Virus record (IMG/VR): IMGVR_UViG_3300042301_003333
Coordinates: 1-55,966 of that record
Origin: a virus
Length of the DNA: 55,966 nucleotides
Direction: 5' to 3' (one strand)
The notes below the pieces were generated by a model. The model worked only from the letters and a program-made list of their open reading frames with translations, did not search any database and was not told the origin of the DNA. Each line of letters starts with the position of its first letter. The first letter of the stretch is position 1. Both the position numbers and the translations under genes were made by a program. Shown piece by piece: positions 1-55,966 of this stretch.

Positions 1-25
1 GGCCCACTTGCAACTCACCGCTCCG

Positions 26-697
26 CTAATCCCCCCCCCCTGTTCCGTCGATTCGCAGACCGCCCGTAGCGCCTGCTCCAGAAGTGGCGGGAGTGCTTTT
101 CCGCGCTTTGCGGCGCGGCGCAGAATCCCCGCGCATGCCCTCGGCGAGAGAAAGTATTTCGCCGGCACATTCTCCTCCAAGATCTGCGACAAGGAACACT
201 CTTCGGCGACGCTGAGCCACTCGGTGGTAGCGGCTGTCCAGCACTCGCCACGCGACGTCACGCGCCCCGACGTCGACCAGCGTTTGGAGGACGACAGCAA
301 AGTCTCGGCCACCGTTGCTGCTGAAAAGTCCGGGGACGTTCTCGGCGATGGCGATGTCTGGCTTGCCGTCGCGCGCCCGAAGTTCGCAAATAACTCTAAC
401 TGCTTCATGGAAGAGTCCGCTCCGCGCGCCATCGAGGCCCGCACGTTTGCCGGCCACCGAGAGGTCTTGGCATGGAAAGCCGTAGGTGATGACGTCGACC
501 GGCGCGAGGTTGTGCGCTCCGACCTTCGTCACGTCGTCGTGCAGATCGGCCTCGGGGAATCGCAGTCGGAGGACGGCCTGCGCCTTGTCGTCAATCTCAA
601 CGGCCCACGCCGTCTCAAAGCCCGCCCGACGGAAGCCGAGGTCAAACCCTCCGACGCCAGCGAACAGCGAGCCGATGCGAAGCTTGCGGTCGGTCAC
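26..697 (-). CDS. C5 cytosine DNA methyltransferase, 3' end frameshifted
   Basis: Predicted to transfer a methyl group from SAM to C5 of cytosine in DNA. Visible motifs: FAGVGG (12-17, SAM binding), GFPCQDLS (73-80, catalytic Cys76), ENV (119-121) and QRRRRVFLV (162-170). The frame stops at 223 aa, before any target-recognition domain or the final motifs expected of a full enzyme of 300 aa or more. The stop lies 2 nt past a G10 run (31-40). With nine Gs the frame would stay open to the window edge and read ISGAVSCKWA, a stretch I recall from longer phage enzymes. The GTG start overlaps the upstream stop as GTGA (694-697) and is preferred to the ATG at 805. This is the last gene of the leftward operon. 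It may modify phage DNA against host restriction. Confidence 0.85.
   Translation of the reverse strand: MTDRKLRIGSLFAGVGGFDLGFRRAGFETAWAVEIDDKAQAVLRLRFPEADLHDDVTKVGAHNLAPVDVITYGFPCQDLSVAGKRAGLDGARSGLFHEAVRVICELRARDGKPDIAIAENVPGLFSSNGGRDFAVVLQTLVDVGARDVAWRVLDSRYHRVAQRRRRVFLVADLGGECAGEILSLAEGMRGDSAPRRKARKSTPATSGAGATGGLRIDGTGGGD
31..40. repeat. G10/C10 homopolymer tract in methyltransferase gene
   Basis: Ten consecutive C on the given strand, read as G10 in the methyltransferase mRNA. It sits exactly where the reading frame fails. I noticed no longer G/C run in the window. It could be a phase-variable slip site or a sequencing or assembly length error; the two cannot be told apart here. Confidence 0.9.
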
Positions 698-900
698 TGC
701 TCTCCCCTCGCCGCCGCTTCGGCCATCGTCTGCGCGGCCTCGAGCGTCGGCGCGTAGCCCTTCGCTCCCGCTCGGCTCGTCGTCGGCAGACAGATCCATG
801 ACCACCAGCCCATGCGCGACCGAAGGACGTACACCGCCGCCCCGTCGACCGTCGCCCGGAGGCCGCCGTCGCTGTGCGAGAGCGGGTGCCAGGTGGTCAT
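694..900 (-). CDS. small protein, paralogue of the 65-aa protein at 1232-1429
   Basis: A 68-aa protein of unknown function. The ATG at 900 overlaps the upstream stop as ATGA (897-900), and its own stop overlaps the methyltransferase GTG, so it is embedded in the coupled operon. It contains VDGAAVYV, then a Trp-rich stretch (GWWSWICL) and an Ala-rich C-terminal helix (TLEAAQTMAEAA). The same layout (VDGVAVHI ... TLDAAKAAAVAA) occurs in the gene at 1232-1429, which suggests a duplicated small alpha/beta domain. A longer start at 939 is possible but would overlap the upstream gene more. Confidence 0.65.
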   Translation of the reverse strand: MTTWHPLSHSDGGLRATVDGAAVYVLRSRMGWWSWICLPTTSRAGAKGYAPTLEAAQTMAEAAARGEQ

Positions 901-1235
901 CGCTGTCCCCAGGTTCGCCGGCAGCCGTTGCAGCGCCACTCAGTCAGCCAAGGCATCTCAGCGAGCGCCTTACCCGTCGTGTGCGTCTCGCTGCTACCGC
1001 AGTTGCCGCAGTAGTTGAACATGCCAACGGATTGATAACGAGCGTCGCCTCCCGTCAGCGTTACCGATCCGCCATGCCTCGGGAGTCGTCGCTCAAGGTC
1101 CGCGACCTTCGCCTCCAGCTCCTTGACCCGCCGCACCATGTCCGCGTGCGTCTCACCTTGGCAGACATCGCAGGACTCGCGGTCCGCTCGTGCCGCACCA
1201 TCGTCATGCATGTGCCACTCGCCGGCGGTCGTCAC
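897..1235 (-). CDS. zinc-ribbon-like small protein with coiled coil
   Basis: A 112-aa protein. The start is a GTG overlapping the upstream stop as GTGA (1232-1235). The N-terminal part has a CDVC pair, followed by a heptad-like helix (VRRVKELEAKVADLERRL). The C-terminal part has CGNC and CNGC pairs flanking a Trp-containing linker, a typical four-Cys zinc-ribbon pattern. This suggests a nucleic-acid- or protein-binding accessory factor, but the family is not recognised. The upstream extension to 1412 is rejected because it is Arg-rich antisense-like sequence overlapping the neighbouring gene. Confidence 0.65.
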   Translation of the reverse strand: MTTAGEWHMHDDGAARADRESCDVCQGETHADMVRRVKELEAKVADLERRLPRHGGSVTLTGGDARYQSVGMFNYCGNCGSSETHTTGKALAEMPWLTEWRCNGCRRTWGQR

Positions 1236-1429
1236 TTGGCGTCCCTCACCGCCGCAACCGCAGCGGCCTTGGCGGCGTCGAGGGTATCGGCACGGCCCCA
1301 CTTCTTGACCGGAGACAACAGCGCCTCCCAGCGAAAACACACGCTCGGGAGCCCGTAGATATGCACGGCGACTCCGTCGACGATGCCAGCGACCGCATCC
1401 ACGGGAATCCACTCCACCTCGGCGCTCAC
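1232..1429 (-). CDS. small protein, paralogue of the 68-aa protein at 694-900
   Basis: A 65-aa protein of unknown function with a GTG start in a GTGA overlap (1426-1429). It shares the VDGxAV ... W ... TLxAA ... AxAA layout with the gene two positions downstream. The pattern is that of a small phage domain with a beta-hairpin followed by an Ala-rich helix. No catalytic motif is visible. Confidence 0.6.
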   Translation of the reverse strand: MSAEVEWIPVDAVAGIVDGVAVHIYGLPSVCFRWEALLSPVKKWGRADTLDAAKAAAVAAVRDAK

Positions 1430-1731
1430 TTGCCGCCCCGCTTACCCTTGCCGGCGACGAGCTCCTCGACGAAGGACGCCAGCGTGGCCGTCACCACGGA
1501 CAGCCGCGTGACCTCGGCGCGCAGCGCGAGCACCTGCGACGAGACGGTCTGCCCCGGCTTGCGGGCCTTCTTGACCCACCGCCGGAACGTCTCGCGGTTG
1601 ACGCCGATGCTGTCTGCGAACGCGGGCGACGACAGCTTGCCGGCGGCAAACCGCTCGACCGCCTTCTCTCGGAACTCGGCCGTATAGAGCGTCGTCTCGC
1701 GGCGCTGCATGACTCGTTCGACCTTCTTCAT
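1426..1731 (-). CDS. IS911/IS3 OrfA-like helix-turn-helix protein
   Basis: A 101-aa DNA-binding protein. Residues about 14-55 (YTAEFREKAVERFAAG, then a second helix with VNRETFRRWVKKAR) match the HTH layout of the Tnp_1/IS911 OrfA family. A leucine/valine helix follows (residues 68-93) that could dimerise. There is no DDE transposase gene or inverted repeat nearby, and the gene is coupled by ATGA (1728-1731) and GTGA (1426-1429) to phage neighbours. It is therefore more likely a domesticated phage regulator than a functional IS component. Confidence 0.7.
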   Translation of the reverse strand: MKKVERVMQRRETTLYTAEFREKAVERFAAGKLSSPAFADSIGVNRETFRRWVKKARKPGQTVSSQVLALRAEVTRLSVVTATLASFVEELVAGKGKRGGK

Positions 1732-2015
1732 TTGCCATCTCCCCTCTCGCTCGCCTCTGTCCAGCCCTCTCCCCGCATCAGCCGCTCGGCGGCGACCTGC
1801 ATCGCGTTCTGGAGAGGCTGCACCGACGGCCCCGCCATCGACAAGGTGACAACCGGGACCGGCGACCCGCGCCGGTACATCAGCGCGCACCAGCCGTCGG
1901 GCGGCGAGCCGACCATCTCGACCTCGATGCGCCCGTCGTACGCAGTGCCGGCAAACCGCGTGATGCGGCCCTCGCTCGGACTGCCGTGCGGGAAGGTCCA
2001 GGCGATCGGGTTCAC
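1728..2015 (-). CDS. hypothetical 95-aa protein
   Basis: The GTG start forms a GTGA overlap (2012-2015) with the upstream repeat protein. The sequence is soluble, with a beta-rich middle (GRIEVEMVGSPPDGWCALMY) and an Ala/Arg C-terminal helix (NAMQVAAERLMRGEGW). Family unknown. The longer reading frame extending upstream to 2396 is an artefact: it translates the hexanucleotide repeat array as LRLRLR. Confidence 0.65.
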   Translation of the reverse strand: MNPIAWTFPHGSPSEGRITRFAGTAYDGRIEVEMVGSPPDGWCALMYRRGSPVPVVTLSMAGPSVQPLQNAMQVAAERLMRGEGWTEASERGDGK

Positions 2016-2284
2016 GACCGCCTCCGCTTGCGCGACCGCACCGAGCCGTAGCCGTCGCCGGAGCCGTAGCCGTAGCCGTCGCCGTAGCCGGAGCCGGAGC
2101 CGGAGCCGTAGCCGTCGCCGTAGCCGTAGCCGTCGCCGGAGCCGGAGCCGTAGCCGTCGCCGGAGCCGTAGCCGGAGCCGTAGCCGTCGCCGTAGCCGTC
2201 GCCGGAGCCGTAGCCGTCGCCGTAGCCGGAGCCAGAGCCGGAGCCGTAGCCGGAGCCGGAGCCAACAGGCCGCGTCGGGCTCAC
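2012..2284 (-). CDS. alternating (Gly-X)n low-complexity protein with basic tail
   Basis: A 90-aa protein. The GTG start overlaps the upstream stop as GTGA (2281-2284). From about residue 8 to 80 every second residue is Gly and the others are Ser, Tyr or Asp (runs such as GSGYGDGYGSGDGYGDG), ending in a basic VRSRKRRRS tail. No folded domain, signal peptide or membrane segment is evident, so it is predicted to be disordered. Of the readings of this DNA, only this frame fits the end-to-end start/stop overlaps on both sides. Tyr/Gly-rich disorder plus an Arg/Lys tail would suit nucleic-acid binding or condensate formation, but that is inference. A spurious ORF over a simple repeat remains possible. 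Confidence 0.55.
   Translation of the reverse strand: MSPTRPVGSGSGYGSGSGSGYGDGYGSGDGYGDGYGSGYGSGDGYGSGSGDGYGYGDGYGSGSGSGYGDGYGYGSGDGYGSVRSRKRRRS
2042..2262. repeat. imperfect hexanucleotide repeat array
   Basis: About 220 bp made of GCCGGA / GCCGTA / GCCGTC hexamers in irregular order on the plus strand. It encodes the (Gly-X)n protein on the minus strand. The hexamer unit keeps the frame when units are gained or lost, so length variation would not disrupt the gene. Confidence 0.9.
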
Positions 2285-2610
2285 TTGAGTCCCCACCCGT
2301 CATGCACCGGCACGCAGAAGATCTCGGCGTCCTCGGGCATGTCGACGTCGGCGATGGGTCGCAGGTCGCCCTTTTCGGTCTCCACCAGCTTCGCAAAACC
2401 GATGGACTCCCACTTGAAGACCCAGACGGCCCGCGAGAGGTGGATGCGGCCGTTCTCGCGCTTGACGTCGCCCGCGAAGATCCAGCCTCGGTCGACGACG
2501 ACCACGGCGCGCGTGCCGGCGGGACGAGGTTGGACGGGGGCGTACTCGACGCCGTTGATGGTGATCGTGTTGTTCATGGTCAGTGTCCCCTTCTGGTTGT
2601 TGTCAGACAT
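2281..2610 (-). CDS. conserved-looking small phage protein
   Basis: A 109-aa protein, soluble and beta-rich (ITINGVEYAPVQPRP, VVVVDRGWIFAGDV, RAVWVFKWESIGFA), ending in VPVHDGWGLK. I have an impression of similar phage ORFs but know no function. The start at 2610 (MSDNNQK) forms TGATG with the repressor stop and is preceded by a strong GGGAGG ribosome-binding site. An internal ATG at 2577 (MNNTITING), with AAGGGG upstream, would give 98 aa. Confidence 0.7.
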   Translation of the reverse strand: MSDNNQKGTLTMNNTITINGVEYAPVQPRPAGTRAVVVVDRGWIFAGDVKRENGRIHLSRAVWVFKWESIGFAKLVETEKGDLRPIADVDMPEDAEIFCVPVHDGWGLK

Positions 2611-2903
2611 CACTTGCCTCCCTGCGCCCCGGTGAGCGCCTCCGGTCCGAGCGGCGGTCGGCCCGCCGCGTGCCAGGCGAGGGCGCGGCGTTCGAGCTCC
2701 TCGACGGAGGCGCCGAGGGTCCGAGCCAGCCCGACAACGCCCTTGAGGCCGACGCCCGACTGATGCTGCCGGAGTTGCGACACGAAGCCGGTCGTCACGC
2801 CCATGCGCTTGGCGAGCTCCATCAGCCGTCGGCCGTCGCGGTCCCATGCGTTTGCGACCTCGGCCGCGTACCCGCTGACTGCCTTCCTCGTCTCGTCGTC
2901 CAT
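2610..2903 (-). CDS. XRE/Cro-CI-type HTH regulator
   Basis: A 97-aa DNA-binding protein. The helix-turn-helix lies at about residues 28-70 (LMELAKRMGVTTGFVSQLRQ, then LARTLGASVEEL), typical of the lambda repressor/Cro family. It is the first gene of the leftward operon, next to a divergent intergenic region with palindromes, the usual position of a phage switch regulator. The ATG at 2903 follows AAGGAG at good spacing. Whether it represses its own operon, the rightward replication genes or both is inferred from position only. Confidence 0.8.
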   Translation of the reverse strand: MDDETRKAVSGYAAEVANAWDRDGRRLMELAKRMGVTTGFVSQLRQHQSGVGLKGVVGLARTLGASVEELERRALAWHAAGRPPLGPEALTGAQGGK

Positions 2904-3029
2904 CGCTTTCTCCTTGCTTCGTTGTAGCGTGCTAAACTAGTGTTCTCTCTCGCAGCTTAGGCGACTGCGTTGAGCGCGGTCAAGACAAAATCAACCGAGG
3001 TGTCAACCTCAAGACCGAAAGGAGGGCGG
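2904..3029. promoter_or_regulatory. divergent control region with candidate operators
   Basis: The only divergent spacer in the left part of the window. Features seen: palindrome TAGC-gt-GCTA (2925-2934); palindrome GAGGT-gtca-ACCTC (2997-3010); a leftward promoter candidate, TTGACC (2983-2978), 18 nt, TAAGCT (2959-2954); and a rightward extended -10, TGcTAAACT (2930-2938), overlapping the first palindrome. Together they would suit an XRE-controlled switch. The promoters are imperfect and unproven. Confidence 0.4.
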
Positions 3030-3497
3030 ATGGCAGGATACGAAAAGGCGAAGCTGATCCAGATGTCCCGATGGGAACCGTGGGCGGATGCGTACTTCCG
3101 AGCCATGAGTTCGCATCAGAAGCTCGCGTGGATGTTCATCACGACAGGCCCACACACCTATCCTGCGGTGCCGGGTCTGTACCGGCTCACGTTCGCGCAG
3201 GTCTACGAGCGCCTCGACTTGCGACACGACAACGGGGAGCCGTTGACGCGCAAAGAGGTCGCCGGGATGACTCGCGAGTTCTTCGAGCAAGGCTACATGA
3301 AGGGCGACGGCGTCACCGGCCTCATTCGTGTTTTTGCGGTCACCGCCGACATGCCGATGTCATCGGCGACCGTCGTTTGCAACCAACTCAGCAAACTGCC
3401 GGCCTGCGACCTGAAGGACGAGCACATCGTCGAGATGATGCAAGCCGTTTCATCCCCAGACGTTATCGACCTCCTCTCCCACCAGTTGGGCCGGTAG
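3030..3497 (+). CDS. replisome-organiser-like winged-helix protein
   Basis: A 155-aa protein. Residues 25-60 (SSHQKLAWMFITTGPHTYPA, then VPGLYRLT) match the start of many phage replication/DnaD-like proteins, where a winged helix opens with a TGPHT...PGLY segment. The ATG at 3030 is chosen because AAAGGAGGG lies at ideal spacing; the frame is open to 2970 but has no better signal. It is the first gene of the rightward replication module, 4 nt before the next gene. Likely role: origin binding or helicase recruitment (inferred). Confidence 0.65.
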   Translation: MAGYEKAKLIQMSRWEPWADAYFRAMSSHQKLAWMFITTGPHTYPAVPGLYRLTFAQVYERLDLRHDNGEPLTRKEVAGMTREFFEQGYMKGDGVTGLIRVFAVTADMPMSSATVVCNQLSKLPACDLKDEHIVEMMQAVSSPDVIDLLSHQLGR

Positions 3498-3501
3498 GAC
3501 C

Positions 3502-4524
3502 ATGCCGAACCGAATCATCAAGGACGCGATTCTCGTCAGCGCGAACATCGACCAGCTTACGGCCGACGAGGAGCGGTTTTTCTTCCGTCTCCTCCTTATC
3601 TCGGACGACTACGGCCGGTTCGACGCCCGCCCGCCGGTCATCCGGGGGCGTGCCTACCCGCTCAAGCCCGAAGTGACCGATCAGCACGTCCTGTCGTGGA
3701 TTGCCAAGCTGGTCGAGGTCGACATCCTGCACGCCTACGAGGTCAAGGGCGCGAGGTTCATCGGTTTCTCGAACTGGCACACCTATCAGAACGTCCGCGC
3801 CGGCAAGAGCAAGTACCCGAGTCCCGAGGGTGCGCAACTCTTGCACTCGGAGGACATTGTCGGCAACGGCACGCCCCTGCTTGCGCCTGCGATCATCTGC
3901 AAGCAGATGCAATCAGATGATCCGTCTTCTCGTATCTCGTCTCTCGCTTCTCGCTTCTCGTCTCTCGGTTCTCGTGTCTCGCCTCTCGTCTCTTCTCCCG
4001 AACCTTCGCCGGCTGACGCCGGCGCGGAAGGCGACCTCGGACCGGCACCCCTCCTGCTGGCAGAGACGACCGACCCGCAGCCCGCAACCCCCGCCCGCCC
4101 GACGCCCGCCGTCGACGCCACCGGACAGGCAAGCCTCATCCCGGCCACCGGCAAGCCCGACCGCCGCCGCAAGCCCGCAGGCGAGCCTGAGGACGAACCG
4201 ACCGCCACGGCTGATCTGGACCGCTGGGTGGCCCGCTACGTCGAGCTCAAGCGCCCGCCGTTCCCGCCCGCACTGACGAAGGAGGACCGGATCTTCTTCT
4301 TCCAGCAGCGCAAGGCGCGTGGCATCGACGAGCTCGTCTGGGTGCTCGAAGTCCTGCACGGCGACTCGTACAGCGCCCACCTCCCCATCCGCGCCCTCGT
4401 CGCGCCCGAGGCCGCCCAGAAGGCCGCCGGCCTCAAGGCGAAGGTCGTCCAGTCGGCTGGCCCGCAACCCTCCAAGCACATCACCGGCCGCGACCTCGAC
4501 GGCCTCTGGGCCGGCGAAGCCTAG
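3502..4524 (+). CDS. replication initiator (O-like), with internal repeats
   Basis: A 340-aa protein. The N-terminal domain (1-110) resembles phage replisome organisers (LTADEERFFFRLLLISDDYG, then RGRAYPLKPEV). A low-complexity linker follows at about 140-165 with a 7-residue period (SRISSLA/SRFSSLG/SRVSPLV), then a Pro/Ala-rich stretch and a C-terminal helical domain (220-340). The linker is encoded by nine heptanucleotide repeats, recalling lambda O, where origin iterons lie between the DNA-binding and helicase-binding halves. The helicase loader follows 23 nt downstream, which fits an initiator/loader pair. Confidence 0.7.
   Translation: MPNRIIKDAILVSANIDQLTADEERFFFRLLLISDDYGRFDARPPVIRGRAYPLKPEVTDQHVLSWIAKLVEVDILHAYEVKGARFIGFSNWHTYQNVRAGKSKYPSPEGAQLLHSEDIVGNGTPLLAPAIICKQMQSDDPSSRISSLASRFSSLGSRVSPLVSSPEPSPADAGAEGDLGPAPLLLAETTDPQPATPARPTPAVDATGQASLIPATGKPDRRRKPAGEPEDEPTATADLDRWVARYVELKRPPFPPALTKEDRIFFFQQRKARGIDELVWVLEVLHGDSYSAHLPIRALVAPEAAQKAAGLKAKVVQSAGPQPSKHITGRDLDGLWAGEA
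3927..3989. repeat. nine tandem NTCTCGN heptamers, candidate origin iterons
   Basis: Uninterrupted 7-bp units: TTCTCGT, ATCTCGT, CTCTCGC, TTCTCGC, TTCTCGT, CTCTCGG, TTCTCGT, GTCTCGC, CTCTCGT. The core TCTCG is invariant. The array lies inside the putative initiator gene, in the linker between its N- and C-terminal domains, as the lambda ori lies in O. The origin role is inferred. Confidence 0.75.
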
Positions 4525-4547
4525 CCGCCGCCCGAAAGGAACCCGCC

Positions 4548-5312
4548 ATGAAGCCCCTGTCTGAACTCGCCCCCTGGGAAAACTACTCCGGCCCCGAACT
4601 CGAGGAGCGCGTCGATCTGCCGCCCGAGCCGGAGCCTGTCGCCCGACCTGAGCCCGTCGTCGTCACCCTCGACCCGAGCGACCGCCGTCGAGGCTGCCTC
4701 CGGTTCGCCGGCGTCGAGAACGAGCGCCTTGTCGAGACCATCGCGACCGGCCCCGCCTTCTGCCCCGCTTTGCCCGGTCACGAGGGTAGCCAAGCCGCCG
4801 TCGAGGCCGTCGCCGCCTTTCTCGCCCGTCCCGAGCTCGCCACCCTCGTCCTTGCCGGCAAGGCCGGTCGCGGCAAGACCTACGCCGCCATCTACCCACT
4901 CGCCCACCCGTCGCTCTGGGACATGGCGAAGCACAAGGTCTGCCAGTTCCTCCACGCCTCCCGCGTCACCGTCGGCGACCGCTGGACCGCCAAGCGGGAC
5001 GCCTGCATCGACGCCCACCTCCTCGTCGTCGACGACCTCGGCCGCGAGTCGGGCGATTGGGCGAGCGACCAGGTGCTCTCCCTCATCCTCGACCGCCACG
5101 ACAACGGCCGGAAGACCATCATCACGACCAACCTCCGCCGGTCGTCCAAGGTCGTCACACCCGAGCAGGCCGCCCAGTACCGCAACCAGTTCATGGACCT
5201 GCGGTACACCGACAGCCTCATGTCCCGCCTGTCCGACCCGACCGCCACCCGCTTCGTCGTCTGCAGGGGCGACGACATCCGCCCCACTCACACGCAGGAG
5301 TCCGCCGAATGA
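4548..5312 (+). CDS. DnaC/IstB-like AAA+ helicase loader
   Basis: A 254-aa ATPase expected to load the replicative helicase at the phage origin. Walker A GKAGRGKT (104-111), Walker B LLVVDDLG (158-165), sensor-1 TTN (193-195) and SRLSD (226-230, arginine-finger region) are all present. The N-terminal 75 residues are Pro/Glu-rich and probably form the helicase-binding extension. GAAAGGAACCCGCC precedes the ATG. Its stop overlaps the next start (ATGA, 5309-5312). Confidence 0.85.
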   Translation: MKPLSELAPWENYSGPELEERVDLPPEPEPVARPEPVVVTLDPSDRRRGCLRFAGVENERLVETIATGPAFCPALPGHEGSQAAVEAVAAFLARPELATLVLAGKAGRGKTYAAIYPLAHPSLWDMAKHKVCQFLHASRVTVGDRWTAKRDACIDAHLLVVDDLGRESGDWASDQVLSLILDRHDNGRKTIITTNLRRSSKVVTPEQAAQYRNQFMDLRYTDSLMSRLSDPTATRFVVCRGDDIRPTHTQESAE

Positions 5313-5806
5313 AGTTCATCGCGCCGAAAGCCCGCTCGCCCCTGCACCGCGCCGCCGAGGGCGCCGTTCAGCGCCTCGTCGAGACGCCCACCCTCCGCAC
5401 TCTGCTCGTGCTCGACGACCCAGCCGACATCTCGGCGCCGGCTGTCGCCCGCTACCTCATGGCGAGCCTCACGCCCGACAACAAGGTCGGCGCGCCCTGG
5501 TGCGACATGCTTGAACCGAACATGGGTATCCCGTCGGACGACGAGATGCTCCGGGTTCAGAACGCGCCGGTCGTCGTTTTCTACAAGGCGCACGGGTACA
5601 TCGACCCCGGCGTGCTTTACGACTTTGTGATGCTCGTGCGGAACCGGCACGAGCGCGGCCTGCGGACCATCATTACGAGCCGCGTCGAGAAGCTGGCCGA
5701 GTGGTGCCATTGGCTCACGACTCACGGCGTCAACAGAGACGAGGTGCTGCCGCTCTGGAATCTGCTCCAGTCCGACACCGGCCGTGCGGTAATACTTACC
5801 AAGTGA
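5309..5806 (+). CDS. P-loop-less relative of the helicase loader (putative)
   Basis: A 165-aa protein without a Walker A motif. Its middle (APVVVFYKAHGYID, then LVRNRHERGLRTIITSR, residues about 90-135) lines up with the Walker B to sensor-1 stretch of the DnaC-like protein just upstream (LLVVDDLG ... LDRHDNGRKTIITTN). It may therefore be a degenerate AAA+ paralogue that partners or regulates the loader. Translation is coupled by ATGA. The similarity is by eye and moderate; an unrelated fold is possible. Confidence 0.6.
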   Translation: MKFIAPKARSPLHRAAEGAVQRLVETPTLRTLLVLDDPADISAPAVARYLMASLTPDNKVGAPWCDMLEPNMGIPSDDEMLRVQNAPVVVFYKAHGYIDPGVLYDFVMLVRNRHERGLRTIITSRVEKLAEWCHWLTTHGVNRDEVLPLWNLLQSDTGRAVILTK

Positions 5807-6084
5807 TGCTCCCCCCGCTCTCCCCGCTCATGCGCTCGGTCCTGCTCCGCTTCGACTCGGAGACGACTGAGACCGACGTGACCCAGTTTCTCGACGAGGA
5901 GTCCGTCCGCGAACCGGCGACGCGCGCCCGCGCCGTCCTCGAGGCGCTGTGCAATATCGGCACACTCCACCGCGAGGGCGCCGTCTACCGCGTCACGCAG
6001 CGCGGCGAGCGCGTGCGAGACCAACTCCTCGCCGACCTCGCCGAGCAGGCCCGCGCCGCCCGACCCGTCCGCCGACGCACTTGA
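5806..6084 (+). CDS. small winged-helix-like protein
   Basis: A 92-aa protein starting at ATG 5806 in a TGATG overlap (GTG 5803 is also possible). Residues 43-75 (RARAVLEALCNIGTLHREGA, then VYRVTQRGERVRD) have the helix, helix, beta-wing character of a winged helix. The C-terminus is basic. It is the last gene of the replication module. Possible roles are DNA-binding accessory or transcriptional switch; not recognised further. Confidence 0.65.
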   Translation: MLPPLSPLMRSVLLRFDSETTETDVTQFLDEESVREPATRARAVLEALCNIGTLHREGAVYRVTQRGERVRDQLLADLAEQARAARPVRRRT

Positions 6085-6203
6085 CATAATCACGACCAGC
6101 AGGAACGGCCCGTCCGTCGCGTCTGGCGCGTCCGCCGTCCGCAGACAGCGGCACCCCTTCCGAAGCGCCCCCGACCCCCTTTCCGTCCGCGAGGCACCCG
6201 TCG

Positions 6204-6434
6204 ATGAGCGGCATCCTGTACGACCAGTCCTCCGGCATCGGCACTGCCGGCCGAGCTCGCGCCCGCCGCGACCAGGTCATCGGCATGTCGCACTCCGTCG
6301 TCCGCGAGACCGACGACGAGCTCGCCGTTCGCAGGTGGTTCTCGACCGAGGTCTCCGTCTGGCGCAGGCTCGGAAGCCGCAAGGATGACCTCTGGGAGCT
6401 TGTGACCGGAGAAACAGACAGGGGCGGCCCGTAA
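6204..6434 (+). CDS. possible small ORF
   Basis: A 76-aa reading frame with moderate amino-acid diversity (DELAVRRWFSTEVSVWRRLG) and no recognised domain. It is preceded by GAGG about 11 nt upstream of the ATG, and 119 nt separate it from the previous gene. Its stop codon lies inside a strong inverted repeat (6420-6453). Coding status is uncertain; the opposite strand is also open here but reads as Arg/Gly-rich shadow. Confidence 0.4.
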   Translation: MSGILYDQSSGIGTAGRARARRDQVIGMSHSVVRETDDELAVRRWFSTEVSVWRRLGSRKDDLWELVTGETDRGGP

Positions 6435-6453
6435 CCTGCACGGCACCGCCCCT
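6420..6453 (+). terminator. strong hairpin, possible terminator
   Basis: Perfect 8-bp stem AGGGGCGG (6420-6427) / CCGCCCCT (6446-6453), with a nested 4-bp stem CCGT (6429-6432) / ACGG (6440-6443). No T tract follows, so a Rho-independent role is uncertain; pausing or processing is also possible. Confidence 0.45.
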
Positions 6454-6547
6454 CACGCCAAAACACCACCTCATGGGGCGTCGAACCGTCGGCCACGCGC
6501 TTGCGCCCGTGTCCAGCCCGAGATGGGCCGGTCCGCTCCTTAGAGTC

Positions 6548-6570
6548 GGTCGCGCTCACCTATCGCGACC
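6548..6570 (+). promoter_or_regulatory. 7-bp inverted repeat upstream of the 72-aa gene
   Basis: Perfect GGTCGCG (6548-6554) / CGCGACC (6564-6570) with a 9-nt loop, 30 nt before the ATG at 6601. It could be an mRNA leader hairpin or a protein-binding site. Confidence 0.35.
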
Positions 6571-6600
6571 CCGCACCCCGGCGCTAGGGGATCCGGTCCC

Positions 6601-6819
6601 ATGACCTACAAAAAGCCCGACCCGTCCGCCGCCGTCACCGTCGTCTGCTACCCCACCGGCGGCGCCTCCCTCGCCTGCGCCGACGGCCACGTCTGGTGCG
6701 GGTCGACCCGGCTCAAGGGCTGGCAGTCGGGCGACGGCGTCGAGGACCACGCGCTCTACTTTCCGACCGTCGCCCGCGCCCTCCAGTTCGCCCGAGGCAA
6801 CGGCTGGGTGGGAGAGTAG
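6601..6819 (+). CDS. hypothetical 72-aa protein
   Basis: A small soluble protein beginning MTYKKPDPSAAV. It is beta-rich (VTVVCYPTGGASLACADGHV) with a Trp-containing turn and an Ala/Phe C-terminal helix (TVARALQFARGNGWVGE). The general layout recalls the small proteins of the leftward operon, but the identity is too weak to call homology. AGGGGA precedes the ATG. It stands alone between two hairpin-bearing spacers. Confidence 0.6.
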   Translation: MTYKKPDPSAAVTVVCYPTGGASLACADGHVWCGSTRLKGWQSGDGVEDHALYFPTVARALQFARGNGWVGE

Positions 6820-6835
6820 CTGCCGGGAACACGGG

Positions 6836-6888
6836 TGTCGGTCGCGTCGCCGACAGGGTTTTCGCTCAAGCTGGGCGCGGCCGAAAAC
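6836..6888 (+). promoter_or_regulatory. two adjacent hairpins before the iteron cluster
   Basis: TGTCGG (6836-6841) / CCGACA (6850-6855), followed by GTTTTCG (6858-6864) / CGAAAAC (6882-6888). Both stems are perfect. They lie in the relatively AT-richer spacer just upstream of the iterons and the putative small terminase gene. Confidence 0.4.
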
Positions 6889-6902
6889 GATTCGACCAAG
6901 AA

Positions 6903-6968
6903 CGAAGGACACATCGAGGGACACTTCTTCTTGATCGAGGGACACCCCGAGGGATAGGGTGTCCTTCG
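6903..6968. repeat. iteron cluster CGARGGACAC before putative small terminase
   Basis: CGAAGGACAC (6903-6912), CGAGGGACAC (6915-6924), CGAGGGACAC (6936-6945), a partial copy CGAGGGAT (6948-6955), and an exact inverted copy GTGTCCTTCG (6959-6968) that abuts the ATG of the next gene. Start-to-start spacings are 12, 21 and 12 bp. This is a candidate pac site, or an autoregulatory operator for the HTH protein encoded immediately downstream. Confidence 0.7.
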
Positions 6969-7886
6969 ATGTCCGAACGCTTCATCGACAAGGCGACCTA
7001 CCTACGGCTCGTCGAGGCGTTCCGAACGCACGGCACCAACTGGCGGCGCGTCTCCATCGAGGCGGACGTCAGCCGGAACACCGCCAAGCGGGCCTACAAC
7101 GCCGGCTGGCTCGACCGTTGGGAATGGGCACGACCCATCGCCTCGGTGCTCGCCGACGGGTCCGAGGAAGTCCGCGCCGCGCTGACCGCGACCGTCCAGG
7201 CCGAGCTCGAGGCCGAACGACGCGCCCGACCGAAGGCTCGTAACAAGGTCGCCGAGCGCCGAGCCGCCGAACGGCAAGCCGCCCTCGCCGACGCCGAGGC
7301 CCGCCGACAGGCCGACACGGTCGCCGAGGTCCAGCGCGCCGAGTCCGAGGCCGACGAGCTCCGCCGTCGCATTGCCGAGCAGGCGCTTCGGGAACGGGAG
7401 GAAGCCGCCCGAGCCCGAGCGGCCAAAGAGGCGGCCGAGGAGGCCGAGCGCGAGAAGGCCCGCCAACAGGCGCTCGAGGCCCGCACGCAGGAGGCTCAGC
7501 TCGTCCGTCTGGCTCGAGGCGCCGCCATCGGTACCCTCGGCGGGACGATGAGGCTCATGCCGGGCCTCGCTAAGCTGGCCGACCAATTGAGGGCCGCCAT
7601 CGACGCCGGCCAGATTCCCATCGACAAGGCCGCCTCGACCATCGGGCAGATCAGTCGCACGGTGAAGGACGCGACCCTCGCCGCACAGGTGGTTATCGAG
7701 CTCGAGCGCCTGCACGTCGGCGCCCCGCAAGCGATCATCGGCGTCGTGCAGCATGAGATCAGCGTCGACGAGGCGGTGTCCGCCGTCCAAGAGGCCGAGG
7801 CCGCAGTCCAGCGCGCCCGGCAACTCGGGCTCGTCGCAGAGCAACAGAACGCCCTCGGGGCGCGAACGAAGGTGGCAGAGGCATGA
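6969..7886 (+). CDS. putative terminase small subunit (HTH plus coiled coil)
   Basis: A 305-aa protein. Residues 1-45 form an HTH-like segment (YLRLVEAFRTHGTNWRRVSI, then VSRNTAKRAYNAGWLDRW), as in terminase small subunits that recognise packaging sites. Residues 70-170 are an Ala/Glu/Arg-rich coiled coil, and 175-305 form a helical C-terminal domain. It is larger than a typical small terminase. The large terminase is six genes downstream, and an iteron cluster touches its start codon, which fits DNA recognition. The only ribosome-binding-like signal is AGGG at 6956-6959, inside the iterons. A transcriptional regulator is the main alternative. Confidence 0.6.
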   Translation: MSERFIDKATYLRLVEAFRTHGTNWRRVSIEADVSRNTAKRAYNAGWLDRWEWARPIASVLADGSEEVRAALTATVQAELEAERRARPKARNKVAERRAAERQAALADAEARRQADTVAEVQRAESEADELRRRIAEQALREREEAARARAAKEAAEEAEREKARQQALEARTQEAQLVRLARGAAIGTLGGTMRLMPGLAKLADQLRAAIDAGQIPIDKAASTIGQISRTVKDATLAAQVVIELERLHVGAPQAIIGVVQHEISVDEAVSAVQEAEAAVQRARQLGLVAEQQNALGARTKVAEA

Positions 7887-8164
7887 GCGACGTCGTCCGC
7901 GAGCAGTCCGCGCCCGTCGAGAGCGATCATCCTGCCGTCTGGCTGCTCGTCCTCGCTGACATGGCCGCCCGCGACGCCGACGGCCGCCGCAAGTACGGCG
8001 TGCCGCTGCAGCCGTTCAACGGCCGCGACCCGCTGGTGGACGCCTATCAGGAGAGCCTCGACCAGTCCGTATACCTGCGCTCCGCCATCTTCGAGCGGGC
8101 GGCGCTGCTGGCTCGCGTCGCGGAGCTCGAGGCCGAGGTCGCTCGGTTCAAGGGGAACGCATGA
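7883..8164 (+). CDS. MazG/dGTP-pyrophosphohydrolase-like small protein (tentative)
   Basis: A 93-aa protein. The segment DADGRRKYGVPLQPFNGRDP followed by LVDAYQESLDQSVYLR resembles a small all-alpha phage family often annotated as dATP/dGTP diphosphohydrolase-like, with its KYGxPLQPxNGRD and DAYxExLD motifs. If so it would hydrolyse dNTPs to monophosphates. The C-terminus is a short Leu/Glu coiled coil. It is coupled by ATGA to the genes on both sides. Confidence 0.6.
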   Translation: MSDVVREQSAPVESDHPAVWLLVLADMAARDADGRRKYGVPLQPFNGRDPLVDAYQESLDQSVYLRSAIFERAALLARVAELEAEVARFKGNA

Positions 8165-8487
8165 GAAAGCCCGACCACGTCCAGGTCGTCGTCCGCAAGC
8201 ACCCGCGAGGGCGGACCACCAACGTCGAGTGCTCGCTCTGCGGTACGTCGCAGCCGCTCGTCGTCCCCGGTCGGCGCGTCCCGTCCGAGGCCAACATCAA
8301 CCGGATCATCCACCTCTTCGGCGCCCTGCACGACCAGACCTGCCGCGACCGAGTGGAGGGGCTCGTCGCCGCGCTCAAGGCCGAGGCGGCGCAGGCCGAG
8401 GCGCCGGCCGAGGCAGCAAAGGTCGAAACCACCTTCTACCGGCACGTCAGCGACACCGCGCCGACCGACCCCGAGGTGCAGCCGTGA
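8161..8487 (+). CDS. hypothetical protein with CxxC pair
   Basis: A 108-aa protein with a CSLC pair near residue 24 and a single later Cys, then an Ala/Glu-rich helix. It may form half of a metal site. Function unknown. It is coupled by ATGA upstream and GTGA downstream. Confidence 0.6.
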   Translation: MRKPDHVQVVVRKHPRGRTTNVECSLCGTSQPLVVPGRRVPSEANINRIIHLFGALHDQTCRDRVEGLVAALKAEAAQAEAPAEAAKVETTFYRHVSDTAPTDPEVQP

Positions 8488-8852
8488 CCGCCACCGAGAC
8501 TGACGCCAAGCGGCAATCCGCTTTCATTCGCACCATACTGAAAAAGGACTGTCTGCCGAGTCACTGCGGCGCTTGCGGTCGGTGCGCGTGGGTCGTCGAG
8601 GAGGTCTACTGCATCGAGCGGCTCGATGGCCCCAAGTCGAGGGTCGTCGAAGGCATTCTCGGGTTCCCGTTTGGGTCGAACAGCTTCTTCCCTGTCCTTC
8701 CTGTCTGGTGCGGCAAGTGCGGGAACACGCACCTGTTTAACGCCATCGTGCTCGGGATCGTCGACCGTGACGGGAAGGTCTGCGTCAACCTCGACGAGAC
8801 CATGCCGTCGGGATGGGTCGAAGAGACCAAGACAACCGAGGTGCAGCCGTGA
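8484..8852 (+). CDS. zinc-ribbon-containing hypothetical protein
   Basis: A 122-aa protein with a GTG start in a GTGA overlap (8484-8487). CGAC and a nearby Cys (CGACGRC) in the N-terminal part and CGKC in the middle give a treble-clef or zinc-ribbon-like pattern. The C-terminal part is beta-rich (IVLGIVDRDGKVCVNLDE) and ends TTEVQP; the upstream gene ends DPEVQP. Function unknown. Confidence 0.65.
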   Translation: MTATETDAKRQSAFIRTILKKDCLPSHCGACGRCAWVVEEVYCIERLDGPKSRVVEGILGFPFGSNSFFPVLPVWCGKCGNTHLFNAIVLGIVDRDGKVCVNLDETMPSGWVEETKTTEVQP

Positions 8853-9037
8853 CGCCCGAGGAGCTCATCACGCTCGACTGCTGCGAGCGTGCCGAGGACA
8901 CCGGCCTCGTGACCTTCAACGAGGACAGCGTCCGTTGGGAGATCGTCCGACTGCAGCCCGACGGGTCGACCGTCGCCACCGGCATTGACCGCTGCCCATG
9001 GTGCGGCAAATGGCTGCGCCACCTCATCGCCGGATGA
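8849..9037 (+). CDS. small Cys-pair protein
   Basis: A 62-aa protein starting at a GTG in GTGA (8849-8852), with CC near residue 10 and CPWC near residue 49, a likely zinc site. It sits directly before the large terminase with an ATGA overlap (9034-9037). No family recognised. Confidence 0.6.
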   Translation: MTPEELITLDCCERAEDTGLVTFNEDSVRWEIVRLQPDGSTVATGIDRCPWCGKWLRHLIAG

Positions 9038-11211
9038 CCAACCCGTCCGTCTACGACCGCGAGACGGCCGAGCGCCTCGCGATGGTCGAGCTCCGCCGCG
9101 CCGGGCAGCGGGCGAGGCAGGCGCACTACGCGCTGGCAGCGGCCGACCCGCTCTCGTTCGCCGAGATGGTCCTGCGCGACACGGCGACCGGCGAGAAGAT
9201 CAAGCTGTCGGGCGAGCAGATTCGGTGGCACCTCGCCGCCGAGCGCAGCCGTCGCACGGTCCTTTGGGCGCACGACCAGTCGGGCCGGTCGCTCTGGGCG
9301 GTGTCCCGCATCCTGCACACCCTCGGGAAAAACAGGAACGCGCGCATCGTCATCGTCGGTCGCACCCTGCCGGCGGCTCGGACGGTCCTCGGGCTCGTCG
9401 CCCGCTACCTCGACTCGTCGCCCGAGCTGCGGCATGTCTTCCCCGACCTGCGCCTCGATGGCGAGCCGAAGGCCCGCAGCCTCGCCGTCGCCGGCCGAGT
9501 CCACCGCGACCCGTCGGTGCAGGCCGTCGGGACCGGCCTCGGCCTCGTGTCCCGCGCCCCCATCGACCTGCTCGTCATCGACGACGCCCTCGCCGACGAG
9601 CACGTCCGCACGCCCGGCGCGCGCCAGCTCATTCGCGACTGGTTTGAGGCGGTCCTTTTTGCATCCGTCTCGCCCTTCGGGCAGGTCGTCGCCCTCGGGA
9701 CGCCGCTGCACCCCGAGGACGCCGTCTCCCGCCTCGCCTCGCAGCCTGACGTGCAGGTCGTCCGCTCGCCGGTCGTCGACGCCGCCGGCGTCCCGACGTG
9801 GCCCGAGAAGTGGTCCGTCGAGCGCGTCGAGCGGCGCAAGAAGGACATGGACGAACAAGCGTGGCAACGCCGGATGCTCGTCGCGCCCATCCTCTCGGCC
9901 GACATGCGGACCGCCGCCGAGCCGCTCAACTCGTTCATCGAGCGCGTATCGGGCGGCTCGCTCATCGCCCCGCGTCACCTCGCGCCCCTCGTCGCCCTCC
10001 TCGAGCGCGCCCGACACGAGCCGGTCCGAGCCGTCGTCTCCGCCCCGCCGCAGCACGGCAAGTCCGAGACGATCATGCACGCGCTCGCGTGGCACCTCGC
10101 CCAAGACCCGACGCGAACGCACGCATACGTCACCTACGCGGGCAACTTCGCGACCGACCAGAGCCGGCGCATCCGGTCAATCACCGACTCGGCCGGCGTC
10201 GAGATGTCCGACCAGGCGGCGCTCCGTCGCTGGCGCACCGCTCGAGGCGGCGGGCTCATCGCCGAAGGCGTCTCGGGCCAACTCACGGGTAAGAGCGTCG
10301 ACGGCATTTTCGTGATCGACGACCCCTACAAGGACCGCGTCGAGGCCGAGAGCGCGTTGAAACGCGAACGGGTATGGCAGTTCTTTACCGACGTCGCGAA
10401 GACGCGTTTGAACCCGGCGGCCTCCGTCATCGTCGTCCATACCCGCTGGCACGAGGACGACCTCGCCGGTCGACTCGCCAAGCAGGGCTGGGAGCGGGTC
10501 AACCTGCAGGCCGTCTCGCCCGAGGGCGCCCCGCTCTGGCCCGAGCGGTACACGCCCGCGTGGCTCAAGGAGCAGCGCGAGGCGCTCGGCGAATACTCGT
10601 GGGCCTCCCTCTATATGGGCGAGCCACGCCCGCGAGGCGGCGCCGTCTTCCGCGACGTCCGCCTGTACGACCCGCAGACGACCGTGGTCCGCTCGCACGT
10701 CTGGCGTGTGGCCATCGGCGTCGACCTTGCGTACACCGCTCGCGCCAAGGCCGACTACTCGACCGCCGTCGTCCTCGCCGCCGACGGGCAAGGCGTCTGC
10801 TACGTCCTCGACGTCATCCGGGCGCAGGTCGAGGCGCCCGCCTTTGCCTACCAGCTCGCGCAGCTCAAGCAGCGGTACGCCGCCCCGATCCTCTGGTACG
10901 CCGCCGGCACCGAGCAGGGCGTGGCGCAGTTCATCCGCAACCAAGGCGTGCCGCTCGAGGTGCAGGCACCGAAGGGCGACAAGTTCGTGAGGTCGATGCC
11001 GGTCGCCGCCGCGTGGAACGCCTCACGAATCTCGGTCCCGATGAACGCCGCATGGAGCAACGCCTTCGTGGAGGAGGTGCTCGCCTTTACCGGCGTCGGC
11101 GACCTGCACGACGATCAGGTGGACGCCCTCGCCGCCGCCTACGACCAGCTGTTCCCGCAAGTCGCGACCCCGGTCGCGCAAGTCCTCAACCTCGACCTCC
11201 GACGCCGATGA
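9034..11211 (+). CDS. large terminase with duplicated ATPase module
   Basis: The packaging motor and nuclease, 725 aa against roughly 400-600 for most families. Residues 310-540 form a standard TerL ATPase: Walker A SAPPQHGKSE (336-345), Walker B GIFVIDDPYKD (424-434), HTRWHEDDLAGRL (469-481), WPERYTPAWLKEQREAL (502-518). Residues 560-705 form an RNase-H-like nuclease with IGVDLAYT (Asp564) and DLHDDQVDALA (690-700). Residues 60-285 look like a second, degenerate ATPase: AHDQSGRS (79-86) at the P-loop with Arg in place of Lys, LLVIDD (179-184), GTPLHPEDAVSRL (222-234), WPEKWSVERVERRKK (256-270). These motifs occur in the same order and similar spacing. The start overlaps the upstream stop as ATGA. 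Confidence 0.9.
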   Translation: MTNPSVYDRETAERLAMVELRRAGQRARQAHYALAAADPLSFAEMVLRDTATGEKIKLSGEQIRWHLAAERSRRTVLWAHDQSGRSLWAVSRILHTLGKNRNARIVIVGRTLPAARTVLGLVARYLDSSPELRHVFPDLRLDGEPKARSLAVAGRVHRDPSVQAVGTGLGLVSRAPIDLLVIDDALADEHVRTPGARQLIRDWFEAVLFASVSPFGQVVALGTPLHPEDAVSRLASQPDVQVVRSPVVDAAGVPTWPEKWSVERVERRKKDMDEQAWQRRMLVAPILSADMRTAAEPLNSFIERVSGGSLIAPRHLAPLVALLERARHEPVRAVVSAPPQHGKSETIMHALAWHLAQDPTRTHAYVTYAGNFATDQSRRIRSITDSAGVEMSDQAALRRWRTARGGGLIAEGVSGQLTGKSVDGIFVIDDPYKDRVEAESALKRERVWQFFTDVAKTRLNPAASVIVVHTRWHEDDLAGRLAKQGWERVNLQAVSPEGAPLWPERYTPAWLKEQREALGEYSWASLYMGEPRPRGGAVFRDVRLYDPQTTVVRSHVWRVAIGVDLAYTARAKADYSTAVVLAADGQGVCYVLDVIRAQVEAPAFAYQLAQLKQRYAAPILWYAAGTEQGVAQFIRNQGVPLEVQAPKGDKFVRSMPVAAAWNASRISVPMNAAWSNAFVEEVLAFTGVGDLHDDQVDALAAAYDQLFPQVATPVAQVLNLDLRRR

Positions 11212-11438
11212 CAAAGAACAAGACGAAGCCAAAAGCCAAACGCATCCACACCGACGAGGCGCTGCCCGTCTGGGCGCTCGACTCCGGCCACGACGGCCTC
11301 CTCGAAATCTACGCGGTGAACGGCCGCCTCGAACTGCGCTGTGACCTGACCTTCGTCAACGACGACTCCGACGACGAGGACGGCCTCGCCCGGCTCAAGG
11401 AAGAGGCGGCGGGCTACGCCGAGGGGAATCGGGAATGA
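11208..11438 (+). CDS. small acidic protein
   Basis: A 76-aa protein with a basic Lys-rich start (MTKNKTKPKAKRIHTDE), a central beta segment (PVWALDSGHDGLLEIYAVNG) and an Asp/Glu-rich C-terminal half. Unknown function. ATGA overlaps at both ends place it in the same transcript as the terminase. Confidence 0.6.
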   Translation: MTKNKTKPKAKRIHTDEALPVWALDSGHDGLLEIYAVNGRLELRCDLTFVNDDSDDEDGLARLKEEAAGYAEGNRE

Positions 11439-12316
11439 GCGCAGCCGACGAGATCAAGGCTCGCCTCGCCGGTCGCCGCGTCGTCGCCAGCGTCAGCGGC
11501 GGCAAGGACTCGGCCGCCATGTCGCTCTACCTGACCGAGCTCGGCATCGAGCACGACCGAGTCTTCTGCGACACCGGCTGGGAGCACGACCTGACCTACG
11601 AGTACCTGCGCGGGCCGCTCGTCGAGAAGCTCGGGCCGATCACTTGGCTGGAGCCCAAGCGGAAGATGGAAGAGCTGATTCTTCACAAGGGCATGTTCCC
11701 GAGCCGGCAGCGCCGCTGGTGTACGCAGGAACTCAAGGTCCGTCCTTTGGCGCGACACTTCAAGGCCCGGATGGACGAGGGTGACGACATCGTCAACGCG
11801 GTCGGGATTCGCGCGGCCGAGTCCGAGTCGCGGTCCAAGATGCCCGAATGGGAGTGGCAGGACGGTTTTGACTGCGAGGTCTGGCGACCGCTCCTGCGGT
11901 GGTCCGAGCAGGACGTCATCGACATTCATCACAGGCACGGGCTTCGACCGAACCCGCTCTACCTGCGCGGGGCGCAGCGCGTGGGCTGCTGGCCGTGCAT
12001 CTACGCCCGCAAGGACGAGATCAAGTTGATTGCCGACACTGACCCTGACCGCATCGTCCGTCTGCGAGTGCTTGAAGGACAGGTGGCTGAGAAGGCGCAC
12101 GCCCGAGCCGCCGAGAAAGGCGAGACGCTCAAGAACGACCCCGCGTGGTTCCAGGCGAAGAACGGGGGCACTGGCGACTGCTGGCCCATCGACAAGGCCG
12201 TCGAGTGGTCGAGGACGGCCCGAGGCGGAAAGCAGTTTGAACTGTTCGCCGCCGACTCTCGGGATGCGGGATGCATGAGGTGGGGACTCTGTGAGACGAA
12301 TGGGAGGTCTGAATGA
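11435..12316 (+). CDS. PP-loop PAPS-reductase/DndC-like enzyme
   Basis: A 293-aa protein. PP-loop SGGKDS (21-26) for ATP/PAPS binding, then the family-typical RRWCTQELK (Cys96) and a GCWPC pair (Cys185, Cys188), which with a further Cys could hold an iron-sulfur cluster. In this superfamily PAPS reductases make sulfite, while DndC-type proteins activate sulfur for DNA phosphorothioation. Phages often carry such genes as auxiliary metabolic or DNA-modification genes. No DndD/E-like partner is visible, so the substrate is undetermined. It is coupled by ATGA on both sides. Confidence 0.8.
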   Translation: MSAADEIKARLAGRRVVASVSGGKDSAAMSLYLTELGIEHDRVFCDTGWEHDLTYEYLRGPLVEKLGPITWLEPKRKMEELILHKGMFPSRQRRWCTQELKVRPLARHFKARMDEGDDIVNAVGIRAAESESRSKMPEWEWQDGFDCEVWRPLLRWSEQDVIDIHHRHGLRPNPLYLRGAQRVGCWPCIYARKDEIKLIADTDPDRIVRLRVLEGQVAEKAHARAAEKGETLKNDPAWFQAKNGGTGDCWPIDKAVEWSRTARGGKQFELFAADSRDAGCMRWGLCETNGRSE

Positions 12317-12528
12317 CGTTCAAGCCGGGCGACAAGGTACGCTGCACCTCGCACTACAGCGGCGAGGACCACGAGCACGACTACGAGATCCTCGACATCG
12401 GCGAGGTCAACCCGAGACGACCGGACCTCGGCCGGCCGTGGACCGTGCGGCAGCTCGACTCGGGCGAGGTCTTCGGGATGGCGCACCTCGAGTCGAAGAA
12501 CCCGCGACTGCTTGGGGGCAAGGAATGA
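12313..12528 (+). CDS. small beta-rich protein
   Basis: A 71-aa protein beginning MTFKPGDKVRCTSHYSGE, an SH3-like opening (PGDKV), with further strands (YEILDIGEV, WTVRQLDSGEVFGMA). Probably a small beta-barrel. Function unknown. ATGA overlaps on both sides. Confidence 0.65.
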   Translation: MTFKPGDKVRCTSHYSGEDHEHDYEILDIGEVNPRRPDLGRPWTVRQLDSGEVFGMAHLESKNPRLLGGKE

Positions 12529-12710
12529 GCGCCCGCATCTGGGACCGGCGGAGGCTGGCTCGACGTCGCGCCCGCATCGGAGCCCTCGCTAGCGAGCTCG
12601 CGACCGCGCCAACGCCCGAGCGCGAGCGGGAAATCGACCGGCGCCTCGGCCGAGTCTATGCCCGCGTCTTCCATCCGCCGCGCCGCGTCCGCGTCTGGCT
12701 GGCGTCGTGA
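12525..12710 (+). CDS. small basic protein, paralogue of the 57-aa protein at 12910-13083
   Basis: A 61-aa, strongly basic helical protein. It begins MSARIWDRRRLARRRARIG; the 57-aa protein two genes downstream begins MSARAWGRRRLARWQQAVV, so the two are probable duplicates. Function unknown; nucleic-acid binding is possible from charge. Confidence 0.55.
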   Translation: MSARIWDRRRLARRRARIGALASELATAPTPEREREIDRRLGRVYARVFHPPRRVRVWLAS

Positions 12711-12913
12711 GCGCCGACCCGAACGCCTGTGACGGCGCGACCTGCGCCGAGGCGCCGGCCATCGTCATCCACCGCGAGGCTTTCGACGGCAAGCACCAGA
12801 CGGACGACGGCCCGTGCAACTGCCGGCCGACGGTCTACTGTTCGGGCTGCGGCGGTCGCAAGCCGTCGACGACGCCGACACGCAACTCCCGAACGTGGTG
12901 GGTGACCGAATGA
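12707..12913 (+). CDS. small Cys-rich protein
   Basis: A 68-aa protein with a GTG start in GTGA (12707-12710). Six cysteines, including C-x4-C near the start, CNC, and a final CSGC pair, suggest a zinc-bound knuckle. The central VIHREAFDGKHQTDDGPC segment matches no family I know. It lies between the two paralogous basic proteins. Confidence 0.55.
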   Translation: MSADPNACDGATCAEAPAIVIHREAFDGKHQTDDGPCNCRPTVYCSGCGGRKPSTTPTRNSRTWWVTE

Positions 12914-13083
12914 GCGCGAGAGCATGGGGCCGCCGTCGCCTCGCCCGCTGGCAGCAGGCCGTCGTCGTCGCCCGCTTCTGGGCCGAGTTCGGCGACCAGC
13001 ACGAGCGCGACGAGGCGGCACGAATAATCCGACGGCTCGTCACCAGAGCGCGGCGCTACGGCGTCGACCTCGTTGTGGACTAG
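12910..13083 (+). CDS. small basic protein, paralogue of the 61-aa protein at 12525-12710
   Basis: A 57-aa Arg-rich helical protein, coupled by ATGA to the upstream gene, sharing its MSARxWxRRRLAR opening with the 61-aa protein two genes upstream. It is the last of the tiny ORFs before the portal gene. Function unknown. Confidence 0.55.
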   Translation: MSARAWGRRRLARWQQAVVVARFWAEFGDQHERDEAARIIRRLVTRARRYGVDLVVD

Positions 13084-13104
13084 GGACCGACGCGGAGCGT
13101 GTGA

Positions 13105-14874
13105 ATGTCGAGCGGCACACTGGTGGACTGGACGGCCACGCAAACCGTCTTCGGAGCTGCGATAGGCGGGGGCGCGATTCCCGATCAGTCGGACATCATG
13201 GGGCGCATCAAGCGCCTCGGCATGTCGCCGCGCCAGGTCGAGCTGAACCATCTGTGGAGCATCTATAGATCCGCTCAGTATGAGACCTGCTCGTCCGAGT
13301 GGGACGGGTCGCAGAAGATCAGTCGCATCGACCGCGAGGCGATCAACTCGGGCGCCTACATCCCGCCGGGCTTCTACGACCTCGGCGCGATGCTGCCACT
13401 GCGGTTCCGCAAGCCGACCGCGCCCTACCCGCTCGCCCGCGTCATCGTCGACCGCTTCACGAGCCTGCTGTTCAGCGAGAAGCGCCACCCGCGCGTCAAG
13501 GTCGAGGACGACGACGCGACGGACGATTATGTCGGCGCGCTGCTCGAGGCGTCTCGCTTCTGGCCGACGTGGATGCAGGCGCGTGGCTTCGGCGGCGCGA
13601 TGGGCTCGGTGGCCGTCGGCTTCTCCATCCTCGCCGGCAAGCCGCACCTCGAGATCTTCGACCCGCGATGGGCAACGCCGACCTTCGTCTCCCGCACCGG
13701 CAACGAGCTCAAGCGGATCGAGGTGCTCTACCAGTACCCGCGCGAGATCTACGACGGCGAGACGGGCGTCTGGCGCGAGGTGCCGTTCTGGTATCGCCGC
13801 GTCATCGACGCCGAGCGGGACATCGTCTACCGCTCCATCCCGGTCACCGACGAGGCGCCGGTCTGGCAGGTCGAGAACGAGGTCGTCCACGGGCTCGGCG
13901 AGGTTCCGGTCGTCTGGGTGCAGAACACCCCGAGCCAGGACGATGCCGACGGCGACAGCGACTATCACGGCGTCCTCGAGATGCTGCATGCCATCGACCA
14001 GCTTCTCGCCCAGGCGCAGATCGGCACCATCGCGAACGCCGACCCGACGCTCGTCATCTCGACCGACGCCTCGCTCCCGCCCGATCTCGCGAAAGGCTCG
14101 CGCGCCCCGATCCAGCTCCCGTCCTCGGGCAAGGCTCAGTACCTCGAGCTGCAGGGCATCGGCGCGAAGGCCGCGACCGAGCTCGCCGACCTCTACCGCA
14201 AGCGCGTCCTCGAGGCGTGCCACTGCGTGCTCGACGACGCCGCCAGCGACGGCAGCGCGAAGGTCCGCCGCACCGCGACCGAAATTGAGCGCAGCTACGC
14301 GGCGATGATCGCCCGCACCGACGTCCTGCGCGAGCAGTGGGCCGAGATGGGGCTCAAGCCGCTCCTGCGGAAGATGCTGCGAGCCATCCGACACGTCGAG
14401 CAGGGGCGCGTCGGCGAGGACGGCCGAGTCGTTCGCGGCGTCGTCGTCATACCGCCGCACATCGACCGCGACGCGAACGGGAAGATCGTCGGCAAGCGTC
14501 CCCGCGAGATCGGCGAGGGCGAGGTCATCGAGCTCGTCTGGCCGTCGTACTTCGAGCCGACCATCGACGACGCGGACACGGCCGTGAAGACCGCCGCCGC
14601 CGCGCTCGCCGGCCAGCTCGTCGACCAGGAGGCCGCCGTCGCGTACGTCGCGCCGTTCTTCCACGTCGGCGACCCGAAGGCGATGGCCGACCGCATCCGC
14701 AACGAGGCGGCCAAGCAGGCCGCGCTCGTCGCCGGCATCGAGGCGGGTCTGCCCGCCGGCGAGGTCATCGACGGTCCCGGCGGCGCCTCGCCGTTCGCGG
14801 CCGAGGACGAGCCCGCTGAGGACGAGCAGCCGGTCGAGGGCGAGGACGTCGAGGAGGCGGAGGTCGAGGCGTGA
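13105..14874 (+). CDS. portal protein
   Basis: A 589-aa protein predicted to form the dodecameric DNA-entry ring of the capsid. Position (after the terminase, before the head-morphogenesis gene), length and layout fit SPP1/HK97-type portals: an alpha/beta wing (FRKPTAPYPLARVIVDRFTS), the segment GLGEVPVVWVQNTP, a long helical stem (YHGVLEMLHAIDQLLAQAQI) and an acidic C-terminal tail (AEDEPAEDEQPVEGED). GGAG lies about 10 nt before the ATG. The stop overlaps the next GTG as GTGA. Confidence 0.8.
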   Translation: MSSGTLVDWTATQTVFGAAIGGGAIPDQSDIMGRIKRLGMSPRQVELNHLWSIYRSAQYETCSSEWDGSQKISRIDREAINSGAYIPPGFYDLGAMLPLRFRKPTAPYPLARVIVDRFTSLLFSEKRHPRVKVEDDDATDDYVGALLEASRFWPTWMQARGFGGAMGSVAVGFSILAGKPHLEIFDPRWATPTFVSRTGNELKRIEVLYQYPREIYDGETGVWREVPFWYRRVIDAERDIVYRSIPVTDEAPVWQVENEVVHGLGEVPVVWVQNTPSQDDADGDSDYHGVLEMLHAIDQLLAQAQIGTIANADPTLVISTDASLPPDLAKGSRAPIQLPSSGKAQYLELQGIGAKAATELADLYRKRVLEACHCVLDDAASDGSAKVRRTATEIERSYAAMIARTDVLREQWAEMGLKPLLRKMLRAIRHVEQGRVGEDGRVVRGVVVIPPHIDRDANGKIVGKRPREIGEGEVIELVWPSYFEPTIDDADTAVKTAAAALAGQLVDQEAAVAYVAPFFHVGDPKAMADRIRNEAAKQAALVAGIEAGLPAGEVIDGPGGASPFAAEDEPAEDEQPVEGEDVEEAEVEA

Positions 14875-15314
14875 TCATCTGCATCGACTTCGACTCGACC
14901 CTTGTCGACGAGTGGGGCCGGAAGTTCTCGGACGTCACGACGCCGCTCAAGCTCATGGGCGGCGCTCGCAAGGCGCTACAGGCGATGAAGGCCGCAGGCC
15001 ACGTCGTGCTCGTCTCGTCGGCGCGAGCAAACCGCGCCCTCCGCATCGACCCCGAACTCGACCCGCTCGTCCGAGCCGGCGTCGTGAAGCTCGACCGCAA
15101 GGCGTGGGAGGCCGAGCAGCCGCTCCACGAGGCGCGCTACCAGCAGATGGTGCAGTTCTGCGCGACGCAGCTCAAAGGGCTCGTCGACGCGGTGGACGAC
15201 GGCGGGCAGGGGAAGCCCGTGGCGGACCTCTACATCGACGACCGGGCGCTTCGGTTCGGTGGCGGCGTGGATGGTCACAACTGGTTCGACATCGCCCGCC
15301 AGTTCGGGGCGTGA
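14871..15314 (+). CDS. HAD-superfamily phosphatase-like protein
   Basis: A 147-aa protein. The N-terminal IDFDSTL has the DxD nucleophile/acid pair (Asp6, Asp8) of HAD hydrolases; VLVSSARAN (about 43-51) fits motif II and YIDDRA (about 121-126) the C-terminal acidic motif. The cap domain is minimal. Substrate unknown; nucleotide or 5'-phosphate processing would suit its place among DNA-modification genes. GTG start, GTGA overlap with the portal. Confidence 0.75.
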   Translation: MIICIDFDSTLVDEWGRKFSDVTTPLKLMGGARKALQAMKAAGHVVLVSSARANRALRIDPELDPLVRAGVVKLDRKAWEAEQPLHEARYQQMVQFCATQLKGLVDAVDDGGQGKPVADLYIDDRALRFGGGVDGHNWFDIARQFGA

Positions 15315-15333
15315 CACGGGAAGACGGGAGACG

Positions 15334-16491
15334 ATGCACCAGGGGACATTTGACTTGCGGGAGGGCGACGCGCTCGACGTGCTGCGCTCGCTGCCCGATG
15401 CGTCCGTCAACCTCGTCGTGACGGACCCGCCGTACTTCAAGGTGAAGGCCGAATGGTGGGACCGGCAGTGGGAGAAGCCCGCCGGATTCCTCGCGTGGAT
15501 GGGGCAGCTCGTCGACGAGTGGCGGCGCGTGCTCAAGCCGAACGGCTCTCTCTACGTCTTCGCCTCGCCGCAAATGGCTGCCCGCGTCGAGGGCGTCGTC
15601 GCCGAGCGCATGAAGGTGCTCAACAGCATCGTGTGGGCAAAGCCGCGCTTCTCGACGAAGGCCGAGATGTTCGTCAAGGGCGACCAGCGCGCCTTCTTCC
15701 CTGCCACCGAGCGCATCGTCTTCGCGGAGCAGTTCGGCACCGACAACATGGCGCGAGGCGAGGCAGGCTACGCCGCCAAGTGCAACGAACTGCGGTCGCT
15801 CGTCTTTGAGCCGCTGCGCGCTTACCTAGACGGCGAGCGCGAGAGGGCGGAGCTGTCGCGAGTGGAAATCGCTCGCGCATGGGGGGGGCTTCGCAAGGAG
15901 AAAAAGCGTAGCGACATGACATCGCACTGGTTTGGTCAGTCACAATGGCAGTTGCCAAGCCGAGCAAGCTACGAGTGGCTCCGTGCGCTGTTTAACGAGG
16001 CGCAGCCGGGCGGAGACTTGCTCGCTCGCGAGTACGAAGGGTTGCGGCGCGAGTACGAAGGGTTGCGGCGCGAGTACGAAGGGTTGCGGCGCGAGTACGA
16101 AGGGTTGCGGCGTCCGTTCGAGGTGTCCGACGAAGTGCCGTACACCGACGTCTGGACGTTCCCGACGGTGCCGCACCGCCCCGGCAAGCATCCATGCGAG
16201 AAGCCGGCGGACCTCATTCGGCACATCGTGCGGGCCTCGTCGCGCCCCGGCGACGTCGTGCTCGACTCATTTGCCGGCTCGGGCGTCGTCGGGCGCATCG
16301 CCATCGAGGAAGGCCGGTCGTTCATCGGCTCCGAGATCGACCCGCACTGGGTCGCCGTAGCACGTCGCAGCATCGACGCCGCACAACCCGTCGCCGCGAC
16401 AACGGGCGGGGCTAGGGACTCGACGAGAAAGACGCGAACGGGGACCGCCTCGCCGTCGCAAGGCTGGTTGTTCGCACGGGAGACGGCATGA
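15334..16491 (+). CDS. DNA (N4/N6)-methyltransferase, beta-group order
   Basis: A 385-aa SAM-dependent DNA methyltransferase. Catalytic DPPY (31-34) lies near the N-terminus and SAM-binding SFAGSG (around 312-317) near the C-terminus, which is the beta-group order. The region between holds the putative target-recognition domain. It contains four exact REYEGLR copies (about residues 232-259) encoded by 21-bp repeats. A G8 run (15881-15888) lies inside the frame. GGGAGACG precedes the ATG. Likely role: protecting phage DNA from restriction, or epigenetic marking. Confidence 0.88.
   Translation: MHQGTFDLREGDALDVLRSLPDASVNLVVTDPPYFKVKAEWWDRQWEKPAGFLAWMGQLVDEWRRVLKPNGSLYVFASPQMAARVEGVVAERMKVLNSIVWAKPRFSTKAEMFVKGDQRAFFPATERIVFAEQFGTDNMARGEAGYAAKCNELRSLVFEPLRAYLDGERERAELSRVEIARAWGGLRKEKKRSDMTSHWFGQSQWQLPSRASYEWLRALFNEAQPGGDLLAREYEGLRREYEGLRREYEGLRREYEGLRRPFEVSDEVPYTDVWTFPTVPHRPGKHPCEKPADLIRHIVRASSRPGDVVLDSFAGSGVVGRIAIEEGRSFIGSEIDPHWVAVARRSIDAAQPVAATTGGARDSTRKTRTGTASPSQGWLFARETA
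15881..15888. repeat. G8 homopolymer inside methyltransferase gene
   Basis: Eight consecutive G, read in frame as Trp-Gly-Gly. A gain or loss of one G would truncate the enzyme before its SAM-binding motif. It is the second-longest G/C run I noticed in the window. Confidence 0.85.
16027..16110. repeat. four exact 21-bp tandem repeats in methyltransferase gene
   Basis: Four identical copies (16027-16047, 16048-16068, 16069-16089, 16090-16110) of a 21-bp unit beginning CGCGAGTACGAAGG. Each encodes REYEGLR, one helical heptad. Copy number can change without breaking the frame. Confidence 0.97.
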
Positions 16492-16877
16492 GCAACAGGG
16501 TCAAGAAGTTCATGGACGGCAAGGCGACACCGATGGACATGCATCGGCGCTACGCATGGAACGGCAAGCCCTGCACGACTTGCGGCGGCGCGCCGGTCAT
16601 CCGCCTCAAGACCTTCATGAAGGCCGACGACTTCACCTCGACCGTCGAGCCCGGCATCATGGCGATGATCGCGGCGGCGTGCGACGGCAGGCTCCCGACG
16701 GTCCCGACGAAGTTCGGACCCATCGTCCGCATCGGCGACGCCTACGCCTGCCGTGCCTGCCAGAAGGATGCCGAGGTCGCGGCGGCTCGTCTGCCGGAAT
16801 ACGTCATCGTTGAGATCGATAGGGGCGTGCGCGATGTCCCGATCCAGGTCGGCGCGACCGGCCTCGTGCTGGCGTAG
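16488..16877 (+). CDS. hypothetical protein with two CxxC pairs
   Basis: A 129-aa protein, coupled to the methyltransferase by ATGA. CTTC (near residue 29) and CRAC (near residue 86) could coordinate one zinc ion in a discontinuous ribbon. The rest is mixed alpha/beta and ends in a short hydrophobic strand. Function unknown. Confidence 0.65.
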   Translation: MSNRVKKFMDGKATPMDMHRRYAWNGKPCTTCGGAPVIRLKTFMKADDFTSTVEPGIMAMIAAACDGRLPTVPTKFGPIVRIGDAYACRACQKDAEVAAARLPEYVIVEIDRGVRDVPIQVGATGLVLA

Positions 16878-16879
16878 CC

Positions 16880-17098
16880 GTGGACCGGCGCTGCAGGACG
16901 TGCGCGCAGGTCGCGACGCTCTACGCGCACTCGCTGGCGGAGGAGGAGCACCGCTGGTCGGGCGGCGACGAGAGCCTCTGCCCGTGCGTGCCCGCCCTGC
17001 TCTGCGCCGTCTGCCATCACTCCCTGCTCGACGGACAGGCGCTTGTGCTGCTCGGCGAGGAGGACGCGCCGAAACAGGAATCCGCCCTAGTCCACTGA
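16880..17098 (+). CDS. small Cys-rich protein
   Basis: A 72-aa protein with a GTG start 2 nt after the previous stop. CRTC near the N-terminus, then CPC and CAVCHH in the middle, suggest a zinc-binding fold. No further family signal. It precedes the head-gene group. Confidence 0.55.
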   Translation: MDRRCRTCAQVATLYAHSLAEEEHRWSGGDESLCPCVPALLCAVCHHSLLDGQALVLLGEEDAPKQESALVH

Positions 17099-17105
17099 GG
17101 TCCGC

Positions 17106-17417
17106 ATGGCCGACTCGTTCAAGCCGCCCGAGAGCGCCCGCAAGGCCGCGAAGCACGCGCTCGAGCTGCGCCGGAAATGGGGCCGTGGCGGAACGCCGGT
17201 CGGCGTCGCCCGCGCTCGCGACCTCGCCGGCGGAAAGAACGTCTCCCGCGAGACCGTCGGCCGCATGGCCGCCTTCGCTCGCCACCTCGACCAGCCCGAG
17301 GCGAAGCACGCAGAGGGTCCGAGCGCGCGCAAGGTGGCCGTAGGCCTTTGGGGCGGCCGGTCGGGCATCACCTGGGCGAAGTCGGTGATGGAGCGGCTCA
17401 AGAAGAAGGGGAAGTAG
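17106..17417 (+). CDS. conserved phage protein of head gene cluster
   Basis: A 103-aa basic protein. ARKAAKHALELRRKWGRGGT followed by VGVARARDLAGGKNVSRETV is a pattern I recall from a small conserved family in head-gene clusters of several phage groups, with a C-terminal VAVGLWGGRSGITWAKSV. It has no established function known to me. GAGG before the ATG gives a good start. Confidence 0.7.
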   Translation: MADSFKPPESARKAAKHALELRRKWGRGGTPVGVARARDLAGGKNVSRETVGRMAAFARHLDQPEAKHAEGPSARKVAVGLWGGRSGITWAKSVMERLKKKGK

Positions 17418-17419
17418 CC

Positions 17420-17620
17420 ATGCCGCTCAAGTCGCTTCGGCAAATGCGTTACCTGTATGCGGCAGAGGCGCGCAAGGAAGTGCCGAAGGGCACGGCCGCG
17501 AAGTTTGTCGCCGAGACCGGCAAGGCCAAGCTCGCGAAGCTGCCCGAGGTCGTGAAGCGCAAGGACCGGCGGCGGCTCGACCCGCTCGTCAAGGCGCGAC
17601 GCGCCGGGAAGGCGAAGTGA
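17420..17620 (+). CDS. small basic protein
   Basis: A 66-aa Lys/Arg-rich helical protein (SLRQMRYLYAAEARKEVPKG, then KRKDRRRLDPLVKARR). Only 2 nt separate it from the previous stop, and its own stop overlaps the next GTG (GTGA, 17617-17620). Function unknown; the pattern resembles small phage head-locus proteins. Confidence 0.65.
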   Translation: MPLKSLRQMRYLYAAEARKEVPKGTAAKFVAETGKAKLAKLPEVVKRKDRRRLDPLVKARRAGKAK

Positions 17621-17982
17621 GCGACGCGCTCAAGCGGTTCGCCGCGACCATCCCGAAGCCCGCGCCCGCCGACGGCGGCGAGGGCCGTGCGCTCGAGCGC
17701 CTGCGCGGCGAGGCGACTGCGGCCGGTGCCACGCTAGCCAAGCAGGGCAAGGGCGGCCTGCCGGCGTCGACCGCGCTCGGCGTTTTCCGTCGCGACCAGT
17801 ACCGCTGCAAGAAGTGCGGCGGTCGCGAGAACCTCGAGTTGCACCACAAAGCCGACCTCAAGCACCCGCCATCCCTGCGTCTCGCCCGCATGTCGGTTGG
17901 GCTCGACCCGCGCACGATTGTCGTCGTCTGCGCCCGAGACCATGATCGCATCCACGCCGCCGATGAGGCTCTGAGTGGCTAA
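17617..17982 (+). CDS. HNH-endonuclease-like protein
   Basis: A 121-aa protein with CKKC (near 67-70), LELHHK (about 77-82) and VVVCARDHDRIH (about 101-112): the paired cysteines and histidines of an HNH nuclease. HNH proteins near terminase and portal genes are often needed for packaging-associated cleavage. The N-terminal 50 residues are a basic/Ala-rich extension. GTG start, GTGA coupling. Confidence 0.75.
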   Translation: MSDALKRFAATIPKPAPADGGEGRALERLRGEATAAGATLAKQGKGGLPASTALGVFRRDQYRCKKCGGRENLELHHKADLKHPPSLRLARMSVGLDPRTIVVVCARDHDRIHAADEALSG

Positions 17983-19165
17983 GCCGACGACGCCCGAGGA
18001 GCTCGCTCGTGCCGTCGAGCGCGTCGAGGGCGCGTTCCAAGCGACCGGCCGAACGCTCGAGCGCCTGACCCGCGAGCGCGGCGTGCGGCCGATGTTCCGT
18101 CTCATCGACCAGGCGGCGGCCGAGCTCGAGCGCAAGGTCGCCCGATTGGCTCCCGGCGACGAGACGTTCACGGCCGTCCAGCAGCGGGCGCTGCTCGCGC
18201 AGTACCGGATGATGCTGCTCGACCTTCAGCCGCGCATGACCCGCGTGCTCGGCGAGGCGTCCCGCGAGGCGCAGGTCGAAAGCATCCGCTCGATGGTCTC
18301 GACGCTCGCGCTCGCGGAGCTCGAGTTCGAGGGCGTCACGACGCCGGTCCCGCTGACGCAGGCCGCTCGCATGGCGGGCATCATCGACCGCGACCGCGCC
18401 TCGCTCCTGCGGCAGCACGACGTCTCGGTGCGGACCTACGGCGTCGACAGCATCACGCAGGCCGAGAAGTTCCTCGGGCAGTCGTTCGCGCTGCAGCGCC
18501 CGTATCACGAGGTGATGACAGGTCTTCTCGACATGGTCGACCAGAGCCGCTACCGCGCCGAGCGCATCGTTAGGACCGAGGTCTCGTTCGCGTATTCGGC
18601 CGCGCACGCCTCCGCCCTCGACGACGCATCCGAGATCATCCCTGGCCTGTTCCGGCGGTGGGTCGAGTACGTCAGCGACACGACCGGCGCCCCGCTTGAC
18701 GGCCGAGTGGCGAACGACTCGCTCGTCCTACACGGGCAGGTCGCCTTCACGCCCGAGGGCGCGACGATGGAGGCCCGCTCGACGTTCCTCGTCGGCGGCA
18801 CCGGCGGGTTCGAGATGCCTCGCGACAACCGCGTAAACGCGAAGCTCTGGGGCAAGCGGTACGCGCACCCGCCGAACCGGCCGAACGACCGCTCGCGCAT
18901 CGTCGGCTGGAAGGTCGACTGGCCGGTCCCCGCTTACATGGTCGTCAACGGGCAGCGCATGGACGTTAAGAAGGCGCTCGCGCTGATGACGGGCAAGGAC
19001 GCCGACGAGGCTCGCGAGGACGCCGAGGGAATCGACATTCCCGAGCAGCCGCTCGCCACCGAGGCCGAGGTCGACGAGGCCCGCGCCGGATTCGCTCGCG
19101 AGCGCGAACGGCGACGTGCCGAGGCCGCTGCACGACGTGCCAGGACACGCAAACCCAAGGAATGA
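17975..19165 (+). CDS. head morphogenesis protein (SPP1 gp7/Mu F-like)
   Basis: A 396-aa minor head protein. The central part (SRYRAERIVRTEVSFAYSAA, about 190-209) and the segment WVEYVSDTTGAPLDG match the family that binds portal and capsid during assembly. The C-terminal part is a charged coiled coil (ARERERRRAEAAARR-type). The GTG start overlaps the HNH gene by 8 nt; GAGG lies upstream. It follows the portal by six genes, the usual head order with accessory genes inserted. Confidence 0.75.
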   Translation: MAKPTTPEELARAVERVEGAFQATGRTLERLTRERGVRPMFRLIDQAAAELERKVARLAPGDETFTAVQQRALLAQYRMMLLDLQPRMTRVLGEASREAQVESIRSMVSTLALAELEFEGVTTPVPLTQAARMAGIIDRDRASLLRQHDVSVRTYGVDSITQAEKFLGQSFALQRPYHEVMTGLLDMVDQSRYRAERIVRTEVSFAYSAAHASALDDASEIIPGLFRRWVEYVSDTTGAPLDGRVANDSLVLHGQVAFTPEGATMEARSTFLVGGTGGFEMPRDNRVNAKLWGKRYAHPPNRPNDRSRIVGWKVDWPVPAYMVVNGQRMDVKKALALMTGKDADEAREDAEGIDIPEQPLATEAEVDEARAGFARERERRRAEAAARRARTRKPKE

Positions 19166-19219
19166 CGGTCCCGCAATAGGGACCGCGTTGTGCGCCTTCG
19201 CAGGCGCGAGGTATCGACG

Positions 19220-19669
19220 ATGGACGCAGCGAAGCTCAAGGCATTTGCCGGCCATGGTGCGGGCGAGGGCAGCGGCAAGGGCGGCATGCTCGCCGAGCCG
19301 GGCGTGGGCAAGGTGCCGGCGAAGCAGAAGGAGACCGAGCTCGCCAAGAAGGCTCGCGAGATGATGGCGAAGGCCGTCGCGGTCGCCGAGGACGAGGACG
19401 CCGCCGGTCACGAGGAAATGATCGAGCACCTCGCCGGCTTCGACCCCGAGGAAGACGAGGCGCCGAGCGGCGTCAAGGACGTCGGCCTCTGGAAGCGGTT
19501 CGTCGCTCTCGTCGACCCCGAGGGCAAGGGCAAGGAACTCGAGAGTCCGTACGCCGTGGCGCTCGCGCTCTACTGGCTCTCCGGCGGTCCGCTCGAGGAC
19601 ATCTACGAGCACATGGAAGAAGCCGAGGCCGCCGAAGAGGCGGAAGAGCTCGAGGAGGACGAGGACTAG
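19220..19669 (+). CDS. acidic head-locus protein
   Basis: A 149-aa protein. The start MDAAKLK at 19220 is preferred because GAGG lies about 10 nt upstream; the longer frame to 19190 starts inside an Arg-rich leader. Gly/Lys-rich N-terminus, a central helix, a hydrophobic segment (SPYAVALALYWLSGGP) and a Glu-rich tail. Possibly a capsid-interior or scaffold-accessory protein, judged only from charge and place. Confidence 0.6.
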   Translation: MDAAKLKAFAGHGAGEGSGKGGMLAEPGVGKVPAKQKETELAKKAREMMAKAVAVAEDEDAAGHEEMIEHLAGFDPEEDEAPSGVKDVGLWKRFVALVDPEGKGKELESPYAVALALYWLSGGPLEDIYEHMEEAEAAEEAEELEEDED

Positions 19670-19688
19670 CTCCTCGTCGGGAGGCCGC

Positions 19689-19916
19689 ATGGCCGACAAC
19701 GATCCGAAAGTCATGGCCGAGGCGTACCGGCAGGTGCTCATGGGGCGCGAGCCGCAGGGACTCGTGAGCGCCGACGTCAACCTGCCCGCGCTGTCTCGCG
19801 TCAACACGACGGCCGCGCAGCAGAAGGCGAAGGGCAACCCGGTCGGCGCTCGCTGGCTCGAGGGCGCCACCACGCGCGACGTCAAGTCGTACCGCGACGT
19901 CCGAGGAGGCAAGTGA
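19689..19916 (+). CDS. small head-locus protein
   Basis: A 75-aa protein, soluble, with no recognised domain (KVMAEAYRQVLMGREPQG). GGGAGG precedes the ATG at good spacing. Its stop overlaps the next start (TGATG, 19914-19918). Confidence 0.65.
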   Translation: MADNDPKVMAEAYRQVLMGREPQGLVSADVNLPALSRVNTTAAQQKAKGNPVGARWLEGATTRDVKSYRDVRGGK

Positions 19917-20125
19917 TGTTCAAGTCACAGGCAGGCAACCTGCGCTCGCCGCGCAAGGAAGCCGAGAAGAAGGGCACCGAGGCGGCTGGCTTTGCGTCGT
20001 GGGACTACGACGCGCATGCCGGCATCCCCGACCGCGCCATGGGCGCGGGCCAGAAGTACGACGACAAGTCGGCGGGCCTCTCGCCCGTCAACGCTCCGGC
20101 CGGCGCGCAGCGCAAGCCGTTCTGA
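19916..20125 (+). CDS. small head-locus protein with RKPF tail
   Basis: A 69-aa basic protein starting at ATG 19916 (GTG 19913 is also in frame). It ends AGAQRKPF; the next two proteins end QPKPFKG, a shared C-terminal signature. Otherwise Gly/Lys-rich and probably poorly ordered (WDYDAHAGIPDRAMGAGQKY). Confidence 0.65.
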   Translation: MFKSQAGNLRSPRKEAEKKGTEAAGFASWDYDAHAGIPDRAMGAGQKYDDKSAGLSPVNAPAGAQRKPF

Positions 20126-20133
20126 GGAACCCC

Positions 20134-20295
20134 ATGCACACGAAGCTTTCCGAGGTCGCCGCTGCCGTGCAGTCAGGCGCCGACAAGTGCCCGGTCTGCG
20201 TCATCGACAAGCAGATCGGGATGCACCAGGGCAACGTCACCGTCGCCCCCAGCTCGGCGCCCCTCGTCGGGCAGCCGAAGCCCTTCAAGGGCTAG
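20134..20295 (+). CDS. small protein with CxxC and QPKPFKG tail
   Basis: A 53-aa protein with CPVC and a C-terminal VGQPKPFKG. GAGG lies 8 nt upstream of the ATG. It shares its tail with the proteins on either side. Function unknown; head decoration or assembly is inferred only from position. Confidence 0.6.
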   Translation: MHTKLSEVAAAVQSGADKCPVCVIDKQIGMHQGNVTVAPSSAPLVGQPKPFKG

Positions 20296-20305
20296 GAGAA
20301 TCGCC

Positions 20306-20479
20306 ATGGTCAAGAACTCCGAGTTCGTCCCGATGGGTCCGCCCGCCGACCCGATGGAACTGATCAAGAAGGCGCAGGGCTCGTTCGTCTCGAACGTCCC
20401 CGCCGCCGCCGGCCTCGAGGACAGCACCGCTCTCGCGGCGATGCCCAAGCAGGTCCAGCCGAAGCCGTTCAAGGGATAG
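20306..20479 (+). CDS. small protein with QPKPFKG tail
   Basis: A 57-aa protein from ATG 20306, preceded by AGGAGA. It begins MVKNSEFVPMGPPADPMELI and ends QVQPKPFKG. The C-terminal seven residues are identical to those of the previous protein, while the bodies differ. Only 6 nt separate it from the next gene. Confidence 0.6.
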   Translation: MVKNSEFVPMGPPADPMELIKKAQGSFVSNVPAAAGLEDSTALAAMPKQVQPKPFKG

Positions 20480-20485
20480 CTGCCA

Positions 20486-20881
20486 ATGGCCGACCTGATC
20501 CTTCCGACGACGTTCGAGCTCTCTGGCGGCTACGCGCTGGCTCCGACGCTTCCCCTCGCGGGCGGCGTCGAGGCGGCGGTCGAGCTGACCGAGATCGTGC
20601 AACTGTCGGCAGTGTCGGGTCCGCTGTCGCGCTCGCTCGCCCCGAACGCTGTCGCCACGCTTGACGTCGAGACGCTTCTCGGCGCTGACGTCGGCGGCGG
20701 CGTGCTCGTTGTCCAGTCGACGGGCGCGGTGCGCGTCGAGTGCGCGGGCGTCCTCGACGCTCGCGGCACGACCCTTGTCCTCATCCTCGACGCGAACCTG
20801 CTGACGGGCACGCTCGAGATCACGAACCTGTCAGCCACCACTTCCGCCTCCGTGCGATTCACGCTCGGGGCGCAACGCTAG
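20486..20881 (+). CDS. beta-rich head-locus protein A
   Basis: A 131-aa, almost entirely beta-strand-like protein of unknown family (VGGGVLVVQSTGAVRVECAG). Its start (MADLILPTTFEL) resembles that of the next protein (MSTAILPQTLEL). Possible capsid decoration or stabilising protein from size, strand content and place before scaffold and capsid. Confidence 0.65.
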   Translation: MADLILPTTFELSGGYALAPTLPLAGGVEAAVELTEIVQLSAVSGPLSRSLAPNAVATLDVETLLGADVGGGVLVVQSTGAVRVECAGVLDARGTTLVLILDANLLTGTLEITNLSATTSASVRFTLGAQR

Positions 20882-20891
20882 GGAATCCGCA

Positions 20892-21296
20892 ATGTCCACC
20901 GCCATTCTTCCCCAGACCCTCGAGCTCGGGCTCTCCCAGGCGAACCCCGGCTTCCTCGCCGACGCTCTCCGCAAGGTCGACCTCGGCTCCTTCTTCAAGC
21001 TGCAGAAGGAGACCATCACGCAGGCCGCCGCCGACACCGTCGTGCTGTCGAAGGCCGCGTTCGGTCCCGCCATGGTCCAGGTGCGCGTGACCGCCGGCGG
21101 CGCCAGCACCCTCGGCGCGTATCTCGTGTCCGACTCCGGCGGCGTCGCCGTGGTCGTCGGCGCCGAGATCGGCGTCTGCAAGCTGTCCGACGACGGCCTG
21201 ACGCTGACTTTCGCCGCCGGCAGCAACATCACCGGCTGCGTCGTCTCGTACCTCGCCGCCTCGGCCGCGCCGCTCGACGAGGCGTTCGGCTTCTAG
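20892..21296 (+). CDS. beta-rich head-locus protein B
   Basis: A 134-aa protein, beta-rich (DGLTLTFAAGSNITGCVVSY), sharing an ILPxTxEL opening with its upstream neighbour. AGGGAATCCGCA precedes the ATG. A decoration or head-completion protein is plausible but unproven. Confidence 0.65.
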   Translation: MSTAILPQTLELGLSQANPGFLADALRKVDLGSFFKLQKETITQAAADTVVLSKAAFGPAMVQVRVTAGGASTLGAYLVSDSGGVAVVVGAEIGVCKLSDDGLTLTFAAGSNITGCVVSYLAASAAPLDEAFGF

Positions 21297-21337
21297 TCGC
21301 AGCATTCGGACGGTGCCCCCCTCGCCGTTCGATAGGG

Positions 21338-21368
21338 GCTCGGCGGGTTCGTCTCCCGCTCGCCGAGC
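21338..21368 (+). terminator. hairpin between small head genes and scaffold
   Basis: Perfect 8-bp stem GCTCGGCG (21338-21345) / CGCCGAGC (21361-21368). No T tract follows, so it may attenuate or protect mRNA rather than terminate. The 155-nt spacer holds no credible ORF. Confidence 0.45.
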
Positions 21369-21451
21369 TCCACTTTCCGCCGGGAGGCACAACCATCTCG
21401 ACAGCGTGCCGCCACGCCATACGCGGGCGGTAACTACGCGGACAAGGCACC

Positions 21452-22303
21452 ATGTCGGAAACCATCAGCACGACCCCTGTACAGGTTGGCGACGCCACCG
21501 TGGCGACCGCGCAGCCCATCGCACCGGGCAACCTCGTCTCCGGCGACACCGTCGCCGCGCCGATGGGCGCTCCCGAGCAGCCGCAGGGCAAGACCATCTC
21601 GCTGCCCACGTCGGCCTTCGCAAAGCTGAAGGCTGAGGCCATCGAGAAGGGCAAGAAGGCAGCGAACACCGAGATGCAGGCGAAGGCCAAGGCTTTCGGC
21701 TTCGACTCGGTCGACGCGATGTTCCAGGCGCTCGAGACGGCGCGCACTGGCTCGACCGTCGAGACGCAGCAGGAGACGCGGCAGGCTGCGAAGCCCGCGC
21801 AGGCGCAGAAGCCCGCGCAGGCCGCCGGCAACGTCTCGGCCGAGGCGCTCCGCATCGCGAAGGAAATGGAGCGCGCGCGCAAGGAAGCCGAGAAGGCGAG
21901 CCGCGAGGCCCGTCGCTATCGGCAGGAGCTCGAGGAGTACCAGGCGACCGCAGAGATGCGGGAGCACCTGCTCCGAGCCGGCGTTCGCGAGGACGTCGAC
22001 TACGCGCTCGACCTCATGCGTCGCGACATCAACGCGAAGCTGCAGACGGACCCCGAACTCGCGTCGTACAGCACCGACGAGTTCCTCAAGTCGCTCCGCA
22101 CGAACAAGCCGTTCCTTTTCGGCGAGGCGCGCGTGGCCGCGACGACCGGCACTGGCGGCGAGGGCGTGCAGGCGCGCCCGCTCGCTCCTGGGCAGGCCGC
22201 CGCGACGACGGCGCAGGCCGACCAGTTTGACGCCCGCAAGGCGTCAGCCGAGCAGATCAAGGCGCGTCTCGCGCAGCTCGGCGTTCAGTATTCCCGCCAG
22301 TAA
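21452..22303 (+). CDS. capsid scaffolding protein
   Basis: A 283-aa protein directly before the capsid gene. A disordered Pro/Gln/Ala-rich N-terminal half, a charged coiled coil (residues about 125-175, AKEMERARKEAEKASREARR) and a C-terminal helical part with a basic/Gln end are typical of phage scaffolds. No protease-like catalytic triad is apparent. Role: internal core guiding procapsid assembly (inferred). Confidence 0.75.
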   Translation: MSETISTTPVQVGDATVATAQPIAPGNLVSGDTVAAPMGAPEQPQGKTISLPTSAFAKLKAEAIEKGKKAANTEMQAKAKAFGFDSVDAMFQALETARTGSTVETQQETRQAAKPAQAQKPAQAAGNVSAEALRIAKEMERARKEAEKASREARRYRQELEEYQATAEMREHLLRAGVREDVDYALDLMRRDINAKLQTDPELASYSTDEFLKSLRTNKPFLFGEARVAATTGTGGEGVQARPLAPGQAAATTAQADQFDARKASAEQIKARLAQLGVQYSRQ

Positions 22304-22311
22304 TAGGGCTG

Positions 22312-22369
22312 GCGGAAGCAACTCCGTCTCGGGTGGCTCGCGGAATCCCCGAGGCTCTCTCACTTCCGC
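22312..22369 (+). promoter_or_regulatory. rod-like hairpin in capsid-gene leader
   Basis: Outer stem GCGGAAG (22312-22318) / CTTCCGC (22363-22369) encloses CTCGGG (22328-22333) / CCCGAG (22348-22353). It fills the 83-nt spacer between scaffold and capsid genes. It may adjust the scaffold/capsid ratio or stabilise capsid mRNA. Confidence 0.5.
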
Positions 22370-22386
22370 ACAGACTCAGGTGACAC

Positions 22387-23808
22387 ATGGCTGACTTTTC
22401 CGTCATTGCCCAGAGCGGCCAGGTCCGCGCTCTCGTGCAGGAGGGCTTGCTCGAGCGCGCCTTCCACGACTCTCTCTTTCCCCGCATGTTGTTCCGTGGC
22501 GATGCCGAGCAGAAGGCTTGGACCGCGAACCTCGGCGATTCGATGTACTTCACGGGCGCCGGGCTGCTCGACATCAGCCTGAAGCCGCAGCAGGCGAACG
22601 TCGACCCGACCCCGTCCACCTACTCGAACGAGCAGTGGATCGGCCAGCTCAACAGCTACTCGGGCAGCATCGACACGAACATCCCGACGAGCGTCAACGC
22701 CATCGCGGACCTGTTCGTTCGCAACGCCCAGCAGCTCGGCCTCGCGGCGGCGAAGACGATCAACCGCCTCGCCCGTGACAAGATGTACAACGCGGCCCTC
22801 GACGGCCAGACCGTCGCCGACGGCGCGGCGTCCTCGGGCGCCTCGACCATCGCGGTCAAGCGGCTCAACGGCTTCACCACGGCGCGCAATCCCGGTCTGC
22901 CGAGCGGCTCGCCGGTGCGCTTCGCTCCGGTGACCAGCGGCAACCCGCTCGCCATCCTCATCAACGTCGGCGGCTCGCTCGTCGCCAACACGGTCGTGGG
23001 CTACGTCCCCGGCGTCGCCGGTGACGAGATCGGGCCGGGCTCGCTCGTGCTCGGCACGCCGCTGTCGGGCAACGTCTCCGACCGCGCCGCCATCCTCGCG
23101 GTCGACCGCTCGGTCGTCATCCGCGCCGCGACGAACGGCGGGCAGGGCATCAACTCGACGGTGGACTCAGTTGACGCCGTGTTCTCGATGACCCAGATCC
23201 GCGCGGCGGTCGCCCGCTTCCGCCAGCAGAACGTCCCCGAGTACGCCGACGGGTCGTTCCACTCGCACCTCGACCCGATCTCCGAGGCCGAGATCTACGA
23301 GAGCACCGAGTTCCAGCGCCTCAACACGAGCTTGCCGGACTATTACATGTACCGGCAGTTCGCCATCGGCCAGATGCTCGGCGTCACGTTCTTCCGCAAC
23401 ACGGAGTGCCCGGTCAAGGAGACCGTCATCGGCGCCGGCGACAGCAACGCGACCGAGGTCTTCACGCAGGATGATCCGTTCGCGGGCGAGATCTGGAACG
23501 CCTCGAACACCGAGATCCACCGCGTGCTGTTCAGCGGTCAGGGCGGCCTGAACGAGTACTACCAGGACGTCGGCCAGTACATCACCGACGCCGGCCTGAC
23601 GGGCAAGCTCGCGACGCCCGCCATCACGAACAACGGCATCGAGGTGAACAGCGACAAGATCACGCTGATCATGCGCGCGCCGCTGAACCGCCTGCAGGAC
23701 CTCGTGTCGACCTCGTGGCGCTACGTCGGCGACTTCGTCGTCCGCACCGACGCCGCCGTGGGCGACAAGAGCCGCTACAAGCGCATGCTCACCGTCGAGC
23801 ACAAGTAA
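22387..23808 (+). CDS. major capsid protein
   Basis: A 473-aa protein. Identification rests on position (after scaffold, before neck genes), size, and a soluble mixed alpha/beta sequence with an N-terminal helix, an extended arm (QANVDPTPSTYSNEQWIGQL) and C-terminal TSWRYVGDFVVRTDAAVGDK, as in HK97-fold capsids. It is flanked by structured noncoding spacers, as expected for a highly expressed gene. The subfamily is not assigned. Confidence 0.85.
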   Translation: MADFSVIAQSGQVRALVQEGLLERAFHDSLFPRMLFRGDAEQKAWTANLGDSMYFTGAGLLDISLKPQQANVDPTPSTYSNEQWIGQLNSYSGSIDTNIPTSVNAIADLFVRNAQQLGLAAAKTINRLARDKMYNAALDGQTVADGAASSGASTIAVKRLNGFTTARNPGLPSGSPVRFAPVTSGNPLAILINVGGSLVANTVVGYVPGVAGDEIGPGSLVLGTPLSGNVSDRAAILAVDRSVVIRAATNGGQGINSTVDSVDAVFSMTQIRAAVARFRQQNVPEYADGSFHSHLDPISEAEIYESTEFQRLNTSLPDYYMYRQFAIGQMLGVTFFRNTECPVKETVIGAGDSNATEVFTQDDPFAGEIWNASNTEIHRVLFSGQGGLNEYYQDVGQYITDAGLTGKLATPAITNNGIEVNSDKITLIMRAPLNRLQDLVSTSWRYVGDFVVRTDAAVGDKSRYKRMLTVEHK

Positions 23809-23826
23809 GACACGCTGCCTTCTCTC

Positions 23827-24238
23827 GGGCCTCCGTCGCGATGTAGTCGACGGACGGAGGCCCACCAAGGTCGCGACTCGGCAGCTCCAAGCGGAGCGCC
23901 ACACGACAGCGGCAGCAGTCGTGAGTCGCAACCGAGGCGATGTCCACCAGGCGTGGACTAGCAAACGCCTCGCATTGTGACCCTCGGAGAGGGTCACCTA
24001 CCGGCGGGGCTTCGGTCCGCGCCGGCACACGGGGGCAAACCCTGCGGCTTTTGCCGCATGGAACCGCCCCTGATAACTTGGACACGACGGCTTCGGCCGT
24101 CGGGCGTCGAGGGTTCCGAGCTTTGCTCGGACCTCACATGACGTGCGGCGCAGAAGCGTCGTCGGGAGCATCCGGGACAACCTCGGTCAATGGTTGGTTC
24201 GCTCCCGCGACACACACTCTGCGCCGCGTCTTTTTTTT
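23827..24238 (+). ncRNA. candidate structured noncoding RNA after the capsid gene
   Basis: The 441-nt gap after the capsid gene has no credible ORF and many perfect helices: 23827-37/23853-63 (11 bp); a three-way junction closed by 23873-79/23923-29 holding 23884-88/23893-97 and 23902-07/23918-23; 23933-39/23966-72 around 23942-47/23953-58; 23977-85/23989-97 (9 bp, 3-nt loop); 24001-06/24020-25; 24043-48/24053-58; 24085-91/24096-102 with a TTCG loop; 24115-21/24125-31; and a long rod, 24145-54/24218-27, with inner helices 24164-69/24201-06 and 24178-82/24192-96. GTC and a T8 tract (24231-24238) follow. It may be a 3'-UTR structure, an independent RNA or a packaged RNA; none can be proven here. 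The first hairpin may simply end the capsid mRNA. Confidence 0.6.
24145..24238 (+). terminator. rod hairpin followed by T8
   Basis: Stem GCGGCGCAGA (24145-24154) / TCTGCGCCGC (24218-24227), with internal helices, then GTC and eight T. This is the best U-tract terminator in the window. It sits only 11 nt before the next ATG, so that gene would need read-through or another promoter. Confidence 0.6.
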
Positions 24239-24249
24239 GAGGATTTCAC

Positions 24250-24531
24250 ATGGGTCGTCCGAGGAAGTACCCGCTCGCCGCGCCGGCAGACGCCGCCCAG
24301 GTCGAGTTCGTCGTCGAGCCGCCGCAGGCCGTCGAGGCCGCGCCGGTCGTCGAGCCGGTCGTCGTCGAGAAGCCGCGCGCGGGCCTCTACCGCGTGACGC
24401 GCGGCGTGTTCTTCAACCAGCACGGCGCGTCGCAGTGGCTTGCGGTAGGGACTCTCATTGACGAGTCCGTCGTGGGCGCGGCCCATATCGCGGAGCTCAA
24501 GAGGCATCGGATTCCGCTCGAGGAGGTGTAG
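24250..24531 (+). CDS. neck-region hypothetical protein
   Basis: A 93-aa protein with a disordered Pro/Val/Glu-rich first half (VEPPQAVEAAPVVEPVVVEK) and a folded C-terminal part (LYRVTRGVFFNQHGASQWLA). It starts just after the T8 terminator, with GAGGA before the ATG. By position it could be a small head-tail joining protein. Confidence 0.6.
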   Translation: MGRPRKYPLAAPADAAQVEFVVEPPQAVEAAPVVEPVVVEKPRAGLYRVTRGVFFNQHGASQWLAVGTLIDESVVGAAHIAELKRHRIPLEEV

Positions 24532-24533
24532 CC

Positions 24534-24965
24534 GTGCCGTCCCTGCTCACCGACACCGAGAAGGCGCAGATCCGACAGATCCTCGGCTACCCGAACGTCT
24601 CTCGCCTCACGGCGCTGATGGAGCTCTCGCCTGCGCCGCGTCAGCTTTCGTTCCTGCTTGAGCCGGCGATGGACGCGCTGCTTCCGCAGGCGGTCGCCAT
24701 CGTGCGGCAACTCATCTGTCAGTGCGAGGCCATCGAGTGCCAGCTCGGGCAGAGCGCGGACCGCATGCAGGCCGCCTCGGTGGGCAACCTCAAGATGCGC
24801 GCCGACGAGCAGGACGCGCTCGAGAAGCTCTACGTCCGCTTCGGTCGCCGTCTCGCCGACGTCCTCGGCGTGCCGCCGTACCCGCTGTCTGTGCGCTACC
24901 AGACCGACCAGACCGTCAACCTCGGGCCGTACGCGGGCAACCTCCGCATGCGGATGATGAACTAG
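24534..24965 (+). CDS. head-tail connector protein (adaptor-like)
   Basis: A 143-aa helical protein with a GTG start 2 nt after the previous stop; GAGGAGG gives a strong ribosome site. Length and helical content (PSLLTDTEKAQIRQILGYPN, then LEKLYVRFGRRLADVLGVPP) fit adaptor proteins that bind under the portal. The name rests on gene order. Confidence 0.6.
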   Translation: MPSLLTDTEKAQIRQILGYPNVSRLTALMELSPAPRQLSFLLEPAMDALLPQAVAIVRQLICQCEAIECQLGQSADRMQAASVGNLKMRADEQDALEKLYVRFGRRLADVLGVPPYPLSVRYQTDQTVNLGPYAGNLRMRMMN

Positions 24966-24969
24966 CGCC

Positions 24970-25509
24970 ATGTCGTCCTGCGCCTCAAAGCCGAACCCCT
25001 ACGCGCCGCTGACCTTCGCGGAGATCGAGAAGTCGTTTGCGCGGAAGATGATCCCGCTCGCCGACTCGGCGCGGGCGCTCGGCGTGCGGATGGGCATCAA
25101 GACCTACGAGGTCCGCATCGTTCGCACCGCCTGGACGGGCGCGTTCCGTGGCGAGGGCATGGAGTACGTCGTCGAGGAGTACCAGTTGACGCCGACGCCT
25201 ATGCTCTCGGGCCTCGACGGCATCACTCAGGCGACGGAGAGCGTCGGACAGGTCGAGCAGGGCAACGTCACGCTCTCCGAGATCAGCGGCCGCTACACCG
25301 AAGACTTTTTGCGCGGCTTCGGGCAGGACGGCACCGCTCCGGGACCGAACGAGCAGGTCTATTACGAGGTCCGCTACCCGACCGCCGACGGCGACGGCAT
25401 CCGGCGTCGCTTCTATCTGAGGGCGGGGCCGGCCTACTACGCCGACACGGCCGAGTGGAAGCTCTCGCTCGAGCGGCAGATCGAAGACCGCCCGCCGGAG
25501 CGGTACTGA
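24970..25509 (+). CDS. head-tail joining / head-closure-like protein
   Basis: A 179-aa beta-rich protein (VRIVRTAWTGAFRGEGMEYV, then VYYEVRYPTADGDGIRRRFY). It lies between the adaptor-like and HK97 gp10-like genes, as stopper proteins do in PBSX/SPP1-type clusters. The start follows 4 nt after the preceding stop. Confidence 0.55.
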   Translation: MSSCASKPNPYAPLTFAEIEKSFARKMIPLADSARALGVRMGIKTYEVRIVRTAWTGAFRGEGMEYVVEEYQLTPTPMLSGLDGITQATESVGQVEQGNVTLSEISGRYTEDFLRGFGQDGTAPGPNEQVYYEVRYPTADGDGIRRRFYLRAGPAYYADTAEWKLSLERQIEDRPPERY

Positions 25510-26081
25510 TGGCGGAGACCGTTCGCATCCCCGTCGGTGACCTGCCGCGCTACATGCAGGCGCTCGGGTCGTCCTTTGGACCGGCGATTCTGCGCGGCCT
25601 GACGGGCGCTGCCGTGCGGTCGGTCGCGACCCTGTCGAACGAGACGAACCGCAAGCGCATCCGCGACACCGGCCGATACCTCAACGGCTGGGGGCACTCG
25701 CCCGCCATGCACCTCGGTCCGGTCGCCGCATCCATTCGCGTCTACAATGACGCGCCCTACTCGGGCATCATCGAGCTCGGCCGCCGCGCCGGTCGCAAGA
25801 TGCCGTGGGTCCGAAACACGCCGCTCGAGTCGCAGCCCATCTACCTTTGGTGCATCCGCCAGCTCGGCATGACCGCCGACGAGGCCGCAAAGGCCGCGCG
25901 CCCCATCGCCTGGTCCATCAAGCGCAAGGGCATCAAGGGCAAGTACGTCGTGCGCGACGTGCTGCGGCAACTCAGCAACGAGGGCGCGGAGGAGGTCATC
26001 AAGTCACTCGACCGTGCCGTGCGCGACGCATCGCGCCGCGTCGGAGCCGGTGCGCCTCGCCTGCCCGGCGGGAGTCCCTGA
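25509..26081 (+). CDS. neck/tail-completion protein (HK97 gp10-like)
   Basis: A 190-aa protein. Central NDAPYSGIIELGRRAGRKMP (about residues 78-97) recalls the YAxxxExGxR core of HK97 gp10/XkdI-type proteins, which cap or connect the tail. The C-terminus is basic. TGATG overlaps at both ends (25507-25511 and 26079-26083). Confidence 0.65.
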   Translation: MAETVRIPVGDLPRYMQALGSSFGPAILRGLTGAAVRSVATLSNETNRKRIRDTGRYLNGWGHSPAMHLGPVAASIRVYNDAPYSGIIELGRRAGRKMPWVRNTPLESQPIYLWCIRQLGMTADEAAKAARPIAWSIKRKGIKGKYVVRDVLRQLSNEGAEEVIKSLDRAVRDASRRVGAGAPRLPGGSP

Positions 26082-26794
26082 TGTCCTCCTGTCCTCCGAA
26101 CCAAGCTCCGCTTTCACCGGTCATGAACGCGCCGGGACCGCTGTTCTACGGCGGCACCGACGTCAGACCGGTCTTGCGGAACAACACGCCGCCCGTCATC
26201 ACGAACCGGCACGAGACAGACGCCCGCACGGCGCTGACGCTCGGCCTCGCCATGTACCTGCGCGGCCTCGAGTTCGACGGCGGCGCGGGGCGCATCCTCG
26301 CATTCGGCAACCGCGTCTTCGAGTCGTACGCCGACCCCGAGGTGCAGGCCGCCTTTCCGTCGGCGCTCGTCTCGAGCGACACGCCGGGTACCTACGACTC
26401 CTCGAGGCTGACGCCAGGCGAGCCGGTCGACCGCGTGCAGTCCAACGAGGGGAACGCGCTCGTCTCGACGAGCGAGTTCGTCATGGACATGGTCATCGAC
26501 ATCTGGGCGACCGAGAGCCGCTCCCGCATGGCGCTCGTCGCCGGCATGGAGCAGGCGCTCAGCCCTACGGACTGGATGTACGGGCTGCGGCTCGACCTCC
26601 CGTTCTACTTTGGCGCTCGGGCGGGCTACGAGTTGACGAGCGTGCAGTACATCGACAGCGAGGAGTCGGCCACCCGCCGCTACCGGCGCGCGTCGATGGT
26701 CGTCTCGGGGCGCGTCCCCGTCTACCGATTCGCCGCGAAGCCGCTGGCTCGGCCTCGGCTCGCGCTCGACGTCACAACCGCCGCGTCGGAATAG
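26081..26794 (+). CDS. tail terminator/neck protein (putative)
   Basis: A 237-aa protein immediately before the sheath gene, in the XkdJ/terminator position. A helical N-terminal part follows a Pro-rich start; the C-terminal half is strand-rich (PFYFGARAGYELTSVQYIDS, then RRYRRASMVVSGRVPVYRF). No sequence family recognised; the name is positional. Confidence 0.55.
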   Translation: MSSCPPNQAPLSPVMNAPGPLFYGGTDVRPVLRNNTPPVITNRHETDARTALTLGLAMYLRGLEFDGGAGRILAFGNRVFESYADPEVQAAFPSALVSSDTPGTYDSSRLTPGEPVDRVQSNEGNALVSTSEFVMDMVIDIWATESRSRMALVAGMEQALSPTDWMYGLRLDLPFYFGARAGYELTSVQYIDSEESATRRYRRASMVVSGRVPVYRFAAKPLARPRLALDVTTAASE

Positions 26795-26818
26795 GAACGG
26801 CGCGGAAGGAGTATTCCC

Positions 26819-28819
26819 ATGGGCGCAGGCTTCATTCAGCGGTTCGGGTCGTTCCCGTCCGTTCAGCAGATTCAGACCATCGAAGGCGTCGTGATCATCG
26901 ACGGCGTCGGGCCGGCGCAGATTCAGGGCACCGGGACCGGCGTGGTCGGCATCGTCGGCGAGTTTGCTGACGTGTCGTACGCGGTGCAGGTCGAGGGCGG
27001 CAACGTCACCTCGGCGCCGCAGCCCGTCTTCGTGACCAGCGACGCCGACCTCGTCTCGAAGGTCGGTCCGTTCGACCCGACGCTCGGCCAGTTCGGCGGC
27101 GCGTGCGGCAACGGCCTCGCTGACATTCGCGGCAAGCGGTTCGCCGGGCTCGTCGTGGCGCCCATCAACCTCGCCTCGTCGAAGGCCGTCCGCCTCGTGC
27201 GCGACCTGCCGACGAACGCCTCGGCGTCGAACCCCTCGCCGGTCGTCCCGATGGTCGGCGCGACCGTCGTCGCCGGTACGCTGTTCCAGGACAACGCGGC
27301 CGAGAAGCAGACGAAGTCCGCCGGCGCGGTCGTCTTCTCGTCGGTCGGGGCGTACGCCTCCGGCGTCGACGGCGTGTCCGTCGCCGGCGGCGCCTCGGGC
27401 GGCCAGCTCTTCAATAGCGCGGGCGGCGCGTTCGTGACGAACGGCGTGTCGGTCGGCGACGCCATCGTCATCGGCGTTCTCGGGACCGACGACGACGCCG
27501 GCACCTATCGCGTGCGGCAGGTCGTCTCGGAGACGCAGCTCGTCGTCGGGCAGCTCGACGGGACCAACTTTTCGTGGGCCGGTGACACGGCGCTCCCGTG
27601 GCGTATCCACGTCGCGGCGACGGCCGACTCGGGCGCGGGCCTGTTCTCGGCGGTAACGCAGTTCACCGTGCCTGCGCGTCCCATCATGGAGAGCGTGGCG
27701 AACGACGTCGTCCTGACGCCGGCCGTGCCCGCCGCTGCGGCGACGGCGACCTCGTGGCAGCCGCTCTCCGGCCTCAAGCTCTGCACGCAGCCCGGCTCGG
27801 GCAACGGTCTGGCCTACACGGCCGCCGTGCAGGCGCCCAACGCGGCGAACAGCACCGAGATCCTCGCGAAATACGGCGAGGTTCTCTCCGCGCTCGAGAG
27901 CGACAGCGACCCGGCGAACACCATCAACATCGTGATGTGCTCGCGCGCCGCGCGGCTCAACGCCTACAACCTGCGGCAGCTCGCCGTGAACCGATCGCAG
28001 GCCGGCCTCGGCATGGTTGCGGTCGTGGCGCCGGGTCTCGCCTGCCAGACGCTTGGCGAGGCCACCTCCTCGAGCTCGGGCGCGACGACGGACCAGGTCT
28101 TCGGTGTGGCGGCCATCGACGCCGCCGGCCGCTCGGACCGCGTCATCTACACCTGGACCGGCGTGCGTCAGTACAACGCCGACGCGGTCGGTATCAGCAT
28201 CGCCACCGCTACGGGCGGTTCGACGACCGACGGCGTGCTCGACCTGACCGCCGCCGGCCACCTGTGCTCGGTGCTCTCGCTCATCCAGCCGGAGCGCAAC
28301 CCCGGCGAGCTGACCGACGTCACTCAGTCGGCGCTCTCGACGGTGCTCGGGCAGCAGCGCGGCGCGCCGGTCCTGACGCGGGCCGACTACGAGGTCATGA
28401 AGTCCTTCGGCATCTGCGGCATCCGTATCGACCGCTCGAGCGGGCCGGTCTTCCAATCGGGCATCACGACGAGCCTGACCTCGGGCCGCACGCGCATCAG
28501 CCGCCGCCGGATGGCCGACTTCATCCAGGACAGCCTCGCGCGTCAGTACAACCTGTACGTCAAGCAGCTCATGAGCGAGAACATCAAGACCGCGCTCATC
28601 ACCGAGACGGACGGGTTCCTCGCGGGCCTGCTGGCGCGGGCGACGCCGAACCTGCAGCGCATCGCGGGCTACACGGTCGACTCGACCGGCGGCAACACGC
28701 CGGAGCTCGAGGCGCAGGGCATCTACGTCATCGGCGTCGCGGTTCGTCTGCTCTCGGAAATGGACAACATCGTCCTGTCCAGCCAGATCGGCGAGAACGT
28801 GGTTGTCACGGTGGTCTAG
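26819..28819 (+). CDS. contractile tail sheath protein
   Basis: A 666-aa protein that defines this phage as a myovirus. The N-terminal part (VGIVGEFADV) and C-terminal domain (TLxAR-like ISRRRMADFIQDSLARQY, then LVR-type end strands) match the sheath family, with variable beta insertions in the middle (residues 170-330). The final residues (SSQIGENVVVTVV) would form the strand donated to the neighbouring subunit. GGAAGGAG precedes the ATG. Confidence 0.88.
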   Translation: MGAGFIQRFGSFPSVQQIQTIEGVVIIDGVGPAQIQGTGTGVVGIVGEFADVSYAVQVEGGNVTSAPQPVFVTSDADLVSKVGPFDPTLGQFGGACGNGLADIRGKRFAGLVVAPINLASSKAVRLVRDLPTNASASNPSPVVPMVGATVVAGTLFQDNAAEKQTKSAGAVVFSSVGAYASGVDGVSVAGGASGGQLFNSAGGAFVTNGVSVGDAIVIGVLGTDDDAGTYRVRQVVSETQLVVGQLDGTNFSWAGDTALPWRIHVAATADSGAGLFSAVTQFTVPARPIMESVANDVVLTPAVPAAAATATSWQPLSGLKLCTQPGSGNGLAYTAAVQAPNAANSTEILAKYGEVLSALESDSDPANTINIVMCSRAARLNAYNLRQLAVNRSQAGLGMVAVVAPGLACQTLGEATSSSSGATTDQVFGVAAIDAAGRSDRVIYTWTGVRQYNADAVGISIATATGGSTTDGVLDLTAAGHLCSVLSLIQPERNPGELTDVTQSALSTVLGQQRGAPVLTRADYEVMKSFGICGIRIDRSSGPVFQSGITTSLTSGRTRISRRRMADFIQDSLARQYNLYVKQLMSENIKTALITETDGFLAGLLARATPNLQRIAGYTVDSTGGNTPELEAQGIYVIGVAVRLLSEMDNIVLSSQIGENVVVTVV

Positions 28820-28865
28820 GTGCTAGAGACTGAGTGACGCCGCGCCACCCGCCGAGGGTGGAATA

Positions 28866-28910
28866 GGGCGCACGGTGACCCGACGAGGGGCCGTGCGCCC
28901 TTCGTCTTTT
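28866..28910 (+). terminator. Rho-independent terminator after sheath gene
   Basis: Perfect 10-bp stem GGGCGCACGG (28866-28875) / CCGTGCGCCC (28891-28900), followed by TTCGTCTTTT. It separates the sheath and tube genes. Partial termination would set different levels of the two proteins. Confidence 0.75.
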
Positions 28911-28921
28911 CGGAGGTTCCC

Positions 28922-29353
28922 ATGCCCAGCTATCGCGTTCGTGGACAGGAAGTGTCGGTGCAGGTCGTCCAGAACGGCAAGATCGTTGCCGAGCTCACGG
29001 ACGTGAAGTCCTTCGACGTCGAGTTCCAGATGGACGTCATGAAGGAGGGCTACCTCGGCGAGTTCACCGACCGCCGCGACGACATGTTCAAGGGCATCTC
29101 GGGCAAGATCGAGTTCCACATCGAGAACAACGCGCCCTTCGACTTCATCAACGCCATCGTGCAGCGGTCGCAGTCGCGCGTGAAGGGCACGCAGTTCAAC
29201 GTGCAGTCGACCATCAACCTCCCGAACGGGCAGGTCAAGCGGCTGCTCGTGAACGACATTTTCTTCTCGAACGTCCCGGTGAACGTCTCGGGCCGCTCGG
29301 ACTACGTCACCTATTCGCTGCCCTACGAGGCGGCGGAAGGCAAGTTCCTGTAA
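28922..29353 (+). CDS. tail tube protein (XkdM-like)
   Basis: A 143-aa protein directly after the sheath gene. The size and beta-rich pattern (YRVRGQEVSVQVVQNGKIVA, then GYLGEFTDRRDDMFKGISG) are typical of XkdM-family tubes: a tube-type beta barrel, a central helix, a C-terminal hairpin. GGAGG precedes the ATG. Role: the inner conduit for DNA. Confidence 0.85.
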   Translation: MPSYRVRGQEVSVQVVQNGKIVAELTDVKSFDVEFQMDVMKEGYLGEFTDRRDDMFKGISGKIEFHIENNAPFDFINAIVQRSQSRVKGTQFNVQSTINLPNGQVKRLLVNDIFFSNVPVNVSGRSDYVTYSLPYEAAEGKFL

Positions 29354-29409
29354 GACCGACCGAGGAAGCGCAAGACCAGGGGTAACCACTAGCCGTCAGG
29401 GAGACGCGC

Positions 29410-29772
29410 ATGATTCCGGGAACCGACAACTCACGACCCGTCTACACCTACCAGATCCCCGCCAAGCTCGCGGCCGAGGCCGAGGTCTCGAGCGTGACGC
29501 TCGTGCACCTCACGGCGGCCGAGGAGCTGCAGGCGGCGAAGCGCGCGGGCGGCACCGACGCGATGCGGCTGGCTCAGGAGCTCGCGAAGGCGTGCCTGCA
29601 CGGCCTCAACGGCAAGACGCTGTCGCCGGTGAACAACGAGAAGGAGGCGGCGTGGCACAAGCTGCATCCGAAGATCCGCTCGCTGGTGCTGTCGGCGTAC
29701 GCGAAGTTGCACTCCCCGGACAACGAGGACGTCGACTCTTTTCTCGCCAGCGAGGTCATCGAAGCGGCCTGA
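29410..29772 (+). CDS. tail assembly chaperone, short form (XkdN/G-like)
   Basis: A 120-aa protein between tube and tape-measure genes, where the frameshifted chaperone pair lies. Its C-terminal half is helical. The -1 frame is open from 29592 to 29993 and continues as a conserved-looking helical domain, so a longer product made by frameshifting is likely. Confidence 0.8.
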   Translation: MIPGTDNSRPVYTYQIPAKLAAEAEVSSVTLVHLTAAEELQAAKRAGGTDAMRLAQELAKACLHGLNGKTLSPVNNEKEAAWHKLHPKIRSLVLSAYAKLHSPDNEDVDSFLASEVIEAA

Positions 29773-29993
29773 GCCTCGCGGAGCTCGCCGTCGCACTTGA
29801 CGCGGTGAGCGTGGCCGAGCGCGTCGCGGCCGTCTGGCGGCTGCTCGCCTTCGTCGGACGATACGGGCATCAGTCGGTCGACGCGCTCCTGCGGATGACC
29901 ATCGCCGACCTCGCGGCGTTCTCGCTGGCCCTACAGGAGCTCATGAACAAAGAGGGCGATCCTCTTCGTGAGCGCATCGCGGCGGGTGGCTGA
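29740..29993 (+). CDS. frameshift extension of tail assembly chaperone (T-like)
   Basis: The -1-frame segment (from about SLAELAVALDAVSVAERVAA to LRERIAAGG) has protein-like composition but no ribosome-binding site of its own. A slip at TCT-TTT-CTC (T4 at 29739-29742) would join it to the upstream gene, giving a product of about 194 aa. The end overlaps the tape-measure ATG as TGATG. The exact slip site is uncertain; independent initiation at an internal GTG is the alternative. Confidence 0.6.
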
Positions 29994-31432
29994 TGGCTGT
30001 CACGAACATCGTCGACCTGGTCTTCAAGGTCACCGACAACGCAACCGGACCGGCCAACCGGCTGAGCGGTGCCATGTCGGGGCTCTCGTCAGCGGCTCGC
30101 ATCGCGGCGGGTGCTCTCGGCGCCATCGGCGTCGGCGTCGGCATCAAAGAGGTCATCGGCCTCAGTTCCGACTACGAAAAGCAGGTGCTCAACATCGCCT
30201 CGAAGCTGCGCGCCTTCGGCTTCGCGGGTCCGTTCGAGGAGGCCGAACTCGCGACGCGCTCGGCGCTCAAGAGCATCGAGGACTTGGCGGCCAAGCTGCC
30301 CGGCGAGGCGGCTGACTACACGACGGTCTTCACGCAGATCATGCCGAAGGCGATTGCCTCTGGCATGACCAACATGAAGGACATTGTCGACTTCACGGCG
30401 CGCTACACGGCTGGAATCAGCGGCAGCGGCATCGACGCAGGGCAAGCGGCGATGGACATGGTCCGCATGCTCAGTGGGCAGGCGGGCGCCGACGTCCGCA
30501 CGTTCACCGAACAGATCCGCGACCTCCTGCCGGTGCAGTTGCAGTCGGCCGAGGCGTTCAACAATCTCTCGGCCGAGGCTCGCCGCGTCGAACTCGATAA
30601 GGTGTTCAAGTCGACGGCCATCGCCGAGAAAATGACGAAGGCCGCCGACACGCTCGACAGCAAGCTCGGCGAGGTCATCTCCAAGGTCAAGGCGATGATT
30701 CGCGAGTCGAGCAAGCCAATGTTCGAGGGCGCGAAGCGACTGCTCGAGGAGCTGAGCAAGTTCATCACGGACAACGAGGCGCAGATCCTCGGGCTCGGCA
30801 AGCTCATCGGGCAGGGGCTACAGGACGCGGTCGCGCTCGCGCTGCCGGCGCTGCAGTTCATGCTGCGGCACCTTGAGGGCATCGCCCGCGTCATGGCGGT
30901 CGTCTTCGGGTTCTGGGCCGGCTCGCAGTTGACGGCGATGCTGTCGGGGCTTGGCGCCCTCGCAAAGCAGATTCAAATCCTGTACGGCGCGATGCGCGCG
31001 TTTGGCGTCATGACCGCAGTCACCGGCATGATTCAAGAGGCGATGGGCAAGGGCTGGGTCGGAATCGCGAGCGCGCTCGGAAAGGCGGCTGTCGTCGGTG
31101 GCGCAGTTGGTCTTGCGCTGTACGAGGTCAACAAGGCGTTCGACAAGATGGGCGAGAAGCCGCTCGCGCTGCCAAAGCTCGAGGACATCACGCTTCCGAA
31201 GGTCGAGATTCCTGAGCCCGCCGCGAAGAAGAAGGAAGAGGGCGAGAAGGTCCGCAAGGGTCCACCGAAGGCCGAGGTGTACATCGAGAACGCCCGATTC
31301 GACATCAAGCAGGCGTTCGCCGAGGGCTTCGACCCGGACCGTATCGCGGCGGCGTTCGTCGAGCAGATCGGCTCGACGACGATGTACATGGGGCAGTCGT
31401 CGTTCGCGGCCGCTGCGACGGCGGGGGCATAA
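29993..31432 (+). CDS. tape measure protein
   Basis: A 479-aa protein after the chaperone pair. N-terminal NIVDLVFKVTDNATGPANRL is typical of tape-measure starts. Alternating helical and hydrophobic segments follow (RIAAGALGAIGVGVGIKEVI; VMAVVFGFWAGSQLTAMLSG; GLGALAKQIQIL), then a Lys/Pro-rich linker. At about 0.15 nm per residue the tail would be near 70 nm. TGATG coupling. Confidence 0.85.
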   Translation: MAVTNIVDLVFKVTDNATGPANRLSGAMSGLSSAARIAAGALGAIGVGVGIKEVIGLSSDYEKQVLNIASKLRAFGFAGPFEEAELATRSALKSIEDLAAKLPGEAADYTTVFTQIMPKAIASGMTNMKDIVDFTARYTAGISGSGIDAGQAAMDMVRMLSGQAGADVRTFTEQIRDLLPVQLQSAEAFNNLSAEARRVELDKVFKSTAIAEKMTKAADTLDSKLGEVISKVKAMIRESSKPMFEGAKRLLEELSKFITDNEAQILGLGKLIGQGLQDAVALALPALQFMLRHLEGIARVMAVVFGFWAGSQLTAMLSGLGALAKQIQILYGAMRAFGVMTAVTGMIQEAMGKGWVGIASALGKAAVVGGAVGLALYEVNKAFDKMGEKPLALPKLEDITLPKVEIPEPAAKKKEEGEKVRKGPPKAEVYIENARFDIKQAFAEGFDPDRIAAAFVEQIGSTTMYMGQSSFAAAATAGA

Positions 31433-32575
31433 ATGGCGCTGCCTCAATTCACCATCACGACGCTCGACCGGACGACGCCGAGCCAGCTTGTGCTCTCGGG
31501 CCGCGCGCTGCCGTACCGCCCGATCACGCTCGAGGGTACGCAGGAACTCGAGGTCGTCTGGTATCCGGGCTTCCCGAACGCGACGGCACAGGCGCTCGGG
31601 CCGCACGAGGAGAAGACGACCATCAAGGGCTTCTGGAAGGACCGCTTCCTCCAGGCGGTCGACGTCGGCACGGCGCCCGCGAAGCTCGACGGGCGGGACG
31701 TGAACTCGGCGGCGGAGCTCGTCGAAGCTGCCGACTCGTTCCGGCGCCTCGGCTACGAGGTGCAGGTCACTTGGCAGACCGTCACGCGCATCGGCTTCAT
31801 CACGCGGCTGTCGCAGTCGTGGCACACCGAGCACGACTGCGAGTTTGAGATTGAGTTCACCTGGACGGGTCGCGTCCAGACGCCCATCACGTCGGTCCTT
31901 CCGGTCGGCCAGAACTACACCGACTACGCGAACCGGCTCACGACGGCGCTGGTCGACTCGGGCGCGTATCAGACGACGCAGACGGCGCTCGGGTCGCTGA
32001 ACTCGGCGGTGGCAACGGCCTTCTCTGTCTCGCAGGACGTCGGCACGGTCGTGAGCCTCGCCCTCGGCCAGATCGCGAACGCGACGCAGGCGCTCACGAA
32101 CCTGTCGGCAAACGTCGCGACGGCGGCGCAGATTCCCGCCGGCGCGGTGTCGCAGGCGACGGGCATCCTCTCGGGGCTTGCGCGGTCCTACACGACGGTT
32201 GCCGAGTCGCTCGAGCGCACCGAGTCGACGGTCAAGGCAGGACTGACGACGCTCGCCCTGCAGGCGACCGGCGGCAACCTGTTTGCGGCGCAGCTCGTCG
32301 CGGACACGCAGTACTCGGAGACGACCAATACCTACCGAGGGCTCGCGCAGCAGGCGACGGAGTGGGCGCAGCAGTCGCAGGCCGTTGACGCGCCCGCGCC
32401 TGACTGGATTTACGTCGCGGGGCAGGACGACGACCTGCGGCGGGTGGCGACGCTCTACTACGGCGACCCGGCATCGTGGGTCCGCCTCGCCGAGTACAAC
32501 GGACTCTCGTCGTCGCTGCTCACGCCGGGCCAGCAGGTCAACGTGCCGCCGACGCAGCAGCCGAGGGCCGCATGA
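31433..32575 (+). CDS. LysM-type tail protein (XkdP-like)
   Basis: A 380-aa protein. N-terminal part (residues 1-155) is beta-rich with a conserved-looking WYPGFPNATAQALGP. The middle is helical and Ala/Thr-rich. The C-terminal WIYVAGQDDDLRRVATLYYG, then LTPGQQVNVP, is a LysM-like peptidoglycan- or baseplate-binding fold. It lies between tape measure and hub, as XkdP and P2 gpX do. ATG overlaps the previous TAA by spacing only (no gap). Confidence 0.75.
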   Translation: MALPQFTITTLDRTTPSQLVLSGRALPYRPITLEGTQELEVVWYPGFPNATAQALGPHEEKTTIKGFWKDRFLQAVDVGTAPAKLDGRDVNSAAELVEAADSFRRLGYEVQVTWQTVTRIGFITRLSQSWHTEHDCEFEIEFTWTGRVQTPITSVLPVGQNYTDYANRLTTALVDSGAYQTTQTALGSLNSAVATAFSVSQDVGTVVSLALGQIANATQALTNLSANVATAAQIPAGAVSQATGILSGLARSYTTVAESLERTESTVKAGLTTLALQATGGNLFAAQLVADTQYSETTNTYRGLAQQATEWAQQSQAVDAPAPDWIYVAGQDDDLRRVATLYYGDPASWVRLAEYNGLSSSLLTPGQQVNVPPTQQPRAA

Positions 32576-34341
32576 GCGGATTGACGCCGCGCCCGCCGGT
32601 GTACCGGCCGAGTTGCCTCGTGAAGCTCAACGCCCGCTTCGACACGGCCTACCTGCCCGCGACCGACCCGCCAGGCGCGACGTCGCTGCAACAGCCGCGC
32701 GCCGAGGTGCAGCAGGCGGGCAACACGCTGGGGCTCACGGGCGCGAAGAACGACGGGCTCACGGAACAGATCGTCGTCCGCCCCATCTCGGCCAGCGTCG
32801 AGGTGCCGTCGCCTCGCGAGGCCGGCCGCTTCTCGCTCGAGTTCCTGTACCGCGACTTCCCTGTCGACCCGCGCATGTTCTCGGCCATCGCGTGCGAGGT
32901 CTACCTAGGCGGCGTCTCGGCCGACAAGTCGGCGCAGGGCATCGGCGGGCAGGGCTACAGCCTTACGAACAACCCCGCGCTGGTCTCGCTCACGGACGAC
33001 AACCTCGCGGTGGTCGGCATCGTCGACGAAGTGCGGGTACGTCACGACGGGCAGATGAGCCGCGTTACGCTCGAGGGGCGCGACCTCCGGGGCGTGCTGC
33101 TCGACTCGCCCGCACCGGCCGCGCTGTTCACGCAGCTCGACCTCCGCAAGCCCATCCAGAACGTCGTGCGGCAGATCCTCGACAAGCATCCGTTCGGCTC
33201 GACGCTGTCGCTCTGGTACTTCCCTGACGAGTGGACGGTGCCGGGCGACGAGTTGCGAGGCCCGCCGAGCCCGTACTCCACCGACGGCTCGACCCGCGTG
33301 CGCCTCGGCGCGACGGGCAGGGAATCGAAGGGCACCCCGAAGGCGGGCGAGGAGGTCTCCTTCTGGGATCTCATCACCAACTACTGCTTCCTGTGCGGCG
33401 TGCTTCCGTACTTCTCGGGGAACAAGCTCCTGCTCCGGCGGGCGCGATCCTACTGGTCGCAACTCGGCACCGTGCGCGGAATGATCTACGGGCGCGACGT
33501 CCTCTCGCTCGAGATCAACCGCCGGTTCCAAGGCTCGAACGGGCTCAAGGGGCGCGCCGTCATGGTGACGTCCATCGACACCGACAGCACGCAGCGCGGC
33601 AACGCTCGGCTGAAGGAGGTCGTCTGGGGACCAACCATCCTCGACGCGAACAACCCGGACAACCGAGGCACGACAAAGACGGGCAAGACCGTCAAGACGC
33701 ACGAGGCGGCTCTGCCGCCGGGGCAGACGACCCGCCCGCAGGTCGGCCAGATCTCGCCGAGCGGCCTCGTTGGGTACACCGACGTCGTTCGCATCCCTGT
33801 CTCGGGCATCAAGAGCGAGGCGCAACTCCTCGAAGTGGCGAAGGCGGTCTACGAGGAGATCGGACGCGGCGAGATGTCGGGCGCCTTTGAAACGTGCAAC
33901 CTCGCGACCTATGGCCGACCGGACCTCGAGGCCGACCTGCTCAAGCTCCGGCCGGGCGACGCGGTTCGCATCCAAGTCGACGAGCGGCTGTCGACCGGAC
34001 AGGCGCCGGCAGTCTCTCCGCTGCAGAAGGACGCGACGACGGCGGCAGCCGAGCGCATCCGCGAGATGACGAGCCGAGGCATCCCCGCTCGCATGGCGGC
34101 GGCCATCGTGCAGTCGGCCGAGCGCGGCGTGCCTGCTCTCGCGCCCATATTCCGCGCCAAGCACGTCAAGTTCGACTACAGCGTGACGACGGGCGTCAAG
34201 ATCACCTGCGACTTCGAGAACTACGTCGAGGCGACGCGGGCCAAGACCGGCCTCACGGTGACGACGAGCCTCCCCACGACGAACACGACCGGCAACGTCC
34301 CGACGGCGCTGCAGGCCGTCGAAGTGCCGAGCGAGAGGTAG
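32572..34341 (+). CDS. baseplate hub protein (XkdQ / gpD-like)
   Basis: A 589-aa protein in the hub position, coupled to the LysM gene by ATGA. Strand-rich N-terminal domains (RPISASVEVPSPREAGRFSL) are followed by FWDLITNYCFLCGVLPYF, a segment typical of late-control-D/XkdQ hubs, and by a C-terminal barrel (LRPGDAVRIQVDERL). It would join tube and spike. Confidence 0.8.
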   Translation: MSGLTPRPPVYRPSCLVKLNARFDTAYLPATDPPGATSLQQPRAEVQQAGNTLGLTGAKNDGLTEQIVVRPISASVEVPSPREAGRFSLEFLYRDFPVDPRMFSAIACEVYLGGVSADKSAQGIGGQGYSLTNNPALVSLTDDNLAVVGIVDEVRVRHDGQMSRVTLEGRDLRGVLLDSPAPAALFTQLDLRKPIQNVVRQILDKHPFGSTLSLWYFPDEWTVPGDELRGPPSPYSTDGSTRVRLGATGRESKGTPKAGEEVSFWDLITNYCFLCGVLPYFSGNKLLLRRARSYWSQLGTVRGMIYGRDVLSLEINRRFQGSNGLKGRAVMVTSIDTDSTQRGNARLKEVVWGPTILDANNPDNRGTTKTGKTVKTHEAALPPGQTTRPQVGQISPSGLVGYTDVVRIPVSGIKSEAQLLEVAKAVYEEIGRGEMSGAFETCNLATYGRPDLEADLLKLRPGDAVRIQVDERLSTGQAPAVSPLQKDATTAAAERIREMTSRGIPARMAAAIVQSAERGVPALAPIFRAKHVKFDYSVTTGVKITCDFENYVEATRAKTGLTVTTSLPTTNTTGNVPTALQAVEVPSER

Positions 34342-34350
34342 GAGGCGACC

Positions 34351-35004
34351 ATGCGACGAGCAGCCAGCGGCCTCGACCTCAACGCGCTCTCGCGCGCCAT
34401 GCAGCGCCCTGGCATCGACCCGCGCTCGTGGTGCTCGCTCGCCATCGTGCAGTCGGTCGTCATCGACGAGGCGGCGGGCGTCTTCTGCGACGTCCTGCTG
34501 ATGCCGTCCAAGCGGCGAGAGACGGCGCGGCTCGGCGCGGCCTACGCAGGCTCGGGTTTCGGCTTCTATGTGCCGGTCCGCGTTGACGACGAGGTGCTCG
34601 TCTCGGCTCCCGGCGGTGACCCCGCGCAAGGGCTCGTCATCACGCAGCGGCTCTGGTCGCCGGCTGACGTCCCGCCGGCGGGGCTTGAGGCGACGCCCGA
34701 GGACGTCGTCCTCGTCGTCGAGGCCGACAAGTCGCTGCGGCTCACGGTGCAGGGCGGCGGGAACGTCATCCTCGCGGTCGACACGGGCAAAGTCTTCCTC
34801 GGCAGCGAGACGGGTACGGAGGCGGTCGCGAAGGGCGACAGTCTCAAGAGCTATCTCGACGGCATCGTGAGCCAACTCAACAGCCACACGCACGTTCCGA
34901 CAGCATTCGGCACCCCTACAGGACCAATGACCGCCTCGACGCCTCCGGTCACGCTGTCAGGTCCGACGTCGGCCATTCTTTCGACGACCTCCGAGGTGAA
35001 GTAA
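34351..35004 (+). CDS. baseplate spike protein (gpV/gp45-like)
   Basis: A 217-aa protein. An OB-like N-terminal domain (FGFYVPVRVDDEVLVSAPGG) is followed by a beta-helical stalk and, near the C-terminus, SHTHVPT. HxH pairs of this kind bind iron at the tips of P2 gpV-type membrane-piercing spikes. It follows the hub, as expected. GGAGG precedes the ATG. Confidence 0.75.
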   Translation: MRRAASGLDLNALSRAMQRPGIDPRSWCSLAIVQSVVIDEAAGVFCDVLLMPSKRRETARLGAAYAGSGFGFYVPVRVDDEVLVSAPGGDPAQGLVITQRLWSPADVPPAGLEATPEDVVLVVEADKSLRLTVQGGGNVILAVDTGKVFLGSETGTEAVAKGDSLKSYLDGIVSQLNSHTHVPTAFGTPTGPMTASTPPVTLSGPTSAILSTTSEVK

Positions 35005-35831
35005 TGATGGTCTCCGGCTACGGCTACCAGGCGTGGGGCACGTCCCAATGGGGCGGGCTCTCGGTCGGCGTCATCGACTTCGTCCGCGCGTTCGCGGCGG
35101 GCGACCGCATCGTGCTCGTCGAGCTCAACTACGAGCCGCAGCACCTCGGGGCGCAGTATCCCGGCGATGCACTCAACCCCGCGTCGTGGACGGTCGTCGG
35201 GCCGGTCCGCAACGACGAGGGCGTTATCACCGGAACGAGCGACCGCGTCGTGGCCTCGGTCGAGTACGTCAACGCGACGACCTACCGGCTCATCACGCTG
35301 TTCGCCCTCGGACCGGCGACCGACACGCTCACAGTCTCGACGGTCGGCCTGCGGAACCCTGTCGGCGCGGTGCAGCCCGACGCGGCCATCTCGTTCGACG
35401 GGTGCGCGCAGGCGCCGCAGCTCGTCGCGCAGCCGGGCACGACGGGCGACCTGCGGAACATCCAGCCGCAGGTGCTCGACAATCAGGTCTCGGGCACGCT
35501 GCAGGTCGGAAGCGACGGCGACTATCAGCTCGGCACCGTCGAGGAGACGGTCCGCAAGTTGATCATCCGTCGGCTGACCATCCCGAAGGGCGGCTTCACC
35601 TGGCTACCTGACTACGGGCTCGACCTGCCGGTCAAGGGGCTGATCTCGCCCAGCCAACTCCCGCTCATCCGCGACACCATCAAGTCGAACGTGCTCAAGG
35701 AGCCCGAGGTCGTCGACGCGGGCGTGCGGGTGTCGCTCCAGGGCGACGGCATCGTCCTTGTCCAGATACAGGCGCGACTGCGGAGCGGGACGAGCGTGAA
35801 CGTCGCAACGCGGGTGGTCGCGGCGGCATAA
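35004..35831 (+). CDS. baseplate wedge protein (gp25/W-like C-terminal domain)
   Basis: A 275-aa protein. The C-terminal part (TVEETVRKLIIRRLTIPKGG, then FTWLPDYGLDLPVKGLIS) matches the gp25/gpW wedge family. The N-terminal 150 residues are an additional beta-rich domain absent from minimal W proteins. ATG 35004 overlaps the previous TAA; ATG 35007 is also possible. Confidence 0.75.
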   Translation: MMVSGYGYQAWGTSQWGGLSVGVIDFVRAFAAGDRIVLVELNYEPQHLGAQYPGDALNPASWTVVGPVRNDEGVITGTSDRVVASVEYVNATTYRLITLFALGPATDTLTVSTVGLRNPVGAVQPDAAISFDGCAQAPQLVAQPGTTGDLRNIQPQVLDNQVSGTLQVGSDGDYQLGTVEETVRKLIIRRLTIPKGGFTWLPDYGLDLPVKGLISPSQLPLIRDTIKSNVLKEPEVVDAGVRVSLQGDGIVLVQIQARLRSGTSVNVATRVVAAA

Positions 35832-35841
35832 GAGGTGACCT

Positions 35842-36981
35842 GTGGACCGTCCTACCTACGCCGACCTGTTCTCCATCGCCCGCAACCAACTGTTGCAGGC
35901 GAACCCGCGCCTCACGGCCGTTGACCGCGAGGGCAGCGACGCGAACGCGCTCGTGGCGAGCATCGCGGCGGTCGGCGACGAGGTGGCGCAGCAGGTCTCC
36001 TACGTCGCGGCGGCCTCGTTCCTCGACACGGCGACGGGGCTCAACCTCGACCGGCTCGTCTTCGACCGCTACGGCCTCGTCCGCAAGCCGGCGGCGGCGG
36101 CGCTCGGGACAGTGCAGTTCACGTCGGCGACCGGCGCGGCGTCGACCTTCGCCATTCCTGTGCAGACGAAGCTCGTCACGGCCGACGGGACGCAGTTTGA
36201 GACGACCGAGCCGGCGACGTTCTTTCTTGGCAGCAACGGGCCGGTCAACGTCCCCGTGCGCTCGGTTCTTGCCGGCACGACGCAGCAGGCCGGCGTCGGC
36301 GAGATCAACACGCTCCTCTCGCCGGTCCCCGGCGCGGTGGCCGACCTTGCGGTGACCAACGCCCTCGCGACGGCAGGCGCGGCCGACCCTGAGTCTGACG
36401 CCGAGCTCCGCGAGCGGGCGCGCCGGTTCTTCACGACGGTCCAGCGCGGCACCCTCGCCGCCATCGAGCAGGCGGCGCGAGGCGTCCCCGGCGTGCGGTA
36501 CGCGGCGGCGTTTGAGGATGTCGACGCCTACGGCCAGCAGACGGGCTACGTCTCGCTGGCGGTCACCGACCAGTACACGGACACGCTCGCGAACCTCGGA
36601 ACGGTCCCGCCGGCCTACGAGACGCAGTCGCAGCAGCTCGCGGCGCAGGTCGCTCTTGCCGTCGACCAGGCTCGGGCGGCTGGCATCTACGTTCAGACGG
36701 TCGTCGCGCAGGTCGTTCTTCAGCCGGTGACGCTGCGCCTGCGGGTCAAGGCTGGCTTCGACACGGCGTCGGTCTCGCTGCAGGCGCGCTCGGCGTGCGT
36801 GCAGGTCATCAACGCGCTCGCGCCGGGTGCCGAGCTCACGGTGGCCGCGCTCGAGGCCGCGCTTGCGAACGTGAACGGTCTCTACCAGTCGACCGACACG
36901 GTGGTGCTGCCGGTCGCGACGGTCGTCCCGACGCCACTGCAGGTCATCCGCACGAACCTCCAGCTTGTCGTGGCGGGGTAG
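35842..36981 (+). CDS. baseplate wedge protein J-like (XkdT)
   Basis: A 379-aa protein with GTG start. N-terminal RPTYADLFSIARNQLLQANP, and ARRFFTTVQRGTLAAIEQAA, then VPGVRYAAAFEDVD, are typical of the baseplate J family (P2 gpJ, XkdT, T4 gp6-like), which links hub and fibres in contractile tails. It lies between W-like and I-like genes, the canonical order. Confidence 0.88.
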   Translation: MDRPTYADLFSIARNQLLQANPRLTAVDREGSDANALVASIAAVGDEVAQQVSYVAAASFLDTATGLNLDRLVFDRYGLVRKPAAAALGTVQFTSATGAASTFAIPVQTKLVTADGTQFETTEPATFFLGSNGPVNVPVRSVLAGTTQQAGVGEINTLLSPVPGAVADLAVTNALATAGAADPESDAELRERARRFFTTVQRGTLAAIEQAARGVPGVRYAAAFEDVDAYGQQTGYVSLAVTDQYTDTLANLGTVPPAYETQSQQLAAQVALAVDQARAAGIYVQTVVAQVVLQPVTLRLRVKAGFDTASVSLQARSACVQVINALAPGAELTVAALEAALANVNGLYQSTDTVVLPVATVVPTPLQVIRTNLQLVVAG

Positions 36982-36984
36982 CGC

Positions 36985-37974
36985 ATGTCGCTGATTCCCT
37001 GTCCCGTCAACGCCGACACGCCGGAGCAACTCGTCGAGGTGCTTCGCCGGTTCTTGCCGCCCGAGTATCTCGACCCGATGGAGCCGCCCGGTACTGGCGC
37101 TCCAGGCGCGCCCGGTTGGGAGGTCATCCTCGCGGCGTCGCAGGCGCTCTCCCGCGTCAGCGCGGCGGCCGAGCGGCTCGGGTGCGGGCTGTTCTTCCTG
37201 ACGGCGCCCTCGGCCGAGCTCTCGACGGCGACGGTGACGCTGACCCGCGCCTCAACCGCGACGGGCGTCTTTACCGTCAAGGCGGGCTCGGCGGTCGTCG
37301 CGACGAGCGGGCGCATCTACTTCGCGAGCGAGGACGTCACCTTCGGCGCGGGCGACCTCTCGGTCTCGGTGCCGGTCGTCTCGTCGGTCGCGGCCTACTG
37401 GCTGAACACGGCGGTCGTCGCGGGCGTGACGACGGTTCCGATCACGACGACGTGGACGGTCGGCGCCCTGACGACGGTTCCGCCGTTCGCCGACACGACG
37501 ATCACCGTCTCGGCCGACGGCAGCACCGATGGCGGCGTCTCGCCGTTCCTCGAGTTGCTCGGCAACGACCGTGGCCTGACGCAGTACCTCGGCGAGAGCG
37601 ACGAGGCGTTCCGGCTCCGCTGCCGCACGCTGCCCGACACCGTCACGCCGGGTGCGATTCAGCGGATGCTCGCCCGCATCTTCACGGCGCCGACGCAGTC
37701 CTACGAGTACCACGACCTCTGGGCGACGGACTTCCAGACGGCGTACGACATGCCTCTGGACACCGACCCCGTCGTCTTCTGCTACGACGACCCGCGCCCG
37801 TTCCCGCCCTCGCGCAACCGCTACCTGCCCCGCAACTACCTGCAGGCGTTCGTCGTGTCGCTGTTCGACTCGGCCGGGTCCATCCCAGACTCGACCTACG
37901 GCAGCTTCACTGACCAGCTCGCGGCCATCAAGGCGGCGGGCGTCGCCGCCCACGTCCTCTGGGAGACGAACTGA
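36985..37974 (+). CDS. baseplate wedge protein I-like (XkdU)
   Basis: A 329-aa protein after J. The C-terminal half (LPDTVTPGAIQRMLARIFTA, then DLWATDFQTAYDMPLDTDP) resembles gpI/XkdU proteins, which bridge the wedge to tail fibres. The N-terminal half has Thr-rich strands (STATVTLTRASTATGVFTVK), likely an inserted beta domain. The stop overlaps the following ATG. Confidence 0.7.
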   Translation: MSLIPCPVNADTPEQLVEVLRRFLPPEYLDPMEPPGTGAPGAPGWEVILAASQALSRVSAAAERLGCGLFFLTAPSAELSTATVTLTRASTATGVFTVKAGSAVVATSGRIYFASEDVTFGAGDLSVSVPVVSSVAAYWLNTAVVAGVTTVPITTTWTVGALTTVPPFADTTITVSADGSTDGGVSPFLELLGNDRGLTQYLGESDEAFRLRCRTLPDTVTPGAIQRMLARIFTAPTQSYEYHDLWATDFQTAYDMPLDTDPVVFCYDDPRPFPPSRNRYLPRNYLQAFVVSLFDSAGSIPDSTYGSFTDQLAAIKAAGVAAHVLWETN

Positions 37975-39143
37975 TGCCGACGATCACCCCGCCCTTCCAG
38001 CGCCGCATCACGAACCCGCTTCAGCGGCCGGTCGCAGCCGACCTCAACCTGCAGGCGTTCTACGACTCGGTCACGCAGAGCTACTTGGCGGGCGCGGTCT
38101 ACTCGGCGTCGCCCGGCGGCAACCCGACCTTCGAGACCGGATTCATCGGAAACAGTTTTCGGTGCTTCGCGAGCACGACGTCTCGGGAAGTCGTCGTTCA
38201 GAAGGGGCTCGGCTTCATCGCGCAGGACGCGCAGGACGACGCGAACGGCGTCAACTCGGGTGCTTACTCGCCGGTCGTGTGCGAGCCTAACGACCCCGAC
38301 GCGGCCGGTCTCTATGTCCCGGTCGACGAGCTCGCGGTGGGCCTACAGCGTATCGACATCGTCTGCGTCAAGTCGCCCAACTACGCGACTGCCGTGCAGA
38401 GCATTGGCCTTCTCAACCCGTCGTCGAGCACGTTCGCCTTTGCGCCGCGCCCGACGCAGTTCACCGAGAACGCCTTCACTGTCACGTCTGGCGACCCCGA
38501 CTTCATCAAGGTCGTGACCGGCACGCCCAGCGCGGGCACGCCGACGGTGCCGACGGTGCCGACGGGCTACGTCGAGATCGGTCGCGTCTATGTCCCGGTC
38601 GGAGCGGCCAACCTCGCAAACTCCGACATCGAGGACCGCCGCCCCGTGCTCATCCCGCACGGTGGGCGAGCGATGACGCTCTCGTTCCTCACGTCGATCA
38701 CGACGACCGAGGTGCTTGGATTCGACTTCGGCAACAACGGTGTTCACGCAGCGGTCCGCAAGGTCGTCGACGGGTCAAACCGTAGGTGGTTTGAGGTCTA
38801 CGTCGCATCGGGTGCCACCAATCCAAGCGTCTTTCAGATGGTCGCGGGTGGGTGGGCGGCGCTAGACGGAACAGGCGCACCGACGAACACGCTGCAGGGT
38901 GGAGCGATGACGGCTGTCTACTCAGAGGAGACGGTCTCGCGAGCGAGTGCGCTGCCCATCTTCGAGGCGGCCGGAACGTACGACGCCCTCATCGGACCGA
39001 CCGTCAGGAGGTTCGTCGTGCTCGCGGGCTTCCTCGACAAGTCGGGCGTCACGGACAACTGCGTCATCAACATCGACGACACCTCTGGCCTCAACGCGAA
39101 TGTTCGTCGCGTTCGTCTCTCGCTCTACGCGCAAGCCTTCTAA
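37974..39143 (+). CDS. tail fibre / baseplate-attachment protein
   Basis: A 389-aa protein at the junction of wedge genes and adhesins, so probably the fibre base. N-terminal MPTITPPFQRRITNPLQRPV, helical segment, then beta-rich domains (VPTGYVEIGRVYVPVGAANL). The C-terminal 150 residues look like a jelly-roll-type carbohydrate-binding domain, from strand pattern only. Confidence 0.6.
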   Translation: MPTITPPFQRRITNPLQRPVAADLNLQAFYDSVTQSYLAGAVYSASPGGNPTFETGFIGNSFRCFASTTSREVVVQKGLGFIAQDAQDDANGVNSGAYSPVVCEPNDPDAAGLYVPVDELAVGLQRIDIVCVKSPNYATAVQSIGLLNPSSSTFAFAPRPTQFTENAFTVTSGDPDFIKVVTGTPSAGTPTVPTVPTGYVEIGRVYVPVGAANLANSDIEDRRPVLIPHGGRAMTLSFLTSITTTEVLGFDFGNNGVHAAVRKVVDGSNRRWFEVYVASGATNPSVFQMVAGGWAALDGTGAPTNTLQGGAMTAVYSEETVSRASALPIFEAAGTYDALIGPTVRRFVVLAGFLDKSGVTDNCVINIDDTSGLNANVRRVRLSLYAQAF

Positions 39144-39153
39144 GGAGACGCCC

Positions 39154-42100
39154 ATGGCAGCCATCATCCAGATCAACGGCGGCACGGCCGGCGTCTCCGA
39201 CGACAACGTCACGCTCGGCTCGACGGTCACGCTCTACAGCGTCGACGCGGCGACGACCTACCAGTGGGCCATCGTCTCGCAGCCTGCGGGCGCCACGGAC
39301 GCACTCGTCACGCCGACGCAGCGCGGCGCCTCGTTCGTCGCAACGAAAGAAGGTTCGTACCTTCTGCGCCTGACGGTCGACGACGGCCTCCCGACCGAGT
39401 CGAGCCAGCAGCTCATCGCGGCGGTGCGCGAGCTCGAGACGGGCGACCGCATTCCGGCCATCGGCGAGACGACCGAGAACAGCGCCAACGACGGATGGGC
39501 GAACCCTGTCGACGCGATCCTTCGGCGGGTGACGCAGTTCACCGAGGCCGGCGTGCAGCCTGGCGTCGCGGCCGAGGCGCTCGTCGTCGGAGACGTTGTC
39601 TACGCGAGCGACGTCTACACCCTCGCGGCCGGCTTGCCGGGCGAGCGCATCGTCGCGAGCTGGTCGAAGTGCCATGCGGACGTCGTCGCCGAGGTGCAGG
39701 GCGTCTTCGGCGTCGTCGCCGGTAGCGTGAACGGCGGCAGCATCGCGGCCGACGATATCATCACCGTGCAGACGACGGGCCTCTATCAGGGCGTGCCGTT
39801 CGGCTCCGCTCCGACCGTCGGCGACCCCGTCTTCATCTCGGACGCGGCGGGCCTCGCGCTGACGCAGGGCACCATCAAGCGGCAGATCGGCACCGTGTGC
39901 GCGGTCGGCGCGAGCACCTACGACGTCATGGTCGGACCGGCGCCGGCCGAGCTCGTCGTCCCTGACCTGTTCGCGAAGACGTACTTCGTCGCGACGACCG
40001 GCTCGGACGTCGTCGGCGACGGCAGCATCACCAACCCCTATGCGACGCCGCAGAAGGCGCACGACGTTGCGCTTGTCGACTACCCGACCGACTGGGTGTC
40101 GGTGCAGATCGGCCCCGGCTCGTACATCGGCGGGATCGCTATCGAGAAGTGGAACATCGTCTTCCACGGTTCCGGCTCGCGACCTGAGACGCAGGCGACG
40201 AAGCTGCTCGGGCTGGTAAGCGTCAACCCTGACGCCGCCACGCAGAAGTTCAACGACGTCGTCGGGCTCGACCGGCTCTACATCGAGACCTCGTCGGGCG
40301 GCGACCCTGCGCTGTCCGTAGGCGGCACGGGCGCCTTCTCTCTGGTCGTCACCGACTGCTACCTGACGACGTCCGACGCGCTTGCGTCGGCGGCCGTCGA
40401 CATCGCGCCGTCCAACGCCATCCGCCCCCGCGTGACGCTCAACGACTGCGTGATCACGGTGCAGGCGGCCGGCCCCGACATCGTCGCCGTCGGCAAGGGC
40501 GACGTGCGGATGAGCAACACGCAGCTCTACTTCGCGTCGTCGGTTCCGAGCGGCTCGGCGGGCAAGGGCATCACGGTCGCGTCGGACGCCTCGCTGTTCG
40601 CCGACCGACTTCTGCTCGACATGCAGACCATCGGACCCGGAATCGAGGTCACGGGCAGCTACGCGGGCGTCAAGCTCACGCTGTCCGGCTCCTCGGTGAC
40701 GCTGTCGAACGCCTCCTGCTCGCACGCCATCAGCGCGACGAACGGCAGCGCGGGGCAGCTCGCGGCCTTCGTTTGGAACTGCGCCTTCGGCATCGCGAAC
40801 GCGGCTTCAATGATCATCAACGGCTCGGGCTCGCTCGGCTCGAACATCGTCATGGTCGGGCAGCTCTCGTCCCTGTTCGGGACGGTTGGCGGGCTTGGCT
40901 CGACGGTGACGCGGCTCGACATGAGCCCCGGCGTGCTGGCCTACACGAACGCCAGCTATCCCGCCCCGAGCGGCCTCGCGCCGCCGGCGGGTTCGAGTGC
41001 GATTCCCGTCGGTCCCGGCGTCGGCGGCTCGTGGACGCAGTTTGAGGCGCAGAACAGCAGCGGCACGGCGCAGTCGCCAGGGCTGCGGCTCGTCGCGGGC
41101 TCCAACGCGGGCGCGGGTGCGGGCGGCGACGCGCGCATCATCGGCGGCGAGTCTGCGACCGGCGAGGCCGCGTACGCCTCGGCCGGCGGCGCGACGGCGA
41201 CGGTTGGCGGTTCCTTCGTTGCTGGCGGCGGTCTCGGCCCCATCGGCGGCGACGTCACGCTGACGGCAGGACAGGGCGACGCGACCGACGGCGGTGCGGC
41301 GACGCTCACGGGTGGAGTCGGCGCGGCAGAGGGCGGTGACGCGGGCCTGCTCGGAGGCGCTGGCAACACCGGCAAGGGCGGCGACGCGGCCGTGCTTGGC
41401 GGAAGTTCGAGCGGAGGCGGCAACGGAGGGATTGCCGTTATCGACGCAGGCACGGGCGCGACGAATGGACACGTCCTCGTTGGTACGGTTCGCGCGGAGT
41501 ACGTCGGTCTCGGACGCAGCGGGAAGGACGTCATCGTCAACGGGCGCAACGTCGGCACGCCGGTCACCTACGCGCCCCTCGCCGCGACGACGATCCCCGT
41601 CAACGGTCCGACCATCTTCTTGAACCCCGCCGCGAATCGCGACATGACGGCCTCGCCGACGCTCCAGACGAGCGGCATCACGGCGGGAACCATCGTCACG
41701 CTCGCGAACGAGGACACGACCTTCTACGTCGACCTCACGCAGCACAACGGCAATCCGACGACGGGCAGCTTTCTCAAGCTCGCGACCGGCAACATCTACC
41801 TGTTCAAGTACGACACGATCACCCTCATCTTTGACGGCACCTACTGGGTCGAGGTGGGTCGCAGCGTGCAGCCGGGCAAGAGCTACACGCCGGTCGCGGG
41901 AACAACCATCCCGTTCTACTGCCCGACGGTGCTCCTGACGAACGCGGGCGCGGTGAACCTCGGCACGGCAAACGCGACGATTCAGACCGCCGGTATCAAC
42001 CCCGGCTCGCGCATCACCTTCGTCCAGAAGGGCGCGGGGACGACGACGTTCTCTCGCGGCGGAAGCAGCGCCTTGAAGCTGACCAACCCGTCGCATGCTC

Positions 42101-42177
42101 TGGCTCCATACGCCACGCTCGAGCTCGTCTTCGACGGCACGTTCTGGTGCGAGCTTAGCCAATCGAACAACGCCTAA
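39154..42177 (+). CDS. large tail fibre/adhesin, beta-helix plus glycine-rich domain
   Basis: A 1007-aa protein. Residues 1-90 form an Ig-like domain (TYQWAIVSQPAGATDALVTP), 260-620 a right-handed beta-helix-like region starting with YFVATTGSDVVGDGSITNPY, as in pectate-lyase-type spikes. About 620-775 is glycine-rich with GGDxxxxGG repeats (nt about 41020-41480). Two related domains of about 100 aa follow at the C-terminus (about 41570-41865 and 41884-42165). TAAGGAGACGCCC before the ATG is an excellent ribosome site. Probable role: host recognition, perhaps glycan cleavage. Confidence 0.75.
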   Translation: MAAIIQINGGTAGVSDDNVTLGSTVTLYSVDAATTYQWAIVSQPAGATDALVTPTQRGASFVATKEGSYLLRLTVDDGLPTESSQQLIAAVRELETGDRIPAIGETTENSANDGWANPVDAILRRVTQFTEAGVQPGVAAEALVVGDVVYASDVYTLAAGLPGERIVASWSKCHADVVAEVQGVFGVVAGSVNGGSIAADDIITVQTTGLYQGVPFGSAPTVGDPVFISDAAGLALTQGTIKRQIGTVCAVGASTYDVMVGPAPAELVVPDLFAKTYFVATTGSDVVGDGSITNPYATPQKAHDVALVDYPTDWVSVQIGPGSYIGGIAIEKWNIVFHGSGSRPETQATKLLGLVSVNPDAATQKFNDVVGLDRLYIETSSGGDPALSVGGTGAFSLVVTDCYLTTSDALASAAVDIAPSNAIRPRVTLNDCVITVQAAGPDIVAVGKGDVRMSNTQLYFASSVPSGSAGKGITVASDASLFADRLLLDMQTIGPGIEVTGSYAGVKLTLSGSSVTLSNASCSHAISATNGSAGQLAAFVWNCAFGIANAASMIINGSGSLGSNIVMVGQLSSLFGTVGGLGSTVTRLDMSPGVLAYTNASYPAPSGLAPPAGSSAIPVGPGVGGSWTQFEAQNSSGTAQSPGLRLVAGSNAGAGAGGDARIIGGESATGEAAYASAGGATATVGGSFVAGGGLGPIGGDVTLTAGQGDATDGGAATLTGGVGAAEGGDAGLLGGAGNTGKGGDAAVLGGSSSGGGNGGIAVIDAGTGATNGHVLVGTVRAEYVGLGRSGKDVIVNGRNVGTPVTYAPLAATTIPVNGPTIFLNPAANRDMTASPTLQTSGITAGTIVTLANEDTTFYVDLTQHNGNPTTGSFLKLATGNIYLFKYDTITLIFDGTYWVEVGRSVQPGKSYTPVAGTTIPFYCPTVLLTNAGAVNLGTANATIQTAGINPGSRITFVQKGAGTTTFSRGGSSALKLTNPSHALAPYATLELVFDGTFWCELSQSNNA

Positions 42178-42187
42178 GGAGTAGGTC

Positions 42188-42964
42188 ATGCTCTCGCAGC
42201 TCACAGGCGTTGTCCGCTCGGGAGGCCGACCGAGCCTTCGCGTGCCGCCCGACTCTCGGCAGGGGCTCGCCATCGTCGGCGGCATGTCGAACGACGTCCT
42301 CGTCACCGTCGTCAATCAGCAGGGCGCGGCGGTCGATCTGTTCGACTCGACGCTGACCCTGACGGTGCGGCGCTCGCCTCGAGATCTCTCGCCGCTGCTT
42401 GCGGTGCAGGGCGTGAACGTCCCCGAGCAGGGACCGAACCTCGCCGTCTTCGCGCTGCCCGGCGACCAGACCGGCTCGTGGCGCACGACCGGCTACTGCT
42501 ACGACGTCGTCCTGCTGCGCTCGAGCGGCGAACTGGAGGCCATCGTGCCGACCTCTCCTCTGTACGTCACCCCGAGCGTCTACAGCGGCACGGCCAGCAG
42601 CTCGGCGCCCGCGCAGCTCCGAGGCACCGTCCCTGCGCCGGGTGGCCCGTATCCTGCGATTCCGGTCGGTACGCCGGTCGGCATCGTCGACGAGATCGTG
42701 CTGGTTATCGCCGACGCGGGCGACCCCGCAACTATGCCGTGCGTCGGCCTCTACACGGGCGCGGCGTCGAACCTCGTCCGCACCGACGGCACCTTCGAGG
42801 GACTCGTCGGCCTGCCCGAAAGCGTGCCGCTGTTTGTCGCGGTCGGCGGCGGATTCACGGACGTTCCGCCGTCTGCCATCGGCCAGTCTCAGCAGCGCAT
42901 CGGCAAGTCGATTGGCACGACCAACGCCTTCCTCGAACTCGGTCCGAGCGTGCTTCTGGCCTAA
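42188..42964 (+). CDS. fibre-associated protein with DAGDP domain
   Basis: A 258-aa protein. The C-terminal part (IADAGDPATMPCVGLYTGAA, then LFVAVGGGFTDVP) is clearly related to that of the 185-aa protein at 43370-43927. The N-terminal part is beta-rich (NDVLVTVVNQQGAAVDLFDS), like upper-baseplate domains. TAAGGAG lies upstream. Possibly a small receptor-binding or fibre-tip protein. Confidence 0.6.
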   Translation: MLSQLTGVVRSGGRPSLRVPPDSRQGLAIVGGMSNDVLVTVVNQQGAAVDLFDSTLTLTVRRSPRDLSPLLAVQGVNVPEQGPNLAVFALPGDQTGSWRTTGYCYDVVLLRSSGELEAIVPTSPLYVTPSVYSGTASSSAPAQLRGTVPAPGGPYPAIPVGTPVGIVDEIVLVIADAGDPATMPCVGLYTGAASNLVRTDGTFEGLVGLPESVPLFVAVGGGFTDVPPSAIGQSQQRIGKSIGTTNAFLELGPSVLLA

Positions 42965-42976
42965 GTAGGGGAGGGA

Positions 42977-43357
42977 ATGGCTACCCTCACCACGCCCATC
43001 AAGGTCACGCTACAGACCGGCTACTCGTCGCCTCGATTCGTGCTCAAGGCCGGCGACACGCTGCCGGTCATTCGCGTGCAGATCGACTCGACGTTCGGCG
43101 CGGCAGACTTGACGGGCGCCGTCGTGACGTTCCGTTGGTGGCCGGCGGGCTGCGGGTGCGTGGCGCCCGAGGTCGTCTTCGAGGCGGTCGCGACCATCGA
43201 GAATGCTCCGAAGGGCATCGTCTCGTACGCCTGGGAGTCTGGCGACACCGACGTGCATGGCACCTACGCCTGCGAGTGGGTCGTCGAGCAGGGCGGCAAG
43301 CAATACACGGCTCCGAATGACGGCGACGTCGAGCTGGTCATCCTTCCCCGATACTGA
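42977..43357 (+). CDS. small Ig/BppU-like beta-sandwich protein
   Basis: A 126-aa protein with repeated strands. LPVIRVQIDSTFGAADLTGA, then VVTFRWWPAGC and SYAWESGDTDVHGTYACEWV, give the layout of small phage baseplate beta-sandwiches (BppU N-terminal type). It lies among the fibre genes and probably anchors a receptor-binding protein. Confidence 0.6.
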   Translation: MATLTTPIKVTLQTGYSSPRFVLKAGDTLPVIRVQIDSTFGAADLTGAVVTFRWWPAGCGCVAPEVVFEAVATIENAPKGIVSYAWESGDTDVHGTYACEWVVEQGGKQYTAPNDGDVELVILPRY

Positions 43358-43369
43358 CGCGAGGCACGC

Positions 43370-43927
43370 ATGGCAGTCTTCATTCCGCTCGGCGGCGGCA
43401 GTGGCGGCGGTGGAGGTTCCCCGACGGGACCGGCCGCCGGCGACCTTGGCGGCACCTACCCTTCGCCACAGGTCGACGGCCTTCGCGGGCGTCCCATCGG
43501 AACGGCGGCGCCTGCTGTCGGCGACACGATGGTCTGGAACGGAACCGCTTGGGTGCCGGGACTCCCGCCCTCGGCCGGCGTCGCTGGTGCGGTTCCTGCT
43601 CCGGGACCGACGACCTACCCAAGCATTCCCGCCGGCACGCCGGTCGCGCAGGCCGGTGACGCACTCGTCGCGGCCGATGCGGGCGACCCCGCCAAGATGC
43701 CGTGTTGCGGCTTCTACACGGGCAGCACGACCAACCTCGTGAAGTCTGCGGGCACCATCGACGGGCTCACGGGAATCGTCGTGGACGCGCTCTACTACGT
43801 TGCGGTCGGCGGCGGCCTGACGACGGTCGAGCCCACTGACCCCGGCGAGGTCGTGCAGCTCGTCGGCAAGGGCGCGACGACGACCAGCCTCTACGCGCTG
43901 CTCGGAACCCCGGTCACCAACTCCTAA
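43370..43927 (+). CDS. fibre-associated protein with DAGDP domain, Gly-rich start
   Basis: A 185-aa protein. The N-terminal GGGSGGGGGSPTGPAAGDLG followed by GTYPSPQVDGL is the head-fibre-type GDLGGTYP motif of many phage fibres. The C-terminal domain (DAGDPAKMPCCGFYTGSTTN) is paralogous to that of the gene at 42188-42964. Confidence 0.65.
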   Translation: MAVFIPLGGGSGGGGGSPTGPAAGDLGGTYPSPQVDGLRGRPIGTAAPAVGDTMVWNGTAWVPGLPPSAGVAGAVPAPGPTTYPSIPAGTPVAQAGDALVAADAGDPAKMPCCGFYTGSTTNLVKSAGTIDGLTGIVVDALYYVAVGGGLTTVEPTDPGEVVQLVGKGATTTSLYALLGTPVTNS

Positions 43928-43972
43928 CCCCCACCCGGACCGGCGGGCGACACCGGCTTGAAAGGAATCTCC

Positions 43973-46060
43973 ATGTCCGATTTCGTTAACAAGGTCGTCG
44001 TACTCGAGAACGGCCAGCTCAAGAAGATCGGCCCCGCCGACAACCTCGAGATGGGCGGAACCTTCACCGCCGGTTCGCTCGTCGGCGACGGCTCGGGCGT
44101 CACGAACATCGATCAGGCCAACGTCGTCGGCCTGACCAGCGACCTGGCGACGCTGACGAGCGACGTCGGCACCGCGAACAGCAACGCGAGCGCGGCCGTC
44201 TCGACCGCGAACGCAGCGGCGGCGGACGCTGCCACGGCGATGGCGGACGCGGCTCAGGCTGCCAGCGACGCCTCGGCCGCTGCTGCCTCGGCCTCGTCGG
44301 CTGCGTCGGACGCCTCGAGCGCCGCGTCGTCGGCTTCGTCGGCCGCTTCGTCGGCCAGCACGGCGGCGTCGGACGCCTCGGCCGCTGCGGCCAGCGCCCT
44401 TGCGGCTCAGGGTGACGCCTCGGCGGCTGCGTCGAGCGCGAGCTCGGCGGCTTCGTCCGCGTCGTCCGCTGCCTCGGACGCTTCGGCGGCGGCGGCTTCC
44501 GCGTCGTCGGCGGCTTCGGACGCCTCGACCGCGCAGGGTGCGGCGACGGCCTCGGCGGCGGACGCTGCGTCGGCTGCTTCGGACGCGAGCAACGCGGCGG
44601 CCTCGGCTCTCGCGGCGCAGGGCGACGCCAGCACTGCCGCTTCGTCGGCCTCGAGCGCGGCGACCTCCGCCTCAAACGCGGCGAGCGACGCCTCCAGCGC
44701 GGCTTCCTCGGTGTCGGCTGCGGCGTCCAGCGCCAGCAGCGCGGCGAGCGACGCGAGCGCGGCGGCTGCTTCGGCTGCCTCGGCGGCCAGCGATGCGGCC
44801 TCGGCCATCAGCACGGCCAACGGCGCGGTGTCGACCGCCAACGCGGCGGCTTCGGACGCGGCGGCTGCCGTCTCGACGGCCAACAGCGCGGCTTCCGACG
44901 CCTCGTCGGCTCTCGCTCTCGCGCAGGACGCCCTCCCGCTCTCCGGCGGCACGCTGACCGGCGCCCTCAACGGCACCGACCTGTCGCTCTCCGGTGACCT
45001 CACTGTGCAGGGCAACATCGTCAGCAAGGGCCAGGTCGACGTCATCATCTCGGACAGCTTCCTCGACCTCAACTCGGGGAACGTCGGCTCGTCGGCGACC
45101 GCCGGCGGATTCACGGTCAACGTGCAGAAGGCGTCCGGGTTCACGGCCGAGGAGGCTACGGCCTTCGTCGCGGGCGTCTCGAGCGTCTCCGCTCCGTCGA
45201 TGACCATCAGCGGCTCGGCTCTCGCGGCTGGCGACATCGTCCAGGTGAGCAACAGCGCCGGGGGCAAGAACGACGGTCTCTACGTCGTCGCCGGCGTCGC
45301 CGGTTCCGTCGTGTCCATCAAAGGCATCGGCGGCACGATGCCTTCCGCGCAGGTTCCGTTCGTCCAGAACCAGCTCGTGGCTGGCTCGGGCGAGAACGCC
45401 ATCGTGGTCAAGGTCGACCTCGCGGCCATCGCCGTGAGCAACGGCTCGCTCGTGAGCGCCTCGGGCAGCATCGCGGCCGGGCTGCTCTGCTACGCCTACG
45501 CGGCGAGCGCGACCGAGGCCGCCTTCATCGGCGACTGGTCGGTCCTCGCCTCGACCGCCTCGAGCTCGCTGCAGAGCGCGTACGACAACGGCGACGGCGC
45601 CATCGACCTCGCGAACGGCAAGGACTTCGAGATCAACGGCTCGGGCGACGGTTCGGCCGACGTGGTGCTCAACCCGCACATCGTGATCGGCTCGTCCATC
45701 GGCCAGAAGAAGCAGGTCGAGGCGAACGTCGCGGCCGGCGACATCGTGTTCCTCGACACCGACGGCGTCTGCAAGAAGGCCAGCTCGACGCTGTTCTCTG
45801 AGGCGCTCTACGTCGCGCTCGAGGCGACCGGCGGCGCGCAGGCGCTCAAGAAGGTCGACTTCCTCGGCGAGATGAAGGTCGGCATCGTCGGCACGGCGCC
45901 CAACATCAAGGACGTGCTGTTCCTCTCGGAGACGGCCGGCAAGGCGTCGAAGGTGGCTCCGGCCTCGGGCTCGGTCATCTCGCTCGGCGCGTGCGTCGGC
46001 GCGGCCGCTGGCGGCCTGTACCCGGTGCGGTTCCAGGTCGGCATGCCCGTCGCGCTCTAG
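43973..46060 (+). CDS. tail fibre with long Ala/Ser coiled-coil shaft
   Basis: A 695-aa protein. N-terminal VLENGQLKKIGPADNLEMGG is a common fibre start. Residues about 62-320 (nt about 44156-44935) are almost only Ala, Ser, Asp and Thr in a heptad-like AASxASS pattern, a trimeric coiled-coil shaft. Then LPLSGGTLTGALNG and a beta-rich C-terminal receptor-binding region with VLNPHIVIGSSIG. AAAGGAA before ATG 43973 sets the start. Confidence 0.78.
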   Translation: MSDFVNKVVVLENGQLKKIGPADNLEMGGTFTAGSLVGDGSGVTNIDQANVVGLTSDLATLTSDVGTANSNASAAVSTANAAAADAATAMADAAQAASDASAAAASASSAASDASSAASSASSAASSASTAASDASAAAASALAAQGDASAAASSASSAASSASSAASDASAAAASASSAASDASTAQGAATASAADAASAASDASNAAASALAAQGDASTAASSASSAATSASNAASDASSAASSVSAAASSASSAASDASAAAASAASAASDAASAISTANGAVSTANAAASDAAAAVSTANSAASDASSALALAQDALPLSGGTLTGALNGTDLSLSGDLTVQGNIVSKGQVDVIISDSFLDLNSGNVGSSATAGGFTVNVQKASGFTAEEATAFVAGVSSVSAPSMTISGSALAAGDIVQVSNSAGGKNDGLYVVAGVAGSVVSIKGIGGTMPSAQVPFVQNQLVAGSGENAIVVKVDLAAIAVSNGSLVSASGSIAAGLLCYAYAASATEAAFIGDWSVLASTASSSLQSAYDNGDGAIDLANGKDFEINGSGDGSADVVLNPHIVIGSSIGQKKQVEANVAAGDIVFLDTDGVCKKASSTLFSEALYVALEATGGAQALKKVDFLGEMKVGIVGTAPNIKDVLFLSETAGKASKVAPASGSVISLGACVGAAAGGLYPVRFQVGMPVAL
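44156..44935. repeat. Ala/Ser heptad-coding repeat (GCNTCN-rich)
   Basis: About 780 bp of imperfect GCC/GCG/TCG/TCC/GAC codon repeats encoding the coiled-coil shaft. A longer module with ALAAQGDAS recurs at least twice, suggesting growth by internal duplication. Confidence 0.75.
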
Positions 46061-46078
46061 TCGCGGTCGGCACGGCAT

Positions 46079-46117
46079 GGGCCGGTCGGCGTCCTTCGGG
46101 GCGTCGGTCGGCCCTTT
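46079..46117 (+). terminator. hairpin terminator between fibre genes
   Basis: GGGCCG (46079-46084) / CGGCCC (46109-46114) with an inner GC-rich stem around a TTC loop, followed by TTT. It lies in the 102-nt spacer between the 695-aa and 1060-aa fibre genes. Confidence 0.5.
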
Positions 46118-46162
46118 CGCGTTGCTAGGTAGGCAAAGGACACGACTCGCGAGGGATACCGC

Positions 46163-49100
46163 ATGTCCAAGCCTGTGCTTTTGCTCGACGCCGGCCAGTT
46201 CGTCGGCCTCTTCGGAAACGCCGACGGCGACGTCCTGCGATGGAACGCGACGACGAGCGCGTGGGAGGCGGCAGCGGGCGGCGGCACGGGAACTGTCACA
46301 AGCGTGACGGCGGGTGCTGGCCTCTCGGGCGGGACCATCACTGGCGCCGGCACGATCTCGATGCCGAACGTCGGGACGGCGGGCGAGTACGGAAGCGCCT
46401 CGTCGGTCGCCGTCATCACCACGGACGCACAGGGTCGCGTGTCGGCGGCGACGACGACGGCTATCTCGATCACGCAGTCGCAGGTCGCAGACCTCGTCAC
46501 GGACCTTGCTGCCAAGGCGGACAAGTCGGTCACGGCGACGGCGGGCGCGGGTCTCACGGGCGGCGGAACGCTCGGGGCCAGCTTCTCGTTCGCTCTCAAC
46601 ACGGTCGGCACCGCGCAGACGAGCCTCGGCAGCGCGTCGAAGACGGTCACCATCTCGACGGACGCCTATGGGCGCGTGACCTCGCTCTCCGAGCAGGACA
46701 TCAGCGGGCTTGCGGCGTCGGTCATCGCGTCGGGACAGCTCGGCCTCGCTCGAGGCGGTACGGGCATCGACGCCTCGGGTGTCACAGCGGGGCAGGTGCT
46801 CGTCGGCGGCTCGGGCTCGTTTGCGCTGCAGAGCATCAGCGGCGACGCGACGCTGGCGAGCTCGGGTGCGGTGGCCGTCACGGCTCTGCAGGGCAACCCG
46901 GTGTCGGCGACGGCTCTCGGCGCGCCTGACGCGGGCAAGGCGCTCGTCTGGTCGGGCTCCGAGTGGCAGGCGTCGACCATCCAGGGCGGCGGCGGCGGTG
47001 GCGGCCTGACGTTCTTCATGAACTACGCGGCGTCGAGCCCGTACCCGATGTCTCCGCAGTTCGACGAGAACGCGGGATGGGACACGGGCGCGATCACGGT
47101 CGCGAACACCACAGCCGGAACGGCGCTCGGCACCTTCGTGACGGCTGTCGGGTCGCCCGCCATCGAGGTCATTCCGGCGGGCCTCTGGGACGTCAACTTC
47201 TACGCGCAGTCGAGCGACGGCGTGAACAGCACCGCCGTCCGCGTGAAGGTTGCGACGCTCGCGGGTGCGACGCAGACGGTCATCGCGACCTCGGACTGGG
47301 TCTACCTCTCCGACCCGAGCGCAATCATCCAATACTCGGCCAGCGTCTACGTTCCGGCCACGGACGTCGCGCTGACCGACCGCGTCGAGATTATCTTCGA
47401 GGGTCGCCGTTTCGTCTCGCCGGCGCAGACCATCACGCTGCACTTTGGCACCGGCACCATTACGCACGCGCACACGACAATCAACGCGCCGGGCGGAACG
47501 GGGCTTGTCAAGGTTGTCGACGGCTTCCTGCAGTCGCCGGCGACGCTGCTCGTCAACGCGGACGTGGACGCGGCGGCGGCCATCTCTGTTTCCAAGCTCG
47601 CGGCGGGCACGAACGACTACGTCCTGACGACGGTCGCGGGCGTGCCGACGTGGAGCGCGCTGCCCGCCTCGGGAGTGACGAGCCTCACCGGCACGGCCGA
47701 CCAGGTACTCGTCGGCGGGACGAGCGGCTCGCCGCAGACCGGCGCGCTGACGCTGACGCTGCCGCAGAGCATCGCCACGACGAGCTCGCCGACGTTCGCG
47801 GGGCTAACGGTCGGAAGCCTCTCGGGACTGCTGCGGGCGACGGCGGGCGTGCTTTCGGGCGGCGCGTCCGTGTCGCTGTCGAGCGAGGTCAGCGACACGC
47901 TCGGTGTTGCAAACGGCGGCACCGGCCTGACGGCATCTGGCGCGAGCGGGAACCTGCTCGTCTCGGACGGTTCGTCGTGGGCCTCGGTAGCCATGAGCGG
48001 CGACGCGACGCTCGCCTCGACTGGCGCGATGACGCTCAAGAACACGGGCACGGCCGGAACCTACGGCTCGGCGTCGACGGTGCCGGTCTTCGCGACGGAC
48101 GCACAGGGCCGCGTGACGAGCGTCACGAACACGAACATCGCCGTCAGCGGTTCCTCGTTCGGGTCGCAGACGGCGAACACGGTCCTCGCCGCGCCCGATG
48201 GCTCTAACGGCGACCCCCTGTTCCGTGCGCTGGTCGCTTCCGACATTCCGAGCCTGTCGGGCGTCTACCTGCCGCTCTCGGGCGGCACGCTCACGGGCAA
48301 GCTGACGACGGCGGCGACGGCTACGCTTGCCGGCCTGACCGTCGGCTCCTCGACGCTCGCCCCGACTTCGCTCGTGAATGGCGACATCTGGTATCAGACG
48401 AACACCAACACGCTCTACGCGCGATTGAACGGATTTAGTCAGGCAATCGTCGCGAGCAATCCCAGCACGAACACCTCGATTGCGGCGGCCACCAGTGCAG
48501 GCGCCACAGGCTTTTCTTTCACCATCACGGCCGGCGCTTCGTCGGCCACGTCAGGGGCGGGTGGCCCGCTAACTTTTTCGGCGGGTAACGGAACGGGCAC
48601 GACAAGCACGGGCGGCACGCTGACGCTGCGTGCTGGCACCGGAACCTCCGCGAACGGCGCAATCAGCATCGGCGCGACGAACACGGCGTCTATCGGCATC
48701 GGCGCGGCGGGTGTCACGACGACGTTCAGCGGTCGCGTCGTCACCCCTGCGTTGACGACCTCGGCGGCGGGATTCAACATCGCCCCGACATCGGCCACGC
48801 CGACGACCTTGTCGAACGGCGACATGTGGGCGACCTCCGCGAATCTGTTCGTCCGCATCAACGGCGTGACGCAGACGCTGGCGCCCCTCGCCTCGCCGAC
48901 GTTCACCGGCACTCCGGCCGCTCCGACCGCAAGCTCCGGCGACAACACTACGCAGATCGCCACGACCGCGTTCGTAACGACCGCAGTGGCGAACTCCGCA
49001 GGGGCTCCGTACGACGTTGCCGGCGAGTACGTCGGCAAGCCGCCGGTCTCGACGGTGCTCATGCGGTTCGTCGCAAACCGCTCGTGGACGCTCAAGCGCA

Positions 49101-49345
49101 CGCTGGTGCAGGCCGCTTGCACGGCCTTTCCGACGGGCTCCAATGCGGTGGCGACCATCAGCGTTGCGGGCTCGAACATCACGAGCGGCACAATCACCTG
49201 GACGACGAGCAGTACGGTCACGGTCGGCAACTTCGCTGACACGACCATCACGGCGGGTCAGGCGGTCGTCGTCACGCTCACGACGGCGGACTCGGGCAAC
49301 ACGTTTGAGAATCCGTTCTTCACGCTCGGTGGGGTGGTGGCCTAA
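46163..49345 (+). CDS. long tail fibre protein
   Basis: A 1060-aa protein with fibre repeats. The TDAQGRV/TDAYGRV module (for example ITTDAQGRVSAATTTAI) occurs three times, GGTGI/GGTGL and LVGGS/LVGGT segments recur, LPLSGGTLTG appears near residue 700, and SSGDNTTQIATTAFVTTAVA near 930 is typical of phage fibre C-terminal regions. A glycine-rich stretch (about 780-830) resembles that of the 1007-aa adhesin. GAGGGATACC lies before the ATG. Role: host adsorption. Confidence 0.8.
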   Translation: MSKPVLLLDAGQFVGLFGNADGDVLRWNATTSAWEAAAGGGTGTVTSVTAGAGLSGGTITGAGTISMPNVGTAGEYGSASSVAVITTDAQGRVSAATTTAISITQSQVADLVTDLAAKADKSVTATAGAGLTGGGTLGASFSFALNTVGTAQTSLGSASKTVTISTDAYGRVTSLSEQDISGLAASVIASGQLGLARGGTGIDASGVTAGQVLVGGSGSFALQSISGDATLASSGAVAVTALQGNPVSATALGAPDAGKALVWSGSEWQASTIQGGGGGGGLTFFMNYAASSPYPMSPQFDENAGWDTGAITVANTTAGTALGTFVTAVGSPAIEVIPAGLWDVNFYAQSSDGVNSTAVRVKVATLAGATQTVIATSDWVYLSDPSAIIQYSASVYVPATDVALTDRVEIIFEGRRFVSPAQTITLHFGTGTITHAHTTINAPGGTGLVKVVDGFLQSPATLLVNADVDAAAAISVSKLAAGTNDYVLTTVAGVPTWSALPASGVTSLTGTADQVLVGGTSGSPQTGALTLTLPQSIATTSSPTFAGLTVGSLSGLLRATAGVLSGGASVSLSSEVSDTLGVANGGTGLTASGASGNLLVSDGSSWASVAMSGDATLASTGAMTLKNTGTAGTYGSASTVPVFATDAQGRVTSVTNTNIAVSGSSFGSQTANTVLAAPDGSNGDPLFRALVASDIPSLSGVYLPLSGGTLTGKLTTAATATLAGLTVGSSTLAPTSLVNGDIWYQTNTNTLYARLNGFSQAIVASNPSTNTSIAAATSAGATGFSFTITAGASSATSGAGGPLTFSAGNGTGTTSTGGTLTLRAGTGTSANGAISIGATNTASIGIGAAGVTTTFSGRVVTPALTTSAAGFNIAPTSATPTTLSNGDMWATSANLFVRINGVTQTLAPLASPTFTGTPAAPTASSGDNTTQIATTAFVTTAVANSAGAPYDVAGEYVGKPPVSTVLMRFVANRSWTLKRTLVQAACTAFPTGSNAVATISVAGSNITSGTITWTTSSTVTVGNFADTTITAGQAVVVTLTTADSGNTFENPFFTLGGVVA

Positions 49346-49659
49346 TGCCGGTCGTCCGCGTCCAGCGCATCGTCGGGACGGTCAACGTCAACACGACGCA
49401 GCAGAAGACCGTGCAGGGAACGCTCGTCTTCCCCGGTCTCGCGCAGTTCACGCTCGACCCGTCGGCGGGCTGGGCGGCGGGCGTCTACAGCCTCATCGAG
49501 TACGACACGTTCGACTTCGCGGGCTCGGGCTCGGGCTACGCGAGCGGACAGGCGTGCCTCGACGCGCTCGTCGATGTTGTCTTGACCGGCACCGGGCTTA
49601 CGACGTGGACGCTGACCGACGACACCGCAAACAGCCGCATCACCGTCACGCTGGCGTAG
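49345..49659 (+). CDS. small fibre-locus protein
   Basis: A 104-aa protein starting in a TAATG overlap with the long fibre. It is strand-rich (VVRVQRIVGTVNVNTTQQKT, then VQGTLVFPGLAQFTLDPSAG). Its end (LTTWTLTDDTANSRITVTLA) resembles an autotransporter/filamentous-type strand. It may be a fibre chaperone or the tip of the fibre. Confidence 0.6.
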   Translation: MPVVRVQRIVGTVNVNTTQQKTVQGTLVFPGLAQFTLDPSAGWAAGVYSLIEYDTFDFAGSGSGYASGQACLDALVDVVLTGTGLTTWTLTDDTANSRITVTLA

Positions 49660-49672
49660 CGAGGAGAAAACG

Positions 49673-52336
49673 ATGCCTCAAATCAATCGCGCAAACCTCG
49701 CTACCAATCTCAACCTGAACGGCGCTTGGACCGGCGGCGTTGCGCCGACGTCCATCGACATCGCCGCGTGGGGTACTCCGAACATCACGGTCGGCACCAC
49801 GCAGCCACTCGGCGGTGCCGTTTCGTGGCAAGGCATTCTACTTCAGTCGACACAGACGACGGCGATCAGTATCGGCACGACCTCCGCCGCCATGACCATC
49901 GGCTCGTCGGGCATCGACCTGTCGGCGTCAGGGGCAAATCTCACCATCGCCTCGCCGGTCACCGTCACGCTCGGCGCTAACCAGACGTGGAACGTAGCCT
50001 CCGGGCGCACGCTTTCGATGAGCGCAGCAACCGGAGCTATTTCCGGAACCGCGAAAAACGTCATCATTGCTGGTGCAGGCACGACTGCGTTCTCGGGCAA
50101 CAGCTCGGCATCGTGGACCGGCAGCCAGTTGACCGTCTCTGGAGGTCTTGTCACGTCTTCCGCCGCCGGTGGTATCGGCGCTGCGTCAAACACCGTGATC
50201 GTGTCGAGCGGCGGCGCGATTCGCTTTACGGCCTCGCCCGCTCCGACGTCGTTCACCGTCTCCGGGCAAGGCAACGCGCTTCAGGCGGGCGCGATCTTCT
50301 TCAACGTCGTGGGCGGCATCGCCAACGGCAAGACGGTCACGCTGACGGGCGCCTCGCCGACCATCGGCGTTATCGCGAGCACGCAAGCAGGCGTCATTGC
50401 CGGTCCGTCGATTACCGGCAACGTCACCTTCAATATGTCGGGGGCCAACAACACGACGGCGACGTTCACAAACGCCTCGTCGTTTCTTGTTCCGAGCGGA
50501 AACTACGTCGTTTTGCAGGGCGTCAACCCGACGAACGGTGTCGTCACAGAGGCCGACTTCAGCTTCTCAGGAACCGACCTCAACGGCATTGGGAACGCCG
50601 CAAACGCGGTCAACGTCAAGTCGTCGCTCCGCCTTCTGAACGGAGACAACTCCGCCGTCACGCTCTCGCGAAACTACCTGTTCGACGGCGAATCGACGAG
50701 CGCGCTGCCGGCGTTACCAAACATCTACTCAATTGCGCCCAAGGCCGCTACAGGGTCCAGTCTTACGTTTCAGGGCACCATCAGCATCGGCACGCCTGGC
50801 TATTGGATCAAGACCAGTACGAGCGGAGGCATTGTTGCCAACTCCATTCAGTTCGGAAGCGCGACCGGCGGCAAGATTGACGGACAGGTCAATCTGCGAG
50901 TTTTTGCAGCAAGCACGACGCTGCGCCTGCACCCGAATCTCGACATCAGCACTTGGGTTCCGTCGGGCGGTGTCGGTGGCGAGATTTGGGTCAACGACGT
51001 TTCGTATGGCGTGGCTCCGACGGGCGCGGCAACGTGGAATCCCAACAACACCATCGACAACATCAAGGGCTCGGCGCTCACGCTGGCCCATTCGTCGTAC
51101 TCGATTTTTGCAGGCACGGTCACGTTTACCGGCACCGATGACCTCAGCCTCGGCACGGGTCCGATAACGACGACCGGCGGCGTGACGTTCGCGACTCCGA
51201 CGGCTGGCAAGCGGCTCGAGATTCCCAACAACATCGCGGGCAGCGGCGCTCTCGGCAAGACGGGCGCGGGCACGCTCAGGCTCAGCGGCGACAACACGGG
51301 CTTCACCTCGTTCCCGCATCAGGGCGGCGTGCTCGAGCTCAACAGTGCAGGCGCGGCCGGTCCTGCGGGTGCGACGTTCACGGTCACGGCCGCGACGGCC
51401 AACACAATCGATTCGACGACCGGCGCGACGCTGAAGCAGTCGGGAACCATCGCCCTCAACGCCGACTTCACTTGGGGCGGCTCGGCGGACCTGACGTTTG
51501 GAGCAGGCGCTCTGTCGTGGGGCTTGCCCCGCACCATCAAATTCCTCAACGGGAAGAACGGCATTCTGAAGTTTCCCGGCAACATCGGCGCTATCGTTGC
51601 GTCAAACACCCTGACAATTGGCGGCGCGACTCCACCGGTTGGCGGCAGCCGCAGCCGCCTCTGGTTCAGCGGCACGAACGGAATGCTGGCGACTACGAGC
51701 TCCGTGACGGCGGGCTACTTCCGCGTCTCCAACTCAGCTGGCCTCGGCAACGCCGTGACGACGATGTGGACCGTCTCGTCGGGCGCGGCGCTTGAGGTCG
51801 ATGGCGGCATCTCGCCGTCAAGTGCTCGCAACGTCACCATCACCGGCCCTGGCCCCAATACCGACGGCGCGCTGCGCTCGGTCAGCGGCAACAACCAGTG
51901 GAACAGCGATATCGTAATTCCGGTGACGTCGACCGCCTCGCCAACGCGGATACAGGTCGACGCGGGCACTTTCACGCTTGCGGCGCCGGCGTTCCAACTT
52001 ATCAACCCGACCACCACCGGCACGCCTCTTGATTTCACAGCCTTCGGCTCAACGGCGCGACTGAACCAGCCGCGAAAGCTCACGAACAAGGTGAGCAGCG
52101 TGCGAATCAACAACGGCGGTCTCGGCGTCGTTGAACTTTCCGCCGCGAACGAGCATACGGGCGGAACCACCTGCGAGGGCGGAACAACCCGCGTCACGCA
52201 TGTCACCGCAACCAGCACGGGAGCCGTGCAGGTCAACGCAACAGCGACGCTTGAAAGTACGGTACAATCACAGTTCGGCACGCTTTCCCTCGGTTCATCC
52301 CTCACCACGCGAGCGATTCTCAAGTTCGCCGCTTAG
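49673..52336 (+). CDS. beta-helical adhesin with autotransporter-like (PATR) repeats
   Basis: An 887-aa protein, Gly/Ser/Thr/Asn-rich throughout. GALGKTGAGTLRLSGDNTGF (about 523-542) and GVVELSAANEHTGGTTCEGG (about 818-837) closely follow the passenger-associated transport repeat pattern (KxGxGxLxLxGxNTxxG) of bacterial autotransporters. No signal peptide or translocator barrel is present, so this is a phage-borne beta-helical fibre, not a secreted autotransporter. Codons look less GC-biased than in neighbours, which may mean recent acquisition. Confidence 0.7.
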   Translation: MPQINRANLATNLNLNGAWTGGVAPTSIDIAAWGTPNITVGTTQPLGGAVSWQGILLQSTQTTAISIGTTSAAMTIGSSGIDLSASGANLTIASPVTVTLGANQTWNVASGRTLSMSAATGAISGTAKNVIIAGAGTTAFSGNSSASWTGSQLTVSGGLVTSSAAGGIGAASNTVIVSSGGAIRFTASPAPTSFTVSGQGNALQAGAIFFNVVGGIANGKTVTLTGASPTIGVIASTQAGVIAGPSITGNVTFNMSGANNTTATFTNASSFLVPSGNYVVLQGVNPTNGVVTEADFSFSGTDLNGIGNAANAVNVKSSLRLLNGDNSAVTLSRNYLFDGESTSALPALPNIYSIAPKAATGSSLTFQGTISIGTPGYWIKTSTSGGIVANSIQFGSATGGKIDGQVNLRVFAASTTLRLHPNLDISTWVPSGGVGGEIWVNDVSYGVAPTGAATWNPNNTIDNIKGSALTLAHSSYSIFAGTVTFTGTDDLSLGTGPITTTGGVTFATPTAGKRLEIPNNIAGSGALGKTGAGTLRLSGDNTGFTSFPHQGGVLELNSAGAAGPAGATFTVTAATANTIDSTTGATLKQSGTIALNADFTWGGSADLTFGAGALSWGLPRTIKFLNGKNGILKFPGNIGAIVASNTLTIGGATPPVGGSRSRLWFSGTNGMLATTSSVTAGYFRVSNSAGLGNAVTTMWTVSSGAALEVDGGISPSSARNVTITGPGPNTDGALRSVSGNNQWNSDIVIPVTSTASPTRIQVDAGTFTLAAPAFQLINPTTTGTPLDFTAFGSTARLNQPRKLTNKVSSVRINNGGLGVVELSAANEHTGGTTCEGGTTRVTHVTATSTGAVQVNATATLESTVQSQFGTLSLGSSLTTRAILKFAA

Positions 52337-52346
52337 GAGTACGCAC

Positions 52347-52637
52347 ATGGCTCTTGTCGGAAACTGCATCCCTGCGAAGAACGACGTGTTCTTCGACTTC
52401 TCTGCGGCCTACGCCCGCGTTCTTTCGGTCACGTCCGAGAACGTGGCGAACGCCGTCTCGTTCATCAAGGTCGAGATTCACGCCGACCAGGCGGCGCGTC
52501 AGGCACAGGCCGTGCCGGTCGTCGGTCGCGTCTACAACGCTCCGACGGTCGATCTCCCGGCGGCGGCTTCGCCCATCGCCTCCGCGTACCTCTGGCTCAA
52601 GACGCAGCCCGACTTCGCCGGATGGGTGGACTCGTAA
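52347..52637 (+). CDS. small protein after adhesin
   Basis: A 96-aa protein with TTAGGAG upstream of the ATG. Beginning MALVGNCIPAKNDVFFDFSA, it has one predicted beta-sandwich-like region and a helical C-terminus (SAYLWLKTQPDFAGWVDS). Function unknown; possibly a fibre-associated cap. Confidence 0.6.
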   Translation: MALVGNCIPAKNDVFFDFSAAYARVLSVTSENVANAVSFIKVEIHADQAARQAQAVPVVGRVYNAPTVDLPAAASPIASAYLWLKTQPDFAGWVDS

Positions 52638-52645
52638 GGTCATGC

Positions 52646-52681
52646 GTGTCGAGCCTGCTGCGGTAGGGAGCGGGCTGACAC
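52646..52681 (+). terminator. hairpin at end of fibre genes
   Basis: GTGTC-g-AGCC (52646-52655) pairs with GGCT-GACAC (52673-52681) with a single bulge. No T tract. It marks the border between fibre and lysis genes. Confidence 0.4.
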
Positions 52682-52700
52682 GACATCAGGAGACGACACC

Positions 52701-52919
52701 GTGCCCGAATGGATCATCGCAGCAGTACCCGTGGGATTGAGCATCCTCGGCGGCCTTTGGAAGGTCGCCTCGGAGATCAACAAACTGTCGTTCGCGGTCG
52801 ACACGCTGGGCAAGGTTCTTCACGAGCTGCGCGACGACCAAGCGCAGCTTCGGCGCGAGGTCGCCGGTCTCCGCACCGAGGTCGAGGTTCTCAAGGCCCG
52901 AACGGAGTCGCACTCATGA
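52701..52919 (+). CDS. small membrane protein with coiled coil (lysis cassette)
   Basis: A 72-aa protein with a GTG start preceded by AGGAG. One hydrophobic N-terminal segment (WIIAAVPVGLSILGGLWKVA, about 4-23) is followed by a charged heptad helix (LRDDQAQLRREVAGLRTEVE). This topology fits hemolysin-XhlA-like or spanin-like phage lysis proteins. It is coupled to the next gene by ATGA. Confidence 0.65.
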   Translation: MPEWIIAAVPVGLSILGGLWKVASEINKLSFAVDTLGKVLHELRDDQAQLRREVAGLRTEVEVLKARTESHS

Positions 52920-53206
52920 TTCGCAATTACACGGTCGACATCAGCGCCACCGAGGCGTACCCGTCCGCACCGCAGGTCTCGGTCCCCTTTGTCGGCCGGT
53001 CCTGCTCGGTCGTCTCTCGGCACCCGTCGGCCATCGTGAAGGTCTCGCTCGACGGCGTCGTCGACGCTTCGGTTATCGACTCGTCGCGGGTCGTGGGCAT
53101 GTCGTTTGGCACGCCGACGCAGCAGATTTGGCTGTGCCGCGAGCCGGGCGAGGTCACGCCGGAGACGGTGCTTGTCGATGTCACGGTCGAGGACGTCATC
53201 TACTAG
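52916..53206 (+). CDS. hypothetical beta-rich protein
   Basis: A 96-aa protein without membrane segments, strand-rich (RNYTVDISATEAYPSAPQVS, then VSLDGVVDASVIDSSRVVGM). It lies between two membrane-protein genes but looks structural; perhaps a small decoration or fibre-partner protein. ATGA coupling upstream. Confidence 0.6.
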   Translation: MIRNYTVDISATEAYPSAPQVSVPFVGRSCSVVSRHPSAIVKVSLDGVVDASVIDSSRVVGMSFGTPTQQIWLCREPGEVTPETVLVDVTVEDVIY

Positions 53207-53231
53207 CGCCCTCGCGGCGCCCGAGGTTCGC

Positions 53232-53450
53232 ATGTCATTCGAGCATGCAATCGCCATCGCCGGCGTCGTGGTTTCGGTCGCGTCGGTCGTCGCCAGTTTC
53301 GTCAACCAGTACGTCCGCGACGCGCAGCAGTCGGGCTCGAGCGTCTCGGCGTGGGTGCTGCACTCGGCGGCCGTGCTGAACGCGCTGGCGCTCAACGGCG
53401 ACAAGGCTGTGCAGGCGCTCAAGCTCGCGAAGGCGTGGAAGGCGTCGTGA
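53232..53450 (+). CDS. holin-like small membrane protein
   Basis: A 72-aa protein with one N-terminal hydrophobic segment (AIAIAGVVVSVASVVASFVN, about 6-25) and a second, weaker, amphipathic stretch (SAWVLHSAAVLNALAL). A class II/III holin or pinholin fits the size and neighbours. Its stop overlaps the next GTG as GTGA. Confidence 0.55.
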   Translation: MSFEHAIAIAGVVVSVASVVASFVNQYVRDAQQSGSSVSAWVLHSAAVLNALALNGDKAVQALKLAKAWKAS

Positions 53451-53752
53451 GGTCCGTCAAGGACTTCGCGTGGTTTATCGTGTCCGGCGTCGTCGGCCTG
53501 TGTGGCGCGCTGTGGGCGGCGCTGTCGTCGTTCGCGCGCAAGTCGTCGGCCGAGAAGGCGACGGAGAAGCTCGACGAGGCTGCGAAGGCGCACGCGGCGG
53601 GCGCGGCGCTGCGCGCAAAGGTGGCAGAGGCCGTCGCGGCGAAGGCTCAGGCGCAGGCCGAGCAGGAGAAGGCGCGTGACACCGTCGACGTGGCGAACGA
53701 CCTCATTCTGGGCGGCGGCGCTGTTGCTCGCGTCGACGGCGGCGAGGGCTGA
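53447..53752 (+). CDS. inner-membrane spanin-like protein (Rz-like)
   Basis: A 101-aa protein. One N-terminal membrane segment (FAWFIVSGVVGLCGALWAAL, about 6-25) is followed by a long Ala/Glu/Lys coiled coil (residues 33-85), as in i-spanins. GTG start in GTGA. The following gene starts inside it in another frame, an arrangement typical of Rz/Rz1 pairs. Confidence 0.6.
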   Translation: MRSVKDFAWFIVSGVVGLCGALWAALSSFARKSSAEKATEKLDEAAKAHAAGAALRAKVAEAVAAKAQAQAEQEKARDTVDVANDLILGGGAVARVDGGEG

Positions 53753-54113
53753 CGAGAAGCCCTGCCGTCGAAACGACGACGGCTCGGTGACCTGTTCCGA
53801 GGTCGGGCTCAAGGCGCTGACCGACGCGGTACTCGACGCTCGAGCGCAGAGCGTCGCACTCACGTCGAAGCTCAACGCGGCGCAGGTCGACAAGACCGAG
53901 TTGCGGCACATGCTCGACGTCTGCCGTGCGGACCTCAAAGCCGTGCCGCCGCCTCCCGACCCGACGTGGCAGCGCGTCGGCTACTCGCTCGGCGTTGCCG
54001 GCGGCGCGATGCTTGCGAGCGTGCCCTGGGCGGAGACCGTCGACCGGCGCGCGGCCCTCGGCGGCTTTGGCGCGGCGGCCTTGGCGGCTGGCTTCCTCGT
54101 CGTGACCTGGTAG
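53676..54113 (+). CDS. signal-peptide-bearing protein overlapping the spanin-like gene
   Basis: A 145-aa protein from GTG 53676 with AGGAG at 53662-53666. TSFWAAALLLASTAARADEK is a clear Sec signal peptide with cleavage expected after ARA. A short helical periplasmic part, a Pro-rich PPPPDP hinge and two C-terminal hydrophobic segments follow. The first 77 nt overlap the upstream gene in another frame, as Rz1 does, but there is no lipobox cysteine and the protein is longer than Rz1. An outer-spanin analogue is possible. Confidence 0.55.
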   Translation: MTPSTWRTTSFWAAALLLASTAARADEKPCRRNDDGSVTCSEVGLKALTDAVLDARAQSVALTSKLNAAQVDKTELRHMLDVCRADLKAVPPPPDPTWQRVGYSLGVAGGAMLASVPWAETVDRRAALGGFGAAALAAGFLVVTW

Positions 54114-54478
54114 CCGACGTCCTTTGGCGAGCGTCGGTCCCAGAGAAGCAGCAGCAGACCGAGGAGCTCGAGCGGCATCATCGCTGTCGCCTCCTCCTGG
54201 TCGTCGCGGCAGATGGCGACGGGCCAGCAGTCGGCACCGGAGCGCACGATGGCGTCTCGGGCCTGTCGCAGCGCGGCGCGAGAGTCAGTCTTCTTCCCGC
54301 GCTTGAGTTCAAGCCACAACGGCCACCCGCCGGGCGTAAGGACGTCGGGCTCCTCGGCGGTCCCGCCTCGAGGCTGCGAGAGGCCGCGCTTCGCCTCGAT
54401 GCCGACCGTCTCGCGCAGCCACGCGGCGATCTCGCGCTCGAATCCGTGACCCTTCGTCCTGCTCGCTCGTCCGCCCAT
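53981..54478 (-). CDS. PD-(D/E)XK-type nuclease (resolvase-like)
   Basis: A 165-aa protein on the minus strand. N-terminal RTKGHGFEREIAAWLRE, then EEPDVLTPG and LWLELKRGKK (about 36-65) give the E, PD, (E)xK signature of Holliday-junction-resolvase or VRR-type nucleases; a Leu-rich helix and a basic tail follow. ATG 54478 is preceded by GAAGGTG. Its 3' end overlaps the plus-strand lysis gene by 133 nt tail to tail. Likely role: branched-DNA processing before packaging or recombination (inferred). Confidence 0.7.
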   Translation of the reverse strand: MGGRASRTKGHGFEREIAAWLRETVGIEAKRGLSQPRGGTAEEPDVLTPGGWPLWLELKRGKKTDSRAALRQARDAIVRSGADCWPVAICRDDQEEATAMMPLELLGLLLLLWDRRSPKDVGYQVTTRKPAAKAAAPKPPRAARRSTVSAQGTLASIAPPATPSE

Positions 54479-54559
54479 TCGCGCACCTTCGCACCGCGCG
54501 TTGCCGTTGTCACGCGGTAGCGTTTCGCGTACCGTGCGCGTCTTCCGACAGGGGTGCGC

Positions 54560-55924
54560 GTGCAGGTCGAGTTCCGCAACGTCTCGTGCCGCATCGTTCG
54601 CGCGGACGACTACGAGCGCGACTGGCTGCGGCACCTCCTGACGTTCCGCGCGGTCGGGGCAACGGGCGTCGAGCGGCCGATGTGCCTGCTCGACGAGACC
54701 GCCGGCGAGTTCCCGTCGGGCTTCCTGCCCATCGTCCAGTCGCGCGCGTCGAAGGAGCTCCGCACGCTCGATGTCCTCGATCTTCGCCCAACCTCGCCGG
54801 CGCGCGACGAGAGCGTGGACGTGTCGTGGCTGCGCGACTACCAGCAAGCGGCGCTCGAGGCCGTCTGCGCGCGCGAGCGGGGCATCCTCTGGCTCCCGAC
54901 GGCTGCGGGGAAGACCGCGACCGCCTCGAGCATCGTCGCCTCGTTTCCGCAGTCGCGCTGGTTGTTCCTCGTCCACCGGCTCTCGTTGCTGAACCAGACG
55001 GCCGAGAGCTTCCGCAAGTTCACGAGCGAGACCGCCGGCAAGGTCGGCGAGAGCGGGTGGCGGCCGCGCCGGTTCACCGTCGCGACTTTCCAGACGCTCG
55101 CCGCCCGGCTGGCACACGGGGACATCGAGGCGCGGGCGCTGCTCGAGTCGGTCGACGGCGTCATCGTCGACGAGGCGCACGCTCTCGCGGCGTCGACCTT
55201 CACGACGGTGATGAGCGTCGCGACGAACGCCCGCTACCGCATCGGCCTGTCGGGCACGCCGCTCGCTCGAGGCGACCGGAAGTCCTCGCTCGTCGTCGGC
55301 GCGACCGGCCCGGTCATCTACCGCATGCGCCCCGAGGTGCTCGTCGAGCGCGAGGTGCTGGCGCGGCCGACCATTCTCATGGCCGACTGCTGGCAGGACG
55401 AGCTCGATGATGCGACGTGGCCGACGGTCTATGACCGGCTCGTCGTTCACTCGGCGAGGCGAAACGCGCTCGTCGTCGAGGCCGTGCGGCGCTCCGAGAA
55501 GCCCGCGCTCGTCTTTGTACAGGCGGTCGAGCACGGACAGGTGCTCATGCGCGCCTTCGCTCGCGTCGGCATCCGGGCGGGCTACGTCCACGGGGCGCAC
55601 ACGACCGAGCAGCGAGAGGCCGCCATCGCGCAGCTCGTCGAGGGTCGCATCGACGTCCTTGTCTGCTCGGTGATCTTTCAAGAGGGGGTGGACGTCCCGG
55701 CGCTGCGAAGCGTGGTCATTGCGGCCGGCGGACAGTCGACCATCGCGGCCATTCAGCGCGTCGGGCGCGGGCTGCGAAAGAGTGAGGGGAAGACCTCCTG
55801 CACGGTGTGGGAGGTCAACGACCGAGGCCAGCGGTGGCTCGAGGCGCACGCGCGCGCTCGACGCCTCGCCTATCAGGCCGAGGGCTACGAGGTGCGCGTG
55901 GAGCACCTGGGAGAGACGGAATGA
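54560..55924 (+). CDS. SF2 DNA/RNA helicase
   Basis: A 454-aa ATP-dependent helicase (UvsW/RadD-like layout). Motif I LPTAAGKTATAS (about 111-122), II VDEAHAL, III SGTPLARG, and VI QRVGRGLRKSEGK are all visible, giving two RecA-like domains. GTG 54560 is chosen because AGGGG lies 5 nt upstream; GTG 54554 is in the same frame. It is divergent from the nuclease gene over an 81-nt spacer, suggesting a shared DNA-repair or recombination job. Confidence 0.85.
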   Translation: MQVEFRNVSCRIVRADDYERDWLRHLLTFRAVGATGVERPMCLLDETAGEFPSGFLPIVQSRASKELRTLDVLDLRPTSPARDESVDVSWLRDYQQAALEAVCARERGILWLPTAAGKTATASSIVASFPQSRWLFLVHRLSLLNQTAESFRKFTSETAGKVGESGWRPRRFTVATFQTLAARLAHGDIEARALLESVDGVIVDEAHALAASTFTTVMSVATNARYRIGLSGTPLARGDRKSSLVVGATGPVIYRMRPEVLVEREVLARPTILMADCWQDELDDATWPTVYDRLVVHSARRNALVVEAVRRSEKPALVFVQAVEHGQVLMRAFARVGIRAGYVHGAHTTEQREAAIAQLVEGRIDVLVCSVIFQEGVDVPALRSVVIAAGGQSTIAAIQRVGRGLRKSEGKTSCTVWEVNDRGQRWLEAHARARRLAYQAEGYEVRVEHLGETE

Positions 55925-55966
55925 CGAGGGTTCGCACAGAGGAACTGCAGGAGGCGCTCGACCTCG
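55921..55966 (+). CDS. partial gene at window end
   Basis: An ATG in an ATGA overlap with the helicase stop opens a frame reading MTRVRTEELQEALDL to the window edge. Coupled translation supports a real gene. Too short to identify. Confidence 0.5.
   Translation, partial: MTRVRTEELQEALDL

Follow-up and report, generated by a model that had tools for sequence, protein, structure and literature searches.

The gap behind the major capsid protein gene of the phage analysed here (the window, a stretch of 55,966 nucleotides of viral DNA) holds a folded RNA of roughly 430 bases that belongs to a well-supported RNA family, which is defined by a signature hairpin (M1), a terminal rod capped by a pseudoknot, and a long-range closing helix. 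This RNA is nearly confined to phages that also encode a small HNH-endonuclease-like protein, which suggests that RNA and protein work together. We give a probability of about one half to the reading that the RNA is the RNA subunit of an HNH ribonucleoprotein made along with the capsid mRNA, a partnership and a function that we infer.

The capsid gene (22387..23808, + strand, as are all features mapped below) encodes 473 aa and matches phrog_1357, major head protein, with an E value of 5.6e-10. Between its stop codon, which ends at 23808, and the next ATG at 24250 lies a gap (23809..24249) of exactly 441 nt, and the size reported by an earlier reading made from the sequence alone (the sequence-only reading) is borne out by the gene coordinates. 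That reading had proposed a comparison of the folding energy with dinucleotide-shuffled controls, and the energy of the gap is indeed far lower: the gap reaches a minimum free energy of -239.8 kcal/mol, whereas 100 shuffles average -181.9 (sd 5.8) and none of them equals it (z = -9.98), and in a scan with 400-nt windows the gap is the most structured place of the whole 56 kb. It had also seen no credible ORF, which is correct: no conserved ORF was found in the gap, a 173-aa ORF at 23940 is absent from close relatives, and the relatives differ by indels with lengths not divisible by three, for example the matched 2-nt deletions on both sides of one helix. All the elements it had named (a three-way junction, a hairpin with a 3-nt loop, a UUCG hairpin, and a rod followed by U8) were recovered, and the covariation that it had called the deciding test is strong among relatives. 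The H-type pseudoknot inside the rod, the cross-family motifs and the linked HNH gene had not been noticed.

The hairpin right after the capsid stop codon (23827..23863, in the fold of close relatives) probably does not belong to the special RNA, since L018, L020 and other relatives without the RNA also have a hairpin at this position in their short gaps. It is followed by a three-way junction domain (23869..23933), present in the consensus fold of six close relatives, and by motif M2 (23934..23971), GAGGCG-AU-GUCCAC..GUGGAC-UAGCAAA-CGCCUC, a helix whose internal loop recurs (UAGCAAA / ACGCCAA) and in which two pairs have changed on both sides among six close relatives. Next come a 9-bp hairpin with a 3-nt loop (23977..23997), with compensatory changes in three pairs among six close relatives, the hairpin CCGGCGGGGC-UUCG-GUCCGCGCCGG (24001..24025; fold of close relatives) and the family signature M1 (24030..24072), a hairpin of the form GCAAACCC-stem-UGGAACCGC with a conserved asymmetric internal loop. 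Two more hairpins separate M1 from the rod, namely CGACGGC-UUCG-GCCGUCG (24085..24102; sequence and fold of close relatives) and one at 24111..24134 with compensatory changes in three pairs. The long terminal rod (24140..24230; fold of relatives) bears at its tip the H-type pseudoknot (24172..24196), identified by compensatory changes and covariation, whose stems are CCG (24172-24174) with CGG (24184-24186) and CAACC (24178-24182) with GGUUG (24192-24196), and a run of eight U (24231..24238) directly after the rod forms a terminator-like end. Within the window clade, compensatory changes affect 10 of 141 predicted pairs. Downstream lie a small ORF of 93 aa without a family match (24250..24531) and the conserved next gene of 143 aa (24534..24965), which is present whether or not the RNA is.

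The three defining features recur among phages that share no more than 41-60% capsid protein identity. In an alignment of 34 sequences, 89.8% of the M1 cells are paired compared with 66.4% after shuffling, double changes number 95 compared with 30, and covariation reaches 0.564 compared with 0.156, a value attained by none of 500 shuffles; in the inner stem of M1, 123 of 124 pairs are formed (shuffled mean 78, maximum 95). The M1 of the window scores 46 bits with covariance model R1, with one match per contig. The pseudoknot follows the consensus [CCC]-(U)A-<CGNNN>-[GGG]-UAAU-<NNNCG>-GUUAAU in 26 sequences, among which its cross-family covariation is 0.557 against 0.180 (0 of 500 shuffles) and all five pairs of its second stem show double changes; the CCG..CGG stem of the window has become CGG..CCG in five of five close relatives, and compensatory changes are found throughout the terminal rod and pseudoknot across divergent loci. 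The closing helix joins the strand after M1 to the strand after the rod (GGCAG/CUGCC, GACAG/CUGUC, GGUGG/CCACC), with P = 0.0005 by strand swapping and z = -3.6 in a weaker duplex test; it shows weakly in the window. An M2-like element occurs in 14 of 56 loci (2.7 expected), and the window has M2.

Relatives were gathered from IMG/VR with a capsid protein search (35 loci) and a capsid profile (80 loci), which after removal of duplicates left 81 comparable loci, all of uncultured phages, in which M1, rod and pseudoknot were inspected to score the RNA. So scored, 58 of the 81 distinct capsid loci have a long structured RNA, four have short forms with rod and pseudoknot only, and 19 have none, although one of the latter (L036) was later found to possess a pseudoknot behind an HNH remnant. 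The distance from the capsid stop codon to the conserved second gene is about 390-650 nt in the short class and mostly 700-1100 nt in the long class, and the fold of the long gaps mostly has a z of -4 to -11. The RNA measures about 350-600 nt in the family; in the nearest sister group of the window (L007-L010) it is present at about 556 nt.

The genomic address of the RNA is strict. When 2.9 million viral contigs were scanned for the M1 pattern without regard to gene context, 40 stretches were returned; those newly fetched all adjoin this capsid or neck gene, except L140, a chance match with no matching stem, and the remaining ones are capsid loci already known. An earlier, looser pattern gave chance matches outside the capsid context (L037, L040, L043, L045, L046), which were rejected. 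The covariance model of M1 finds exactly one match in each M1-containing RNA-bearing contig and none anywhere in 15 contigs scored as RNA-less, which are up to 98 kb long. In 50,697 cultured-phage records the M1 signature yielded short chance matches only, and in the cultured phages Kromp and phiKX1, which are capsid relatives, the gap measures 58 nt and contains no RNA. A capsid search of bacterial genomes led to one contig, L129 (PMZA01000066.1), which belongs to a fen MAG assigned to Armatimonadota and may point to the host.

On the capsid tree, which is unrooted and has a poorly resolved backbone, the RNA label changes about ten times. RNA-less groups are nested among RNA-bearing ones, and therefore the RNA is most simply regarded as ancestral and repeatedly lost; because it was lost several times and is absent elsewhere in the contigs that lost it, it is dispensable. 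Reduction of the RNA is graded around L023, L105, L114 and L117. Shortened RNAs of 242-287 nt, in which only rod and pseudoknot are retained, are found in L091, L096, L105 and L114. Since the two short-RNA loci with enough sequence (L096 and L105) have no HNH gene, the rod may function by itself, or it may be a remnant.

The candidate partner of the RNA is a 121-aa protein (17617..17982) that resembles HNH families and tracks the RNA across contigs. Its gene is present in 12 of 13 RNA-bearing large contigs, the thirteenth of which ends just before the site, and in none of five RNA-less contigs, whereas TerL, portal, capsid, the flanking genes on either side and the neck genes occur in both groups; among the shared head-module genes of these 13 and five contigs, HNH alone separates them. 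The genes always follow one another in the order TerL - portal - 129-aa gene - HNH - ... - capsid - RNA - neck, with the HNH gene about 4 kb upstream of the RNA in the window and 3.7-10 kb in relatives. In a wider set, the HNH gene is found in all 21 M1-positive contigs with enough upstream sequence. It occurs in six of the 16 without detectable M1, all with a structured gap (L007, L010, L036, L069, L121 and L126, in which no M1 is recognisable), and is absent from ten, namely seven RNA-less loci, the two short-RNA loci just mentioned, and the 316-nt L023 without M1. Fisher tests, uncorrected for kinship, give P = 2e-5 for M1 and P = 8e-7 for the long-RNA label; a tree-aware sign test of RNA and HNH finds one or two independent pairs on well-supported branches and has no power, with on average no pair in the opposite direction. 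A reciprocal search from the HNH protein alone returned 45 loci; 22 of these extend from the capsid to the neck gene, and without exception their gap is RNA-sized, 700 nt or longer, whereas RNA-less loci reach 648 nt at most. In L064 the RNA is present with no HNH gene in the 5.6 kb of upstream sequence that the contig contains, a stretch that need not reach the gene, which can be as far as 10 kb away, and in L027 a stop inside the HNH match accompanies a poor RNA fold (z = -0.7), as would be expected if the pair decays together.

A relative of the protein matches Pfam HNH above the cut-off; the nuclease matches of the 121-aa protein itself fall within HNH families, with no match to RuvC. Residues H76, H77, H109, H113, C64 and C105 are invariant and fit an HNH/zinc site. 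The position of the catalytic Asn varies, and the residue is replaced in the window protein and in some relatives; nuclease activity is uncertain for this reason, and the partner may bind or nick instead of cutting, or may be inactive. The predicted structure consists of an N-terminal helix and an HNH domain (pLDDT 83), with a weak PDB fold match to the HNH protein of phage GVE2 (probability 0.92, E 0.13); by sequence no PDB entry was matched, and defence libraries gave weak generic nuclease matches only. Other genes also lie in this part of the genome: a DNA methylase (PF01555, 15259-16491) stands within the head module between portal and capsid, and a PAPS-reductase-like gene (phrog_424, 11435-12316) between terminase and portal. 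The gap itself is a hot spot for insertions: in L026, L061, L121 and L036, free-standing homing-type HNH ORFs or their remnants, distinct from the conserved HNH partner, are inserted after the capsid gene or the small ORF.

The specificity of the HNH link favours an RNA-protein pair. A sigma-70 promoter precedes the RNA in 4 of 56 loci (2 expected), which is no enrichment, and because no promoter was found we assume co-transcription with the operon: the gap would be transcribed as part of the head-operon transcript and yield a large, stable, structured noncoding RNA, presumably made late as a separate transcript, as the sequence-only reading also held. This RNA would adopt a compact fold of upstream hairpin domains (with M2 in some members), M1 and the pseudoknot-capped rod, drawn together by the closing helix in many members, and the U-run after the rod could end or attenuate it. 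Physically bound to the small HNH protein, it would be a subunit of a ribonucleoprotein that may serve as an accessory RNA-dependent nuclease or DNA-handling activity in late infection. The more specific proposal, that the two form a new RNA-dependent nuclease complex, unrelated to CRISPR or OMEGA systems, which acts on DNA in packaging or against competing DNA, is tentative, and we lean against it in this form. No hypervariable guide-like stretch is seen among six close relatives, which makes classical guiding by the RNA less likely.

Several rival explanations were weighed. The RNA might be a free-standing, trans-acting large RNA of the GOLLD/ROOL kind, with a role in RNA-only assembly or in taking over the host, and correlated with the HNH gene only indirectly, for example because the two are parts of one accessory module. 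Its size, multiple domains, pseudoknot and dispensability suit such an RNA, and the HNH protein is no more than a candidate partner; yet the RNA has no Rfam match to GOLLD or ROOL, its strict synteny is with the capsid gene and not with tRNA islands, and the link to HNH is specific, no other shared head-module gene behaving in this way. We regard this explanation as unlikely, if worth keeping in view.

With somewhat lower probability, the RNA could act in cis on the late operon, where as an attenuator, an antiterminator or a stabiliser of the mRNA it would balance capsid expression against that of the neck and tail genes downstream. RNA-less relatives manage the same, unchanged gene order with about 80-140 nt and a simple hairpin, and attenuation needs neither elaborate conserved internal loops nor a link to HNH; moreover, the RNA persists where a homing endonuclease ORF parts it from the capsid gene (L121, L036), which argues against a simple 3' element of the capsid mRNA. 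In its favour, strand and position never vary, the RNA having the orientation of the operon and lying between the capsid gene and one set of following genes; the window clade has a terminator-like rod with U8, and a U-run of at least four follows the rod in 24 of 56 loci.

Improbable to a slightly greater degree is a packaging or virion RNA that acts with terminase, with HNH aiding genome cutting, as an analogue but not a homologue of the phi29 pRNA. HNH proteins are known terminase partners in other phages (HK97 gp74), and here RNA, TerL, portal and HNH share the head module in constant order. Homologous TerL and portal are nevertheless kept in RNA-less relatives, which package without need of the RNA, the TerL is of the ordinary T4-like type, and the pRNA model (RF00044) found no match in seven records, in a search whose positive control was silent. 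Dispensability and the replacement by an 80-nt hairpin argue alike against an essential part of packaging and an essential expression switch.

Very little speaks for a mobile-element RNA or a self-splicing intron, degenerate or minimal, with HNH as its homing endonuclease: in L026, L061 and L121 the gap does contain homing-type HNH ORFs, and group II introns are known in phages (PMC12350094), but neither a group I nor a group II match was obtained (none to the group II intron domain, RF01998), the pseudoknot leaves no room for P4-P6 or P8, and the conserved HNH gene, unlike selfish homing genes, stays in one place in M1-bearing lineages even where capsid identity falls to 41-60%. Chance folding, although long ORF-free GC-rich stretches of a GC-rich genome do yield stems by chance, can practically be dismissed in view of a z of about -10 with composition kept, covariation counts and compensatory changes across divergent phages that already refute it, and an independent pattern scan that leads back to one locus.

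Only a small number of large structured phage RNAs have been described. The new family is recognisable by its signature motif and pseudoknot, keeps to one genomic address and has a single candidate protein partner, which makes the role of a large phage RNA directly testable; should the proposed link to HNH prove physical, it would add another HNH nuclease to those that depend on a structured RNA. In the literature searched, which did not extend to the 224-motif and large-RNA review papers, no structured RNA behind a phage capsid gene was found. Scans of all Rfam with the window and 16 relatives, at gathering and permissive thresholds, produced chance matches only; the Rfam search that the sequence-only reading had recommended thus ended without a genuine match, and the RNA is neither GOLLD nor ROOL, and probably not phi29 pRNA, as Rfam models them. 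GOLLD was covered by these whole-Rfam scans only, as HEARO was by all-Rfam scans, without a match, and the ROOL model, also searched directly, gave none in a search with no positive control. The 56-kb window contains no tRNA. By these tests the RNA is a member of neither GOLLD/ROOL nor HEARO/IscB.

Large phage RNAs of unknown function exist, and like GOLLD and ROOL the RNA described here is several hundred nt long, multi-domain, pseudoknotted, phage-encoded and dispensable (PMC12286853). Unlike them, the family is smaller (about 350-600 nt), lies in the capsid operon and not near tRNA islands, is linked to an HNH protein gene and has other motifs. With HEARO and the IscB omega-RNA (OMEGA) it shares a multi-helix structured RNA associated with an HNH protein; the protein here, in contrast, has 121-150 aa and HNH only, with no sign of RuvC, the RNA is kilobases from the protein gene, and no guide-like variable end was seen. 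The phi29 pRNA is likewise a phage RNA encoded among morphogenesis genes, but is much shorter, and in our family TerL is T4-like and relatives without the RNA keep their terminase. Mu-gpT-DE RNA (RF03012) is reported to follow a phage head gene, a likeness in position; it is a 53-position motif, with no match above the cut-off in seven RNA-bearing records. Finally, a noncoding RNA can be the most abundant phage transcript: the ~800-nt RNA of ICP1 (PMC7567579) and the lncRNAs of phage K (PMC9241854), abundant noncoding RNAs whose role is likewise unknown, belong to other phages and loci. Set beside these systems, the novelty of the present one lies in a new RNA family together with a new candidate partner.
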